Positions 1 to 49,119 of a DNA stretch of 49,119 nucleotides are shown in pieces. Both the position numbers and the translations under genes were made by a program. Source of the DNA: Oscillospiraceae bacterium. GTDB lineage: Bacteria; Bacillota; Clostridia; Oscillospirales; Oscillospiraceae. The notes beneath the pieces are model-generated. The model ran no database searches, was not told the DNA's origin, and saw only the letters and a list, made by a program, of their open reading frames with translations. The stretch lies in NCBI GenBank assembly GCA_017461445.1, contig JAFTXW010000018.1:1-49119 (forward strand), read 5' to 3'. Every line of letters starts with the position of its first letter. Position 1 is the first letter of the stretch.

Positions 1-155
1 ACGAGCGGCTAACGCCGCCCTTGACCCTTTGCGCCCTGACCGCTAAAAAGTAACCAAGGGGCGCATTGGCGCCCCCATGTAATAGATTTCTACCAGACAC
101 TGAAAACAATTTTGCGCATAACTCTTGACACTACCTAAATCGAAACTGGATCACC
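1..155. other. Left edge, no complete gene
   Basis: No complete gene lies here. Two forward frames stay open from the edge and stop at 44-46 and 51-53, so the 3' end of an upstream gene could be present, but the remaining residues are too few to identify. A 7-bp hairpin follows (58-64 with 69-75, loop ATTG); it has no T-run, so terminator function is doubtful. A TTGACA hexamer at 125-130 has no convincing -10 partner. Confidence 0.4.
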
Positions 156-173
156 ATGTACAAGGAGAAAACT

Positions 174-1040
174 ATGAAGTACATACATCCTGATGATGAC
201 AGAATACAGATGTTTGTCCGAGAGATATCCTTTGGATGCTATACACTGAAGGAAATATGCCGTAACTTATTTTCCTGGTTCGATGAAAATATTTCATACA
301 GCAGACTAAACGCGCCGTTTTTTCCATTGCAAAGATCGGACCTGGATGTTTTAAGCATGAAATGCGGAACTTGCGGAGATTTTTCCAATCTGCTTGTGTC
401 TGTATTTATTTCGCTGGGGTATGATGTAAAATACGCTTATGTCCACCGGGACTGTTATGGTGATCAGCAGGATCATATCTGTGCGGCAGTGAAATTAGAG
501 GAAAGGTATATTTTGCTGGACGCTGCAAACCCTTATAGGAAGTGGCATGGGTATGATTGCCTTCATTTGGAATATGAATTTCTAACGGTTCTGGAATTTG
601 AAAGCAAAATTACTGCGGATCAAGCTTATTGGACAGAACAGGCATGGAAGAGGGGAAAAGCCCCTATGGCTGGACTTTGGTATGCGCCATGGATCCATTC
701 GGAAACAGTAAAGCAATCGGAGGATTGCTTGGATAATGTTTTCTTTTTGCTGTCTGTGAATGATCCCTCTGCTCCTGTTCTGTATGCTTACTATCAACAT
801 TATACCCAGAAAACAGGGCGAAATCTGATTCTGGCTTGCACATCCGGACAAGAGATTCGGTTTCATTTTTCTCAGTATTCCGATCTCGATATTTGGGACG
901 ATAAGCAGTGGAGCAATGGTTATCTTGCGAAGGATATCCCCATAGAGTATTCTTCGGTAGAACTGGATATACTGAAAAATGTTATAGAAATCACGGGAAG
1001 TAAGCTGGAGCCTATTTTGCATAAACTTTATGAGAAATGA
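174..1040 (+). CDS. Transglutaminase-like superfamily protein
   Basis: This 288-residue protein carries the papain-like transglutaminase triad: Cys67 in a KCGTCGDF motif, His101 in DHICAAVKL and Asp116 in LLDAANP. The order and spacing fit the transglutaminase-like superfamily, whose bacterial members act as proteases, amidases or crosslinkers. No signal peptide or membrane segment is seen, so it is probably cytoplasmic. I place the start at 174 because AAGGAG at 162-167 sits 6 nt upstream; the in-frame ATG at 156 would put that ribosome site inside the gene. It is more A+T-rich than the genes to its right and stands alone before a bidirectional terminator. The substrate is unknown. Confidence 0.7.
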   Translation: MKYIHPDDDRIQMFVREISFGCYTLKEICRNLFSWFDENISYSRLNAPFFPLQRSDLDVLSMKCGTCGDFSNLLVSVFISLGYDVKYAYVHRDCYGDQQDHICAAVKLEERYILLDAANPYRKWHGYDCLHLEYEFLTVLEFESKITADQAYWTEQAWKRGKAPMAGLWYAPWIHSETVKQSEDCLDNVFFLLSVNDPSAPVLYAYYQHYTQKTGRNLILACTSGQEIRFHFSQYSDLDIWDDKQWSNGYLAKDIPIEYSSVELDILKNVIEITGSKLEPILHKLYEK

Positions 1041-1055
1041 CCATTTTATAATAGA

Positions 1056-1081
1056 AAAGCTCCACCCAGAGGTGGAGCTTT
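1056..1081. terminator. Bidirectional intrinsic terminator
   Basis: An 11-bp perfect stem (1056-1066 with 1071-1081) closes a CAGA loop. It is flanked by A-rich sequence on the left and T-rich sequence on the right, between two convergent genes, so it can end transcripts from both sides. Confidence 0.85.
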
Positions 1082-1085
1082 CTGT

Positions 1086-1586
1086 TTACTGAAAAAATTC
1101 CATCGGAAAATCGTATACAATATGACCGGAATTTAGGGGCTCGCCTTCTACGGTGAGGACCATGGTATTTGCACCGTAGGCGGTCAGGTAAGTGTTTACG
1201 ATGCTGCCGATGACCATCCGTTCGCCGGAGGTACCCAGAGAAAGGATCATTTCTTCAAACTCTCGGCTCAGATCCAGACGCAGCTCGGTACCGATGACGG
1301 AAAAGGATTTTACCGTGATTTCATGATCCAGGGGAACGGCGTGGATCAGCTCGTGGAGGATCGTGTTCTCGTCAAGGGATGCAAATAAGACTTCTGCTTG
1401 CAGGAAGGATTCCAGATTTTCATCGGGATAGAAGACGGTAAGCTTCGTCTGCGGGGCTTCGATGGTTGGGATGGATGTAGGTACGGTAGTCGCCTTGGCA
1501 GTGCCGCCGGTGATGCTGTCCGGGGTCTTTTGACTGCATGCGGTGAGCAACAGGGTACACAGGCACAGGATGAAAAGATGTTTCAT
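1086..1586 (-). CDS. GerMN domain lipoprotein
   Basis: This 166-residue protein begins with a lipoprotein signal peptide: a basic start, a hydrophobic core and the lipobox LLTAC with Cys17 as the lipidation site. After a Ser/Thr/Pro-rich linker, residues about 48-164 match the GerMN fold found in the germination/sporulation protein GerM and in other lipoproteins of spore formers. It is therefore expected on the outer face of the cell membrane. AAGGAG lies upstream of the ATG. It is separated from the anti-sigma gene by a terminator and has its own promoter. GerMN domains also occur outside sporulation, so a sporulation role is only likely. Confidence 0.8.
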   Translation of the reverse strand: MKHLFILCLCTLLLTACSQKTPDSITGGTAKATTVPTSIPTIEAPQTKLTVFYPDENLESFLQAEVLFASLDENTILHELIHAVPLDHEITVKSFSVIGTELRLDLSREFEEMILSLGTSGERMVIGSIVNTYLTAYGANTMVLTVEGEPLNSGHIVYDFPMEFFQ

Positions 1587-1632
1587 GGGATATAGTCTCC
1601 TTTTGGGGTTGTGTTATCCGGCTAACGGGGGC

Positions 1633-1641
1633 ATTATACCA
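1633..1641 (-). promoter_or_regulatory. Extended -10 promoter of the GerMN gene
   Basis: On the minus strand TGGTATAAT is an extended -10 element (hexamer 1638-1633) about 47 nt before the start codon. The matching -35 is poor, which is common for extended -10 promoters. Confidence 0.5.
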
Positions 1642-1692
1642 TAAAACGACAGGGATTTACAGGCGGGAATGTATTCCAGAAATGGAAAGGGT

Positions 1693-1716
1693 GAGCGGAC
1701 ACGTTTGTGCCCGCTC
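1693..1716 (-). terminator. Terminator of the sigma/anti-sigma operon
   Basis: A 10-bp stem (1693-1702 with 1707-1716) with a 4-nt loop. It pairs fully only in the minus-strand RNA, where the single mismatch becomes U-G. It lies just after the anti-sigma stop codon and is followed by a short pyrimidine-rich stretch. Confidence 0.6.
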
Positions 1717-1721
1717 TTGGT

Positions 1722-2483
1722 TTATTCTTCCGCTTTTACTGCTTCCAGAACTTCCCTTGCATCGGTATTTTCCCAGGGAATGTCCATTTCGACAACGGCT
1801 TTGGCATACCAAAGGGCGAGGGATCCGGTTTCGGGGTCATAGCGGTTGACGTTTCCGCCGCCCAACCATCCGGCGTAGTTATCACCGTTGGCGATACCTT
1901 CTTCCATCTCTGCGGTATTGCGTAGCCATTCACAGTGAGCGATGCTGTCCAGACCCTCCTCCGGGTTGTAGACACCGCCGACAGCGAGGTAATGGGTGAT
2001 TCCGTCCTTTTCGTAAATATAGGTGAAGGGCTCCTCCATGGAAATCAGGTGGGTGATGTCGATGCTTTCCGTATTTGCCTTGAAGATCAGCCGACCGTCT
2101 TCCTCTTTCAGCCAGGCGGGGTGCTTCATTGTCAGGCTGGTGGTGGAGCCGGGAGCGGAGCTGCCGCTGATGTGCTCATGCTCAATGTAGCCGTCGTTGT
2201 AATAAACATAATCCTCCTCCACGACCACCGTGCCGGGAACACGCTGGAAGGTGGCGCGGATCTTCTCAATGGCTTCGGATACGGTCCATTCCATAGCCTG
2301 GGCAATGGTGGGGTTCATGGCAACGATCATCACCAGCACCAGGCAGGCGGCAGCTGCGGTTCTCCATACGGGGCGGACGGGGATATGCTTTCGGGTCTTT
2401 CTTTTCATAGCCTTTTCGATCTTTTCCACACAGTGGTCATCCATATGCACCGCGTTGAAGGCTTCGGTCAGTTTCTTTTCCAT
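1722..2483 (-). CDS. Putative membrane anti-sigma factor
   Basis: This 253-residue single-pass protein has a charged cytoplasmic N-terminus (1-40, ending in a basic patch), one transmembrane segment at about 42-58 and a large extracytoplasmic part without a recognised fold. It begins 3 nt after the ECF sigma gene with its own GAGGAGG site, and this arrangement is typical of a sigma factor and its membrane-bound antagonist. There is no clear zinc anti-sigma motif (HxxxCxxC). The role is inferred from topology and gene order, not from homology; it could instead be another product controlled by the sigma factor. Confidence 0.6.
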   Translation of the reverse strand: MEKKLTEAFNAVHMDDHCVEKIEKAMKRKTRKHIPVRPVWRTAAAACLVLVMIVAMNPTIAQAMEWTVSEAIEKIRATFQRVPGTVVVEEDYVYYNDGYIEHEHISGSSAPGSTTSLTMKHPAWLKEEDGRLIFKANTESIDITHLISMEEPFTYIYEKDGITHYLAVGGVYNPEEGLDSIAHCEWLRNTAEMEEGIANGDNYAGWLGGGNVNRYDPETGSLALWYAKAVVEMDIPWENTDAREVLEAVKAEE

Positions 2484-2486
2484 AGG

Positions 2487-2936
2487 TCAAACCTCCTCAA
2501 GTTCGGTTTTCAGCATTTGCCGCGCCCGGGACAGTCTTGTGGTCACGGCACTGCGGGTAATGTGTAGCAGGCTGGCGATCTCCTCGGTGCTGAGCATTTC
2601 GTAGTAGTGCAGGTACACCACCACCCGGTATTTTGGCTCCAGGGCCAGGACGGACTGCAAAATCTCGTTGACCTTCGGCGGCTCCACGCAGAGAGTATCC
2701 TCCATGGGCACCGTGGTCTTCCACCAGTGGGAGCGGAGCAGGTTGCGGCATTCGTTGGCCGTTACCCGGAGCAGCCAGTGCTTTTCCTTGCCGGGGTCAA
2801 TGTGCTTCTGCTCCATGAGTTTCAGAAAGACGGTTTGGCACACGTCCTCCGCATCCTCCCGGCTGCGGGTGTAGCTGACCGCCAGGCGGTAAACATCGTC
2901 CCGATATTTATAAAACAGCTGGGAAATATCCTGCAC
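2487..2936 (-). CDS. ECF-type RNA polymerase sigma factor
   Basis: This 149-residue sigma-70 family protein has region 2 at the N-terminus (YRDDVYRLAVSYTRSREDAEDVCQTVF in outline, residues about 10-36) and region 4 at the C-terminus with the helix-turn-helix LSTEEIASLLHITRSAVTTR. It has no region 1 or 3, as expected for ECF sigma factors. The GTG at 2936 is the best start: AAGGAGGTGA lies at 2950-2941 with 7-nt spacing, and the upstream ATG frame would bury that site. It forms a pair with the downstream membrane protein and probably answers a cell-surface signal, which cannot be named from the sequence. Confidence 0.9.
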   Translation of the reverse strand: MQDISQLFYKYRDDVYRLAVSYTRSREDAEDVCQTVFLKLMEQKHIDPGKEKHWLLRVTANECRNLLRSHWWKTTVPMEDTLCVEPPKVNEILQSVLALEPKYRVVVYLHYYEMLSTEEIASLLHITRSAVTTRLSRARQMLKTELEEV

Positions 2937-3038
2937 CCCATCACCTCCTTCATTTCTTCTGTTTGAGGCCTCACTTATATAACACATGATAGCAGGAAAT
3001 TGTCTCAGATCATAAAAAATCTTCCTGAAAAAATTTAC

Positions 3039-3052
3039 CCTCCGTACGGAGG
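3039..3052. promoter_or_regulatory. Perfect 14-bp palindrome in divergent region
   Basis: CCTCCGTACGGAGG is a perfect palindrome between the divergent sigma-factor gene and the symporter gene. It lies about 47 bp upstream of the symporter -35. It has no T-run. It could be an operator for either gene; no binding family is recognised. Confidence 0.35.
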
Positions 3053-3098
3053 TACGCGTTTTGCGGACAGATGTTTCTGATGCAAAAGCAAATTCTTC

Positions 3099-3127
3099 TT
3101 GCTTTTTTTTCCATTATGCTGTATATT
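3099..3127 (+). promoter_or_regulatory. Promoter of the AGCS symporter gene
   Basis: TTGCTT (3099-3104), a 17-nt spacer and TATATT (3122-3127) lie about 45 nt before the start codon. Confidence 0.5.
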
Positions 3128-3172
3128 AGAACAACACCTTGCAAAATGTGAGGAAAAGAGGAGGAAAACAAG

Positions 3173-4600
3173 ATGACCTTTTCAGAATTCGTTGACTTTC
3201 TGAACGGCATCGCCTGGGGGCCCTGGATGCTTATGCTTCTGGTGGGCACCGGCGTATATCTGACCGTTCGGGTGGGCTTTATGCAGTTCACCAAATTCGG
3301 CTATGCCATGAAGAACACTATTGGAAAGATATTCCAGAAACAGACCGCCGCCGGCGGCGAGGTGACTCCGTTCCAGGCTCTGACCACAGCCTTGGCGGCC
3401 ACCGTGGGCACCGGCAATATCGCGGGTGTTACGGGTGCCATTGCCGTGGGCGGACCCGGCGCGGTGTTCTGGATGTGGGTCTCCGCTCTCTTCGGAATGG
3501 TGACCAAATATTCCGAGGTGGTGCTGGCGGTCAAATACCGGGAGCGGAACGCCAAGGGCGACTATGTTGGCGGTCCCATGTACTATATCAAGAATGGCAT
3601 GGGTGAAAAATGGAAGTGGCTGGCAAGCCTGTTCAGCCTGCTGGCTGCTCTGGCGGCCTTTGGCATCGGTAACATGACCCAGGTGAACACCATTGCAGGC
3701 TCCTTCAATGCGGCTATTGACGCCTTCGGCGGCAGTACCCAATCCACCGTTGTGCAGTTCCTGGGCCAGACGGTGCCCGTTTCCAGCATCGCCGTGGGCT
3801 TGCTGGTGGCTGTAATCGTGGCAATGGTGCTTTTCGGCGGACTGAAGCGTATCGGTAAGGTGACGGAGATGATGGTGCCCCTGATGGCGGCAATCTACAT
3901 CGTATGCTCTTTCATCGTTATTGGTGCAAATATCGGCAGCCTGGGCAAGATCTTCGGAATGATCTTCAAGGGGGCCTTCAGCGCGGAGGCGGCCCTGGGC
4001 GGTGCCTTCGGCATCACCATTATGCAGACCATTCAGAAAGGCGTTGGCCGGGGTGTATTCTCCAATGAGGCTGGTCTGGGCTCGGCTCCTATGGCTCATG
4101 CGGCATCCAGCGAAAAGGACCCGGTGAAGCAGGGCCTATACGGCATTTTTGAAGTGTTCATGGACACTATTGTTATCTGCACCATGACGGCTCTGACGCT
4201 TCTGTGCGGCGTGGAAAGTGGCGTAGAGATCATCTGGGGCGAAAGTGCAGGCGCGGAACTGATTATTGCCTCCTTCTCTACCGTCTTCGGTGGGAAGTTT
4301 GGTTCTGCCATCGTCGCGCTGGCAATCTCCCTGTTTGCCCTGTCCACTATCCTGAGCTGGTCGCTCTATGGCTCCCGCAGCTGTGAGTTCCTGCTGGGCC
4401 ACAAGGTGACAGTTGTGTACCAGGTGATCTTCGTGCTGGTTGTTGTAGTTGGCGCGACACTGGACCTGAAGCTGGTGTGGGACATTGCGGATACCCTCAA
4501 CGGCTTCATGGCGATCCCCAACCTGATTGCCCTTCTGGCCCTCAGCGGCGTTGTCATCAAGCTGACCAAGGAACATTTTGCAGGGAAGAAGCTGCGGTAA
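3173..4600 (+). CDS. Alanine/glycine:cation symporter (AGCS family)
   Basis: This 475-residue polytopic membrane protein contains the family landmarks: the GPGAVFWMWVSALFGM block, the tyrosine-rich GGPMYYIKNGMG loop and about ten hydrophobic segments. AGCS transporters bring alanine or glycine into the cell with sodium or protons. Length is typical of the family. A strong GAGGAGG site precedes the ATG. The gene has its own promoter and ends at a G+C-rich hairpin, so it is probably a single-gene unit. The exact amino acid cannot be read from the sequence. Confidence 0.93.
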   Translation: MTFSEFVDFLNGIAWGPWMLMLLVGTGVYLTVRVGFMQFTKFGYAMKNTIGKIFQKQTAAGGEVTPFQALTTALAATVGTGNIAGVTGAIAVGGPGAVFWMWVSALFGMVTKYSEVVLAVKYRERNAKGDYVGGPMYYIKNGMGEKWKWLASLFSLLAALAAFGIGNMTQVNTIAGSFNAAIDAFGGSTQSTVVQFLGQTVPVSSIAVGLLVAVIVAMVLFGGLKRIGKVTEMMVPLMAAIYIVCSFIVIGANIGSLGKIFGMIFKGAFSAEAALGGAFGITIMQTIQKGVGRGVFSNEAGLGSAPMAHAASSEKDPVKQGLYGIFEVFMDTIVICTMTALTLLCGVESGVEIIWGESAGAELIIASFSTVFGGKFGSAIVALAISLFALSTILSWSLYGSRSCEFLLGHKVTVVYQVIFVLVVVVGATLDLKLVWDIADTLNGFMAIPNLIALLALSGVVIKLTKEHFAGKKLR

Positions 4601-4610
4601 TAAAATACAT

Positions 4611-4635
4611 CAGGGCGGGGAAGTTCCCCGCCCTG
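4611..4635 (+). terminator. Hairpin terminator after the symporter gene
   Basis: A 12-bp inverted repeat (4611-4622 with 4624-4635), very G+C-rich, 10 nt after the stop codon. The T-run after it is weak. Confidence 0.6.
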
Positions 4636-4689
4636 CGGTGTTATTTGGGTAATGTTACATCCAGTTGCGCAATTGGTTTGCTGACTTGG

Positions 4690-4718
4690 TTGCCATTTTG
4701 CGGTCGGTTTGATAGAAT
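4690..4718 (+). promoter_or_regulatory. Promoter of the XRE membrane regulator
   Basis: TTGCCA (4690-4695), 17 nt, TAGAAT (4713-4718), 26 nt before the start codon. Confidence 0.7.
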
Positions 4719-4743
4719 GGAAGCAGAAAAGGAGGTGCCCAAC

Positions 4744-5277
4744 ATGACGATGGGAGAGAAAATTCTGAAAATGCGGAAGGCCCGGAGCTGGAATCAGGAG
4801 GAATTGGCAGAGCGGGTAGGGGTAACAAGACAGGCGGTATCCCGGTGGGAAGCCTGTTCCGCCAAGCCCGACGCGGATAAGATCATCGCCCTGTGCGACC
4901 TGTTCGGTGTGTCGGCGGACTATCTGCTGCGGGAGGACTATGCCGGGGAAGCTTCCGCCTCCCATCCTGTGGAAGCTGAAAAAGAAAAGCGAGCCCCAGT
5001 GCTTACATCACAGCAGATTCTTGGAATCGTTCTGCTGGTGATGGGCTTTGTAATGACCTTTTTTCTGTGTATCATGAGCGTATTGAAACCCCATACGGTT
5101 TATACAGGCTATTATGTCTACTCGGGATTCTTAGGGTTTATTGTAGGCAATCAGCTGGAGTGGTTTCTGGCTGCTCTGGTTATTATGATCCTATCCGGCT
5201 TTCTGCTGTTTTTACAAAACAAGCCCTTCTTGAAACTGCTTGGCCGCCTGCGGGATTTCTTTTCACGTTACCAATAG
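4744..5277 (+). CDS. XRE-family regulator with membrane tail
   Basis: This 177-residue protein has an N-terminal XRE/Cro helix-turn-helix (residues about 6-62, with LAERVGVTRQAVSRWE as the recognition part). A linker follows, then two hydrophobic segments at about 92-113 and 140-158. Membrane-tethered XRE regulators of this kind are common in Clostridia and probably respond to a membrane or extracellular signal. The start at 4744 is set by AAGGAGG at 4729-4735; a promoter lies just upstream. It precedes udp but that gene has its own promoter. Target genes are unknown. Confidence 0.85.
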   Translation: MTMGEKILKMRKARSWNQEELAERVGVTRQAVSRWEACSAKPDADKIIALCDLFGVSADYLLREDYAGEASASHPVEAEKEKRAPVLTSQQILGIVLLVMGFVMTFFLCIMSVLKPHTVYTGYYVYSGFLGFIVGNQLEWFLAALVIMILSGFLLFLQNKPFLKLLGRLRDFFSRYQ

Positions 5278-5282
5278 CATCC

Positions 5283-5311
5283 TTGCAAACGGGCCTTTCC
5301 TGTGGTATACT
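5283..5311 (+). promoter_or_regulatory. Promoter of udp
   Basis: TTGCAA (5283-5288), 17 nt, TATACT (5306-5311), with a TGG extension before the -10. It lies 26 nt before the start codon and begins just after the previous stop. Confidence 0.8.
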
Positions 5312-5337
5312 GATACAAAAACTGAGGAGGAATTGCT

Positions 5338-6108
5338 ATGCAGGACACGGGAAAGCAGTATCACATCCACTGTAAGGAGGGGGACGTGGGCCGTTATGTG
5401 TTCCTTCCCGGGGACCCGGGGCGGTGTGAGGCTATTGCGGCCCATTTCGATAACCCTGTCCACATCGGCATGAATCGGGAGTATAATGTCTACACCGGAA
5501 CCCTGCTGGGGGAAAAGGTCAGCGTCTGCTCCACCGGCATCGGCGGGCCCTCCGCCTCCATCGCAATGGAGGAGCTTGCTGCCATCGGAGCCGATACCTT
5601 CATCCGGGTGGGCACCTGCGGCGGTATTGCCCTGGACGTATGCCCCGGGGATGTAGTGGTGGCCACGGGAGCCATCCGGTATGAGCATACCTCTCTGGAA
5701 TATGCCCCCATCGAGTTCCCGGCTGTACCTGATTTTGACGTCACCTCCGCACTGAAGGCAGCCAGCGAGGATTTGGGCTACCGCACCCATACGGGTGTTG
5801 TCCAGTGCAAGGATTCCTTTTACGGCCAACACAGCCCGGAGAAGTCTCCCGTTTATTATGACCTGCTCCAAAAGTGGGAAAGCTGGAAGCGGCTTGGGGT
5901 CAAGGCCAGCGAGATGGAATCTGCGGCCCTGTTTGTGGTGGCAGCTGCCTTGGGCGTCCGCTGCGGAAGCTGCTTCCACGCGGTGTGGAACCAGGAGCGT
6001 GAAAAGGCCGGACTGTACATGCCCATGACTGAGGATACTTCCGGAGCTATCCGTGTCGGCATCGAGGCCATGAAGCGGCTCATTGCGGCGGACAAGGCGA
6101 AGAAATAA
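5338..6108 (+). CDS. udp: Uridine phosphorylase
   Basis: This 256-residue nucleoside phosphorylase splits uridine with phosphate into uracil and ribose 1-phosphate in pyrimidine salvage. Visible family motifs are the phosphate-binding GDPGR at 25-29, the STGIGGPS block at 65-72, Arg90, the [10 protein letters not shown] loop typical of uridine phosphorylases and the EMESAALF nucleoside-binding motif. Length and order match the trimeric-hexameric NP-I family. An AGGAGG site precedes the ATG, the gene has its own promoter and a terminator follows. A purine nucleoside phosphorylase role is less likely because of the FYGQHSPE loop. Confidence 0.9.
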
Positions 6109-6113
6109 ACAAT

Positions 6114-6137
6114 CGGCGCGCTCATACGAGCGCGCCG
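6114..6137. terminator. Terminator between convergent genes
   Basis: A 10-bp stem (6114-6123 with 6128-6137, loop ATAC) lies between the convergent udp and hypothetical genes and can serve both directions. Confidence 0.7.
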
Positions 6138-6148
6138 TCATCGTTATG

Positions 6149-6469
6149 TTATTGCTCCAGATACTTGACAAAGCCCAATGTCATGTAGTCCAGATAAACG
6201 TGCTTGTCGGGGGTTTTACCCATGGTGACCCGGTGACAGTGAACCTCCCAGACGGGATTGCCTTGAAGCTCCGCCTTTTTGATCTCAAAAACATGGTTCC
6301 AGCTGCGGCCCTCCATGTATTCCTCATCCCGGGTGAAGCGGATCAGCTCCAGGCGGCGGAAATTGAAGGTGGGGAATGCGTTCTTGATGCAGGCTTCGAA
6401 GAGGGTTTGCGCGTCCCGGACGCTGCCCAACTCAAAGGTGCTGCGGATCATGGCTCCGTAATCCTGCAT
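6149..6469 (-). CDS. Hypothetical protein, 106 residues
   Basis: I do not recognise this small soluble protein. It has no signal peptide or membrane segment and is rich in aromatic residues (Phe, Tyr, Trp), with mixed alpha/beta character. AAGGAGG lies upstream of the ATG and overlaps the stop codon of the thioesterase gene 13 nt away, so the two form an operon. The context suggests a helper or partner enzyme for the thioesterase, which is a guess from position only. Confidence 0.7.
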   Translation of the reverse strand: MQDYGAMIRSTFELGSVRDAQTLFEACIKNAFPTFNFRRLELIRFTRDEEYMEGRSWNHVFEIKKAELQGNPVWEVHCHRVTMGKTPDKHVYLDYMTLGFVKYLEQ

Positions 6470-6482
6470 AGTTTTGACCTCC

Positions 6483-6869
6483 TTATAGCTTGTTGTATGC
6501 TTTTTCCAGGAACTTCTGGCTGTTTACGATGACGCGCTTGTGGATACCATTGCCGATCTCGCCCGCTTCATCAAAGGCCCGGACCGCAAAGGTGATGACC
6601 TTACCCTCCACGTTGGTGACCTCCGCCTCGGCCCGAACCTCCAGGCCCACGGGAGTGGCGGAAAGATGCTCAATATTCAGCGCGGTGCCAACGGTGGTCT
6701 GGGTGTCACCCATAGCCTCCGCGATGGCTTCACAGGCGGCTCCCTCCATCAGGGCCACCATGCAGGGGGTGGCATAGACCAGCAGATCGCCGGAACCCAC
6801 CTCTTTCGCGGTGTCCTCCCGTTCTACCAGGGTGGAGACCTCTGCCTTCATGCCGACGGTAATTTCCAT
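6483..6869 (-). CDS. FlK-like hotdog-fold thioesterase
   Basis: This 128-residue protein resembles the fluoroacetyl-CoA thioesterase FlK family. The residues that form the FlK catalytic set appear in place: Thr34 (YAT), Glu42 (LMEGA) and His68 (IEHLSA). The C-terminal strands end in a GIHKRVIV motif like the FlK GTHERAVI. It should hydrolyse a small acyl-CoA; a fluorinated substrate is unlikely in a gut-type bacterium, so the true substrate is open. AAGGAG precedes the ATG, and the promoter lies about 145 nt upstream. Confidence 0.8.
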   Translation of the reverse strand: MEITVGMKAEVSTLVEREDTAKEVGSGDLLVYATPCMVALMEGAACEAIAEAMGDTQTTVGTALNIEHLSATPVGLEVRAEAEVTNVEGKVITFAVRAFDEAGEIGNGIHKRVIVNSQKFLEKAYNKL

Positions 6870-6892
6870 AGGATATCACTCCTTGTTATGAG

Positions 6893-7000
6893 TTGAAAGT
6901 TGAAAATGGAAAGTTGAAAGTTAAGGTATCCGCTTCGCGGATTTTTTGGAAAAGAAAAATTCCTTATCCCTAACTCCTAACTCCGCTCCCCACACTCCAC
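6893..7000. repeat. Low-complexity intergenic cassette
   Basis: The 5' leader of the thioesterase operon contains GTTGAAA-type tandem words (6893-6922), a small hairpin ATCCGC-TTC-GCGGAT with a T-run in plus orientation (about 6930-6950) and CCTAACTC repeats (6967-6982). Similar word repeats occur at 14270-14300, 15590-15655 and 24485-24603. Confidence 0.5.
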
Positions 7001-7013
7001 TCTATCTAACACA

Positions 7014-7042
7014 ATAATAGCGGATTTTTCGCCCAATGTCAA
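7014..7042 (-). promoter_or_regulatory. Promoter of the thioesterase operon
   Basis: On the minus strand TTGACA (7042-7037), 17 nt, TATTAT (7019-7014). It is back to back with the pncB promoter that starts 10 nt away. Confidence 0.8.
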
Positions 7043-7051
7043 CGAAAAGGG

Positions 7052-7080
7052 TTGCCAAATGGGGTGGGGTTTTATATAAT
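7052..7080 (+). promoter_or_regulatory. Promoter of pncB
   Basis: TTGCCA (7052-7057), 17 nt, TATAAT (7075-7080). Its position shows that translation must begin at 7111 and not at the upstream in-frame ATG at 7036. Confidence 0.85.
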
Positions 7081-7110
7081 GGGTGCAAATCTATTTATGA
7101 GGTGACCCAT

Positions 7111-8562
7111 ATGGTTGTCAACGATAAGCTGAACCTTACGATGCTCTGTGATTTTTATGAGCTGACCATGAGCCAGGGCTATTTTGCCACCGGCTACGCT
7201 GACCGTATCGCCTATTTTGACTTGTTCTTCCGCAAGTGTCCCGACGGCGGCGGATTTGCCATTGCCGCGGGTCTGGAGCAGATCGTCCAGTATATTCTGG
7301 ATCTCCACTTCGGCCCGGAGGATATTGAATATCTGCGGGGCCGCCAGCTGTTCAGCGAGGAATTTCTGGAATATCTTTCCGGCTTTAAATTTACCGGCGA
7401 TATCTGGGCTGTGCCGGAGGGCACTCCCGTGTTCCCAAATGAGCCCATCATCACCGTCCGGGCTCCTGCCATTCAGGCCCAGCTGATCGAAACCTACCTG
7501 CTGCTCTGCGTCAACCACCAGAGCCTCATCGCTACCAAGGCCAACCGTGTCGTCCGGGCTGCCGAGGGACGCACTGTTCTGGAATTCGGTTCCCGCCGTG
7601 CCCAAGGTGCTGACGCTGCTATTCTGGGTGCCCGTGCCGCCTACATCGGCGGCTGCCATGGCACCGCCTGCACCATCTCCGATCAGCTCTTCGGCGTGAA
7701 GGCCGGCGGCACCATGGCCCACGCCTGGGTGCAGATGTTCGACAGCGAATACGAAGCCTTCAAGGCTTATGTGGAAATGTACCCCAACAACGCGACCCTG
7801 CTGGTGGATACCTACAATACCTTGAAATCCGGCGTGCCCAATGCTATCCGGGTCTTTAACGAGGTTTTGAAGCCCAGGGGCATTACCAAATGCGGCATCC
7901 GCCTGGACTCCGGTGACATGTCCTACCTGACCCAAAAGGCCCGGCAGATGCTGGACGAGGCGGGCTGGACCGAGTGCCAGATTTCCGTATCCAACTCCCT
8001 GGACGAGTATATCATCCGGGATGTGCTGCGACAGGGTGCCAAGATCGACCTATTCGGTGTGGGTGAGCGGCTGATCACCGCCCGCAGCGAACCCGTCTTC
8101 GGCGGCGTGTACAAGCTGGTGGCTGTGGAGAATGCCGACGGTACCGTGACCCCCAAAATCAAGATTTCCGAAAACGTGGCAAAGATCACCAATCCCCACT
8201 ATAAAAAACTCTACCGCTTCTTCGGCAACGATACTGGAAAGGCCATTGCGGACTACCTGTGCATCCACGATGAAGTGGTGGACGATACCAAGAATATGGA
8301 GATATTCGATCCCGAGGCCACTTGGAAGACTAAGACCGTTTATAATTTCACGGCGAAAGAATTGCAGGTGCCCATCTTCCAAAATGGGCAGCTGGTTTAT
8401 AAGCTGCCCACTCTGGAGGAGATCCGCAGCTACTGTCTGGCCCAGGTGGATACCCTCTGGGAGGAGATTCGCCGCTTTGACAATCCCCAGACCTACTATG
8501 TGGACCTGAGCCAGAAGCTCTGGGACATCAAGTACGGCCTCCTGAAGCGCAATGGCAAGTAA
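7111..8562 (+). CDS. pncB: Nicotinate phosphoribosyltransferase
   Basis: This 483-residue enzyme joins nicotinate to PRPP with ATP use, giving nicotinate mononucleotide for NAD salvage. The N-terminus has the family block LTMLCDFYELTMSQGYF, followed by LEFGSRRAQGADAA and the substrate-site stretch GIRLDSGDMSYL. Length is as usual for the long bacterial form. ATG 7111 has GAGG at 7099-7102 and lies 31 nt after a consensus promoter. The next gene, for a small membrane protein, overlaps its last 11 nt, suggesting joint expression. Confidence 0.95.
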   Translation: MVVNDKLNLTMLCDFYELTMSQGYFATGYADRIAYFDLFFRKCPDGGGFAIAAGLEQIVQYILDLHFGPEDIEYLRGRQLFSEEFLEYLSGFKFTGDIWAVPEGTPVFPNEPIITVRAPAIQAQLIETYLLLCVNHQSLIATKANRVVRAAEGRTVLEFGSRRAQGADAAILGARAAYIGGCHGTACTISDQLFGVKAGGTMAHAWVQMFDSEYEAFKAYVEMYPNNATLLVDTYNTLKSGVPNAIRVFNEVLKPRGITKCGIRLDSGDMSYLTQKARQMLDEAGWTECQISVSNSLDEYIIRDVLRQGAKIDLFGVGERLITARSEPVFGGVYKLVAVENADGTVTPKIKISENVAKITNPHYKKLYRFFGNDTGKAIADYLCIHDEVVDDTKNMEIFDPEATWKTKTVYNFTAKELQVPIFQNGQLVYKLPTLEEIRSYCLAQVDTLWEEIRRFDNPQTYYVDLSQKLWDIKYGLLKRNGK

Positions 8563-9058
8563 GCGCACCCCGGCGGGAGTGGTGGCCCTTGGCGGCGTGC
8601 TGGCGGCACTGGCAGTGGTCGTCATGTCCATGGGCACCCTGATCCCGGTGGCGACCTACGTCTGCCCCATGCTCTGCACCGTTCTCCTGCAGGTGGTGCT
8701 GAAGACCTGCGGCAGCCGCATCGCCTGGGCCTGGTATGGCGCGGTGGCAGTCCTTTCCATGCTGTTGGCTCCGGACAAGGAAGCGGCGGCGGTGTTCGTT
8801 TTCCTGGGCTATTACCCCATTGTAAAGCCCCGGCTGGACCGGAGGAAAGGGAAGTGGCTCTGGAAGCTTCTCCTGTTCAACGGCGCGACCCTCTTGATGT
8901 ATTGGATTTTGATGCAGCTGTTCGGCATAGAGCAGATGTTGTCTGAATTTGCGGAAATGGGCACCGCCATGACCGCACTGACCCTGCTTCTGGGGAATAT
9001 CACCTTCTTCATGCTGGACTGCCTTCTGGGTATGAAGCCCAGGAGAAGAAAGAAATAA
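8552..9058 (+). CDS. Small integral membrane protein linked to pncB
   Basis: This 168-residue protein has about four to five hydrophobic segments (about 9-31, 36-52, 60-86, 104-121, 138-158) and a basic C-terminal tail. It overlaps pncB by 11 nt and has no strong ribosome site of its own, so translation is probably coupled to pncB. Its size, the conserved-looking N-terminal stretch rich in Leu, Ala, Val and Gly, and its position recall S components of ECF vitamin transporters, but no defining motif is seen. Uptake of a niacin-type precursor is an inference from context. Confidence 0.75.
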   Translation: MASKRTPAGVVALGGVLAALAVVVMSMGTLIPVATYVCPMLCTVLLQVVLKTCGSRIAWAWYGAVAVLSMLLAPDKEAAAVFVFLGYYPIVKPRLDRRKGKWLWKLLLFNGATLLMYWILMQLFGIEQMLSEFAEMGTAMTALTLLLGNITFFMLDCLLGMKPRRRKK

Positions 9059-9073
9059 TTTTTGGGAGGCATC

Positions 9074-9367
9074 ATGGAATCAACATGGTATCTCTATATC
9101 CTCCGCTGCCGGGATGGCTCTCTGTACACAGGCATTACTACCGATGTGGAGAAGCGGCTGGAGGCCCACCGCAGCGGCAAGGGGGCAAAATACACCCGTG
9201 GGAGAGGGCCCCTGGAGCTGGTCTACCGGGAGGAATGCGGCGGCCATTCCCAGGCTCTGAAACGGGAGCTGCAAATCAAAGCCCTTCCCAGGGAAGAAAA
9301 ACTGCTGCTGATCGGTGCTATGGAGAATTCTTCCGAAAAAGGGGATTTCGCTTCAAATCCAACTTGA
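9074..9367 (+). CDS. GIY-YIG domain protein (UPF0213/YhbQ-like)
   Basis: This 97-residue protein is a stand-alone GIY-YIG nuclease domain: YLYIL at 6-10, YTGIT at 18-22, Arg28, the KYTRGRGP block at 39-46 and Glu65. It matches the small YhbQ/YazA-type proteins, for which a DNA-processing role is suspected. ATG 9074 is chosen because GGGAGG at 9064-9069 precedes it; an in-frame TTG at 9062 would overlap that site. It lies 15 nt after the membrane-protein gene and may belong to the pncB operon. Confidence 0.88.
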   Translation: MESTWYLYILRCRDGSLYTGITTDVEKRLEAHRSGKGAKYTRGRGPLELVYREECGGHSQALKRELQIKALPREEKLLLIGAMENSSEKGDFASNPT

Positions 9368-9392
9368 CAAATCCCATGGGGAGTGCTATAGT
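9364..9392 (+). promoter_or_regulatory. Consensus promoter of the FeoA gene
   Basis: TTGACA (9364-9369), 17 nt, TATAGT (9387-9392). It overlaps the stop codon of the GIY-YIG gene. Confidence 0.85.
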
Positions 9393-9405
9393 GAAGTTAT
9401 ATAAA

Positions 9406-9419
9406 TTAGCTGACGCTAA
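9406..9419 (+). promoter_or_regulatory. Inverted repeat near the FeoA transcription start
   Basis: TTAGC-TGAC-GCTAA is a palindrome placed just after the expected transcription start. Its position fits a repressor site. DtxR-family iron regulators bind palindromes of TTAG/CTAA type, so iron control is plausible; it could also act as a small RNA hairpin. Confidence 0.5.
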
Positions 9420-9447
9420 CTCCAGAAAGAGAAAGGCGGTATGAATT

Positions 9448-9660
9448 ATGAATCTGGCCAAGGCACAGGAAGGCAAGAAATACATCATCAAGGGCATCGA
9501 GACGGATGACGAGGATCTGAATGCGTTTCTGTTCTCTCTGGGCTGCTATAGCGGCGAGCCCATCACGGTGGTTTCCCGCCGCAGAGGCAGCTGTGTGGTC
9601 TCCGTCAAGGATGGCCGCTACAGCATCGATACCCAGCTGGCAGAGGCGATTCTCGTTTAA
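9448..9660 (+). CDS. Orphan FeoA-domain protein
   Basis: This 70-residue protein is a single FeoA/SH3-like domain, with the typical LFSLGCYSGEPITVVSRRRGS core. FeoA assists the ferrous-iron transporter FeoB, probably at the membrane inner face. No feoB is next to it, so it is either an orphan accessory or works with a transporter encoded elsewhere. It has a consensus promoter, a palindromic site over the start of transcription and its own terminator, so it is a separately controlled unit. Confidence 0.85.
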   Translation: MNLAKAQEGKKYIIKGIETDDEDLNAFLFSLGCYSGEPITVVSRRRGSCVVSVKDGRYSIDTQLAEAILV

Positions 9661-9676
9661 TGAAATACCCAAAAAT

Positions 9677-9714
9677 CCTCCGTACCGTCAAACGACGATG
9701 CGGAGGTTTCTTTT
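9677..9714 (+). terminator. Terminator of the FeoA gene
   Basis: CCTCCG (9677-9682) pairs with CGGAGG (9701-9706) around an inner GTC/GAC pairing, and TTTCTTTT follows. Confidence 0.75.
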
Positions 9715-9926
9715 AGCAGAAAGCAGCAGGAAACAAAATACACCGTCCCTCAATCGAAGGACGGTACTTCGTCCCCAATGGGTGCTGTGCGGAGACAGAC
9801 CTTCAATTCTTTGATGTTCAGCATAGGGCTTCTCTTACCCCGCCCTGCTGCGCAGCAGAGCGGGGATTCTTTTTTCGGATACATTTGAAATAAACAGAGA
9901 TTTTTGTGGATTTTTAAATGCCTACA
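9715..9926. other. Gap with nested hairpins, no gene
   Basis: No protein gene is supported. Near 9747-9776 the words ACCGTCC, GGACGGT and ACTTCGTCC can pair in two exclusive ways. At 9838-9865 a strong stem (CCCCGC with GCGGGG around a 14-nt perfect palindrome) is followed by ATTCTTTTTT and looks like a real terminator, although the preceding unit already has one. A short noncoding transcript is possible; I see no clear promoter for it. Confidence 0.4.
9838..9876 (+). terminator. Second strong terminator, no assigned gene
   Basis: Stem CCCCGC (9838-9843) with GCGGGG (9860-9865), enclosing the palindrome 9845-9858, then a T-rich run. It insulates the following metal-chaperone operon from upstream transcription. 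Confidence 0.7.
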
Positions 9927-9935
9927 TGTTATAAT
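9927..9935 (+). promoter_or_regulatory. Extended -10 promoter of metal-chaperone operon
   Basis: TGT-TATAAT (9927-9935) in A+T-rich sequence. The predicted start near 9942 gives a leader of about 190 nt before the ATG at 10131. No good -35 is seen. Confidence 0.55.
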
Positions 9936-9941
9936 TACTAT

Positions 9942-10130
9942 GTATGTCAAGCTCTTTCCTGGCTGATGCGAGGAAGGGGTCCCCTTGGCGAAATACCGGA
10001 AACCTGTTGCAAATACGCTTACTTTGTGCTATCTTTTTCTGGACACGGCACTTATGCGGCAGGCCGGTTAACAGATGGAAATACACATGCTATGTGCATT
10101 AAAATAAAAATTGGAAGGTGCAAAATAAAA
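9942..10130 (+). ncRNA. Structured 5' leader, possible riboswitch
   Basis: The leader can fold into a 10-bp hairpin (9951-9960 with 9971-9980, including G-U pairs) that competes with a second pairing (AAGGGG 9974-9979 with CCCCTT 9981-9986). A long-range helix joins 9995-9999 to 10064-10068 and 10003-10010 to 10056-10063 with a 3-nt bulge; it encloses GTGC/GCAC (10026-10029 with 10048-10051). A small hairpin at 10084-10096 precedes the ribosome site. It does not match the cobalamin, SAM, TPP, glycine or ydaO cores that I know. Regulation of the metal chaperone by RNA folding is inferred. Confidence 0.5.
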
Positions 10131-11369
10131 ATGACACAAATCGACATTTATTCCGGCTTCCTGGGAGCCGGCAAGACGACCCTCATTAAGAAAATGATTT
10201 CCGAAGCCTACAAGGGCCAGAAACTGGTGCTGATCGAGAACGAATTCGGCGAAATTGGCATCGACGGCGGCTTCCTGCAGGACGCGGGCATCAACATTAC
10301 CGAGATGAACTCCGGCTGCATTTGCTGTTCTCTGGTGGGCGATTTCGGCAAGGCCCTGACCCAGGTCATTGAGCAGTACAACCCCGACCGCATCATCATC
10401 GAGCCCTCCGGCGTGGGCAAGCTGTCCGATGTCATCGGCGCAGTGAAGAAGGTTATGAACGACGAGGTGACCCTGGGCTATACCGTAGCCGTGGCGGATG
10501 CGGGCAAGGTCAAGGTCTATATGAAGAACTTCGGTGAGTTCTACAACAACCAAATCGAAACTGCTTCCACTATCATCCTGTCCCGTACGGATTCCATTCC
10601 CCAGGCCAAGCTGGATGCCGCCGTGGCTCTGCTGCGGGAGCATAACGAAAAGGCAACCATCGTCACCACCCCCTGGGGCCAGCTGACCGGGGAGCAGCTG
10701 ATCGACGCCATGGAGGGCCAGTCTACCCTGGCTAAGGAGCTTGCCAAGCTGGAGGAGGAGCATCACCACCACCATCACCATGAGCATGACGAGCACTGCA
10801 CCTGCGGCTGCCATGACCATGAGCATCATGACCACGATCACGAGGAACACGAGCACCATCATGACCACGATGAGCACTCCTGCCATCATCATGACCATGA
10901 GGAGCATGAACATCATCATGATCACGAGGAACACGAGCACCATCATGACCACGATGAGCACTCCTGCCATCATCATGACCATGAGGAGCATGAACATCAT
11001 CATGATCACGAGGAGCACCAGCACCATCACGATCATGACGAGAACTGTACCTGCGGCTGTCACGACCATGACCACGACCATCACCATCATCATGCCGACG
11101 AGGTATTTACCTCCTGGGGCGTGGAGACAGCCAAGAAGTTCGAGAAGGCTTCTGTGGAGGCTGCGCTGAAGGAGCTGGATTCCGGCAAGTATGGCATGGT
11201 CCTCCGGGCCAAGGGCATCCTGCCTGCTGTTGATGGCACCTGGCTCCACTTTGACTATGTGCCCGAGGAATACAATGTCCGCACCGGTTCCGCCGACATC
11301 ACCGGCAAGCTCTGCGTCATCGGCTCCCAGCTGGACGAGAAGGGCGTTGCCGCCCTGTTTGGGGTGTAA
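10131..11369 (+). CDS. COG0523 (CobW-like) GTPase with His-rich metal-binding insert
   Basis: This 412-residue G3E-family GTPase has the P-loop GFLGAGKTT at 9-17, the metal-binding CICC motif at 63-66, the Walker B-like IIIEPSG and a C-terminal CobW_C domain from about 322. Between the domains, residues 211-321 are dominated by His, Asp, Glu and CxC/CxCxH groups and should bind zinc, nickel or cobalt. COG0523 proteins deliver metals or keep them in reserve. ATG 10131 gives the usual family start; GGAAGG at 10113-10118 is somewhat far upstream. The gene sits behind a long structured leader and is followed 3 nt later by a second GTPase-like gene. The metal is not determined; zinc is the most common for this subgroup. 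Confidence 0.92.
   Translation: MTQIDIYSGFLGAGKTTLIKKMISEAYKGQKLVLIENEFGEIGIDGGFLQDAGINITEMNSGCICCSLVGDFGKALTQVIEQYNPDRIIIEPSGVGKLSDVIGAVKKVMNDEVTLGYTVAVADAGKVKVYMKNFGEFYNNQIETASTIILSRTDSIPQAKLDAAVALLREHNEKATIVTTPWGQLTGEQLIDAMEGQSTLAKELAKLEEEHHHHHHHEHDEHCTCGCHDHEHHDHDHEEHEHHHDHDEHSCHHHDHEEHEHHHDHEEHEHHHDHDEHSCHHHDHEEHEHHHDHEEHQHHHDHDENCTCGCHDHDHDHHHHHADEVFTSWGVETAKKFEKASVEAALKELDSGKYGMVLRAKGILPAVDGTWLHFDYVPEEYNVRTGSADITGKLCVIGSQLDEKGVAALFGV
10836..11003 (+). repeat. Perfect 84-bp tandem duplication in coding sequence
   Basis: Positions 10836-10919 and 10920-11003 are identical over 84 bp, and a partial third copy follows from 11004. The unit encodes 28 residues of the His/Asp/Glu-rich insert, so gain or loss of a unit keeps the frame. 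Exact identity at the third codon positions points to a recent duplication. Confidence 0.95.
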
Positions 11370-11372
11370 GCC

Positions 11373-12317
11373 ATGCAGCAGATCCCGGTTTATGCCTTCA
11401 CCGGATTCCTGGATTCCGGAAAGACCAAATTCATCCAGGAGACTTTGGAAGATCCCCGCTTCAACGCCGGCGAGCGGACGCTGCTGCTGGTGTTTGAGGA
11501 GGGCGAGGAGGAGTATGACTTCTCCACTTATCCCCACCAGAACGTGTTTTTGGAGGTTCTGGACCAGCAGACCGTCACCACCAAGCAGCTCAGCGCCCTG
11601 CAGAAGAAGTACAAGGCCGAGCGGATCGTAGCGGAACTGAACGGTATGCAGCAGGTGGGCGACCTCTATATGCGCTTCCCCGAAAGCTGGGTGGTGGCTC
11701 AGGAGGTCATGTTCGCTGATTCCACCACCTTTATGACCTACAACGCCAATATGCGCAGCCTGGTCATGGACAAGCTGGTGGGCGCCCAGATGGTGGTATT
11801 CAACCGTCTGGAAAAGGGGGCGGACGTGATGCCCTTCCACAAGGTGGCTCGGGCCGCCAACCGCCGGGTGGATATCCTCTACGATTACACCGACGGCAGC
11901 ACCACCTTCGATGACATCGAGGACCCGCTGCCCTTCGATATCAACGCTCCCGTGATTTGCGTGGGTGACGAGGACTACGCCCTGTGGTACCGGGATGTGA
12001 CCGAGGAGCCCCAGAAGTACGACGGCAAGACCGTCTGCTTCAAGGCCCAGGTTGCCATGCTGCGCCGCCAGAAGGACGGCATCTTCGCTCCCGGCCGGTT
12101 TGTTATGACCTGCTGCGTGGACGATATCGAGTTCTGCGGCATTCCCTGCCGCTATGCCGATGCCAAAACCCTGGAATCCCGTGCCTGGGTGGTGGTGACC
12201 GCAAAAATCACCGCCGAGAAGCATCCCCTCTACAAGGGCGAAATGGGCCCCGTCCTCACCGCCCTCCGGGTGGAAAAGAACGCCGAGCCTGCCGACCCGG
12301 ATGTGGCGACGTTCTGA
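11373..12317 (+). CDS. GTPase-like protein with YcgQ-type C-terminal domain
   Basis: This 314-residue protein has two parts. The N-terminal part looks like a COG0523/G3E GTPase with P-loop GFLDSGKT at 11-18, but it lacks the CxCC motif and has NRLE (144-147) where an NKxD-like guanine motif is expected. The C-terminal part (about 193-300) resembles the last domain of YcgQ/TIGR03943 proteins, with the paired cysteines 247-248 and Cys255/Cys259 in a CCVDDIEFCGIPC stretch. YcgQ-type proteins work with the YcgR permease and COG0523 GTPases. It follows the His-rich GTPase by 3 nt and should act with it in metal handling. The permease partner is not in this window. Confidence 0.8.
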   Translation: MQQIPVYAFTGFLDSGKTKFIQETLEDPRFNAGERTLLLVFEEGEEEYDFSTYPHQNVFLEVLDQQTVTTKQLSALQKKYKAERIVAELNGMQQVGDLYMRFPESWVVAQEVMFADSTTFMTYNANMRSLVMDKLVGAQMVVFNRLEKGADVMPFHKVARAANRRVDILYDYTDGSTTFDDIEDPLPFDINAPVICVGDEDYALWYRDVTEEPQKYDGKTVCFKAQVAMLRRQKDGIFAPGRFVMTCCVDDIEFCGIPCRYADAKTLESRAWVVVTAKITAEKHPLYKGEMGPVLTALRVEKNAEPADPDVATF

Positions 12318-12348
12318 CAGAGAGGCTCTCTGCGCAATGCAATATCAG

Positions 12349-12383
12349 GACAGACGAGGTCAGCGATCTCGTCTGTCTTTTTT
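12349..12383 (+). terminator. Terminator of metal-chaperone operon
   Basis: A 10-bp perfect stem (12349-12358 with 12368-12377) followed by TTTTTT. A second 7-bp palindrome (CAGAGAG/CTCTCTG) lies just after the stop codon. Confidence 0.92.
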
Positions 12384-12437
12384 AGCGGCTGCAAAAGCCT
12401 TTTTCGGTGAAAAACAGCCTATGTAAAAGACATTTGA

Positions 12438-12466
12438 CAGACAAAAATGGCTCCTTATCCTATAAT
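12438..12466 (+). promoter_or_regulatory. Promoter of the second XRE membrane regulator
   Basis: CAGACA (12438-12443), 17 nt, TATAAT (12461-12466). A perfect TTGACA at 12434-12439 is 21 nt from the -10, too far for good use. Confidence 0.6.
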
Positions 12467-12488
12467 AGCAGCCAAGGAGGGAAACTAC

Positions 12489-13079
12489 ATGGAAATCAGT
12501 ACACAAATCAAACAGCACAGAACGGCGGCGGGCCTAAGCCAGGAGGAGCTGGCGGAACAGCTGTTCGTAACCCGGCAGACCTTGTCCAACTGGGAGACGG
12601 GCAAGACCTATCCGGATATCAACAGCCTGCTGCGGCTCAGTGCCGTGTTCCATGTCTCTCTAGATGAACTTGTGAAAGGAGACATAAAAACAATGGAAGA
12701 AGAAATCAAAAAAGTGGACATCGAAGAGCTTCACAGGGAGACCAGAATGCTATACACTATGATGGCTGTAGTTGTTTTGTCAGACGTTCTTGCGGCGGTA
12801 ATTGGCGGCATCCTTGGGTATGTGATGTTTTTTGCAAGCTTAGCAGTCTTGTTGGTCTATGGCTTACGGGTGGATAATCTGATGAAGAAGCATAATCTCA
12901 GTACCTACCGGGAGATCAAGGCATTCCTGGATGGCAAGCGGCTGGATGAATTGGAGACTGCTGTGGAAAAGGGAAAGCAACCCTACCAGATGGCAGTGCT
13001 GATCCTTGCGATCGCCTTCGCTGGAGCGGTATCTGCCATTGTGATGCCCATCGTGTTGGGCTTACTCGGCTTTTTCTAA
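12489..13079 (+). CDS. XRE-family regulator with membrane domain
   Basis: This 196-residue protein begins with an XRE helix-turn-helix (residues about 5-60; LAEQLFVTRQTLSNWETGK includes the recognition helix). Hydrophobic segments follow at about 90-106, 108-125 and 168-196. It is the same general design as the protein at 4744, but the tail is different. AAGGAGGG at 12474-12481 fixes the start. It may control its own gene or the hydrolase gene just downstream. The signal sensed is unknown. Confidence 0.85.
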   Translation: MEISTQIKQHRTAAGLSQEELAEQLFVTRQTLSNWETGKTYPDINSLLRLSAVFHVSLDELVKGDIKTMEEEIKKVDIEELHRETRMLYTMMAVVVLSDVLAAVIGGILGYVMFFASLAVLLVYGLRVDNLMKKHNLSTYREIKAFLDGKRLDELETAVEKGKQPYQMAVLILAIAFAGAVSAIVMPIVLGLLGFF

Positions 13080-13108
13080 ATTAGGGAGATAGACCAATAT
13101 CCCCTATA

Positions 13109-13117
13109 TGATAGAAT
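13109..13117 (+). promoter_or_regulatory. Possible extended -10 promoter of the hydrolase gene
   Basis: TGA-TAGAAT (13109-13117) with a weak -35-like TAGACC 16 nt upstream. Only about 16-40 nt separate it from the candidate start codons. Confidence 0.4.
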
Positions 13118-13132
13118 TAGAAAAACTGAAAT

Positions 13133-14098
13133 ATGTGGAATCAAGAAATGAGCAACGACATGAAAAAAACTGTAAAAAAGAATAAGAAAAAGAGAGCTTT
13201 AATAGAATCGATTATTACTATTACTATCCTTTTGGCATTCGTTTTATTTCATTATATTCAATTAAAAATCGAAGAGCCGCTGAGAGCTCCGTTAGGACGG
13301 CTTGTAGAAGTGGATGGAAATAACATGAGTGTTTATTCAGAAGGCTCTGGCGATAAAACTCTTGTATTCTTGTCTGGTTCCGAAACGCCCTCGCCTATAT
13401 TGGACTTTAAGTCATTATTCTCCTTGCTCTCCGATGAATATAGAATTGTAGTCGTGGAAAGATTTGGTTACGGTTTCAGCGATGTAGTGGATAAGCCAAG
13501 AGATATCGACACAGTCTTAAGTGAAACCAGAGCTGCTCTGGTTGCGGCGGGCATAAACGGGCCGTATGTGCTGTGTCCCCATTCTATGTCGGGACTTGAA
13601 GCACTGTATTGGGCACAGCAATATCCAGAGGAAGTTGAAGCCATCGTTGGACTGGATATGGCTGTACCAGAGGCTTATGAAAACTTCAAAAACAATGCAT
13701 TTATGAATGCAACGAGTCAATTTAATGCCAAGACTGGCATGATAAGACTTGTTCCTTTGCTGAATGAGTTGGATTGCGTGGAACATGGAACCCTTACAGA
13801 GGAAGAAAAAGAGATTGTTCATGCCTTGCTATATAAAAATTTTAGCAATAGAACCACCATAAATGAATTGAAGTACCTCAGCGAGAACGCAAAGATTGTT
13901 GGGGCAGGAGAAATTCCGCAAGTCCCAATGCTATTATTTATTTCCAACGATACCTCCACAACAGAATTGACAGATGCTATTCAAAGGTATGCAAATGCTG
14001 CGGAGAATGCAAATATTATCAAACTGGATTGTCCCCATTATATCCACGATTACGAGTACAATAGAATCAGTGAAGAAATGAAGAATTTTCTCCAGTAA
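13133..14098 (+). CDS. Membrane-anchored alpha/beta hydrolase
   Basis: This protein of up to 321 residues has a basic N-terminus, one transmembrane segment at about 23-44 and an extracytoplasmic alpha/beta hydrolase domain. The nucleophile elbow reads PHSMSG with Ser151, a variant of GxSxG; His in CPHYIHDY near the C-terminus and an Asp in ISND are the likely partners. The start is uncertain: no clear ribosome site precedes 13133, and the ATGs at 13148 and 13160 are also possible. The gene is clearly A+T-rich compared with its neighbours, with AAA, ATT and TTA codons favoured, which suggests recent transfer. The substrate is unknown. Confidence 0.8.
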   Translation: MWNQEMSNDMKKTVKKNKKKRALIESIITITILLAFVLFHYIQLKIEEPLRAPLGRLVEVDGNNMSVYSEGSGDKTLVFLSGSETPSPILDFKSLFSLLSDEYRIVVVERFGYGFSDVVDKPRDIDTVLSETRAALVAAGINGPYVLCPHSMSGLEALYWAQQYPEEVEAIVGLDMAVPEAYENFKNNAFMNATSQFNAKTGMIRLVPLLNELDCVEHGTLTEEEKEIVHALLYKNFSNRTTINELKYLSENAKIVGAGEIPQVPMLLFISNDTSTTELTDAIQRYANAAENANIIKLDCPHYIHDYEYNRISEEMKNFLQ

Positions 14099-14131
14099 AC
14101 AGCAGGTACAACCGAGTAAATAATGAGAACG

Positions 14132-14160
14132 TTGGAGTTGGGTCATATGCCCGACTCCAA
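14132..14160 (+). terminator. Terminator of the hydrolase gene
   Basis: An 11-bp stem with one G-U pair (14132-14142 with 14150-14160), followed by AAATCATTTT. Confidence 0.7.
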
Positions 14161-14237
14161 AAATCATTTTATCGTATATATAATGTGAACAAAAATTCGA
14201 AAATCAGAAAATAGTTGGTGCATTTTGAAAAGGAGTA

Positions 14238-14246
14238 TGCTATAAT
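14238..14246 (+). promoter_or_regulatory. Extended -10 promoter of rarA
   Basis: TGC-TATAAT at 14238-14246, about 80 nt before the start codon. The -35 region is weak. The leader contains CCTAATTCCT-type words (14275-14300). Confidence 0.6.
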
Positions 14247-14326
14247 AACACAAAACAGGGAGCGGAAAGGAAAATTCCTAACGCCTCATTCCTAATTCCT
14301 GACTACCGACACGAAAGGGCGAGCCT

Positions 14327-15586
14327 ATGTACCAGCCACTAGCAGACCTTCTTCGGCCCACCTCCCTGGACGAGGTTTATGGACAAGAGCATATTCTGGG
14401 GAAGGGCGCGGTTTTGCGGCGGCTGATCGACTCCGGGAAGATCCCCAACATGGTCTTCTACGGCCCCAGCGGCACGGGAAAGACTACTGTTGCCAATATC
14501 ATCGCCAAACAGACCAACCGGACGCTGTATAAGCTGAACGCCACCACCGCATCTACCGCCGATATCAAGGAGATCGTGGCCCAACTGGATACCTTTATGG
14601 CCCCCAACGGCGTACTGCTGTACCTGGATGAGATCCAGTCCTTCAACAAAAAGCAACAGCAGTCTCTTCTGGAGCACATCGAAAACGGCAAGATCACCCT
14701 GATCGCCTCCACCACCGAGAACCCTTATTTCTATGTGTTCAACGCCATCCTCAGCCGTTCCACGGTGTTTGAGTTCAAGCAGATTTCCGCTTCCGCCGCT
14801 TTGCAGGCGGTCAAACGGGCAGTAGGATACATGGAGCAGCGGACGGCCCTGACTGCCGAACCCCAGGATGGTGCCCTGGAATACATCGCGGGAGCCTGCG
14901 GCGGCGACCTGCGCAAGGCCATGAACGCGGTGGAAGTCCTGTTCTCCGCAGGCCAGCCGGAAGGGGAGAAGCTGCCCCTGTCCCTGGCAGATGCCAAAGC
15001 TGTCACCCAGAAGAGTGCTCTCCGGGCGGACCGGGATGGGGATAACCACTATGATCTGCTGTCCGCCCTGCAAAAGTCCATCCGGGGCTCCGACCCGGAT
15101 GCGGCCTGCCATTATCTGGCCCGGCTCTTGGAAGCGGGGCAGATGCAGTCCGCTTGCCGACGGCTGATGGTCATCGCGGCGGAGGATGTGGGACTGGCTT
15201 ACCCACAGATCATCCCCATCGTCAATGCCTGCGTGGATATGGCCCTGAAGCTGGGCATGCCGGAAGCCAGGATCCCCCTGGGCGACGCAGCGGTGCTGAT
15301 GGCTACCTCGCCCAAGTCCAATTCCGGTCACATCGCCCTGGACGCTGCCCTGGCAGATGTGCGCAAGGGTAAGGGCGGGGATTTCCCCCGGCATTTGCAG
15401 AATGTCCATGCCGATTCCTACACCATGGAGCGGGAGCAGGGATATCTCTATCCCCACGACTACCCCAACCACTGGGTACAGCAGCAATACCTGCCCGACG
15501 AGCTGGCGGGCACAAAATACTACGAATACGGCCCCAATAAGCTGGAACAGGCTGCCAAACAGTATTGGGACGCAGTGAAGAAGTGA
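14327..15586 (+). CDS. rarA: Replication-associated recombination protein A (AAA ATPase)
   Basis: This 419-residue protein is related to clamp-loader subunits and acts at stalled replication forks. It has the Walker A motif GPSGTGKTT at 46-54, the Walker B-like LLYLDEIQSF, the sensor stretch IASTTENPYF and, in the C-terminal part, the MgsA/RarA tetramer region including the PEARIPLGDAAV block. Length is normal for the family. A GAAAGG ribosome site lies upstream. It is followed by a repeat-rich spacer and a DUF951 gene. Confidence 0.95.
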   Translation: MYQPLADLLRPTSLDEVYGQEHILGKGAVLRRLIDSGKIPNMVFYGPSGTGKTTVANIIAKQTNRTLYKLNATTASTADIKEIVAQLDTFMAPNGVLLYLDEIQSFNKKQQQSLLEHIENGKITLIASTTENPYFYVFNAILSRSTVFEFKQISASAALQAVKRAVGYMEQRTALTAEPQDGALEYIAGACGGDLRKAMNAVEVLFSAGQPEGEKLPLSLADAKAVTQKSALRADRDGDNHYDLLSALQKSIRGSDPDAACHYLARLLEAGQMQSACRRLMVIAAEDVGLAYPQIIPIVNACVDMALKLGMPEARIPLGDAAVLMATSPKSNSGHIALDAALADVRKGKGGDFPRHLQNVHADSYTMEREQGYLYPHDYPNHWVQQQYLPDELAGTKYYEYGPNKLEQAAKQYWDAVKK

Positions 15587-15588
15587 GA

Positions 15589-15655
15589 AATTAGGAGTTA
15601 GGAATGAGGAATTGTTTTCGATAATTCCTAATTCCTCACTCCTGATTTCTAACTG
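15589..15655. repeat. Imperfect inverted repeat of TTAGGA-type words
   Basis: The arms at about 15589-15615 and 15629-15655 match at 24 of 27 positions as an inverted repeat made of GTTAGGA/GAGGAAT words. It lies between the rarA stop and the DUF951 ribosome site and could form a long hairpin, but it has no T-run. Confidence 0.7.
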
Positions 15656-15672
15656 GAAAGAGGGAGATTTTT

Positions 15673-15861
15673 ATGGATATCCGACTTAACGACATCCTTG
15701 TTATGAAGAAGCCCCATCCCTGCGGGGAGAAGCGGTGGCTGGTGCTCCGCACGGGGGCGGATTTTCGCCTGCGGTGCCTGGGCTGCGGTCATGAGCTGAT
15801 GACGCCCCGGTTCAAGGCGGAAAAAAACGTCCGCGCTGTGGAACGGAAAGAAGAAACGTAA
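15673..15861 (+). CDS. DUF951 family protein
   Basis: This 62-residue protein matches the DUF951 (YyzM-like) family: an N-terminal strand region with KKPHPCGEKRW and a zinc-ribbon-like CLGCGHELM. The four cysteine/histidine positions suggest metal binding. The family is common in Firmicutes and its function is not known; nucleic-acid binding is often supposed. AGAGGGAG precedes the ATG. A weaker hairpin (15866-15871 with 15886-15891) follows the stop codon. Confidence 0.88.
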   Translation: MDIRLNDILVMKKPHPCGEKRWLVLRTGADFRLRCLGCGHELMTPRFKAEKNVRAVERKEET

Positions 15862-15909
15862 TATTCCCGCCTCTGCCGCTGAAAAGGCGGGGGCTTTGCC
15901 TGAACTTGC

Positions 15910-15945
15910 GTCGGTTGCATCCCATGGATGCGACCGACTTTTTTT
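15910..15945 (+). terminator. Strong intrinsic terminator before spoIIGA
   Basis: A 13-bp stem with one G-U pair (15910-15922 with 15926-15938, loop CAT) followed by seven T residues. It separates the rarA/DUF951 unit from the sporulation operon. Confidence 0.92.
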
Positions 15946-15993
15946 CTGGGGCCGGGTATACTTGGGGCGTGACGGGGACAAGGAGGTGCCTGG

Positions 15994-16764
15994 GTGGAGG
16001 TATATTTGGATCTTGTTGTCATTTTGAACTTTTTGGTGGATCTTTTGCTGCTTTTGGGGACAAACCGGCTGGCAGGCTTTCCCACGGACTGGAAACGGAC
16101 CCTTGCCGCTGCCGCTCTGGGAAGTATTTACAGCGGGGCCTGCGTCCTTCCGGGATTCCGATTCCTGGGGAACCTGCTCTGGCGGGCGGTGAGCTTCCTC
16201 GGAATGGCGGTGCTGGCCTTTGGGTGGAACCGCAGCGCGGTGAAGCGGGGAGGCGTTTTCCTGTTGCTTGCCCTGGCACTGGGCGGCATTGCCGAAGGCT
16301 TTGACCGGGCGAATATCCCGGCGTTGCTGCTGGCAGCGGGCGGAATGTGGCTGCTGTGCCGGGTTGCCTTTGGGGACGGCATCGGACAGGAATATGTGCC
16401 CATAACGCTGACCTACGAAGGCAATCGGGTGGAGCTTACAGCCCTGCGGGATTCCGGGAACACCCTCCGGGACCCCATCACCGGGGAGCAGGTGCTGGTG
16501 ATTGGCAGCGACGCGGCCCGGCGTCTGACAGGCCTGACAGAGGCGCAGCTGCGCTCACCATTGGAAACGCTGACGCTGCGGCCTCTTCTTGGACTGCGGC
16601 TGATTCCATACTGTGCTGTGGGGCAGGGGGGCGGATTCCTACTGGGGATGCGCTTTTCGGATGTGAAGATCGGCCCAAAGACCCAAAGTGCCGTTGTGGC
16701 CTTTGCGGCGGAGGGCCTTGGCAGGGGAGAAATGGTTCAGGCACTGACAGGAGGAGCATTATGA
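15994..16764 (+). CDS. spoIIGA: Sigma-E processing peptidase SpoIIGA
   Basis: This 256-residue protein is the membrane aspartic protease that removes the pro-sequence of sigma-E in the mother cell during sporulation. About five hydrophobic segments fill residues 1-128, and the soluble protease half carries the conserved ALRDSGN motif with Asp153 as the catalytic residue. The start is GTG 15994, with AAGGAGG at 15980-15986. The stop codon overlaps the sigE start by 4 nt (ATGA), so the two are translated together. TATACT at 15957-15962 may be the -10; no clear Spo0A box was found. Confidence 0.93.
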
Positions 16765-17462
16765 AGCTGTGGAAGGTATTGAAGCGCATTGGACTGGTTC
16801 GGGAGAAAGGCATCTATTACATCGGCGGCAGCGATATCCTGCCCGCTCCCTTGAAGGGAGCGGAGGAACAGGCCGCTCTGGAGGCCCTGGAGCGGGGAGA
16901 GGAAGCGGCTAAGCAGCAGCTGGTGGAGCATAATCTCCGCCTGGTGGTCTACATTGCCCGGCGTTTTGAAAATACGGGTATCAATCTGGAGGATTTGATC
17001 TCCATTGGCACCATCGGACTGATTAAGGCCATCGGAACCTACCGTTTGGACAAAAAAATCAAATTGGCGACCTATGCATCCCGCTGTATTGAAAATGAAA
17101 TTCTGATGTACATCCGAAAGACTGCCAACCAAAAGACGGAGGTGTCCCTGGATGAACCCATCAACATGGACTGCGACGGCAACGAGCTGCTGCTGTCCGA
17201 TATTTTGGGCACCGAGGAAGACACCGTCCTGCGTCCCTTGGAGGACAATGTTGACCTGTGCATTCTGCGCCAGGCCCTGCGGGAACTGCCGGACCGGGAG
17301 CGGGAGATCATCCTCATGCGCTTTGGCTTGGAGGGCCGGAAGGAGCTGACCCAAAAAGAGGTTGCCCAAAAACTGGGCATTTCCCAGTCCTATATCTCCC
17401 GGCTGGAAAAGCGGATCATGCTTCGGCTGAAAAAAGAGTTTATTCGACAGACCTGCGCGTGA
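16761..17462 (+). CDS. sigE: Sporulation sigma factor sigma-E (pro-form)
   Basis: This 233-residue sigma-70 protein directs early mother-cell transcription during sporulation. It keeps the sigma-E landmarks: YYIGGS at 19-24 near the processing site, region 2 with [21 protein letters not shown] and the [11 protein letters not shown] block, and region 4 with [13 protein letters not shown]. The pro-sequence before YYIGGS is shorter than in Bacillus subtilis. The ATG overlaps the spoIIGA stop, with GGAGGAG just upstream. sigG, which often follows, is not next to it; rex comes next under its own promoter. Confidence 0.95.
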
Positions 17463-17470
17463 TAATTTGC

Positions 17471-17500
17471 TTGACTTTCCGGAAATCGATATGCTATAAT
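17471..17500 (+). promoter_or_regulatory. Promoter of rex with repeated ATCGAT words
   Basis: TTGACT (17471-17476), 18 nt, TATAAT (17495-17500) with a TGC extension. ATCGAT occurs three times, at 17485-17490, 17499-17504 and 17515-17520, over and just after the -10. No classical Rex palindrome (TTGTG...CACAA) is seen. Confidence 0.75.
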
Positions 17501-17551
17501 CGATACATTATTTTATCGATATAAAAGTGTACCGATATGGAAGAGGTAATT

Positions 17552-18202
17552 ATGGAAGGAAAGAAAATCTCAAAATCTGTTCTGAAGCGTCTGCCTGGCT
17601 ATTTGAACTATCTGAAGACTATGCCGGAGTCTGCCCCGGCCCACATTTCCGCAACGGCACTCGCCAACGCTCTGGGCATGGGAGAGGTGCAGGTGCGCAA
17701 GGATCTGGCGATGGTTTCCGACGGCGGCCGTCCCAAGGTGGGCTACCTACGGGAGCGGCTCATCGATGACATCGAGCAGTTCCTGGGCTATGATAACACC
17801 ACCGACGCAGTGCTCATCGGTGCGGGCAAGTTGGGCCAGGCTCTGATGGCCTATAACGGCTTCAGCGAATACGGCCTGAACATTCTGGCGGCCTTTGACG
17901 CTCGTCCCAAGGCGGAGAAGACGGATGATGGAAAGCCCATTTACCATGTTTCCAAGCTGTCCCAGTTCTGCCGTACCCACAAGGTTCTGATGGGCATTAT
18001 CACCGTGCCCGCCGAGGGTGCCCAGGAGGTTGCCGACCAGCTGATTGCCGGGGGTATCAAGGCCATCTGGAATTTCGCGCCCATCCATTTGGATGTTCCT
18101 GCGGGAATTTTGGTTCAGAACGAGAATATGGCTACCTCCCTGGCCGTGCTTTCCGTCCATTTGCAGGCCCAGATCAAGGAAGAAAAGGAAATAAAAAAGT
18201 AA
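17552..18202 (+). CDS. rex: Redox-sensing transcriptional repressor Rex
   Basis: This 216-residue repressor senses the NADH/NAD+ ratio and controls fermentation and redox genes. It has an N-terminal winged helix (RLPGYLNYLKTMPE, then LANALGMGEVQVRKDLAMVS) and a Rossmann NAD-binding domain with VLIGAGKLGQAL. Both parts are complete. ATG 17552 is preferred over ATG 17537 because GAGG at 17543-17546 precedes it, although the spacing is short. It is a single-gene unit between its promoter and a strong terminator. Confidence 0.94.
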   Translation: MEGKKISKSVLKRLPGYLNYLKTMPESAPAHISATALANALGMGEVQVRKDLAMVSDGGRPKVGYLRERLIDDIEQFLGYDNTTDAVLIGAGKLGQALMAYNGFSEYGLNILAAFDARPKAEKTDDGKPIYHVSKLSQFCRTHKVLMGIITVPAEGAQEVADQLIAGGIKAIWNFAPIHLDVPAGILVQNENMATSLAVLSVHLQAQIKEEKEIKK

Positions 18203-18209
18203 AATGCGA

Positions 18210-18235
18210 CCGCTCCTTCGGGAGCGGAATTTTTT
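18210..18235 (+). terminator. Terminator of rex
   Basis: A 7-bp stem CCGCTCC/GGAGCGG closed by TTCG and followed by AATTTTTT. Confidence 0.92.
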
Positions 18236-18237
18236 GC

Positions 18238-18266
18238 TTGACAACCATAGATGTTCTAGGTATAAT
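18238..18266 (+). promoter_or_regulatory. Perfect consensus promoter of the PadR operon
   Basis: TTGACA (18238-18243), 17 nt, TATAAT (18261-18266). Such a strong promoter implies tight repression by the operators laid over it. Confidence 0.92.
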
Positions 18267-18286
18267 GACCATAGATAATCTAGGTA
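18244..18286 (+). promoter_or_regulatory. Paired operator-like repeats over the PadR promoter
   Basis: Two 19-bp copies, ACCATAGATgttCTAGGTA (18244-18262) and ACCATAGATaatCTAGGTA (18268-18286), start 24 bp apart. Each is an imperfect palindrome (ATAGAT/CTAGGT-like). One fills the promoter spacer and the other covers the transcription start. They are probably bound by the PadR product. A 7-bp hairpin GGTAACC/GGTTACC (18283-18299) overlaps the second copy. Confidence 0.75.
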
Positions 18287-18320
18287 ACCGCCGGTTACCT
18301 GAGCAAAAGGAGGAAGCCTG

Positions 18321-18674
18321 ATGAAGGTCGAAAAAAGTCTGCTCTCCGGCAGCACACCTATGCTGATCCTATCCCTGCTCCGGGATGGGGATATGTATGG
18401 CTATGAGATGGTATCCGAGCTGGCCCGCCGCTCGGATAACACCTTCCAGCTGAAGGAGGGCACCTTGTACCCGCTGCTGCACACCATGGAGCAGAAAGAG
18501 TGGATCACCTGCTACATCCGCTTGACAGAAAAGGGCAGGGAGCGGAAATACTACCATCTGACCGAGGAAGGACTGGCCTGCCTCGAAACCAAGCAGGAGG
18601 AGTGGCGTTTCTTTACCCGGCAGGTGGAATCCGTACTGGGCTTCCCGAAGGAGCCCGCGGGGGCGGCGGTATGA
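18321..18674 (+). CDS. PadR-family transcriptional regulator
   Basis: This 117-residue protein is a PadR winged-helix repressor: LLSGSTPMLILSLLRDGDMYGYEM at the start, the LKEGTLYPLLHTME recognition part and the wing RKYYHLTEEGL. AAGGAGG lies upstream. Its last codons overlap the start of the next gene (ATGA), as in many Firmicute PadR plus HAAS-domain pairs, where the partner is a membrane protein with an N-terminal HAAS helix bundle. It probably represses its own operon through the 19-bp repeats upstream. Confidence 0.92.
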   Translation: MKVEKSLLSGSTPMLILSLLRDGDMYGYEMVSELARRSDNTFQLKEGTLYPLLHTMEQKEWITCYIRLTEKGRERKYYHLTEEGLACLETKQEEWRFFTRQVESVLGFPKEPAGAAV

Positions 18675-19495
18675 TCCGGGTCAAATTTGAGCCATGGATC
18701 CGAAAGGCGGTATCCCGGATCGTGCTGCCTCAGGACAGAATTGCAGCAGGCCGGGAGCTGATGGATCACATGGAGGATCATTACCAGGAGCTTCTGGGCA
18801 GCGATATTTCCCCTAAGACAGCGGAAGAACTGACCGTCAAGGCCATGGGTGACGCGGAGCCTGTGGCGGAGGAGCTGGGACTGATCCATCGCCCCTTTTG
18901 GGGTATGGCGCAGCTGTACACGGGGAAGGTGCTGCGGGTAGTTGCCTGCCTGACGCTCGTCTGTATGGGCGGCTTTCTGCTGGCCCGGTACTTCTTTATG
19001 GGTGGCTATGATTTCCCCACCTATTATCGCTATGATCCCTATAAGAGCACCTATGCCTTCGACAATGCGGGCCAAATGGAGCGGCTTCTCTATACAGATC
19101 CCCGGATTTCGGCGGATTCTGACGGCTATACCTTCACCGTTACCCAGACAGCCCTATGGCAGGAAACAGGTATCGACGGAACCGTGACAGAACGTTTTTA
19201 CTTTCGGGTGGAGGTGCGCAATCCGCTGCCCTGGGCAGGGCACGATGATATTCTCCGCTGGTTCTGGGCGGAGGACAGTCTGGGGAACCGCTATTACGCT
19301 TCCTATGAAAAGGGCGGCGCGGATGTGGCGGCCATTCAGGGAACCAGCTATCACACCGGGCCTCTGACCCGGCTCCACGATATGTATCTGACGGACTATG
19401 TTTCTGCCGATGCCCAGTGGCTGGAGCTGCACTATGACCGGGCAGGCCGGGATGTGGTGCTGCGCATCGATTTAACGGGAGGGGGAGCGGCATGA
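18671..19495 (+). CDS. Membrane protein with HAAS-like N-terminal domain
   Basis: This 274-residue protein has an N-terminal helical domain (about 1-75) resembling the HAAS/permease-prefix domain found with PadR regulators. One transmembrane segment lies at about 88-108, and the extracytoplasmic part has no recognised fold, with many Tyr, Trp and Asp residues. It starts inside the padR stop codon (ATGA 18671-18674) and overlaps the next gene in the same way. The partner role to PadR is inferred from operon structure; function outside the membrane is unknown. Confidence 0.78.
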   Translation: MIRVKFEPWIRKAVSRIVLPQDRIAAGRELMDHMEDHYQELLGSDISPKTAEELTVKAMGDAEPVAEELGLIHRPFWGMAQLYTGKVLRVVACLTLVCMGGFLLARYFFMGGYDFPTYYRYDPYKSTYAFDNAGQMERLLYTDPRISADSDGYTFTVTQTALWQETGIDGTVTERFYFRVEVRNPLPWAGHDDILRWFWAEDSLGNRYYASYEKGGADVAAIQGTSYHTGPLTRLHDMYLTDYVSADAQWLELHYDRAGRDVVLRIDLTGGGAA

Positions 19496-20199
19496 AAAAG
19501 TTTTGGAAACGGCTTCCGGTGAAGGTGCAGGCCTGTGCCAACGGGGTTGGCATTTTGGCTTGTCTGGTGCTGATCTACATATTCCTCGGCAGCCCCGTCT
19601 TGACGGCAGAGATGGCTTTCCACCGGGCGGAAAAGGCCAATCTGGTGGGGCCGGGGGAAGTTCTGGCGACCTTGAAGCCCCAGGGACAGGAATACAGCCA
19701 TTTGGTGCTGGCGGAGGCGGAGGAAGGCGTGATGCTCTATGCCTGGGATCGCTGGGATGCAGAAGCGCGGGAATTTGTCTATCTGGCAAAGGATGGCCCC
19801 CTGACCGTTGCCGCCGCGCCGGGAAAGAAGCTTCTCTGGCTCCAAACCCATGCATGCCTTCCGGTATATCTGTTTGACGATTATGCCGATGCCGTCCGGG
19901 CGGAACTGGATCTGACCCTCACCGGGGAATATGAGGGTGATTTTTATCATAATACCTACCAGTTGGAGTCCAATCGGGAAGGGGAGGGCTACTTTGCCTT
20001 TGAAATTCAAACGGACAGCAGTGACGGCTGGGAGGGCCAACGCCTGACCAAGCTGCGCAATGTGACGGGCAATTCCATGGCGGACACGGCCCAGACGGTG
20101 ATCCACGCTGCCGTGCGGCTTTATGATGCCAATGGTGACCTGCTGGTGGATACAAATCTGGAAATCCGCTCCGCCGCGTCCAAAGCCCAATATAAATGA
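19492..20199 (+). CDS. Hypothetical membrane-anchored protein of the PadR operon
   Basis: I do not recognise this 235-residue protein. It has a basic start, one hydrophobic anchor at about 16-33 and a large extracytoplasmic part with many acidic and aromatic residues. It starts within the stop codon of the HAAS-like gene, so its production is linked to that gene. It may be a second subunit or ligand of the same envelope assembly. Confidence 0.75.
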   Translation: MKKFWKRLPVKVQACANGVGILACLVLIYIFLGSPVLTAEMAFHRAEKANLVGPGEVLATLKPQGQEYSHLVLAEAEEGVMLYAWDRWDAEAREFVYLAKDGPLTVAAAPGKKLLWLQTHACLPVYLFDDYADAVRAELDLTLTGEYEGDFYHNTYQLESNREGEGYFAFEIQTDSSDGWEGQRLTKLRNVTGNSMADTAQTVIHAAVRLYDANGDLLVDTNLEIRSAASKAQYK

Positions 20200-20200
20200 A

Positions 20201-20233
20201 AAAAACATCCGCTCAGCCGAGCGGATGTTTTTT
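20201..20233. terminator. Bidirectional terminator between convergent operons
   Basis: AAAAACATCCGCTC (20201-20214), loop AGCC, then the complementary arm and a T-run (20219-20233). It is A-rich at one side and T-rich at the other, so both the PadR operon and the XRE operon can end here. Confidence 0.92.
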
Positions 20234-20234
20234 G

Positions 20235-20384
20235 TCAGCGGGTATGGATGATGCCGATGAGCAGCAGGGCGATACCGACGATCAGACAGGGAATTTGAAG
20301 CCAGTCAGGAAGCTTGATAAAAAAGCGGTTGATAACGATCAGGGCAGCATTGAGCAGCAGACCTGCGATGATATAATAGTTCAT
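20235..20384 (-). CDS. Small membrane protein, 49 residues
   Basis: This small protein has two hydrophobic segments (about 2-20 and 27-46) with the basic loop between them and ends in a charged tail. A GAGG site lies 6 nt before the ATG, and the gene starts 8 nt after the preceding membrane-protein gene, so it belongs to the same operon. It is easily missed because a longer overlapping frame hides its start. No function is known. Confidence 0.7.
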   Translation of the reverse strand: MNYYIIAGLLLNAALIVINRFFIKLPDWLQIPCLIVGIALLLIGIIHTR

Positions 20385-20392
20385 TGGATACC

Positions 20393-20857
20393 TCACAGCT
20401 TTTTGCTGTAGTAGACCTTGAAGCCTATGCCGATGCAGGAATGGATGACTACGCAGGCCAGGATGGTGACGCTGACGGTCATGCTGAAATAACCCGCGAT
20501 GATGCCGGCAGCCAGACCGAGTATTAAAAATGCTTTCATGGAAGAAGCTTGGGCGGAGGTGGTGATATGGATGTTCCGCTCGTCGGTTTCCGCAATGTAG
20601 AGCTTTTTCAGTGCCTTTTCGTCCTTCACGGCCCGGATACCCTGGATCAGGCTGACGATCATCAGTACCAGGAAAGCAAAGGACACACCGGAAATAAAGC
20701 CATGCCATTTGGATGCCCAATGGCTGTCTCCGGTGATGGGGATCAAAAAATCGCCTGCCTCACAGACGATTCCCGCAACGCAGATAACGAACCAGATGAT
20801 GATGCCGATGATAGTGTTTTTGTTCTGTGCCATCAGTTTTTTCTTGAATTGTTCCAT
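20393..20857 (-). CDS. Membrane protein of XRE operon
   Basis: This 154-residue protein has about four hydrophobic segments (about 15-34, 52-72, 107-122, 126-146) and a soluble loop with an AETDERN stretch between the two pairs. The AETDERN-type loop recalls small DUF2178-like membrane proteins that sit next to XRE regulators, but this is only a resemblance. The start at 20857 is set by GGAGG 6 nt upstream, located in the last codons of the regulator gene. It may be an antagonist or sensor for that regulator. Confidence 0.75.
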   Translation of the reverse strand: MEQFKKKLMAQNKNTIIGIIIWFVICVAGIVCEAGDFLIPITGDSHWASKWHGFISGVSFAFLVLMIVSLIQGIRAVKDEKALKKLYIAETDERNIHITTSAQASSMKAFLILGLAAGIIAGYFSMTVSVTILACVVIHSCIGIGFKVYYSKKL

Positions 20858-20858
20858 T

Positions 20859-21062
20859 TTAGTCCTCCAAATCCGAGAAGTCAAAGACCTCTTCGATGGT
20901 CAGCCCGAAAAAACGGGCGATTTTGTATGCAAGGGGCAGGGAAGCGGTGTACTTGCCTACTTCAATAGAGGTGATGGTCTGCCGTGTGGTACCCACGGCC
21001 TCAGCCAGCTCCTCCTGGGAAAGCTTGCGCGCCTTGCGCAACTCACGGATTTTTGTTTTCAT
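20859..21062 (-). CDS. Small XRE-family regulator
   Basis: This 67-residue protein is a bare helix-turn-helix: IRELRKARKLSQEELAEAVGTTRQTITSIEVGKY is the typical N-terminal core, followed by the SLPLAYKIARFFGLTIEEVF segment. It fits the YozG/PF01381 type, which often pairs with a small membrane protein gene. AAAAGGAG precedes the ATG. The promoter upstream carries three repeats with a 23-bp period, so autoregulation is likely. Confidence 0.9.
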   Translation of the reverse strand: MKTKIRELRKARKLSQEELAEAVGTTRQTITSIEVGKYTASLPLAYKIARFFGLTIEEVFDFSDLED

Positions 21063-21117
21063 GGGATGCTCCTTTTCATCTCCTCCGTGCGTCCACGGAA
21101 GAGAAATGCTAAGTTAA

Positions 21118-21170
21118 CTTTGCATAATTAGTATAGTACGCTTTGCATAATTTGTCAAGTAAACTTTGCA
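21118..21170 (-). repeat. Three direct repeats with a 23-bp period over the XRE promoter
   Basis: CTTTGCA (plus strand) occurs at 21118-21124, 21141-21147 and 21164-21170, exactly 23 bp apart, each next to a variant of AAGTTAACTT. They flank and overlap the -10 and -35 boxes and look like an array of operator sites. Confidence 0.8.
21130..21158 (-). promoter_or_regulatory. Promoter of the XRE operon
   Basis: On the minus strand TTGACA (21158-21153), 17 nt, TATACT (21135-21130). Confidence 0.88.
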
Positions 21171-21174
21171 AAAA

Positions 21175-21201
21175 ATCCCGCTGCCAATTTGGCAGCGGGA
21201 T
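21175..21201 (-). terminator. Terminator of glnS
   Basis: A 13-bp inverted repeat (21175-21187 with 21189-21201); in the minus-strand RNA it is followed by a T-run. It lies just upstream of the XRE promoter. Confidence 0.9.
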
Positions 21202-21210
21202 AAATTCCGT

Positions 21211-22890
21211 TTACTTGCCGGGTTTGAAGGAATCCTTCAAACTGACGGAGCGGTTGAACACCAGGTGTCCGGGAGCGCAGTCCTTGCTGTCGGGGCAGAA
21301 GTAGCCCAGGCGCATGAACTGGTAGGAGGCGGGAGCTTTGGCATCAGCCAGGGAGGCCTCCACCTTGCAGCCGGTGAGAACCTCCAGGGAGTTGGGATTC
21401 AGGCAGCTCAGGTAATCCTTTCCGGCGGCATCGGGATCGGGGTCATCAAACAGGTTGCTGTATTGGCGAACCTCGGCGTCCACGGCGGTCTCCGCGTCCA
21501 CCCAGTGGATGGTCGCGCCCTTGACCTTCCGGCCGTCGGCGGGGTCACCGCCCCGGGATTCGGGATCGTAGGTAGCCAGAACCTCGGTGACATTGCCGTT
21601 CTCATCGGTAACACAGCCGGTACACTTGATCAGATAAGCACCCTTCAGGCGGCACTCGGGGCCATCGGGATACAGCCGCTTGTACTTGGGGATGGGCTGT
21701 GCCAGGAAGTCGTCAGCCTCGATCCACAGGTTCCGGGAGAAGGTGACCTCACGGGTGCCTGCCTCGGGATCGTTGGGATTGTTTTCCACGACCATGGTCT
21801 CGGACTGGCCCTCGGGATAGTTGGTGATGGTCAGCTTCACAGGCTTCAGAACCGCCATGACACGCTGGGCGGTCTCGTTCAGATCCTCCCGCAGGCAGAA
21901 CTCCAGGAAAGCGTAGGGGATGGTGTTGGGGGACTTGGCAACGCCCACACGCTCACAGAAGTTGCGGATGGACTTGGGGGTGTAGCCACGGCGGCGCAGG
22001 CCGCAGAGGGTAGGCATCCGGGGATCGTCCCAGCCGGACACATAGCCGTTCTCCACCAGATTTCTCAGCTTCCGCTTGGAGAGAACCGTGTGATCGATGC
22101 CCAGACGGGCAAACTCGATCTGCCGGGGCTGGTGGGGCACGGACACATTTTCCACCACCCAGTTGTACAGGGGACGGTGGTTCTCAAACTCCAGGGAGCA
22201 CAGGGAGTGGGTGATGCCCTCCAGAGCGTCCTGGATGGGGTGGGCGAAGTCGTACATGGGGTAGATGCACCACTTGTCCCCCTGGCGGTGATGGTGCATG
22301 TGGCGGATACGGTAGATGACGGGGTCGCGCATATTGAAGTTGCCGGAGGCCAGGTCGATCTTGGCCCGCAGGGTGTACTTGTTGTCCTCAAATTCACCGG
22401 CGCGCATCCGGGCGAACAGATCCAGGCTCTCCTCAATGGGACGATCCCGGTAGGGGGAGATGGCGGGGGTGTTCAGGTCGCCCCGGTACTCCTTGAACTG
22501 CTCGGGGGTCAGCTCGCAGACATAGGCCAGGCCATTCTTAATGAGCTCCACGGCATACTCGTAGTCCTTCTCGAAGTAGTCGGAGCCGTAGAAGAAGCGG
22601 TCGCCCCAGTCGAAGCCCAGCCAGTGGATATCCTCCTTGATGGCCTCCACGAACTCCACATCTTCCTTGGTGGGGTTGGTGTCGTCCATACGGAGGTTGC
22701 ACATGCCGTTATACTTTTCCGCGGTGCCGAAGTCGATGATCAGAGCCTTGCAGTGGCCGATATGCAGGTAGCCGTTGGGCTCGGGAGGAAACCGGGTGTG
22801 GACGGTCTTGCCGGCGTAGCGGCCGCCCTCGGCGATGTCCTCATCGATAAACGCGTGGATGAAATTTTTGCTTTCAGTGATCTCAGCCAT
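21211..22890 (-). CDS. glnS: Glutamine--tRNA ligase
   Basis: This 559-residue class I synthetase charges tRNA-Gln. The HIGH-like motif PNGYLHIGH, the acceptor-binding RMDDTNP block and the KMSKS-like VLSKRKL are present, followed by the beta-barrel anticodon domain. Length is as for bacterial GlnRS, with no added YqeY domain. Many Firmicutes lack GlnRS and use misacylation with GatCAB, so its presence fits the known transfer of this enzyme into some Clostridia. It has its own consensus-like promoter and terminator. Confidence 0.95.
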   Translation of the reverse strand: MAEITESKNFIHAFIDEDIAEGGRYAGKTVHTRFPPEPNGYLHIGHCKALIIDFGTAEKYNGMCNLRMDDTNPTKEDVEFVEAIKEDIHWLGFDWGDRFFYGSDYFEKDYEYAVELIKNGLAYVCELTPEQFKEYRGDLNTPAISPYRDRPIEESLDLFARMRAGEFEDNKYTLRAKIDLASGNFNMRDPVIYRIRHMHHHRQGDKWCIYPMYDFAHPIQDALEGITHSLCSLEFENHRPLYNWVVENVSVPHQPRQIEFARLGIDHTVLSKRKLRNLVENGYVSGWDDPRMPTLCGLRRRGYTPKSIRNFCERVGVAKSPNTIPYAFLEFCLREDLNETAQRVMAVLKPVKLTITNYPEGQSETMVVENNPNDPEAGTREVTFSRNLWIEADDFLAQPIPKYKRLYPDGPECRLKGAYLIKCTGCVTDENGNVTEVLATYDPESRGGDPADGRKVKGATIHWVDAETAVDAEVRQYSNLFDDPDPDAAGKDYLSCLNPNSLEVLTGCKVEASLADAKAPASYQFMRLGYFCPDSKDCAPGHLVFNRSVSLKDSFKPGK

Positions 22891-22936
22891 ATTTCAAACA
22901 TCCTCTCTTGTTGATGGGAATTTCCAATAATATGCC

Positions 22937-22965
22937 ATTATACCCTATCTATGCGGTTTTTGCAA
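22937..22965 (-). promoter_or_regulatory. Promoter of glnS
   Basis: On the minus strand TTGCAA (22965-22960), 17 nt, TATAAT (22942-22937). Confidence 0.85.
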
Positions 22966-23079
22966 CTGAAAATCCCGCCGGAATCTGCTTTTTCCCGGGC
23001 CGCCCCTGTGTGGAAAATGTACAGAGAATGGAAATTTATGAATTTAAAGAAAACAATTTAAGAAATCTTAAAATTATGG

Positions 23080-23108
23080 TTGTCATTTTGCCCGTCATAC
23101 GTTAAAAT
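23080..23108 (+). promoter_or_regulatory. Promoter of the pyrH operon
   Basis: TTGTCA (23080-23085), 17 nt, TAAAAT (23103-23108), 46 nt before the TTG start of pyrH. Confidence 0.7.
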
Positions 23109-23154
23109 AGGAAAGGATATGAAAACTGAAAGAATAGAGAAGGAGTGATCCAAG

Positions 23155-23877
23155 TTGTCTGAAATAAAATATAAGCGCATTCTGCTGAAGGTCAGCGGTG
23201 AGGCTCTTGCCGGTGACGCTCACAGAGGCCTGGATTTTACCATCGTCAACGCGCTGTGCGATTCCATCAAGACCTGTGTGGATATGGGTGTCCAGATGGG
23301 CATTGTCATCGGCGCGGGCAATTTCTGGCGGGGTGTGAAGGACGGTGCTGACAAGATGCAGCGTTCCCATGCCGATGCCATGGGTATGCTGGGCACCGTG
23401 ATGAACGCCATCGCTGTGGCCGATGCCTTGGAAAAGCACGGTGTGGACGCGCGGGTACTGAGTGCCGTGGAGATGAACAAATTTACGGAGTATTTCACCC
23501 GGGATACTGCTGAGCGGTATCTGAATGAGGGCAAGGTGGTCCTGTTCGCGGCAGGCACCGGCAACCCCTATTTCTCCACCGATACCGGCGCGGTGCTCCG
23601 GGGCGTGGAGATTGAGGCGGACGCCATCCTGATGGCAAAGAATGTGGATGCCATCTATTCCGCCGACCCCAACAAGGATCCCAATGCCGTCCGCTACAGC
23701 CGGCTGACCTACAGCGAGGCCCTGGCTAAGAACCTGAAGGCTACCGATATCACCGCCATGGCCCTGGCTATGGACAATGACATGACCATGGTCTGCTTCG
23801 GCCTGGACGAAGAAAACAGCATTATCCGCGTGGTACGCGGTGAAGAGATCGGCACCACTGTGAAAAACAACTTTTAA
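23155..23877 (+). CDS. pyrH: UMP kinase
   Basis: This 240-residue amino-acid-kinase family enzyme phosphorylates UMP to UDP. It has the N-terminal KRILLKVSGEALAG, the GAGNFWRG loop, the TGNPYFSTDTGA motif and the lysine-rich KNVDAIYSADPNKDP region. The start is TTG 23155 with AAGGAG at 23140-23145; no ATG fits. frr follows 14 nt later, the usual neighbour. Confidence 0.97.
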   Translation: MSEIKYKRILLKVSGEALAGDAHRGLDFTIVNALCDSIKTCVDMGVQMGIVIGAGNFWRGVKDGADKMQRSHADAMGMLGTVMNAIAVADALEKHGVDARVLSAVEMNKFTEYFTRDTAERYLNEGKVVLFAAGTGNPYFSTDTGAVLRGVEIEADAILMAKNVDAIYSADPNKDPNAVRYSRLTYSEALAKNLKATDITAMALAMDNDMTMVCFGLDEENSIIRVVRGEEIGTTVKNNF

Positions 23878-23891
23878 GGAGGATAATTATC

Positions 23892-24446
23892 ATGCCCGTG
23901 GATTTTAAGGATTATGGAAGAAGAATGGACAAGGCTCTGGACCATCTGAACGAGGAGTTCGGCGCAGTCCGTGCTGGCCGCGCCAACGCAAAGGTTCTGG
24001 ATCGCATCACTGTCGAATATTATGGCAGTGAGACCCCCCTGAACGGCGTTGCCACCATCTCCACCCCCGACGCAAGAACCTTGGTGATCCAGCCTTGGGA
24101 TACCAAGCTGCTGAAGGAGATCCAGAAGGCCATCCAGGTCTCCGATCTTGGCATCAACCCCCAGAATGACGGACGTGTCATCCGTCTGGTGTTCCCTCAG
24201 CTGACGGAGGAGCGTCGTAAGGATCTGGCCAAGCAGGTCAGAAAGTACGCCGAGGAAGCCAAGGTTGCCATGCGTAACATCCGCCGTGATGGCATGGATT
24301 ACGTGAAGAAGCTGAAGAAGAACAACGAGATCACCGAGGACGACCAGAAGAAGGCCGAAAAGGATCTGCAGGACCTGCTGGATAAGAACATCAAGAAGGT
24401 CGACACAGCCCTGGCCGCCAAGGAAAAGGAACTGATGTCCATCTGA
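23892..24446 (+). CDS. frr: Ribosome recycling factor
   Basis: This 184-residue protein works with EF-G to split ribosomes after termination. The sequence shows the usual two-domain pattern: the three-helix bundle at both ends, the GAVRAGRANAKVLDRITVEYYG block and the LVFPQLTEERRKDLAKQVRKYAEEAK stretch in outline. AAGGAGG lies before the ATG. It follows pyrH directly, and a long hairpin and an A+T-rich repeat separate it from uppS. Confidence 0.97.
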   Translation: MPVDFKDYGRRMDKALDHLNEEFGAVRAGRANAKVLDRITVEYYGSETPLNGVATISTPDARTLVIQPWDTKLLKEIQKAIQVSDLGINPQNDGRVIRLVFPQLTEERRKDLAKQVRKYAEEAKVAMRNIRRDGMDYVKKLKKNNEITEDDQKKAEKDLQDLLDKNIKKVDTALAAKEKELMSI

Positions 24447-24454
24447 GAGCTTAT

Positions 24455-24486
24455 TTTCCAAGGGGAGCACTTGCTCCCCTTGGAAA
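24455..24486 (+). other. Long perfect hairpin after frr
   Basis: A 15-bp perfect stem (24455-24469 with 24472-24486) with a 2-nt loop. It has no T-run after it, so it is more likely a processing or RNA-stability element than a full terminator. It directly abuts the inverted repeat that follows. Confidence 0.7.
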
Positions 24487-24603
24487 TAATGAATAGTGAA
24501 TAATGAAAAGTGAATAGTTACGGAATGTCCTTCGGATATCTTAAAAAATCATGGCAAAGCCATACAATTATTATTCATTTTTCACTATTGATTATTCATT
24601 ATT
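24485..24603. repeat. 119-bp A+T-rich inverted-repeat cassette
   Basis: The ends AATAATGAATA and TATTCATTATT are perfect inverted copies, and the 36-nt arms match at 30 positions. The middle has a GGAATGTCC-TTC-GGATATC-like hairpin and a 16-bp A+T-rich spacer. It has no gene and no clear target duplication. It resembles the low-complexity cassettes at 6893-7000 and 15589-15655. Confidence 0.7.
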
Positions 24604-24626
24604 AAAACAAGAAAAGGGGTGCGTTT

Positions 24627-25346
24627 ATGGCACTTACCAATACCAATAAGCCCGCGCCGCCGGAGCATATCGCCATCATTATGGACGGCAACGGACGCTG
24701 GGCCAAGCAGCGGGGCCTGCCCCGAACGGCGGGACATTCCGCAGGCGCGGAGACCCTTCGGCGCATTGCCAAACACTGCAACACCCTGGGCGTCAAATAC
24801 CTGACGGTCTACGCCTTCTCAACGGAGAACTGGAAGCGTTCCCAGGAGGAGGTCAGCGGTATTATGAAGCTGCTCCGCCGCTATCTGGAGGAGTCCCTCC
24901 GGGATATGGAGAAAAACCAGGTTCGCATCCGCTTTTTCGGCGACCTGACCCGCCTGAGCCCGGAACTGCAGCAGTTGTGCCGGGAGACAGAGGCTCGTTC
25001 TCAGGATTACAAGGTGCAGATGAATTTCTGCATCAACTACGGCGGACGGGATGAAATGGTTCATGCGGCCCGTGCCTTTGCGGCGGATGTGGCGGCAGGG
25101 ATGCGGAAACCGGAGGAGCTGACAGAGGATCTGCTGGCGACCTATCTCTATTCTGCTGACGTGCCGGATCCGGAGCTGATCATTCGGCCCTCCGGTGAGC
25201 AGCGCACCAGCAATTTCCTGCTGTGGCAGTCTGCTTATTCGGAGTACGTATTTATGAATGTTCTGTGGCCCGACTTTTCTCCTGAAGATCTGGACAGGGC
25301 CATTGAAGAATATCACCGGCGGAACCGCCGGTTTGGAGGGACATAA
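24627..25346 (+). CDS. uppS: Isoprenyl (undecaprenyl diphosphate) synthase
   Basis: This 239-residue cis-prenyltransferase makes the C55 lipid carrier for cell-wall synthesis. The catalytic IIMDGNGRWAK has Asp20; the FSTENWKR block, the MNFCINYGGRDE stretch and the signature DPELIIRPSGEQRTSNFLLWQ in outline are complete. AAAAGGGG precedes the ATG. It begins the isoprenoid/lipid part of the cluster; cdsA follows 6 nt later. Confidence 0.95.
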   Translation: MALTNTNKPAPPEHIAIIMDGNGRWAKQRGLPRTAGHSAGAETLRRIAKHCNTLGVKYLTVYAFSTENWKRSQEEVSGIMKLLRRYLEESLRDMEKNQVRIRFFGDLTRLSPELQQLCRETEARSQDYKVQMNFCINYGGRDEMVHAARAFAADVAAGMRKPEELTEDLLATYLYSADVPDPELIIRPSGEQRTSNFLLWQSAYSEYVFMNVLWPDFSPEDLDRAIEEYHRRNRRFGGT

Positions 25347-25352
25347 AAAGAA

Positions 25353-26168
25353 ATGAAGACACGAATCCTTACAGCAGCGGTGCTGGTACCCCTTCTGTTC
25401 ATCGTCGCGCTGGTACTGCCGAAAATGGTGGCCGCCGTCATTTTCTCCGTTCTGATGGCTATTGCCGCCTATGAGCTGCTGTACAGAACCGGGCTGGTGC
25501 GCCATACCCGTCTGGTGCTTTATTCCTGCGCCATGGCCTTTGCCGTGTCCATGTGGAGCTATGCCGACGCGATTCATGCCTATCTGGTGCTTCTGATTTT
25601 GGCATTTACCTTCCTTCTGTTTGCGGAAATGATGCTGGATCATGTGAAGGTGCGGATGGAAAAGCTGGGCCTTTGCTTCTATGCCGGCCTTGTTGTGCCC
25701 TTCCTGCTCAGCTCTCTGGTGCGGATCCTGACTATGTACATCGGCCGCTATGTAATCATGATCCCCTTTGTGGTGGCATTCTTGAACGATTCCGGTGCCT
25801 ACTTTGTTGGCCTCAAGTTCGGCAAGCATAAGCTGGCACCTGTGGTCAGCCCCAATAAGACCATTGAGGGTGCATTGGGCGGCGTTGCCACCGCTATGGT
25901 GGGTATGCTGATCTATGCCCTGATCATCGATCTGATCGCACCCCAGCTGACGGTTCGTTACGGCATCGCGCTGCTGTATGGTCTGGCCGGTGCGGCTGTC
26001 GGCATTTTCGGAGACCTGTGCTTCTCCGTCGTTAAGCGGCAGACCGGAATCAAGGATTACGGCAACCTGTTCCCCGGTCACGGCGGTGTTCTGGACCGCT
26101 GCGATTCTCTTATGGCTGTGGCTCCTCTCATGGAAGCGTTCCTGCTTCTCATGCCTATGGTGGTGTAA
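25353..26168 (+). CDS. cdsA: Phosphatidate cytidylyltransferase
   Basis: This 271-residue polytopic enzyme makes CDP-diacylglycerol, the precursor of membrane phospholipids. It has about seven to eight hydrophobic segments, and near the C-terminus the full family signature SVVKRQTGIKDYGNLFPGHGG (outline: S-x-x-K-R, K-D, PGHGG, DR-D), which binds CTP and metal. It lies between uppS and dxr with very short gaps. Confidence 0.95.
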   Translation: MKTRILTAAVLVPLLFIVALVLPKMVAAVIFSVLMAIAAYELLYRTGLVRHTRLVLYSCAMAFAVSMWSYADAIHAYLVLLILAFTFLLFAEMMLDHVKVRMEKLGLCFYAGLVVPFLLSSLVRILTMYIGRYVIMIPFVVAFLNDSGAYFVGLKFGKHKLAPVVSPNKTIEGALGGVATAMVGMLIYALIIDLIAPQLTVRYGIALLYGLAGAAVGIFGDLCFSVVKRQTGIKDYGNLFPGHGGVLDRCDSLMAVAPLMEAFLLLMPMVV

Positions 26169-26171
26169 ATT

Positions 26172-27320
26172 ATGGTAAAATGTGTCAGTGTGCTCGGCTC
26201 CACCGGCTCCATTGGCCGGCAGAGCCTGGATATCATCAGCCGTCTCCCGGAAATTCGGGTGGCGGCTTTGACTGCGGGTACCAGCGTGGAACGCATGGCC
26301 CAGCAGTGCCGGGAATTTAAGCCCAAATTGGCTGTTATGGCTACCCAGGAGGCGGCAGAAAAGCTGTCTGAACAGATTAAAGATCTTCCCATCCGGGTAA
26401 GCTGGGGAGAAGCGGGACTCATTGAGGCCGCGACCATTGCGGATGCCGACTGCATCATTACCGCTGTGGTGGGTATGGTTGGCCTGAAGCCGACGCTTGC
26501 GGCGATCCGTGCCAAAAAGCGCATTGGTCTTGCCAATAAGGAGACCCTGGTCTGTGCCGGTGAGATCGTCATGGCGGAAGCGGAGAAATACGGTGTGGAG
26601 ATCATCCCTGTGGACTCCGAGCATTCCGCCATCTTCCAGTGCCTTATGGGCAGCGAAGAGAAACGTGAGGTGAAGCGGCTGATCCTAACTTGCTCTGGCG
26701 GCCCCTTCTTCGGCATGACCCGGGAGCAGCTGCAAACGGTCACAAAAGCCGATGCCCTGCGTCATCCTAATTGGAAGATGGGTGCAAAGATCACCGTGGA
26801 CTGCGCCACCCTGATGAACAAGGGACTTGAAGTGATTGAGGCAATGCGGCTCTACCGGATGCCCCTGGAACAGGTGGATGTGGTGATCCACCGTCAGAGC
26901 ATCGTTCATTCCATGGTGGAATTTGTGGACGGTGCCGTTATGGCCCAGCTGGGCACGCCCGATATGCGCCTGCCCATCCAGCTGGCACTGACCTATCCCC
27001 AGCGGGTAAACTGCCCGGTGGATACCCTGGATCTGCTGACCTGTGGTGCGCTGACCTTCTCCAAGCCGGATACCGATAACTTCCCCTGTCTGGCTCTGGC
27101 CCGGGCCTGTGCCAAGGCCGGCGGTACTGCCTGTCCTGCCATGAACGGTGCCAACGAGGAAGCGGTGGCTATGTTTCTGAATGACCAGATCGGCTTCTAT
27201 GATATCTACCGGCTGGTGAATCAGGCGGTGGAAGAAGATCCCTTCCTTCAGAACCCCACTTTGGAGCAGGTTCTGGAATCTGACCGCCTGGCGCGGCTGG
27301 CGGTACGCAACAATTTCTAA
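26172..27320 (+). CDS. dxr: 1-deoxy-D-xylulose 5-phosphate reductoisomerase
   Basis: This 382-residue enzyme makes methylerythritol phosphate, the committed step of the MEP isoprenoid pathway. The NADPH-binding GSTGSIGRQSL is at the N-terminus; the catalytic VDSEHSAIFQ, the LTCSGGPF loop and WKMGAKITVDCATLMNKGLE are present. It starts 3 nt after cdsA. With uppS and ispG it shows that the cluster supplies isoprenoids for the cell-wall lipid carrier. Confidence 0.97.
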   Translation: MVKCVSVLGSTGSIGRQSLDIISRLPEIRVAALTAGTSVERMAQQCREFKPKLAVMATQEAAEKLSEQIKDLPIRVSWGEAGLIEAATIADADCIITAVVGMVGLKPTLAAIRAKKRIGLANKETLVCAGEIVMAEAEKYGVEIIPVDSEHSAIFQCLMGSEEKREVKRLILTCSGGPFFGMTREQLQTVTKADALRHPNWKMGAKITVDCATLMNKGLEVIEAMRLYRMPLEQVDVVIHRQSIVHSMVEFVDGAVMAQLGTPDMRLPIQLALTYPQRVNCPVDTLDLLTCGALTFSKPDTDNFPCLALARACAKAGGTACPAMNGANEEAVAMFLNDQIGFYDIYRLVNQAVEEDPFLQNPTLEQVLESDRLARLAVRNNF

Positions 27321-27332
27321 GCGAGGCATTCT

Positions 27333-28391
27333 ATGAGCGTTCTTTTTGCAATTCTCCTGTTCAGCATCCTGATTTTCGTCCATGAGTTGGGCCATTTTGT
27401 GGCTGCCAAGCTTTCCGGCGTACAGGTTAACGAATTTTCCATGTTTATGGGCCCAGCCATCTGGAAAAAGCAGGTGGGGGAGACCCTCTATGCCATCCGC
27501 TGCATCCCCATTGGCGGCTACTGTGCCATGGAGGGTGAGGACGGCGGCAGCGACAATCCCCGTTCCTTTGAAAAAGCAGCCTGGTGGAAGCGGCTCATCA
27601 TCCTGGCCGCAGGCTCCGCCATGAATTTTCTGGTGGGCGTACTGATCATGATCGCCGTGTATCTGCCTGCCCAGCAGGCCATCGTGCCTGTCATCGACAG
27701 CTTTGAGGCATTCAGTACCGTCACCGGTGAAAACGGCCTCAAAGTAGGCGATAAAATTCTGGAGGTGGACGGCGAGATAATCTACGTCCAGTCCGATTTC
27801 TCCCTGATTCTGTCCCTGAATCCCGGGGATATCCACGATCTGGTGGTGGAGCGTAACGGCCAAAAGGTAGTCCTGGACGATTTCCTCATGGAAAAGCATG
27901 AGGTGACCTATGAGGACGGTACGACCCGGATGCTCTACGGTATGAATTTCACCATTGCCGATATGTCCACCGCTGACCGCATTGCCTACGGCTGGGCCCA
28001 GTCTCTGGATACCATCCGCATGGTACGTCTGAGCCTGCAAATGCTGTTCACCGGAAAGGCTGGCCTTTCCGACCTGACCGGACCTGTGGGCATTGTGGAG
28101 CAGATGGCGACGGTTGCGGACAGCTCCGCTACCTGGGTGGACGCACTGCTGAATATGTTGTATTTCGGCGGCTTCATTGCCATCAACCTGGCGGTGATGA
28201 ACCTGCTGCCTATTCCCGCCCTGGATGGCGGCCGCATCCTGGGTCTTGCGCTCACCTCCGCCATTGAGGGCATCACGAAGAAGAAGCTGGACCCGAAATA
28301 CGAGGGCTATGTCCATGCAGGCGGTATGATCCTGCTGCTGGGCCTGATGGCCATTGTGTGGCTGAAGGATATCATTGGTCTTTTCCGATAA
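27333..28391 (+). CDS. rseP: RIP metalloprotease RseP (site-2 protease)
   Basis: This 352-residue intramembrane zinc protease cuts membrane regulators such as anti-sigma factors. The zinc-binding HELGH is at 17-21 in the first membrane segment, a PDZ-like region lies in the middle (about 120-190) and the third zinc ligand is in NLLPIPALDGGRI near the C-terminus. Length is at the short end of the family, with one PDZ domain as in other Firmicutes. The position between dxr and ispG is conserved. The membrane sensor at 1722-2483 is a conceivable substrate, but nothing in the sequence shows this. Confidence 0.93.
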   Translation: MSVLFAILLFSILIFVHELGHFVAAKLSGVQVNEFSMFMGPAIWKKQVGETLYAIRCIPIGGYCAMEGEDGGSDNPRSFEKAAWWKRLIILAAGSAMNFLVGVLIMIAVYLPAQQAIVPVIDSFEAFSTVTGENGLKVGDKILEVDGEIIYVQSDFSLILSLNPGDIHDLVVERNGQKVVLDDFLMEKHEVTYEDGTTRMLYGMNFTIADMSTADRIAYGWAQSLDTIRMVRLSLQMLFTGKAGLSDLTGPVGIVEQMATVADSSATWVDALLNMLYFGGFIAINLAVMNLLPIPALDGGRILGLALTSAIEGITKKKLDPKYEGYVHAGGMILLLGLMAIVWLKDIIGLFR

Positions 28392-28406
28392 AGAGAGGAA
28401 TGTTTT

Positions 28407-29444
28407 ATGACAAGACAGATAATCGTTGGCGGGATCCCCATCGGCGGCGGTGCCCCGGTGGTGATCCAGTCCATGCTCAATACCAAGACTACGGATGTGG
28501 AAGGCTCTCTCAAGCAGATCCGCCAGCTGGCTTCCGCCGGCTGTCAGATCGCCCGGCTTGCCGTGCCCAATATGGAAGCCGCCCGTGGCTTTGCGGAAAT
28601 CTGCAAGGAAAGCCCTCTCCCTCTGGTAGCGGACATTCATTTTGACTACAAGCTGGCGATTGCCGCTGCAGAAGGCGGCGCGTCCAAGATCCGCATCAAC
28701 CCCGGCAACATCGGCGGAGAGGACCGGGTGAAGGCCGTGGTGGATGTGTGCAAGGAAAAGCATATCCCCATCCGCATCGGCGTCAATGGCGGCAGCCTGG
28801 ACAAAAAGCTGCTGGAAAAGTACGGCCATCCTACTGCGGAAGCTCTGGTGGAGAGTGCTTTCGAGCATCTGGAGCTGCTGGAAAAGCAGGGCTTTTATGA
28901 TACCTGTGTGTCCATGAAGTCCTCCACGGTGCCTACCATGGTGAAAGCTGCCCGGCTGTTCCGCAGCAAGTGTGACTATCCCATCCACATCGGTGTCACC
29001 GAGACCGGCCCCGTGAAGCAGGGCCTGATGAAGTCCGCCATGGGTATCGGAGCATTGCTCTTAGATGGCATCGGTGATACTATCCGTGTCAGCCTGACCG
29101 ACGACCCCGTGGAGGAGGTTTATGCTGCCAAGGATATCCTGAAGGCCGCTGGCCTGCGGAAAGAGGGCGTGAATATCATTTCCTGCCCCACCTGCGGACG
29201 TACCCGCATCGATCTGATTGGCCTGGTGAACAAGGTGGATGACGCATTGAAGGACTGTCAGAAGCCCATTACCGTAGCCGTCATGGGCTGCGTGGTCAAC
29301 GGCCCCGGCGAAGCCCGGGAGGCCGACATCGGCATCGCCGGCGGCGACGGCTGGGGCATGATCTTCGAAAAGGGCCAGCAGGTAGAAAAGCTCCCCTACG
29401 ACGAGCTGCTGCCTGCACTGCTCAGAAGAATCGACAATCTGTAA
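28407..29444 (+). CDS. ispG: 4-hydroxy-3-methylbut-2-enyl diphosphate synthase
   Basis: This 345-residue enzyme acts late in the MEP pathway with a [4Fe-4S] cluster. The N-terminal barrel starts with IIVGGIPIGGGAPVVIQSM (in outline) and the C-terminal part has the cluster ligands in ISCPTCGRTR and MGCVVNGPGEA. Length fits the short bacterial form. It is the fourth lipid/isoprenoid gene of the cluster; polC follows 13 nt later. Confidence 0.97.
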   Translation: MTRQIIVGGIPIGGGAPVVIQSMLNTKTTDVEGSLKQIRQLASAGCQIARLAVPNMEAARGFAEICKESPLPLVADIHFDYKLAIAAAEGGASKIRINPGNIGGEDRVKAVVDVCKEKHIPIRIGVNGGSLDKKLLEKYGHPTAEALVESAFEHLELLEKQGFYDTCVSMKSSTVPTMVKAARLFRSKCDYPIHIGVTETGPVKQGLMKSAMGIGALLLDGIGDTIRVSLTDDPVEEVYAAKDILKAAGLRKEGVNIISCPTCGRTRIDLIGLVNKVDDALKDCQKPITVAVMGCVVNGPGEAREADIGIAGGDGWGMIFEKGQQVEKLPYDELLPALLRRIDNL

Positions 29445-29457
29445 GAGATACATTTAA

Positions 29458-32400
29458 ATGGAAAATACAGTCTATTTTCTGAATATGTTCCCGGACTATG
29501 AGCCGCCTGAGGAGCTGTACGCAGCCCTTTCTCAGGCGGCTATCGTTGCTGCGGACATCGATCCGGAGAGCCGGGGTGTTAGCGTTGCTGTCAACAGCCA
29601 GAAGTATATTCCGCAGCGGCTTTTGGATCAGGCGGGAGGGGATATCTGCACGCTTTACGGCCTGAAATATCTGAACCTGACGGCTACCCATCCGGAAACA
29701 GAATTGCAGAAGGTGGAGACAGGGGAACTTTTAAACCTCTTCGTCAGCCGCAATTCCATGACCCGGGGCAGCCTTGCCGGAGCCAAATGGGACTGGCAGG
29801 GAACTGATCTGCATATCAAGCTGCTGGCAAACGGAAAATTGGAGCTGGAAGAGCTTGTTCCCCAGGTGCAGACGGTTTTGCGGGAACGGTTCGCCACCCC
29901 TGTCACCATCACCATTGAAGCGGGTCAGACCCTTGAGGGCAAGGCTCTGTTCGATGCTATGGAGTCTATGCGGGGCTCCATGCTGGAAAAGCTGCCCACC
30001 GTGGCAGCCCAGCAGGCAAAACAGGCCGAAGCCAAGCCTGCCGCCCCCAGCGAGACCTTCTACGGCAAGCCCTTCAAAGGCAATGCCGTGCCCATGAAGG
30101 ACCTGAACATGGACATGGGCACCATCATCGTAGAGGGCCGTGTCTTTGCGGTGGACCACAAGGAGCTGAAAAAGCGTAACGCCTATGTGGTTAAGTTCGA
30201 TATGACCGACAATACCAATTCCATTCGCATCAGCCGCTTCATGGAAGCAGGAGAGGCCAAGCCCATCATCGACAACGTCAGCGTCGGTTCCGTGCTTCGC
30301 GTCCAGGGCAAGCTGATCGAAGACCGTTTCGAAAACGAAATGGTTCTCAAGCCCTACGCCATGTGCCCCGGCACCATGCCCAAGCGGAAGGACACCGCCG
30401 AGGGTATGAAGCGGGTGGAGCTGCATCTGCATACCTCCATGTCCAACATGGACGCACTTACCAGCACCAAGGCCGCCATCAAGCAGGCCGCCGCCTGGGG
30501 CCACAAGGCAATCGCCATCACCGACCACGGCTGCGTCCAGTCCTTCACCGATGCCCTCCATGTGGTCGAGGACTGGAAGGGCGCACCCAAGGTGGCTGGC
30601 ACCGATGAGACCATCAAGATCCTCTACGGCTGCGAGGGCTACTACGTCAACGATGTGGATGACCGCATTGTCGTCCACGGCACTAAGGACATGACCTTCG
30701 ACCAGGAATTTGTGGCCTTCGACCTGGAAACTACGGGCCTTTCCTCCCGCACCGACCGCATCATCGAAATTGGTGCGGTTGTACTGAAAAACGGCGAGGA
30801 GATCGATCGCTTCCAGACCTTTGTTGACCCGGAGCGGCCCTTAGACCGGAAGATCGTGGAGCTGACGGGCATCACGGACGAAATGCTGAAGGGTGCGCCC
30901 AAAATCGAGGAGGTTCTGCCTAAGTTCCTGAGTTTCATCGGCGACCGTGTATTGGTGGCCCACAATTCTGACTTTGATACCGGCTTCATCCGGGCGGAAT
31001 GTGCCCGGCTTGGCTATGAGTATAACTACACCGCGGCGGATACCCTGATCCTGTCCCAGAACCTTCTGTCCCATCTGAACAAATTCAAGCTGAATATTGT
31101 CTCCAACGCCCTGAGCCTGCCGGACTTCAACCACCACCGGGCAGGGGACGATGCCATGACCTGCGGCCTTGTGATGCACCGCCTGTGCCAGAAGCTGGAG
31201 GAGGAACACGATATCCATAATCTGCAGGCCATCAACCCTGCCATGATGGGCCTTCGCGCAGGCGGCCACATCAAGGACCGTCAGGCCCGGCACATCATCC
31301 TCTTCGCCAAAAACCAGGTGGGCCTGCGGAACCTCTACCATCTGATCTCTAATTCCAATTTGAAGCACTTCAAGCGTGTGCCCAGAATCCCCAAATCCGA
31401 GCTGATGGAGATGCGGGAGGGCCTGATCATCGGCTCCGCCTGCGAGGCGGGCGAGCTGTTCCAGGCCATTCTGGATCGGAAGAGCGACGACGAACTGAAG
31501 CGCATCGCTTCGTTCTATGATTTCCTGGAAATCCAGCCCCTGGCCAACAACATGTTTATGCTGGCAAAGGGAATCGCCAAGGATGAGGAAGAACTGCGGG
31601 AGTATAACCGCACCGTTGTTCGTTTGGGCAAAGAACTCGGCAAGCCTGTAGTCGCCACCGGCGACGTTCATTTCCTGAACCCCGAGGATGAGGTATTCCG
31701 CCATATACTGCTCGCTACCAAGGGCTTCGACGACGCGGACAAGCCCTGCCCCCTGTATTTCCGCACAACCGACGATATGCTGCGGGAATTCAGCTATCTG
31801 GGCGAGGAAAAGGCCTACGAGGTCGTTGTCACCAATCCGAATATGATTGCCGACATGTGCGAGACCCTGCGCCCCGTGCCCCACAACCTGTTCGCACCCA
31901 AGATCGAAAACTCCGTGGAGGATCTGAAAAGCCTGGTTTACGGTAAGCTCCATCGGCTTTATGGCGAGAATCCTCCCGAATCCTTTGTCAAGCGTGTAGA
32001 AACCGAGCTGAACGATATCATCACCTGTCACTATGACGTGATTTACATGTCCGCCCAGCGATTGGTGCAGAATTCTCTGGAAAACGGCTATCTGGTTGGC
32101 TCCCGTGGCTCCGTCGGCTCCTCCATCGTGGCCTATATGTCCGGCATCACGGAGGTCAATTCCTTCCCGCCCCACTACCGCTGCCCCAATCCAGAGTGTA
32201 AACACACTGTTCTGGATGTACCCAAGGGCTACAACTGCGGAGCGGATCTGCCTGATGCGGTCTGCCCTAAGTGTGGGTCTCCGCTGGAAAAGGACGGCTT
32301 CAATATCCCCTTCGAAACCTTCCTGGGCTTCGGCGGCGATAAGGTTCCCGATATCGACCTGAACTTCTCCGGCGAATACCAGGCAAAGGCACACCAATAT

Positions 32401-33774
32401 TGTATCTCCATGTTCGGGTCCTCTCATGTGTTCCGTGCGGGCACCATTGGCACCGTGGCAGAAAAGACTGCCTTCGGCTACGTGAAAAAGTACCTGTCCG
32501 AGCGTGGAAAAACGGCCACTAAGGCGGAAGAAGCACGTCTCGCCTCGGGCTGCGTCGGTGTCCGCCGTACCACGGGCCAGCACCCCGGCGGTCTGGTGGT
32601 CATCCCCCAGGAGAATGAGATCTGGGACTTCTGCCCGGTGCAGCATCCTGCTGACGACCCCAATTCCGATCAGATCACCACCCATTTTGAATACCACTCC
32701 ATGGAGGAAAACCTCCTGAAGCTGGATATGCTGGGCCACGATGACCCCACCATGATCCGCATGATGGAGGATATGACCGGCGTGGATGCCAAGACCATCC
32801 CCCTGGACGACAAGAACACCATGTCCATTTTCACATCCAGCAAGGTGCTGGGATATGAGGATGACAAGATCCTTGGCCCCACAGGCGCGGTAGCGGTGCC
32901 GGAATTCAATACCCGCTTCACCCGTGGCGTTCTGCTGGATACCATGCCCACCAAGTTCGATTTCCTGGTGCGTATCTCCGGCTATACCCACGGCACCGAC
33001 GTGTGGTTGGGCAACGCTAGGGATCTGATCACTTCCAAGACAGCTACGGTGGATGGCACCATCGGCTGTCGTGACGACATTATGATCTACCTAATCTCCT
33101 GCGGCATGCCGGAGAAGCGGGCCTTCAAGATCATGGAATCCGTCCGTAAGGGCAGGGGACTGCCCCCCGGAGCGGAGGAGGAAATGGTGGCCGCGGGCGT
33201 ACCCGACTGGTACATCGGTTCCTGCAAGAAGATCAAGTATCTGTTCCCCAAGGCCCACGCGGTGGCCTACGTTATGATGGCCTTCCGTATCGCATGGTTC
33301 AAGGTCTATCATCCCCTGGCTTTTTATTCTGCCTATTTCTACCGCCGCAGCCAGAAGGGCGGATTTGACGCAGTGCTGATGACCGGCGGCATGGAAAGCG
33401 TTGTTGCCAATATCGATGCCATCGACAATAACGAGGATGCCACCGCCAAAGACGAGGATTTGCTGACCACCCTGGAAGTGGTCTACGAATTCTACCTCCG
33501 AGGCTTTGAATTCACGCCCATCAGCATCTATGACAGCCATGCTACAAAGTTCCTTATTAAGGACGGCAAGCTGCTGCCTCCCTTTGTGGCAATCTCGGGG
33601 CTCGGTGAAAGTGCGGCCTGGGACTTGATGGAAGGCCGGGAGGGAAAGACCTTCCTGTCCATTGAGGAAGTAGCCGCCGCCTGCCCCAAGGTCTCCAAGA
33701 CCCATATCCAGATGCTGAAGGAAGCAGGTGCCTTCGGCGACCTGCCGGATACCAGCCAGGTCAGCTTCTTCTGA
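29458..33774 (+). CDS. polC: DNA polymerase III, PolC type
   Basis: This 1438-residue protein is the main replicative polymerase of Firmicutes. Visible parts in order: an N-terminal region, an OB fold (about 225-305), a PHP domain starting with VELHLHTS near 320, a 3'-5' exonuclease inserted in it with DLETTG near 422, a zinc-binding module with Cys909, Cys914, Cys936 and Cys939, and the polymerase active site PDIDLNF with Asp965 and Asp967. All landmarks are intact, so proofreading is expected. No good ribosome site precedes the ATG; it is probably read from the ispG transcript. No clear terminator follows. Confidence 0.97.
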   Translation: MENTVYFLNMFPDYEPPEELYAALSQAAIVAADIDPESRGVSVAVNSQKYIPQRLLDQAGGDICTLYGLKYLNLTATHPETELQKVETGELLNLFVSRNSMTRGSLAGAKWDWQGTDLHIKLLANGKLELEELVPQVQTVLRERFATPVTITIEAGQTLEGKALFDAMESMRGSMLEKLPTVAAQQAKQAEAKPAAPSETFYGKPFKGNAVPMKDLNMDMGTIIVEGRVFAVDHKELKKRNAYVVKFDMTDNTNSIRISRFMEAGEAKPIIDNVSVGSVLRVQGKLIEDRFENEMVLKPYAMCPGTMPKRKDTAEGMKRVELHLHTSMSNMDALTSTKAAIKQAAAWGHKAIAITDHGCVQSFTDALHVVEDWKGAPKVAGTDETIKILYGCEGYYVNDVDDRIVVHGTKDMTFDQEFVAFDLETTGLSSRTDRIIEIGAVVLKNGEEIDRFQTFVDPERPLDRKIVELTGITDEMLKGAPKIEEVLPKFLSFIGDRVLVAHNSDFDTGFIRAECARLGYEYNYTAADTLILSQNLLSHLNKFKLNIVSNALSLPDFNHHRAGDDAMTCGLVMHRLCQKLEEEHDIHNLQAINPAMMGLRAGGHIKDRQARHIILFAKNQVGLRNLYHLISNSNLKHFKRVPRIPKSELMEMREGLIIGSACEAGELFQAILDRKSDDELKRIASFYDFLEIQPLANNMFMLAKGIAKDEEELREYNRTVVRLGKELGKPVVATGDVHFLNPEDEVFRHILLATKGFDDADKPCPLYFRTTDDMLREFSYLGEEKAYEVVVTNPNMIADMCETLRPVPHNLFAPKIENSVEDLKSLVYGKLHRLYGENPPESFVKRVETELNDIITCHYDVIYMSAQRLVQNSLENGYLVGSRGSVGSSIVAYMSGITEVNSFPPHYRCPNPECKHTVLDVPKGYNCGADLPDAVCPKCGSPLEKDGFNIPFETFLGFGGDKVPDIDLNFSGEYQAKAHQYCISMFGSSHVFRAGTIGTVAEKTAFGYVKKYLSERGKTATKAEEARLASGCVGVRRTTGQHPGGLVVIPQENEIWDFCPVQHPADDPNSDQITTHFEYHSMEENLLKLDMLGHDDPTMIRMMEDMTGVDAKTIPLDDKNTMSIFTSSKVLGYEDDKILGPTGAVAVPEFNTRFTRGVLLDTMPTKFDFLVRISGYTHGTDVWLGNARDLITSKTATVDGTIGCRDDIMIYLISCGMPEKRAFKIMESVRKGRGLPPGAEEEMVAAGVPDWYIGSCKKIKYLFPKAHAVAYVMMAFRIAWFKVYHPLAFYSAYFYRRSQKGGFDAVLMTGGMESVVANIDAIDNNEDATAKDEDLLTTLEVVYEFYLRGFEFTPISIYDSHATKFLIKDGKLLPPFVAISGLGESAAWDLMEGREGKTFLSIEEVAAACPKVSKTHIQMLKEAGAFGDLPDTSQVSFF

Positions 33775-34070
33775 TACTCTTTTTATAAAATTTTCAATTT
33801 TTCATATAGATCTTTATATAAAAACTTCACTCCTGCGGAATATAGTTTTTGGTGTTAGTAAAAGATTCTGGTCTTGACCGTCAAAGTGCCAAAACGCCCT
33901 CTTTGGGGAGGGGATAAATGCACTTAACTGCATTTATACAAGCAATGAGCTGACGAATCTGTGTTTGATGGCTCTATTATATTGGGCAAATTGTTACACA
34001 TTTCGAACGGAGTCCAAATTTTTTAACTAACACCTAGTTTTTAATTGAATATCAGTATGATTCCATAAAC
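33775..34070. other. A+T-rich gap holding the MITE
   Basis: The region between polC and the small XRE gene has no open reading frame that looks coding. It holds the 184-bp MITE with its target duplications; the rest is A+T-rich filler, including TTATATAAAAA-type sequence after polC, but no convincing terminator. Confidence 0.6.
33851..34034. mobile_element. MITE-like element with 8-bp target site duplication
   Basis: The 184-bp element starts with GGTGTTAGT and ends with its inverted copy ACTAACACC. The similarity continues inward with gaps for about 25 bp. The sequence TAGTTTTT lies directly outside at both ends (33843-33850 and 34035-34042), a perfect 8-bp duplication. It has no transposase, so it must have been moved by an element elsewhere. 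Ends beginning GG and 8-bp duplications fit ISL3-type transposases, which is a suggestion only. Confidence 0.82.
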
Positions 34071-34099
34071 AAAGCCATCAGCGTTATGCTGATGGCTTT
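34071..34099. terminator. Terminator after the small XRE gene
   Basis: A 12-bp stem (34071-34082 with 34088-34099, loop GTTAT) with A-rich and T-rich sides, so it can work on both strands. Confidence 0.8.
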
Positions 34100-34119
34100 A
34101 CTATGTAAGGAGAAACGCA

Positions 34120-34362
34120 TTAATAGATCTCCTGCTCGATATTGCGGAACAGGTTTGAATCAAAAAATGTGGGCAGATCGATCTCCAGCCCGTCACAGAT
34201 CTTCTGCACGGTGGCAACTGTGACCGAATTGTTTCTCCCGGAGATCATGTTATGCAGAGTTGACTGGGTGATACCACACAGGGAACACAGGCCGTTCAGA
34301 GTTAGGTCATTTTTATTGCATAATTCGATGATCCGCAGCTGAAGTGCTTCTTTTATACGCAT
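34120..34362 (-). CDS. XRE-family regulator, 80 residues
   Basis: This short protein is a helix-turn-helix of the XRE/Cro type (LTLNGLCSLCGITQSTLHNMISGRN is the core, followed by TVATVQKICDGLEI). It has no further domain. AGGAGG lies before the ATG. An imperfect hairpin-like repeat TCACT-CAAA-AGTGA (34408-34421) sits upstream and may be its operator. It stands alone between the terminator and a divergent-looking spacer. Targets are unknown. Confidence 0.85.
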   Translation of the reverse strand: MRIKEALQLRIIELCNKNDLTLNGLCSLCGITQSTLHNMISGRNNSVTVATVQKICDGLEIDLPTFFDSNLFRNIEQEIY

Positions 34363-34486
34363 TGGACTTACCTCCTAATTTTGTTGACGCGTATATATGT
34401 ATGCAGTTCACTCAAAAGTGACAACAAACTAAAAAATGAGTCAACTTTCGATGCGATGAAAATTCCCGAACTGACGGATCAAAATA

Positions 34487-34515
34487 GGTCTCCGCAAACG
34501 AAGTTTGCGGAGACC
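34487..34515 (-). terminator. Terminator of the SH3-domain lipoprotein gene
   Basis: A 13-bp perfect stem (34487-34499 with 34503-34515, loop GAA), followed in the minus-strand RNA by TATTTT. Confidence 0.85.
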
Positions 34516-34535
34516 CTGCCTTACCAAATATGGAA

Positions 34536-35624
34536 TTATTCGTCCATGTCTACATAGTCCATGGAGATCCAGCCCTTGCTGATGCAGCCCCAGGTCTTGC
34601 CGTCAACCTTGACCTGGTGGAGGATCTCAACGGTTGCGCCCTTGTTCAGGCTGCCCACACTTTCATAGTTGGTGCCGGGACCGCTGCGGATGTTCAGACC
34701 GTCGCCGGTGATGGTGCCGGTGCCGCTGTTCTCACCCTTGGTGCCGTCCACATAGACATAACCCATGGAGATCCAGCCCTTATCGGTGCAGCCCCAGGTG
34801 GTGTCACCGATCTTGATGGTCTGCAGAACATTGACCCGATCTCCGAAGTCGTAGGAGGCTACCCGGTCGTAATCGGTGCCGGGGCCGCTGCGGACATTCA
34901 GCTGGGTACCGGTGACGATACCCTTGCAGGCATTGGTGCCGGTGGTGCCGTCCTGATAGACATAGGTCATGGAGACCCAGCCCTTATCGGTGCGGCCCCA
35001 TCCGTTCTTGACTTCCAGAATGGTGATTCGTGCGCCGTAGGTGTAGCTGCCCACCTTTTCACCGTTGGTGCTGGCCTCCTTGCGGATGTTCAGCTCGCTG
35101 GCGGTTACAACGGCCTTAATGCTGGTGCCGGTATTGGAATTATCCTTGCCGGAGGTGTCTTCGGGTTTGGTTTCGTCGGGAGTGGTTTCATCGGGGGTGG
35201 TGCTGTCGGGCTCAGTGGGCTCAGCACCGCTGGTGGTGCTTAGTTTGTCCATAGCTACCCAGCCTTCCCGGATCATGGCCCATTCTACGCCCTCTGCGAA
35301 TTCAGTGGCAAGGATCTCGACCCGGTCGCCGTCGCTCAGATAACCGATGACGGTTGCATCAGAACCGACAGAGCGGAGGACATTCACCTGGCCCACAGCG
35401 TAAGCAATAATGGGTTCATCATCAGGCGTGGAAGGCTCGGTATCCGTGGGATTAGTGCTGCCGGAGGGATCTGTCTCGACCAGGTTCAGGCTGGGGTTCG
35501 GGCCGGAGCCGTCCGTGGGATCAGGCTTCCCACCAAAACAGCCGCTCAGCATGCCGGCTGTCAGAACCAGTGCCAGGGTCAGAGAAAGAATGCGGATGTA
35601 CTTTTTTGTGAAGGGGCAATTCAT
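34536..35624 (-). CDS. Lipoprotein with four SH3b domains
   Basis: This 362-residue protein has a lipoprotein signal (lipobox MLSGC, lipidated Cys29), a linker rich in Thr, Pro, Ser and Asp, one SH3b-like domain (about 75-130), a second such linker (about 134-168) and three more SH3b domains (about 170-225, 235-292, 303-360) with LNIRSGPGTNYE-type motifs. Bacterial SH3b domains bind cell-wall peptides. It should sit on the outer membrane face and contact the wall, with no enzyme domain. The nearly identical repeated modules suggest internal duplication. It has its own promoter and terminator. Confidence 0.9.
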   Translation of the reverse strand: MNCPFTKKYIRILSLTLALVLTAGMLSGCFGGKPDPTDGSGPNPSLNLVETDPSGSTNPTDTEPSTPDDEPIIAYAVGQVNVLRSVGSDATVIGYLSDGDRVEILATEFAEGVEWAMIREGWVAMDKLSTTSGAEPTEPDSTTPDETTPDETKPEDTSGKDNSNTGTSIKAVVTASELNIRKEASTNGEKVGSYTYGARITILEVKNGWGRTDKGWVSMTYVYQDGTTGTNACKGIVTGTQLNVRSGPGTDYDRVASYDFGDRVNVLQTIKIGDTTWGCTDKGWISMGYVYVDGTKGENSGTGTITGDGLNIRSGPGTNYESVGSLNKGATVEILHQVKVDGKTWGCISKGWISMDYVDMDE

Positions 35625-35659
35625 AATGTTACCTCCCTTTCATAAATTTTCTCAAGAGT

Positions 35660-35689
35660 ATTATAACGAAAAAACAGGGCCCTTGTCAA
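35660..35689 (-). promoter_or_regulatory. Promoter of the SH3-domain lipoprotein gene
   Basis: On the minus strand TTGACA (35689-35684), 18 nt, TATAAT (35665-35660). Confidence 0.88.
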
Positions 35690-35815
35690 TAGGATAAGAA
35701 TTTCTTAATAAACCAGTGGGTACCATAGCTGGTATTTCTTGTATAGAATTTACAAACCGTTCATTTTATGCGTGTCCAGTGGGACGGAAAAGTTTGTTTG
35801 AAACCAACGGAATAC

Positions 35816-35845
35816 TTGACAAAAGAATGGATACAATGGTAAAAT
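35816..35845 (+). promoter_or_regulatory. Promoter of the cysS operon
   Basis: TTGACA (35816-35821), 18 nt, TAAAAT (35840-35845). The 115 bp before it (35700-35815) hold nothing else that I can identify. Confidence 0.75.
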
Positions 35846-35851
35846 ACATGA

Positions 35852-36045
35852 GAATTAAATATCGCGTTGAACGGAAAGAGTACCCTGAACGCAACCGCAG
35901 AGAGCCTGGGCCGTCGGCTGGAAGCCCGGGTGGGGAGGGCAGGGGAAAGTGCGTCCGGGAGCGAAAGCAGCCAAAAGTGATAAATGAGAGTGGAACCGCG
36001 GCTTTAACCGCCTCTTGTACCGGTGTGGTATAAGAGGTTTTTTTT
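35852..36045 (+). ncRNA. T-box riboswitch for cysteine (tRNA-Cys)
   Basis: The leader of cysS contains the conserved T-box core TGGAACCGCGG (35991-36001), a long stem I region with an AGAGAGCCUGGG-like stretch, and a specifier TGC at 35950-35952 (a cysteine codon) in a GAAAGTGCG context. The terminator (stem 36011-36021 with 36027-36037, then eight T) can be replaced by pairing to the T-box core. Uncharged tRNA-Cys should therefore raise expression of the operon. Confidence 0.93.
36011..36045 (+). terminator. T-box terminator
   Basis: Stem CCTCTTGTACC (36011-36021) with GGTATAAGAGG (36027-36037), including a G-U pair, followed by TTTTTTTT. Confidence 0.9.
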
Positions 36046-36098
36046 ACCCCATAAAAGCAACCCAACAAAGTGGAAAATAACACATGGAGGAAACCAAT

Positions 36099-37514
36099 AT
36101 GTATCTTTATAATTCCCTGTCCCATAAGAAGGAACTGTTTGTTCCCAATAACCCCGAGATCGTCAAAATGTACACCTGCGGCCCCACGGTATACCACTAT
36201 GCCCACATTGGCAACCTGCGCACCTACATTATGGAGGACGTGCTGGAAAAGGCCCTGCGCTACTCCGGTTATAATGTCAAGCGGGTCATGAACATCACCG
36301 ACGTGGGCCATCTGGCTTCCGATGCCGATACCGGCGAGGATAAGATGGTCAAGGGTGCCAAGCGGGAAAATAAGTCCGTCATGGAGATTGCTCAGTATTA
36401 CACCGACGCGTTCTTTGCCGACTGCGAAAAGCTGAACATCAAGAAGCCTGATGTCATTGAGCCTGCCACCAACTGCATTGATGAGTATATCCACATGGTG
36501 GAGACCCTGCTGGCAAACGGAAAGGCATATTTTGTCGGCGGCAACGTATATTTCGACACCTCTACGCTGGATAAGTATTACGTATTCAACGACCATGACG
36601 AGGAGGACCTGGCTACTGGTGTCCGGGAAGGCGTGGAGGAGGACACCAACAAGAAGAACAAGAACGACTTCGTCCTCTGGTTCACCAAGTCCAAGTTCGA
36701 GGATCAGGCCCTGAAATGGGACTCTCCCTGGGGTGTTGGCTATCCCGGCTGGCACATCGAGTGCTCCTGCATCTCCATGAAGCACCTGGGCGAGGATCTG
36801 GATATCCACGCCGGCGGCATCGACAACGCTTTCCCCCACCACACCAACGAGATCGCCCAGTCCGAAAGCTACCTGGGCCATAAGTGGTGTAACTACTGGT
36901 TCCATGTCCACCACCTGAACACCGATACCGGTAAGATGTCCAAGTCCAAGGGTGAGTTCCTGACGGTGTCCCTGCTGGAAAAGAAGGGCTACGATCCCAT
37001 GGCCTACCGCCTTTTCTGCCTCCAGAGCCATTACCGCCGGAACCTGGTTTTCTCCTGGGAGAACCTGGATAATGCTGCCGTTGCCTACGAGAAGCTGATC
37101 GCCAAGATCGCTACCCTCAAGAACGACGGCGAGATCGAGACCGAAGCCTTCAACAAGCTGAAAGCCCGCTTCGAGGGTGCGCTGAACGGAGACCTGAACA
37201 CCTCCGTGGCAGTTACCGCCGTTTACGATGTGCTGAAGGCCAAGTGCAACGATGCTACCAAGCTGGCCCTGCTGGCAGACTTTGATCAGGTATTGTCCCT
37301 GAACCTGCTGTCCGCCGCCGAGAACCTGCGCAAGAAGCAGGCCGAGGAGGAAGCCGCCAACGCCGATCCCGAGATCGACGCGCTGGTAGCCGCCCGTACC
37401 GCCGCCAAGAAGGCCAAGAATTTCGCGGAAGCAGACCGTATCCGTGACGAGCTGAAGGCCATGGGCGTGGAGATCATCGATACCCCCCAGGGCACCAAAT
37501 GGAGAAAAGTATGA
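36099..37514 (+). CDS. cysS: Cysteine--tRNA ligase
   Basis: This 471-residue class I synthetase charges tRNA-Cys. It has the TCGPTVYHYAHIGNLRTY start with the zinc ligand and HIGN, the WHIECSCIS zinc-binding block and the catalytic KMSKSKGE. ATG 36099 is chosen over ATG 36084 because GGAGG at 36086-36090 lies between them. It is the first gene under the T-box; its stop codon overlaps polA by 4 nt. Confidence 0.96.
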   Translation: MYLYNSLSHKKELFVPNNPEIVKMYTCGPTVYHYAHIGNLRTYIMEDVLEKALRYSGYNVKRVMNITDVGHLASDADTGEDKMVKGAKRENKSVMEIAQYYTDAFFADCEKLNIKKPDVIEPATNCIDEYIHMVETLLANGKAYFVGGNVYFDTSTLDKYYVFNDHDEEDLATGVREGVEEDTNKKNKNDFVLWFTKSKFEDQALKWDSPWGVGYPGWHIECSCISMKHLGEDLDIHAGGIDNAFPHHTNEIAQSESYLGHKWCNYWFHVHHLNTDTGKMSKSKGEFLTVSLLEKKGYDPMAYRLFCLQSHYRRNLVFSWENLDNAAVAYEKLIAKIATLKNDGEIETEAFNKLKARFEGALNGDLNTSVAVTAVYDVLKAKCNDATKLALLADFDQVLSLNLLSAAENLRKKQAEEEAANADPEIDALVAARTAAKKAKNFAEADRIRDELKAMGVEIIDTPQGTKWRKV

Positions 37515-40045
37515 AGCTGCTGATTTTAGACGGCAACAGCGTTATTAACCGGGCCTATTTCGGCGTAAAGCCCCTGACCACGCGGGAGGGGCTTTATACC
37601 CATGCCATTTACGGCTTCCTGAACATCCTGGAACGGATGGAGAAGGAGGAGCAGCCGGAAGCAGTCTGCGTGGCCTTCGACCTCCACGGCCCCACCTTCC
37701 GGCATTTAAAATACGACGGCTACAAGGCTACCCGCCACGGTATGCCGGAGGAGCTGGCCATGCAGATGCCCGTTATGAAGGACGTTCTGCGGGCTATGAA
37801 TATCCCCATCTACGAGTGCCAGGGCTGGGAGGCGGACGATGTCATCGGCACTGTGGGCCGCATCTGCTCCAACAATGATTGGGAATGCGTCATTGTCACC
37901 GGCGACCGGGACAGTCTGCAGCTGATCGACGAAAACGTCCATGTAAAGCTGGTCATCTCCAAGCCTGGCCAGACCACGGCCACCCTGTATACCCGGGAGT
38001 TGTTCCAGGAGGAGTATGGCTTCGAGCCGAAAAAGCTGATTGATCTGAAAGCCCTTATGGGCGATTCCTCCGACAATATCCCCGGTGTGGCAGGCGTGGG
38101 TCCCAAGACGGCCAAAGACCTGCTGGCGAAATTTGGCAGCCTGGACGGAGTATACGAAAATATTGACGATGCATCCATTCGTCCCAAGCTGCGGGAAAAG
38201 CTGGTGAACGACAAGGAAAAGGCCTACCTTTCCTATGACCTCGCCACCATCCGCCCAGAAGCCCCTATCGATTTTGAACCCCGGGATGCCATCGTCCAGC
38301 CCTATAACCGCCCCGAGCTATACAAGCTGTTCCAGAAGCTGGAATTTGTCCGTCTTATCGACAAATACGGTCTTCGCGGCGCGGAGTTGGAAGAGGTCAG
38401 CGGAGTGAAGGCAAAGAAGACCGAAGCTCTGCCCCGACTGGATACCATGCCGGAGTATGTAACGTCCTGCGCGGTATATCTGGCAGAGGACGGAAGTCTT
38501 GGACTTGCCTGGGAGAAGGGTGTGTGTGTCCTGACACCCATGGAAGCCCAGATGGGTGGTATTTCCTTGGAAGGAAAGTCCCTGATCCTTCACGATAGCA
38601 AGACCACCATGCACCGCCTGGATGAAATGGGCCTGTCTTACGGTAAATGCAGCTTTGACACAGCTCTTGCCGCCTATGACCTGAATCCCTCCCAGTCCGA
38701 CTATCCCGTATCCAAGCTGGCTACCAATTTCCTGGGTGTTTCCGTGGACGACGGGGATGCTGCCGCCTGCGCCGAAGCCCTGTGGAAGCTCTGTGTTCCC
38801 CTTTCCGAAGAGTTGGAAAAGAACGGCATGGCAAAGCTCTATGCTGACATCGAATTGCCCTTGTGTGAAGTGCTCTACCGTATGGAAAAGCGTGGCATCG
38901 CCATCGACCGGAACCAGCTGGAGCAGTTCGGCGAAATGCTGTCCCAGCGGATCGCCGCCTGCGAGGAACTGATTTTCTCCTATTCCGACGGCAAATTCAA
39001 TATCAATTCCACCAAGCAGCTGGGCGAGCTTCTTTTTGACAAGCTGGGCCTACCCCCGGTAAAAAAGACCAAGACCGGCTATTCCACTAACGCTGACGTG
39101 CTGGAAAAGCTGAAAACCAAGCATCCCATCATCCCCGCCATCATGGACTACCGGATGCTGACCAAGCTGAAATCCACCTACGCCGACGGCCTGTTGAAGG
39201 TCATCTGCGAGGATGGCCGCATCCGCACCACCTTCCAGAATTTGGTGACCGCTACGGGCCGCCTGTCCTCCACGGAGCCCAATCTGCAAAATATTCCCGT
39301 CCGCACCGACCTGGGCGCGGAGATTCGGAAAATGTTCGTGCCCAAGCCCGGCTGTGTTCTGGTGGACGCGGACTACAGCCAGATCGAGCTGCGGGTTCTG
39401 GCCCACATTGCGGGGGACGAGACAATGCAGCAGGCGTTCTGCGGCGGTGTGGATATCCACACGGCTACCGCCGCCCAGGTGTTCGGCGTGGAGGTAGAGA
39501 ATGTCACGCCCCTCCAGCGACGCCACGCGAAAGCGGTCAACTTCGGCATCGTCTACGGCATTTCCGAGTTCTCCCTGGCGGAGGATATCGGCGTCGGCCG
39601 CTACGAAGCACGGGAATATATTGATAATTACCTGACCAATTACCGGGGCGTTCGGGAGTATATGAAGCAGGTTGTCGTCAACGCCCGTGATATCGGCTAT
39701 ACCGAAACCCTCTACGGCCGCCGCCGCTATATCCCGGAGCTGACAAGCACCAATTTTAATATCCGCAGCGGCGCGGAGCGGATTGCCCTGAATACTCCCA
39801 TCCAGGGCACCGCCGCCGATATCATCAAGCTTGCCATGATCCGGGTGGAGAATGCTCTAAACCAGGAATTCCCGGAAGCGGAGCTGCTGCTGCAGGTCCA
39901 CGATGAGCTGATCGTGGAGTGCCCCGAGGCCATTGCGCCCCAGGTGGCGGAGCTGATCAGCCGGGAGATGCAGAGTGTCTGCACCCTCAGCGTTCCCCTG
40001 ACGGCGGATGCAAAATTCGGAAAGAGCTGGTACGACGCAAAATGA
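37511..40045 (+). CDS. polA: DNA polymerase I
   Basis: This 844-residue protein has the 5'-nuclease domain (about 1-290, with LLILDGNSVINRAYFG and EADDVIGTV), a middle 3'-5' exonuclease-like domain and the polymerase domain with motifs DADYSQIELRVLAH, RRHAKAVNFGIVYGIS and LQVHDELIVE. The middle domain lacks the DTET-type acidic residues, so proofreading is probably lost, as in many Gram-positive PolA. ATG 37511 overlaps the cysS stop; GGAG lies upstream. Placing polA under cysteine-tRNA control is unusual. Confidence 0.96.
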   Translation: MKLLILDGNSVINRAYFGVKPLTTREGLYTHAIYGFLNILERMEKEEQPEAVCVAFDLHGPTFRHLKYDGYKATRHGMPEELAMQMPVMKDVLRAMNIPIYECQGWEADDVIGTVGRICSNNDWECVIVTGDRDSLQLIDENVHVKLVISKPGQTTATLYTRELFQEEYGFEPKKLIDLKALMGDSSDNIPGVAGVGPKTAKDLLAKFGSLDGVYENIDDASIRPKLREKLVNDKEKAYLSYDLATIRPEAPIDFEPRDAIVQPYNRPELYKLFQKLEFVRLIDKYGLRGAELEEVSGVKAKKTEALPRLDTMPEYVTSCAVYLAEDGSLGLAWEKGVCVLTPMEAQMGGISLEGKSLILHDSKTTMHRLDEMGLSYGKCSFDTALAAYDLNPSQSDYPVSKLATNFLGVSVDDGDAAACAEALWKLCVPLSEELEKNGMAKLYADIELPLCEVLYRMEKRGIAIDRNQLEQFGEMLSQRIAACEELIFSYSDGKFNINSTKQLGELLFDKLGLPPVKKTKTGYSTNADVLEKLKTKHPIIPAIMDYRMLTKLKSTYADGLLKVICEDGRIRTTFQNLVTATGRLSSTEPNLQNIPVRTDLGAEIRKMFVPKPGCVLVDADYSQIELRVLAHIAGDETMQQAFCGGVDIHTATAAQVFGVEVENVTPLQRRHAKAVNFGIVYGISEFSLAEDIGVGRYEAREYIDNYLTNYRGVREYMKQVVVNARDIGYTETLYGRRRYIPELTSTNFNIRSGAERIALNTPIQGTAADIIKLAMIRVENALNQEFPEAELLLQVHDELIVECPEAIAPQVAELISREMQSVCTLSVPLTADAKFGKSWYDAK

Positions 40046-40482
40046 CCATTTTAGAAATGAACGCCTCCCATGTGGCCCAGGTAGCCCAGCTGGAAAAGCT
40101 GTGCTTTTCCGACCCCTGGAGCGAAAAAAGCGTTGCCGGGGAGCTGGAAAACAAGCTGGCCTACTGGCTGGTGGCGGCAGAGGGTGATCGTGTGGCAGGC
40201 TATGTGGGCTCCCAGACGGTGCTGGGGGAGACGGACATGATGAACATTGCCGTCCACCCTGATTACCGCCGTCAGGGCCTTGCGGAGCGGCTGGTGGTGG
40301 AGCTTGTCGCCGGGCTGAAAGCCCAGGGAAGCCGCTGCCTGACCCTGGAGGTCCGGGCCTCCAATACCCCTGCCCAAAAGCTTTATGAAAAGCTGGGCTT
40401 TTGCCAAATCGGCAGACGGCCCAAATACTACCGAAACCCCAGAGAAGATGCTCTCATTCTGAGAAAGGAGTGGGAAATTTGA
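40042..40482 (+). CDS. rimI: Ribosomal-protein alanine acetyltransferase RimI
   Basis: This 146-residue GNAT enzyme has the acetyl-CoA site in NIAVHPDYRRQGLAERLV and the C-terminal NTPAQKLYEKLGF signature. RimI acetylates the N-terminal alanine of S18 in the model case; in many bacteria its gene lies next to tsaD or tsaB, as here. The ATG overlaps the polA stop by 4 nt. Confidence 0.9.
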   Translation: MTILEMNASHVAQVAQLEKLCFSDPWSEKSVAGELENKLAYWLVAAEGDRVAGYVGSQTVLGETDMMNIAVHPDYRRQGLAERLVVELVAGLKAQGSRCLTLEVRASNTPAQKLYEKLGFCQIGRRPKYYRNPREDALILRKEWEI

Positions 40483-41495
40483 ATATTTTAGCAGTGGAAT
40501 CCTCCTGCGACGAGACCGCCGTTGCCATCGTCCGGGACGGACGGGAAGTGCTCACCGATTGCATTGCCTCCCAGGTTGACCTGCACCGGATCTACGGCGG
40601 TGTTGTGCCGGAAATCGCATCCCGAAAGCACATCGAAGCCATCTACGGCCTTGCGGATCAGGCATTGGAACAGGCAAACCTGACCCGGCAGGACATCGAT
40701 GCGGTAGCCGTGACCTATGCCCCTGGTCTGATCGGTGCGGTGCTGGTGGGAGTGAACTTTGCCAAGGCCGCCGCCATGGTAATGGGGAAGCCCCTGATCC
40801 CCGTCCACCATATCCGGGGTCACATTGCGGCAAACTATATCGCCTATCCCGATCTGAAGCCCCCCTTCCTGTGTCTGGTGGTGTCCGGCGGACACACCAT
40901 GATCGTGGAGGTAAAGGACTATACCGATATGAACATTCTGGGCACCACCCTGGATGACGCAGCGGGCGAGTGCTTTGATAAGGTGGCCCGTGTCCTGGGA
41001 ATGCCCTATCCCGGCGGCGCGGCTCTGGACAAGGCGGCAAAATTAGGCGACGAGACGAAATATACCCTGCCCCGCAGCAAGCCCGGCGAGAATCCCTACA
41101 ATATGAGCTTCTCCGGCCTGAAGACCGCCGCTCTGAACCTGATCCACCACGCCGAGCAGGTTGGGGAGGAGCTGGATATTCCCAGCCTCTGCGCGGCCTT
41201 CTCCGCTGCTGTGTCCGATACCCTGGTGCCCCGGGTGGTCATGGCCTTGGAACAGACCGGTTATCGCAAGATTGCCGTAGCCGGCGGTGTAGCAGCAAAT
41301 TCCCGCATCCGGGCGGATATCCATTCCGCCGCCGAAAAGCTGGGAGCAGAGGTCTACATGCCGCCCCTGAGCCTTTGCGGCGACAACGGTGCCATGATCG
41401 GCGCACAGGCCTACTACGAGTACCTGGCAGGCAATACAGCGGATATGAGCCTGAATGCCTACGCCACCAAATCCATCCTGGGCGAAGCCCTTTGA
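40479..41495 (+). CDS. tsaD: tRNA threonylcarbamoyladenosine synthase TsaD
   Basis: This 338-residue protein makes the t6A modification next to anticodons of tRNAs that read ANN codons, with TsaB and TsaE. Landmarks: LAVESSCDETAVA at the start, the iron-binding HHIRGH, the VSGGHT stretch, the DDAAGECFDKVAR motif and the C-terminal GGVAANSRIRA. The start is TTG 40479, with AAAGGAG at 40464-40470, and it overlaps rimI by 4 nt. tsaB and tsaE are not in this window. Confidence 0.95.
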   Translation: MNILAVESSCDETAVAIVRDGREVLTDCIASQVDLHRIYGGVVPEIASRKHIEAIYGLADQALEQANLTRQDIDAVAVTYAPGLIGAVLVGVNFAKAAAMVMGKPLIPVHHIRGHIAANYIAYPDLKPPFLCLVVSGGHTMIVEVKDYTDMNILGTTLDDAAGECFDKVARVLGMPYPGGAALDKAAKLGDETKYTLPRSKPGENPYNMSFSGLKTAALNLIHHAEQVGEELDIPSLCAAFSAAVSDTLVPRVVMALEQTGYRKIAVAGGVAANSRIRADIHSAAEKLGAEVYMPPLSLCGDNGAMIGAQAYYEYLAGNTADMSLNAYATKSILGEAL

Positions 41496-41501
41496 ATTGA
41501 C

Positions 41502-41543
41502 ATACTCCCCGAAAAGACATTTGTTTTCGGGGAGTATTCTTTT
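41502..41543 (+). terminator. Terminator of the cysS-tsaD operon
   Basis: A 14-bp perfect stem (41502-41515 with 41524-41537) followed by TCTTTTC. Confidence 0.9.
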
Positions 41544-41675
41544 CTGCATACGTCAAATGAATGAATATCGACAGGAATATACAGAAATACTTAAGAACTC
41601 CGTCCAAAAAGTTACGGAAAGATTACGAAATTAACGAAACAGTCACAAATAGACCGAAACTTGTTAAGGCCGGGC

Positions 41676-41705
41676 TGTGGAAAAAGCTGTGGAAACTGTG
41701 AATAA
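41676..41705. other. Three DnaA-box-like words
   Basis: TGTGGAAAA (41676-41684), TGTGGAAAC (41688-41696) and TGTGAATAA (41697-41705) are two full matches and one single-mismatch match to TGTGNAWAA, the complement of the DnaA box, within 30 bp and in one orientation. Confidence 0.45.
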
Positions 41706-41746
41706 ACCAATGCATATTCCGGTTTCTTAATTTTCAGAAAACGGTA

Positions 41747-41775
41747 TTGACAAATTCCGGCAGCGGTGTTATGAT
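41747..41775 (+). promoter_or_regulatory. Promoter of the ABC exporter operon
   Basis: TTGACA (41747-41752), 17 nt, TATGAT (41770-41775) with a TGT extension. Transcription should begin near 41782, about 30 nt before the leader peptide. Confidence 0.88.
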
Positions 41776-41811
41776 TCCCCTATAAAATAAAAAAGAAAGG
41801 AGGAAGTGAAT

Positions 41812-41892
41812 ATGTTGATGAACATTTATGTTTTCGGTTTCGGAAATGGAAATATCAGCGGAAGACTTGCTCCTTGGGGGATCGTGCGGTAG
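41812..41892 (+). CDS. Leader peptide, 26 residues
   Basis: A short reading frame begins MLMNIYVFGFGNGN and ends at TAG 41890-41892. It has a perfect ribosome site, AAAGGAGG at 41796-41803, at 8-nt spacing, better than that of the exporter genes. It is rich in Gly, Asn and Phe. It lies between a strong promoter and an intrinsic terminator, and 160 nt before an ABC exporter, so it fits a regulatory leader peptide that stalls the ribosome. It has no hydrophobic segment or secretion signal. Function is inferred from the layout. Confidence 0.75.
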   Translation: MLMNIYVFGFGNGNISGRLAPWGIVR

Positions 41893-41950
41893 GGGATCTA
41901 TCGTACTATACGTTTATGCGGCGCAAGCATTCTGCTTGGGCCGTTTTTTT
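41866..41950 (+). promoter_or_regulatory. Transcription attenuator before the ABC exporter genes
   Basis: The intrinsic terminator has a stem at 41919-41929 with 41933-41943 (one G-G mismatch) and seven T residues (41944-41950), well before the first exporter gene. CTTGC at 41866-41870, inside the leader-peptide codons for residues 19-20, could pair with GCAAG at 41923-41927 and open the terminator. A second hairpin (41957-41962 with 41981-41986) follows. Confidence 0.75.
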
Positions 41951-42052
41951 GCGCCCAACCAGCGGTTTGACGCATTCAACGGCTGGTTTGTTGTAAAGGG
42001 AAACGAATGCTGCTATCATAAAGGCAGCCGCGATAGACTTTGAGGTAACAAA

Positions 42053-43783
42053 ATGAAAAAAATGATTCCCTATCTACTCCCTTACTGGAAGGGACTTCTA
42101 CTGGCAACGCTTTGCATTGCGGTCTCCACCGTCTGTGATCTGCTGCTGCCGACTATTATGAGCGATATTCTGAACAATGGCATCTATCAGAGGGACCTGG
42201 ATTACATCGTAAAATGCTGCGCGCTGATGCTGGCGGTGTGTCTGCTGGGCCTGGGCACTCTTTTGCTCGGCACCTGGTTTTCTACCCGGGTGGTATCCGG
42301 CTACTGCGCCGACCTGCGGGGCGTGATCTTCCGCAAGGTCAACGCCATGAGCTTTGAGGAATTCGGTAAGCTGGGCACAGCGGCTCTTGTGACCCGGGCT
42401 ACCCACGATGTGGAAACGGTGTCCTGGATCGCCTCAGAACTGTCAGGAACGGTCATTACCATTCCCGTTCTGTTTTTCGGTGGTGTGATCCTTGCTATGC
42501 AGAAGGATATGGCACTGAGCCTTATCATGCTGGCCTTTATCCCAGTGATCCTGGCAGTGGTACTGGTCATCGGTCGGAACATTGTTCCCCTCTGGGAAAA
42601 GTCCGACGAGTATATTGACAAACAGAATGACATCATGCGCGAGCGGCTCCGGGGTATCCGGGTGATCCGGGCCTTCAACTCGGAGGATAAGGAACATGAA
42701 CGGATCGCGGAAGCGACCCGGATCATGGCACTTTACATCATCAAAGGCAATGTTGCCATGGGACTGATTACGCCCCTTGCAACCTTCCTGCTGAATCTTG
42801 CCGCCGTTCTGATCGTCTATTTTGGCGGCTGGCGGATGGAGTTAGGCACTGGCCTTACCGGCGGTGACGTGTTCGCCATCGTCCAGTATGTGTCCCTGGT
42901 TGCCAGCGGTGTTATTATGGGCGCGTTCTCCATTCTCATGTTCCCCCATGCCCAGGTAGCGGCGGGGCGCATCGGCCAGGTGCTGGAAGCCAAAGGCATG
43001 GCCGATCCGGTAGCCCGGCAGGAGCTGCGGCTGAAGGGAGACATTGTGTTTGACAACGCCAGCTTCCGCTACGACGGTGCGGCGGAAAGCGCACTGAAAA
43101 ATATTTCCCTCCACATCCCCGCAGGCCAGAAGACTGCTATCATCGGCGGCACCGGGTCGGGAAAATCCACTCTGGTCAGTATGCTTTTGGGCTTCCGTAT
43201 GCCCACGGAAGGGGAAGTACAGCTGGACGGTATTCCTACGACGAAACTCAGCCGCCATACCATGCGGGAGAACATGAGCTGCGCCCTGCAGAATGCCACC
43301 ATCTATTCCGGCACCATCCGGGAGAATGTCCGCATGGGCAGGCTCAATGCCACGGACGGGGAAATTCGGGATGCCCTGACCACCGCCCAGGCACGGGAAT
43401 TTGTAGACAGCTTCCAGGACGGCCTGGATCACGAGATCAAGCAATCAGGCAAGAATCTCTCCGGCGGACAGAAGCAGCGGCTCAGCATTGCCCGTGCCCT
43501 CTTAAAGGATGCGCCCATCTACATTTTTGACGACAGCTTTTCCGCCCTGGACTTTCTGACGGAAGCGAATCTTCGCTCCGCACTTGCGAAGAAGATTGCG
43601 GGAAAAACCCAGATCATCATTACTCAGCGGGTCACCTCCGCCATGCACTGCGACCGCATCCATGTTCTGGACCGGGGCGCACTGGTAGATAGCGGCACCC
43701 ATGAGGAGCTGCTGGGCCGCTGCGGTGTTTATCAGGAAATTTACGCATCCCAGACAGGAGGTGGGCACCATGAAGAAACCTAA
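42053..43783 (+). CDS. ABC exporter subunit with degenerate ATP site
   Basis: This 576-residue protein has six transmembrane segments (about 1-300) and a C-terminal ATPase domain with GGTGSGKST near 365 and LSGGQKQR. The Walker B ends IFDDSFSALD, with Asp in place of the catalytic Glu, and the switch histidine is replaced in ITQRVTS. This is the pattern of the degenerate site in heterodimeric exporters such as BmrCD and TM287/288. It should pair with the product of the next gene, overlapping by 14 nt, and export drugs or peptides. It is under the attenuator upstream. Confidence 0.93.
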   Translation: MKKMIPYLLPYWKGLLLATLCIAVSTVCDLLLPTIMSDILNNGIYQRDLDYIVKCCALMLAVCLLGLGTLLLGTWFSTRVVSGYCADLRGVIFRKVNAMSFEEFGKLGTAALVTRATHDVETVSWIASELSGTVITIPVLFFGGVILAMQKDMALSLIMLAFIPVILAVVLVIGRNIVPLWEKSDEYIDKQNDIMRERLRGIRVIRAFNSEDKEHERIAEATRIMALYIIKGNVAMGLITPLATFLLNLAAVLIVYFGGWRMELGTGLTGGDVFAIVQYVSLVASGVIMGAFSILMFPHAQVAAGRIGQVLEAKGMADPVARQELRLKGDIVFDNASFRYDGAAESALKNISLHIPAGQKTAIIGGTGSGKSTLVSMLLGFRMPTEGEVQLDGIPTTKLSRHTMRENMSCALQNATIYSGTIRENVRMGRLNATDGEIRDALTTAQAREFVDSFQDGLDHEIKQSGKNLSGGQKQRLSIARALLKDAPIYIFDDSFSALDFLTEANLRSALAKKIAGKTQIIITQRVTSAMHCDRIHVLDRGALVDSGTHEELLGRCGVYQEIYASQTGGGHHEET

Positions 43784-45530
43784 TCTCAAAGAAAATCCGC
43801 TGATCCGCCTTGCCCTGATGGCGAAGCCCATTGCTCCCTGGCTGCTTGTGGGTGCGGCCCTGGACATTCTGGCGGTCATCAGCTCCGTCATTGCGCCCGA
43901 GCTGTTGGGCGAGCTGGTGCAGGTGTTGTATGATTTCTGGGAAGGTGGCTCCATTGGCTCCGTCCGGGACACGATGGTTACGGGCCTTCTGCTGCTGACG
44001 CTGGCCTACGCTGCCAACGGCTTATTCAGTTACCTCAATATGTGGCTGATGAACAACGTGGTCACCCGGTTCTTCACCAGCGGTATCCGAATTCAGATTT
44101 CCGAGAAGATCATCCGCCTGCCTGTCCGCTATGTGGATCAAACGCCTGTGGGCGATATTCTGAACCGCATGACCGGGGACGTATCCACCCTGGGCGGTTA
44201 TGTCCATGACATTTTTAATATCCTGGTAAAGGGTGTGTTCCAGATCGTGATGATTGCCGTGGCCATGTTCCTGGAGGACTGGCGGCTGGCATGCTTTGTG
44301 GTACTTCTAACGCCCCTTTCCATCTGGCTGTCCTCGAAGATTGCTTCCGTCAGCGAAAAATACTATGATGATATGTTCACCAAATCGGGCAAGCTGACAG
44401 AGCAGGTGGAGGAGGCCTTCACCAACTATGCCACCACCAAAGCATATAACCTTGAGGAATACACCATCGAAAAGCATGATTCTATCAACAGTCAGCTGGC
44501 GAAGGCAACCGTAACAGCCAATTTCACTGGCTCCACCGTCCAGCCTATCATCCGGCTCAGCAATTCGGTGGCCTATATTCTCATCAATCTGATCGGCGGC
44601 TATCTGGCAGTAAAGCAGGGTGTCAGCGTGGGTGTGGCGGTGACCATCGTGCTCTTTGCCCGGCAGTTTGCCTCCCCTCTGGAGCAGCTGGCCTATAGCT
44701 TCGCCCAGATGAACCGGGTAAAATCTGCCGCGAACCGGGTCTTTGCCATCCTGGATATGGAGGAGGAGCCGGTGTCCGAGGGAACGCTTACAGAGGACGT
44801 CCGGGGCCGGGTGGAATTTGAAAACGTGGATTTCAGCTATGATCCCAAGGAGCTGCTGATCGAGGATCTGAATCTAACTGTAAAGCCAGGGCAGAACGTT
44901 GCCATCGTGGGCCCTACAGGCGCGGGAAAAACCACCATCGTAAACCTGCTGATGCGCTTTTATGATATTGACAGCGGTACCATCCGCCTGGATGGCCGGG
45001 ATATTTCGGAGCTTTCCCGGGAGGAGGTTCGAAGCCGCTTCGGTATGGTTTTGCAGGATACCTGGCTGTTCAAGGGCACCATTGCCGAAAACGTAGCCTA
45101 CGGCAAGCCCGATGCCACCCGCGAGGAGATCGAGGAGGCCTGCCGTAGGGCCTACTGCGATCATTTTATCCGGACCATGCCCGAGGGCTACGACACAATT
45201 ATCAGCGAGGACACCACCAATCTTTCCGGCGGACAGAAGCAGCTGCTGACCATCGCCCGGGCTCTGCTGGCGGATAAGCCGCTACTGATTCTGGACGAGG
45301 CTACCTCCAACGTGGATACCCGGACAGAGATACTCATTCAGAAGGCTATGGATCAGTTGATGGAAGGGAAGACCAGCTTTGTCATTGCCCACCGGCTCAG
45401 CACCATCGTGGATTCCGACTTGATTCTGGTGCTGAACCACGGCAAAATCGTGGAGCAGGGCACCCATAGGGAGCTGCTGGCGAAGAAGGGGTTCTATCAT
45501 AAACTCTATACCAGCCAGTATGCGGTATAA
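43770..45530 (+). CDS. ABC exporter subunit with canonical ATP site
   Basis: This 586-residue protein has the same exporter fold: a membrane half (about 1-330) and an ATPase with GPTGAGKTT, LSGGQKQL, the intact Walker B LLILDEATSNVD and the switch FVIAHRLST. It completes the functional ATP site of the heterodimer. The start at 43770 has AGGAGG at 43756-43761; the gene overlaps the first subunit by 14 nt. The substrate is unknown, but multidrug export is typical. Confidence 0.93.
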   Translation: MKKPNLKENPLIRLALMAKPIAPWLLVGAALDILAVISSVIAPELLGELVQVLYDFWEGGSIGSVRDTMVTGLLLLTLAYAANGLFSYLNMWLMNNVVTRFFTSGIRIQISEKIIRLPVRYVDQTPVGDILNRMTGDVSTLGGYVHDIFNILVKGVFQIVMIAVAMFLEDWRLACFVVLLTPLSIWLSSKIASVSEKYYDDMFTKSGKLTEQVEEAFTNYATTKAYNLEEYTIEKHDSINSQLAKATVTANFTGSTVQPIIRLSNSVAYILINLIGGYLAVKQGVSVGVAVTIVLFARQFASPLEQLAYSFAQMNRVKSAANRVFAILDMEEEPVSEGTLTEDVRGRVEFENVDFSYDPKELLIEDLNLTVKPGQNVAIVGPTGAGKTTIVNLLMRFYDIDSGTIRLDGRDISELSREEVRSRFGMVLQDTWLFKGTIAENVAYGKPDATREEIEEACRRAYCDHFIRTMPEGYDTIISEDTTNLSGGQKQLLTIARALLADKPLLILDEATSNVDTRTEILIQKAMDQLMEGKTSFVIAHRLSTIVDSDLILVLNHGKIVEQGTHRELLAKKGFYHKLYTSQYAV

Positions 45531-45539
45531 GGAGAATAT

Positions 45540-45953
45540 ATGGAAATTAAAGAAAATGTACTGACTGCGGAGCAGTTCCTGCATCTGTTCACCGCCGTCG
45601 GCTGGGAACCGCCCTCTTATGAACAGGCAGAAAAGGCACTATATAACAGCTATGCCACCTTTTTAGTTTTTGACGGCGAAAAAATATGCGGCATGGCGAG
45701 ACTTTTGGGCGACGGTGCCATGTCCTTTTATGTAAAGGACTTTGCGGTTCTTCCGGAAATGCAGGGAAAAGGGATTGGAAGAATGCTGATGGAATATATA
45801 GAGGAGTTCATCCGAAGAAATTTAGAAGAGGGGTGGGCAGTCAGCCTGGAACTGATCAGCGCAAAAGGGAAGGAAGCCTTCTATGAAAAGCTTGGCTTTG
45901 AAGCCCGCCCATGCGTCTGGGATGGCCCTGGGATGTTCAAAATGCTCCGGTAA
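45540..45953 (+). CDS. GNAT N-acetyltransferase
   Basis: This 137-residue protein has the GNAT acetyl-CoA motif DFAVLPEMQGKGIGRMLMEY and a C-terminal GKEAFYEKLGFEARP. AAGGAG lies before the ATG, 9 nt after the exporter stop, so it is co-transcribed. Together with the exporter it might modify the exported or toxic compound; this is suggested only by gene order. Confidence 0.88.
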   Translation: MEIKENVLTAEQFLHLFTAVGWEPPSYEQAEKALYNSYATFLVFDGEKICGMARLLGDGAMSFYVKDFAVLPEMQGKGIGRMLMEYIEEFIRRNLEEGWAVSLELISAKGKEAFYEKLGFEARPCVWDGPGMFKMLR

Positions 45954-45957
45954 AAGG

Positions 45958-45992
45958 AAAAGCAAGGTATGTTTTGCGCATACCTTGCTTTT
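45958..45992. terminator. Bidirectional terminator
   Basis: A 14-bp stem (45958-45971 with 45979-45992, loop TTTTGCG), A-rich at the left and T-rich at the right, between convergent genes. Confidence 0.92.
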
Positions 45993-45994
45993 TA

Positions 45995-46951
45995 TCAATT
46001 GACCACATTTTGGGGCGTACCGTTGAGAAATGCCCGGATATTGTCCACCACGCAGTCCAGCAGCCTTTGTCTGCTTTCAATGGGTGCCCAGGCCATGTGG
46101 GGCGTGATGATGCAGTTGGGAGCGGTGAGCAGGGGATTGGTGTCCAGCATGGGCTCTTGCGAGACCACATCCACAGCGGCACAGCGGATTTTCCTGCTTG
46201 CAAGCGCGTCGGCGACAGCCTGCTCGTCCAGCAGCCCGCCCCGGGCGGTGTTCAGAAGGATCACGCCGTCCTTCATTTTTTCAATACTTTCTGTATTTAT
46301 CATCTTCGCGTTCTCAGGGAACAGGGGACAATGGAGGGAAATCACATTGGAGCGGGCATAGAGAGTATCCAAATCCACATATTCTCCGATTTCCCAGCCT
46401 TCCGGGTACTTCGTGCGGCTGTGAGCAATGACATTCATACCGAAGGCCTTTGCCAGTCTCCCCACAGTCTGTCCAATGCGGCCGAAGCCGATGATGCCTA
46501 GAGTCTTGCCCGCCAGTTCCATCTGGGGCGTATCCCAGAAACAGAAGGTATCGCAGCGGCACCAATCGCCCCGATGTACCAGTGCGTCATGGTGCCCGAT
46601 CCGGTGGCAGATTTCCAGCAGCATCGCCATGGTGAACTGCGCCACGGCGGCAGTGCCGTAGGTGGGCACATTACATACCGGGATACCGCGTTTCCTCGCG
46701 GCATCGCAGTCAACAACATTGTAGCCTGTGGCCTGAACGCAGATCAGCTTAATATTGGGGCAGGCGGCGAGGACGGCTTCGGTGATGGGCACCTTGTTCA
46801 GCAGGACGATCTCACTGTCACCAATGCGCGCAATGGTTTCCGCGTCCGTATCGGTGCGCTGGTAGATGGTCACCTCGCCAAATTCCCGGATACAGTCGTA
46901 AGACATGTCTCCGGGGTTCAGGGCATAGCCGTCCAGAATGACGATTTTCAT
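45995..46951 (-). CDS. D-2-hydroxyacid dehydrogenase
   Basis: This 318-residue NAD(P)H-dependent enzyme has the Rossmann motif GIIGFGRIGQTVGR, then the catalytic Arg in LLNTARGG, Glu in VSQEP and His in ITPHMAW. It reduces a 2-keto acid to the D-hydroxy acid or the reverse; glycerate/hydroxypyruvate or related acids are typical. The WDTPQMELAGKTLG loop resembles the hydroxypyruvate reductase branch. AGGAGGCAATCC lies before the ATG. Confidence 0.93.
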   Translation of the reverse strand: MKIVILDGYALNPGDMSYDCIREFGEVTIYQRTDTDAETIARIGDSEIVLLNKVPITEAVLAACPNIKLICVQATGYNVVDCDAARKRGIPVCNVPTYGTAAVAQFTMAMLLEICHRIGHHDALVHRGDWCRCDTFCFWDTPQMELAGKTLGIIGFGRIGQTVGRLAKAFGMNVIAHSRTKYPEGWEIGEYVDLDTLYARSNVISLHCPLFPENAKMINTESIEKMKDGVILLNTARGGLLDEQAVADALASRKIRCAAVDVVSQEPMLDTNPLLTAPNCIITPHMAWAPIESRQRLLDCVVDNIRAFLNGTPQNVVN

Positions 46952-46969
46952 GGGATTGCCTCCTTATAC

Positions 46970-46998
46970 TTGCAATGTGGGCGGAATTTTGGTAGGAT
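46970..46998 (+). promoter_or_regulatory. Promoter of the RluA-type gene
   Basis: TTGCAA (46970-46975), 17 nt, TAGGAT (46993-46998), 24 nt before the start codon. Confidence 0.55.
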
Positions 46999-47022
46999 AA
47001 GAAAAAACTTTGGAGTGTGCGT

Positions 47023-47655
47023 ATGGAAATTCTTTATCAGGACAGGGACATTATCGTCTGCATCAAGCCCCCGCGGGTGCTGTCCACCGACGAGCCGGGA
47101 GGCTTGCCTGATTTGGTGCGGGAAGCCCTGGGGGATCCAAAGGCCAATGTCCGCACCGTCCACCGGCTGGACCGGGTGGTCAGCGGTTTGATGGTACTGG
47201 CCCGTTCCGCCAAAGCGGCATCGGAGCTGTCCCGGCAGATCCGGGAAGGGGAATTTGAAAAGGAATATCTGGCAGTTCTCCACGGTACCCCTGATGCGTC
47301 CGAAGGAACTCTTCGGGATCTGCTGGGCCGGGACAAGGCCCGGAAAATGACCTATGTGGCGGAAGCGGAAGGGAAAGACATACAGGAAGCGGTGCTGGAT
47401 TACCATGTTCTATCCCATAATGCCAATTTGAGCCGGGTACAGATTCGTCTTCACACAGGCCGTACCCATCAGATCCGTGTCCAGTTTGCCAGCCGGGGCC
47501 TGCCACTGGTGGGGGAGCGGAAGTACAGCATATTGGAAGATCTCTGTGAGATCGCCCTCTGGTCCTATAAGCTGGGATTCTTTCATCCGTATACCAAAAC
47601 GTGGATGGAATTTACCCACGAACCACCGGAAGCTTACCCCTGGACGGCAGTCTGA
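47023..47655 (+). CDS. RluA-family pseudouridine synthase
   Basis: This 210-residue enzyme converts uridine in RNA to pseudouridine. The catalytic VHRLDRVVSGLMV carries Asp50, and RLHTGRTHQIRVQF forms the end of the active site. The protein lacks an N-terminal S4 domain, so it is a short RluA type. ATG 47023 is preferred over GTG 47017 because GGAG at 47012-47015 precedes it. Its last 22 nt overlap the convergent YaiI gene. Confidence 0.9.
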   Translation: MEILYQDRDIIVCIKPPRVLSTDEPGGLPDLVREALGDPKANVRTVHRLDRVVSGLMVLARSAKAASELSRQIREGEFEKEYLAVLHGTPDASEGTLRDLLGRDKARKMTYVAEAEGKDIQEAVLDYHVLSHNANLSRVQIRLHTGRTHQIRVQFASRGLPLVGERKYSILEDLCEIALWSYKLGFFHPYTKTWMEFTHEPPEAYPWTAV

Positions 47656-48077
47656 AGCAGCTGCTCCAGGGCACGGGAAAATGCCTGGTTTTGGGCTTCC
47701 GTCCGTTTCTTCGGCCCCTTTGTGCGGCCACCGGCGGCCCGGTGCTTCCGGGCATCGTGACGCATCAGCAAAAGAGCACCGATGTTGCCCTGGGTGTATT
47801 CCCAGCCGTCCTGGTGGAGCACCCGGGCGTTCCGGGCAAGGCACATGGAGGCCAGACCGTAATCCTGGGTGATGACGATATCTCCTGGTTCTGCCCGGTT
47901 TGCCAGCGCGTAATCCACGCTGTCGGCAGCTTTGTCAAAGACGAGGGTTTCTGCTCCGTCCAGGCGGAATTCGTGGGCGGTATCGAAAAGCAGCAGACAG
48001 GAAATGCGATGTTTTTTACACAGTCCCACAGCAATGTCTACCACGGGACAGCCGTCGGCGTCTATTAAAACTTTCAA
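47634..48077 (-). CDS. YaiI/YqxD family protein (DUF188)
   Basis: This 147-residue protein has the family start LIDADGCPVVDI and the later TQDYGLASMCLAR motif; a PIN-like nuclease role is suspected but not proven for the family. The start is taken as TTG 48077 because AGAGG lies 8 nt upstream; a GTG three codons earlier would overlap that site. It converges with and overlaps the pseudouridine synthase gene. A promoter-like TATATT with a TGC extension lies upstream near 48100. Confidence 0.88.
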   Translation of the reverse strand: MKVLIDADGCPVVDIAVGLCKKHRISCLLLFDTAHEFRLDGAETLVFDKAADSVDYALANRAEPGDIVITQDYGLASMCLARNARVLHQDGWEYTQGNIGALLLMRHDARKHRAAGGRTKGPKKRTEAQNQAFSRALEQLLQTAVQG

Positions 48078-48146
48078 AGGGATCACCTCTTACTATAAAA
48101 TATAGCATATTTGTTCCTACTTGAAAAGAGCGAAGGAGGAAGGAAA

Positions 48147-48653
48147 TTGAAGCTTGTAAAACTGGAACCGAAATACCGACACCATCTGACGGAAATGATG
48201 GAGGAGTGGTACGCCTCCGGGGAAAGCATCGTTCCCTATGCCATCCGGCGGCTGGACTACCGGGATTTTGAGAATTATCTTGCCAATCTGGAAGTGAAGG
48301 ATGATTCGGAAGGCCTTGTGCCTGATTCCACTTTTTTCTGCCTGGACGAGGCGCGGGATGAATTCGTGGGCGCGGTGAATATCCGCCATTATCTGAACGA
48401 CTATCTTCTGCTCTGCGGCGGTCACATCGGCGATGGTGTTCGTCCTTCCCGCCGCCGGGAGGGAGTTGCCACCCAAATGATCGGTATGGCACTGGAAGAA
48501 TGCCGCAGGCTGGGCATTGACCGGGTACTGATGGTTTGCGACAAAAGCAACATTGGCTCTGCCAGAAGTATCCAGAAGAACGGCGGTGTGCTGGAAAACG
48601 AGATCGAAGTGGATGGCGAGCTGCAGCAGCGTTACTGGATCGAATTGAAATGA
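48147..48653 (+). CDS. GNAT N-acetyltransferase
   Basis: This 168-residue protein has the GNAT pattern HIGDGVRPSRRREGVATQMIG (acetyl-CoA loop) and the C-terminal NIGSARSIQKNGG. It resembles YqaF/YjgM-like enzymes that act on small molecules. The TTG start at 48147 has AAGGAGG at 48134-48139; the ATG-like upstream frame has no ribosome site. The next gene follows after 7 nt. Confidence 0.88.
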   Translation: MKLVKLEPKYRHHLTEMMEEWYASGESIVPYAIRRLDYRDFENYLANLEVKDDSEGLVPDSTFFCLDEARDEFVGAVNIRHYLNDYLLLCGGHIGDGVRPSRRREGVATQMIGMALEECRRLGIDRVLMVCDKSNIGSARSIQKNGGVLENEIEVDGELQQRYWIELK

Positions 48654-48660
48654 GGGTTTT

Positions 48661-48933
48661 ATGACACATTACGACTTTTTTCAGAACCGGGAATGCGAAT
48701 ATTTCCCCTGTCACCGGGGTGCAGATCCTGAGAGCTTCAGTTGTCTGTTCTGCTATTGTCCGCTGTATGCTTTGGGAGATCGATGCGGCGGCAGCTTCCG
48801 TTATACGGAAAACGGCATCAAGGACTGTTCAAACTGTCTGCGGCCTCACCGCCGGGAGAATTACAGAGCCATCTGCGAGCAGATGACGGCAATTCTGGAG
48901 CTGGCGAAAAAGAACCGTAAGGAAAAGCCTTGA
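48661..48933 (+). CDS. Cysteine-rich small domain protein
   Basis: This 90-residue protein matches the cysteine-rich small domain family (PF04071 type): nine Cys residues arranged as ECEYFPCHRG, FSCLFCYCPLY, DRCGG and KDCSNCLRPH, probably binding zinc or an iron-sulfur cluster. This domain is often found fused to or near cobalamin-synthesis genes, none of which are here. It follows the GNAT gene closely. Confidence 0.9.
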   Translation: MTHYDFFQNRECEYFPCHRGADPESFSCLFCYCPLYALGDRCGGSFRYTENGIKDCSNCLRPHRRENYRAICEQMTAILELAKKNRKEKP

Positions 48934-48958
48934 TTTTTCCTGGGAGTGCTGATATAAT
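48930..48958 (+). promoter_or_regulatory. Promoter of tRNA-Ser
   Basis: TTGATT (48930-48935), 17 nt, TATAAT (48953-48958) with a TGA extension, starting in the last codon of the previous gene. Confidence 0.85.
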
Positions 48959-48975
48959 AACCAAGCTGCAAATAA

Positions 48976-49066
48976 GGAGATGTACCCAAGCGGCTGAAGG
49001 GTGCGGATTCGAAATCCGCTAGGCGTCGCAAGACGTGCGGGGGTTCAAATCCCTCCATCTCCGCCA
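48976..49066 (+). tRNA. tRNA-Ser(CGA)
   Basis: A complete class II tRNA with a 7-bp acceptor stem (48976-48982 with 49056-49062), an anticodon stem-loop with CGA at 49010-49012, a long variable arm, a GTTCAAAT T-loop and an encoded CCA at 49064-49066. It reads serine codon UCG. Confidence 0.97.
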
Positions 49067-49069
49067 AAT

Positions 49070-49116
49070 AAGAACCATCATTAGTATACGAAAGTATGCC
49101 GATGATGGTTCTTTTT
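49070..49116 (+). terminator. Terminator after tRNA-Ser
   Basis: AAGAACCATCA (49070-49080) pairs with the mirrored arm ending near 49112, with an inner GTATAC-GAAA-GTATGC hairpin, followed by TTTTTT. Confidence 0.9.
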
Positions 49117-49119
49117 TCG

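Follow-up and report, generated by a model that had tools for sequence, protein, structure and literature searches.

A candidate ribosome-mediated transcription attenuator preceding a heterodimeric ABC exporter and other genes in an Oscillospiraceae-like genus

Introduction

In Bacillus subtilis, the bmrCD exporter is preceded by the bmrB leader, whose 53-codon frame contains the terminator within its coding sequence; lincomycin, erythromycin or chloramphenicol act as inducers, and bmrBCD is additionally under the control of AbrB (PMC4191407). As described in the accessible part of that report, bmrB resembles the element analysed here in combining a translated short open reading frame (putative in the present case), alternative stem-loops, an intrinsic terminator and an ABC exporter, and differs from it in that the frame in the present locus ends at 41892, before the terminator start at 41918. 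Because its terminator sits outside the leader ORF, the element is not filed as a bmrB leader. In Streptococcus pneumoniae, mef(E)/mel is preceded by the mef(E)L leader, for which it is proposed that a stalled ribosome opens an early stem-loop and that a distal repeat then pairs with the terminator as an anti-attenuator; the peptide, MTASMRLR, resembles those of the erm(K) and msr leaders (PMC4335068). Insofar as the available sections describe it, this system shares with the present one a short leader peptide and, as we propose here, a distal segment that pairs with the terminator after an early stall, whereas the MRLR-type peptides of mef(E), erm(K) and msr differ from the 45 variable peptides described below, none of which contains RLR. 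The third comparable case is the yxjB leader of B. subtilis, in which a drug-stalled leader ribosome blocks termination upstream of a resistance gene, and which additionally has a hairpin sequestering the Shine-Dalgarno sequence (SD) of the gene itself and a NusG-dependent pause (PMC6851288). From what the accessible text gives, the likeness lies in a stalled leader ribosome that prevents termination, as proposed here.

Two broader surveys are also relevant. Naville and Gautheret described 'ABC-leaders', attenuators preceding ABC transporter operons, among them one for multidrug export in two lactobacilli; attenuators are also said there to hop between genes (PMC2965389); the taxa are different and, in the part of the article consulted, an element of the present type is not described. 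The uORFC-6-1 motif before hflX in Bacillales combines leader ORFs with a conserved RNA structure and is thought to be a stalled-ribosome sensor (PMC8632094). As far as that source could be seen, it has a conserved Arg-Leu-Arg and mainly one downstream gene, and the present element has neither this motif nor a single cargo. The closest working analogues would thus appear to be bmrB, mef(E)L and yxjB. In the literature searched, a scope that took in few subscription papers, no description of this RNA family was found. The kind of mechanism is known; the features that mark a new variant are one RNA family with many cargoes and the use of the leader's own SD as an anti-antiterminator.

The element is probably a ribosome-mediated leader-peptide transcription attenuator, as judged from its sequence and that of its relatives. 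Computation finds the sequence features of this class, namely a terminator before the gene, a short ORF with an SD, and an exclusive antiterminator that uses leader codons.

The leader and the exporter genes

The window (the whole stretch of DNA that was analysed, 49,119 nucleotides) belongs to a 2.66 Mb genome assembled in 61 contigs, of which it is one; covariance models R1 and R2, introduced below, find a single copy of the leader element in that genome. The gene order is DNA polymerase I, TsaD, leader, ABC-A, ABC-B and GNAT, and all features given here lie on the forward strand. The closest named relatives of the exporter are Oscillospiraceae/Clostridia metagenome bins at 57-64% identity, three of which bear names taken from animal gut samples or similar sources; the host genus appears to be uncultured and Oscillospiraceae-like, and its bacteria are probably gut-dwelling.

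A sequence-only reading of this DNA had described a strong promoter, a 26-codon frame with a ribosome site and a complete terminator about 100 nt before the first exporter gene, all of which are present. The promoter (41747..41775; TTGACA-17 nt-TATGAT, with TG before the second hexamer) matches the consensus at 11 of 12 positions and would place the transcription start near 41782. The SD, AAGGAGG (41797-41803), is followed by the leader ORF (41812..41892; MLMNIYVFGFGNGNISGRLAPWGIVR), whose 26 codons run from ATG 41812 to TAG 41892. The intrinsic terminator (41918..41950), found by MFE folding, shuffles and RNAalifold, comprises a stem at 41918-41944 and a T-run at 41944-41950; its MFE is -18.5 kcal/mol (z -3.8), and only 1 of 200 shuffles is as stable. 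It ends 102 nt before the exporter start at 42053, compared with only 17-32 nt in 11 of the 14 leaders of this exporter. Between the two, at 41991-42019, lies a promoter-like site (9/12, with TG before the second hexamer) that could bypass the attenuator; about 1.7 such 9/12 sites are expected by chance per 2 kb scanned.

As a whole, the leader (41782-41955) folds with a z of -4.4, none of 200 dinucleotide shuffles being as stable. Its MFE structure consists of a helix between the SD and the late codons, a hairpin spanning the stop codon, and the terminator. The first of these, P1, can form between segment A (41797..41807, the SD AAGGAG plus AAGT; MFE and covariation) and segment B (41861..41875, GAAGACTTGCTCCTT, codons 17-22), and in the predicted fold it hides the leader's own SD. 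The second, P2 (41884..41906), is found in both the MFE fold and RNAalifold. According to duplex folding and covariation, B may have as its partner either A or segment C (41918..41932; fold and covariation), which comprises the 5' arm and loop of the terminator; the B:C pairs in the window are GAA 41861-41863 with TTC 41930-41932, CTTGC 41866-41870 with GCAAG 41923-41927, and CC 41872-41873 with GG 41920-41921.

Downstream, ABC exporter subunit A (42053..43783; PF00664, PF00005 and motifs) has a degenerate catalytic site, in which IFDDS replaces the catalytic Glu and ITQR replaces the switch His. Subunit B (43770..45530; motifs and structure matches), the start of which was re-read as ATG 43770 after GGAGG, has a canonical site (ILDEA, IAHR). 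One degenerate and one canonical site are the signature of a heterodimeric exporter, which bears out the exporter type given in the sequence-only reading; the pair has the single degenerate site of a TM287/288-type heterodimeric exporter. The best structure match of subunit A is 8wcw_A (4.4e-113), with 3qf4_A at 3.2e-104, and in the solved TM287/288 pair (3qf4) chain A matches subunit A and chain B matches subunit B, the top structure matches of the latter being P-glycoproteins. Only 9 nt past the ABC-B stop is a GNAT acetyltransferase (45540..45953; PF13508, E 2.8e-16), which is probably part of the exporter transcript in the window's genome, to judge from its position. Subunit B follows subunit A in all nine orthologous loci checked, and the GNAT was not found behind ABC-B in nine of nine (one of which has only ~200 bases there); its membership of a conserved operon was accordingly rejected.

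Conservation among orthologues of exporter subunit A

Orthologues were defined as matches to subunit A at E<=1e-130, of which the search of 136 same-genus genomes gave 17, and the upstream DNA was read for all of them. The leader is present in 14 of the 17, with SD, frame and terminator in the same arrangement, a frame of 20-29 codons and Arg as the final residue; the exporters of the 13 besides the window are 59-77% identical to that of the window. It is absent upstream of the other three (L014, L015 and L138; exporter identity 51-53%), and all four of the remoter relatives, taken from named contigs (L037-L040), lack it too. In L138 a short hairpin and T-run were seen by eye before the exporter, possibly a terminator without a leader frame.

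When all 14 leaders were folded, three structures recurred: the A:B helix, the terminator and a hairpin close to the stop codon. RNAalifold gave 22 pairs, five of them with two-sided changes; among these 14 leaders, two-sided changes occur in P2 (pairs 101-129 and 103-127 of alignment A2) and in the terminator (pairs 148-160 and 149-159 of A2). The encoded peptides share little besides LA(P/S) over segment B and the terminal Arg. The sequence-only reading had proposed comparing relatives for conservation of both peptide and pairings, and would have been refuted by the lack of the short frame or the terminator in them. That outcome did not occur: the short frame and terminator recur in these 14 of 17 orthologues and the pairings covary, and the peptide is poorly conserved.

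A wider family and its cargo genes

An exact pattern search of the 136 genus genomes gave 13 places in 13 genomes, four of which (in G011, G075, G006 and G152) were rejected as unlike the leader by eye. Covariance model R1, built from the 14 exporter-A leaders, found further matches in the genus before other genes, with E from 4e-15 downward. For model R2, 24 loci from the two groups were used; at E<=1e-4 it matched 49 places, spread over 44 of the 136 genomes, and a family-wide search with it (300 genomes) added two strong sister-genus matches, G574 and G636. The analysed set of 45 loci comprises these two and 43 of the 49 genus matches, including G093b despite an E of 6.1e-6; outside it are G152, G061 and G100 (dropped by hand), G127 (in which no start was found), G001 and G076:C19. 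G152 matches at E 1.2e-11 and by eye has CTG at the start position and no gene close behind.

The terminator hairpin is found in 45 of 45 loci, the search model itself having required a terminator. A promoter matching at least 10 of 12 positions (spacers 16-19) lies within 60 nt upstream in 44 of 45, compared with 1.3% of mononucleotide shuffles. An SD-like site followed by a frame of 19-29 codons is present in 45 of the 46 loci examined for it, G127 being the failure and G152, G061 and G100 having been dropped by hand beforehand. This regularity speaks against the possibility that a protein or small RNA relieves the terminator and that the short frame is incidental, an arrangement also at odds with the covariation of A:B with the SD region itself and with an Rfam scan of the window in which the leader had no match at gathering score (the only match being a tRNA elsewhere); we regard it as very improbable.

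Among the 45 cargoes there are 14 members of the window's exporter, 15 of a second exporter family, three S66 peptidases, four GNATs (one standing 326 nt away), eight other genes and one contig end (G636). The eight, one each, are a methyltransferase, GrpB, a metallophosphoesterase, a histidine phosphatase, NUDIX-HIT, a 130-residue nucleoside phosphorylase match, an ABC ATPase and a protein without a Pfam match. In the second exporter family, 14 members are 69-97% identical to the representative G069, which matches structures of YheI (which we take to be BmrC) at ~1e-86 and also 6raf, a bacterial heterodimer subunit; P-glycoproteins score better.

The two exporters, the commonest cargo kinds, thus account for 29 of the 45 cargoes. 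This is relevant to an alternative in which the attenuator RNA is the same but the signal is a general slowing of early translation (amino-acid shortage, low charged tRNA) and the genes serve stress maintenance. Such a role would suit the NUDIX/HIT, histidine phosphatase, GrpB and metallophosphoesterase cargoes, which are not obvious drug-resistance genes, as well as the lack of RLR or an evident shared arrest motif in the 45 peptides, but exporters are not the genes one would expect to relieve a shortage of amino acids. In addition, trp and his leaders carry runs of regulatory codons for one amino acid, and a run of this kind is absent from the present family, in which the longest run of the same residue is three, found in three of 45 peptides and with different residues. 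Taken together, a signal of this general kind seems unlikely.

Two mutually exclusive pairings

Segment B can base-pair with the SD region (A) as well as with the 5' arm and loop of the terminator (C). For cognate A:B duplexes the mean energy is -19.2 kcal/mol, compared with -15.1 (sd 0.44) for permuted partners, none of 5000 permutations being as low (40 non-redundant loci), and for cognate B:C duplexes it is -15.2 compared with -13.6 kcal/mol (sd 0.32), again with 0 of 5000 as low (39 non-redundant loci); both permutation statistics ignore shared ancestry, and in 12 of the 45 loci B lacks GCTCC and was placed using hand-chosen patterns. The B:C covariation is not a product of the search, because the search model held some A:B pairs and zero B:C pairs. 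In the 10 exporter-A representatives alone, A:B is clear (0.0003) and B:C is no better than permuted (0.18); the B:C covariation became clear only across the whole family. The interaction that the sequence-only reading put forward between late leader codons and the terminator stem can form as described and covaries family-wide; the ability of the same segment to pair with the leader SD had been missed. Its wider interpretation, ribosome-mediated attenuation, gains support from the conservation of the leader and the covariation of both pairings.

In simulations of the nascent RNA with A free, A:B (at least 6 pairs) forms in 33 of 45 loci and B:C in 11 of 45; placing a ribosome on the start codon raises the B:C count to 42 of 45. 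The threshold of at least 6 pairs is weak for B:C because a shuffled C arm attains it in 53% of trials; the mean number of B:C pairs is 11.8, compared with 5.6 for the shuffled arm. At equilibrium the terminator prevails in most loci. In the window itself the balance is close: with A hidden, the antiterminator fold has an energy of -38.3 and the terminator fold of -39.8 kcal/mol, a gap of 1.5. With nothing bound, the terminator-arm probability exceeds 0.9 in 44 of 45 loci, and with a start-codon ribosome it exceeds 0.9 in 36 of 45 and falls below 0.5 in five of 45 (median 0.95). Given this preference, the antiterminator would have to work kinetically, forming before RNA polymerase has completed the 3' arm; action in the course of transcription is usual for attenuators. 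The same equilibrium preference would fit a promoter-proximal terminator that merely sets a low basal level and regulates nothing, but the conserved order of promoter, leader and terminator and the covariation of two mutually exclusive helices make this scarcely credible.

RNA segment and leader peptide

Judged by sequence, what is conserved across the family is the RNA segment and not the peptide. From the start codon to the GCTCC-type core of B there are 12-22 codons in the 45 loci, and the segment is kept in one frame in 43 of them, 33 of which read LAP, FAP or LAS. These counts are the ground for considering a drug-specific arrest peptide, with the conserved (L/F)AP codons as the stall site. 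The residues over B are explained by the pairing of GCTCC with GGAG of the SD, however; those preceding B vary among loci, and in G131 and G022c the RNA segment is retained outside the usual frame. Moreover, a ribosome stalled at (L/F)AP would be expected to cover B and thereby to favour termination. There is little room for an arrest peptide of this kind: because conservation lies in the RNA and not in the residues, and because of this expected covering of B, LAP was rejected as an arrest motif. The string RLR occurs in none of the 45 peptides, and no common arrest motif is evident; with the variable residues and the scarcity of same-residue runs, this argues against both a single drug-specific arrest sequence and an amino-acid leader.

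The G022c locus (L228), which precedes an S66 peptidase, keeps TTTGCTCC and the terminator, with the frame shifted against the FAP...TR-stop frame; decay or an assembly error may have disrupted it.

Proposed mechanism and implications

In the attenuator model, B would pair with A when no ribosome is present and could not reach the terminator, and transcription would end at ~41950 (OFF). A ribosome that reaches the stop codon would cover B, or have passed it, in time for the terminator to form (OFF). Only a ribosome that has initiated and then stalls in roughly the first dozen codons would open A:B and leave B uncovered; the freed B would pair with the emerging terminator 5' arm as an antiterminator, with P2 within its loop, and RNA polymerase would continue into the exporter genes (ON). 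As the leader's own SD is the anti-antiterminator partner, initiation would be needed for induction, and because the early codons vary freely, we infer that the switch senses ribosomes halted early by translation inhibitors as a class and does not depend on an arrest peptide specific to one drug. The analysis shows directly the sequence elements and how they are conserved, as well as covariation in the two pairings; leader translation, stalling, read-through and the inducer enter as steps of the proposed model.

Recurrence before several protective-looking genes suggests a shared sensor of stalled ribosomes. On balance we lean, without great confidence, towards a nearly peptide-independent attenuator RNA that has spread through the genus and placed about ten mostly unrelated gene families under an 'express when ribosomes stall early' rule, a figure in which methyltransferase, NUDIX-HIT, GrpB, histidine phosphatase, metallophosphoesterase and nucleoside phosphorylase are each represented by one analysed locus. 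If this is true, the attenuator marks a hidden set of inducible protective genes and constitutes a portable sensor of ribosome inhibition in uncultured bacteria that can be searched for by sequence. Its cargo genes would then become candidates for an inducible defence against antibiotics, whether natural or medical, and would include families such as the S66 peptidases, GrpB and NUDIX-HIT that sequence alone would not flag as protective. The family would also offer a compact test of how an ORF with a non-conserved leader peptide can still act as a sensor.

Distribution and neighbouring elements

Searches across the order gave best E values outside the genus of 7.2e-7 (R1, 394 genomes) and 1.1e-6 (R2, 345 genomes; the sets overlap). 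Of the 30 listed R1 places, 18 were read, 15 of them outside the genus, and none of these shows the SD-leader-B arrangement by eye; the rest of the listed R1 places and weak matches at the family level (L219-L226, L234) fall outside this reading. Among the places that were read, those beyond this bacterial family yielded nothing convincing, no match to the family was found in plasmid or phage records, and viral contigs gave zero matches for one exact pattern. Such absence is weak evidence because a limited number of first-look candidates is scored in each genome (7 to 22 for the model searches).

Several other elements were observed, the first three of them by eye. A different recurring element occurs at four places in other genera of the order (L172, L175, L176 and L187), within the R1 match and upstream of it; it ends with a GTGGCGCGGCTTCGGC-type terminator, which a GTTTTTGCC/GGCAAAAAC-like hairpin precedes at three of these places. 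Two weak R1 matches (L205 and L207) resemble T-box leaders, with GGTACCGCGGGTAT before the terminator. In the window, an inverted repeat, AACCAGC...GCTGGTT, lies 3' of the terminator at 41957-41988. Finally, L230 (in G123) has, close to its attenuator-linked nucleoside phosphorylase match, a methyltransferase that is 58% identical to the attenuator-linked methyltransferase of G148.
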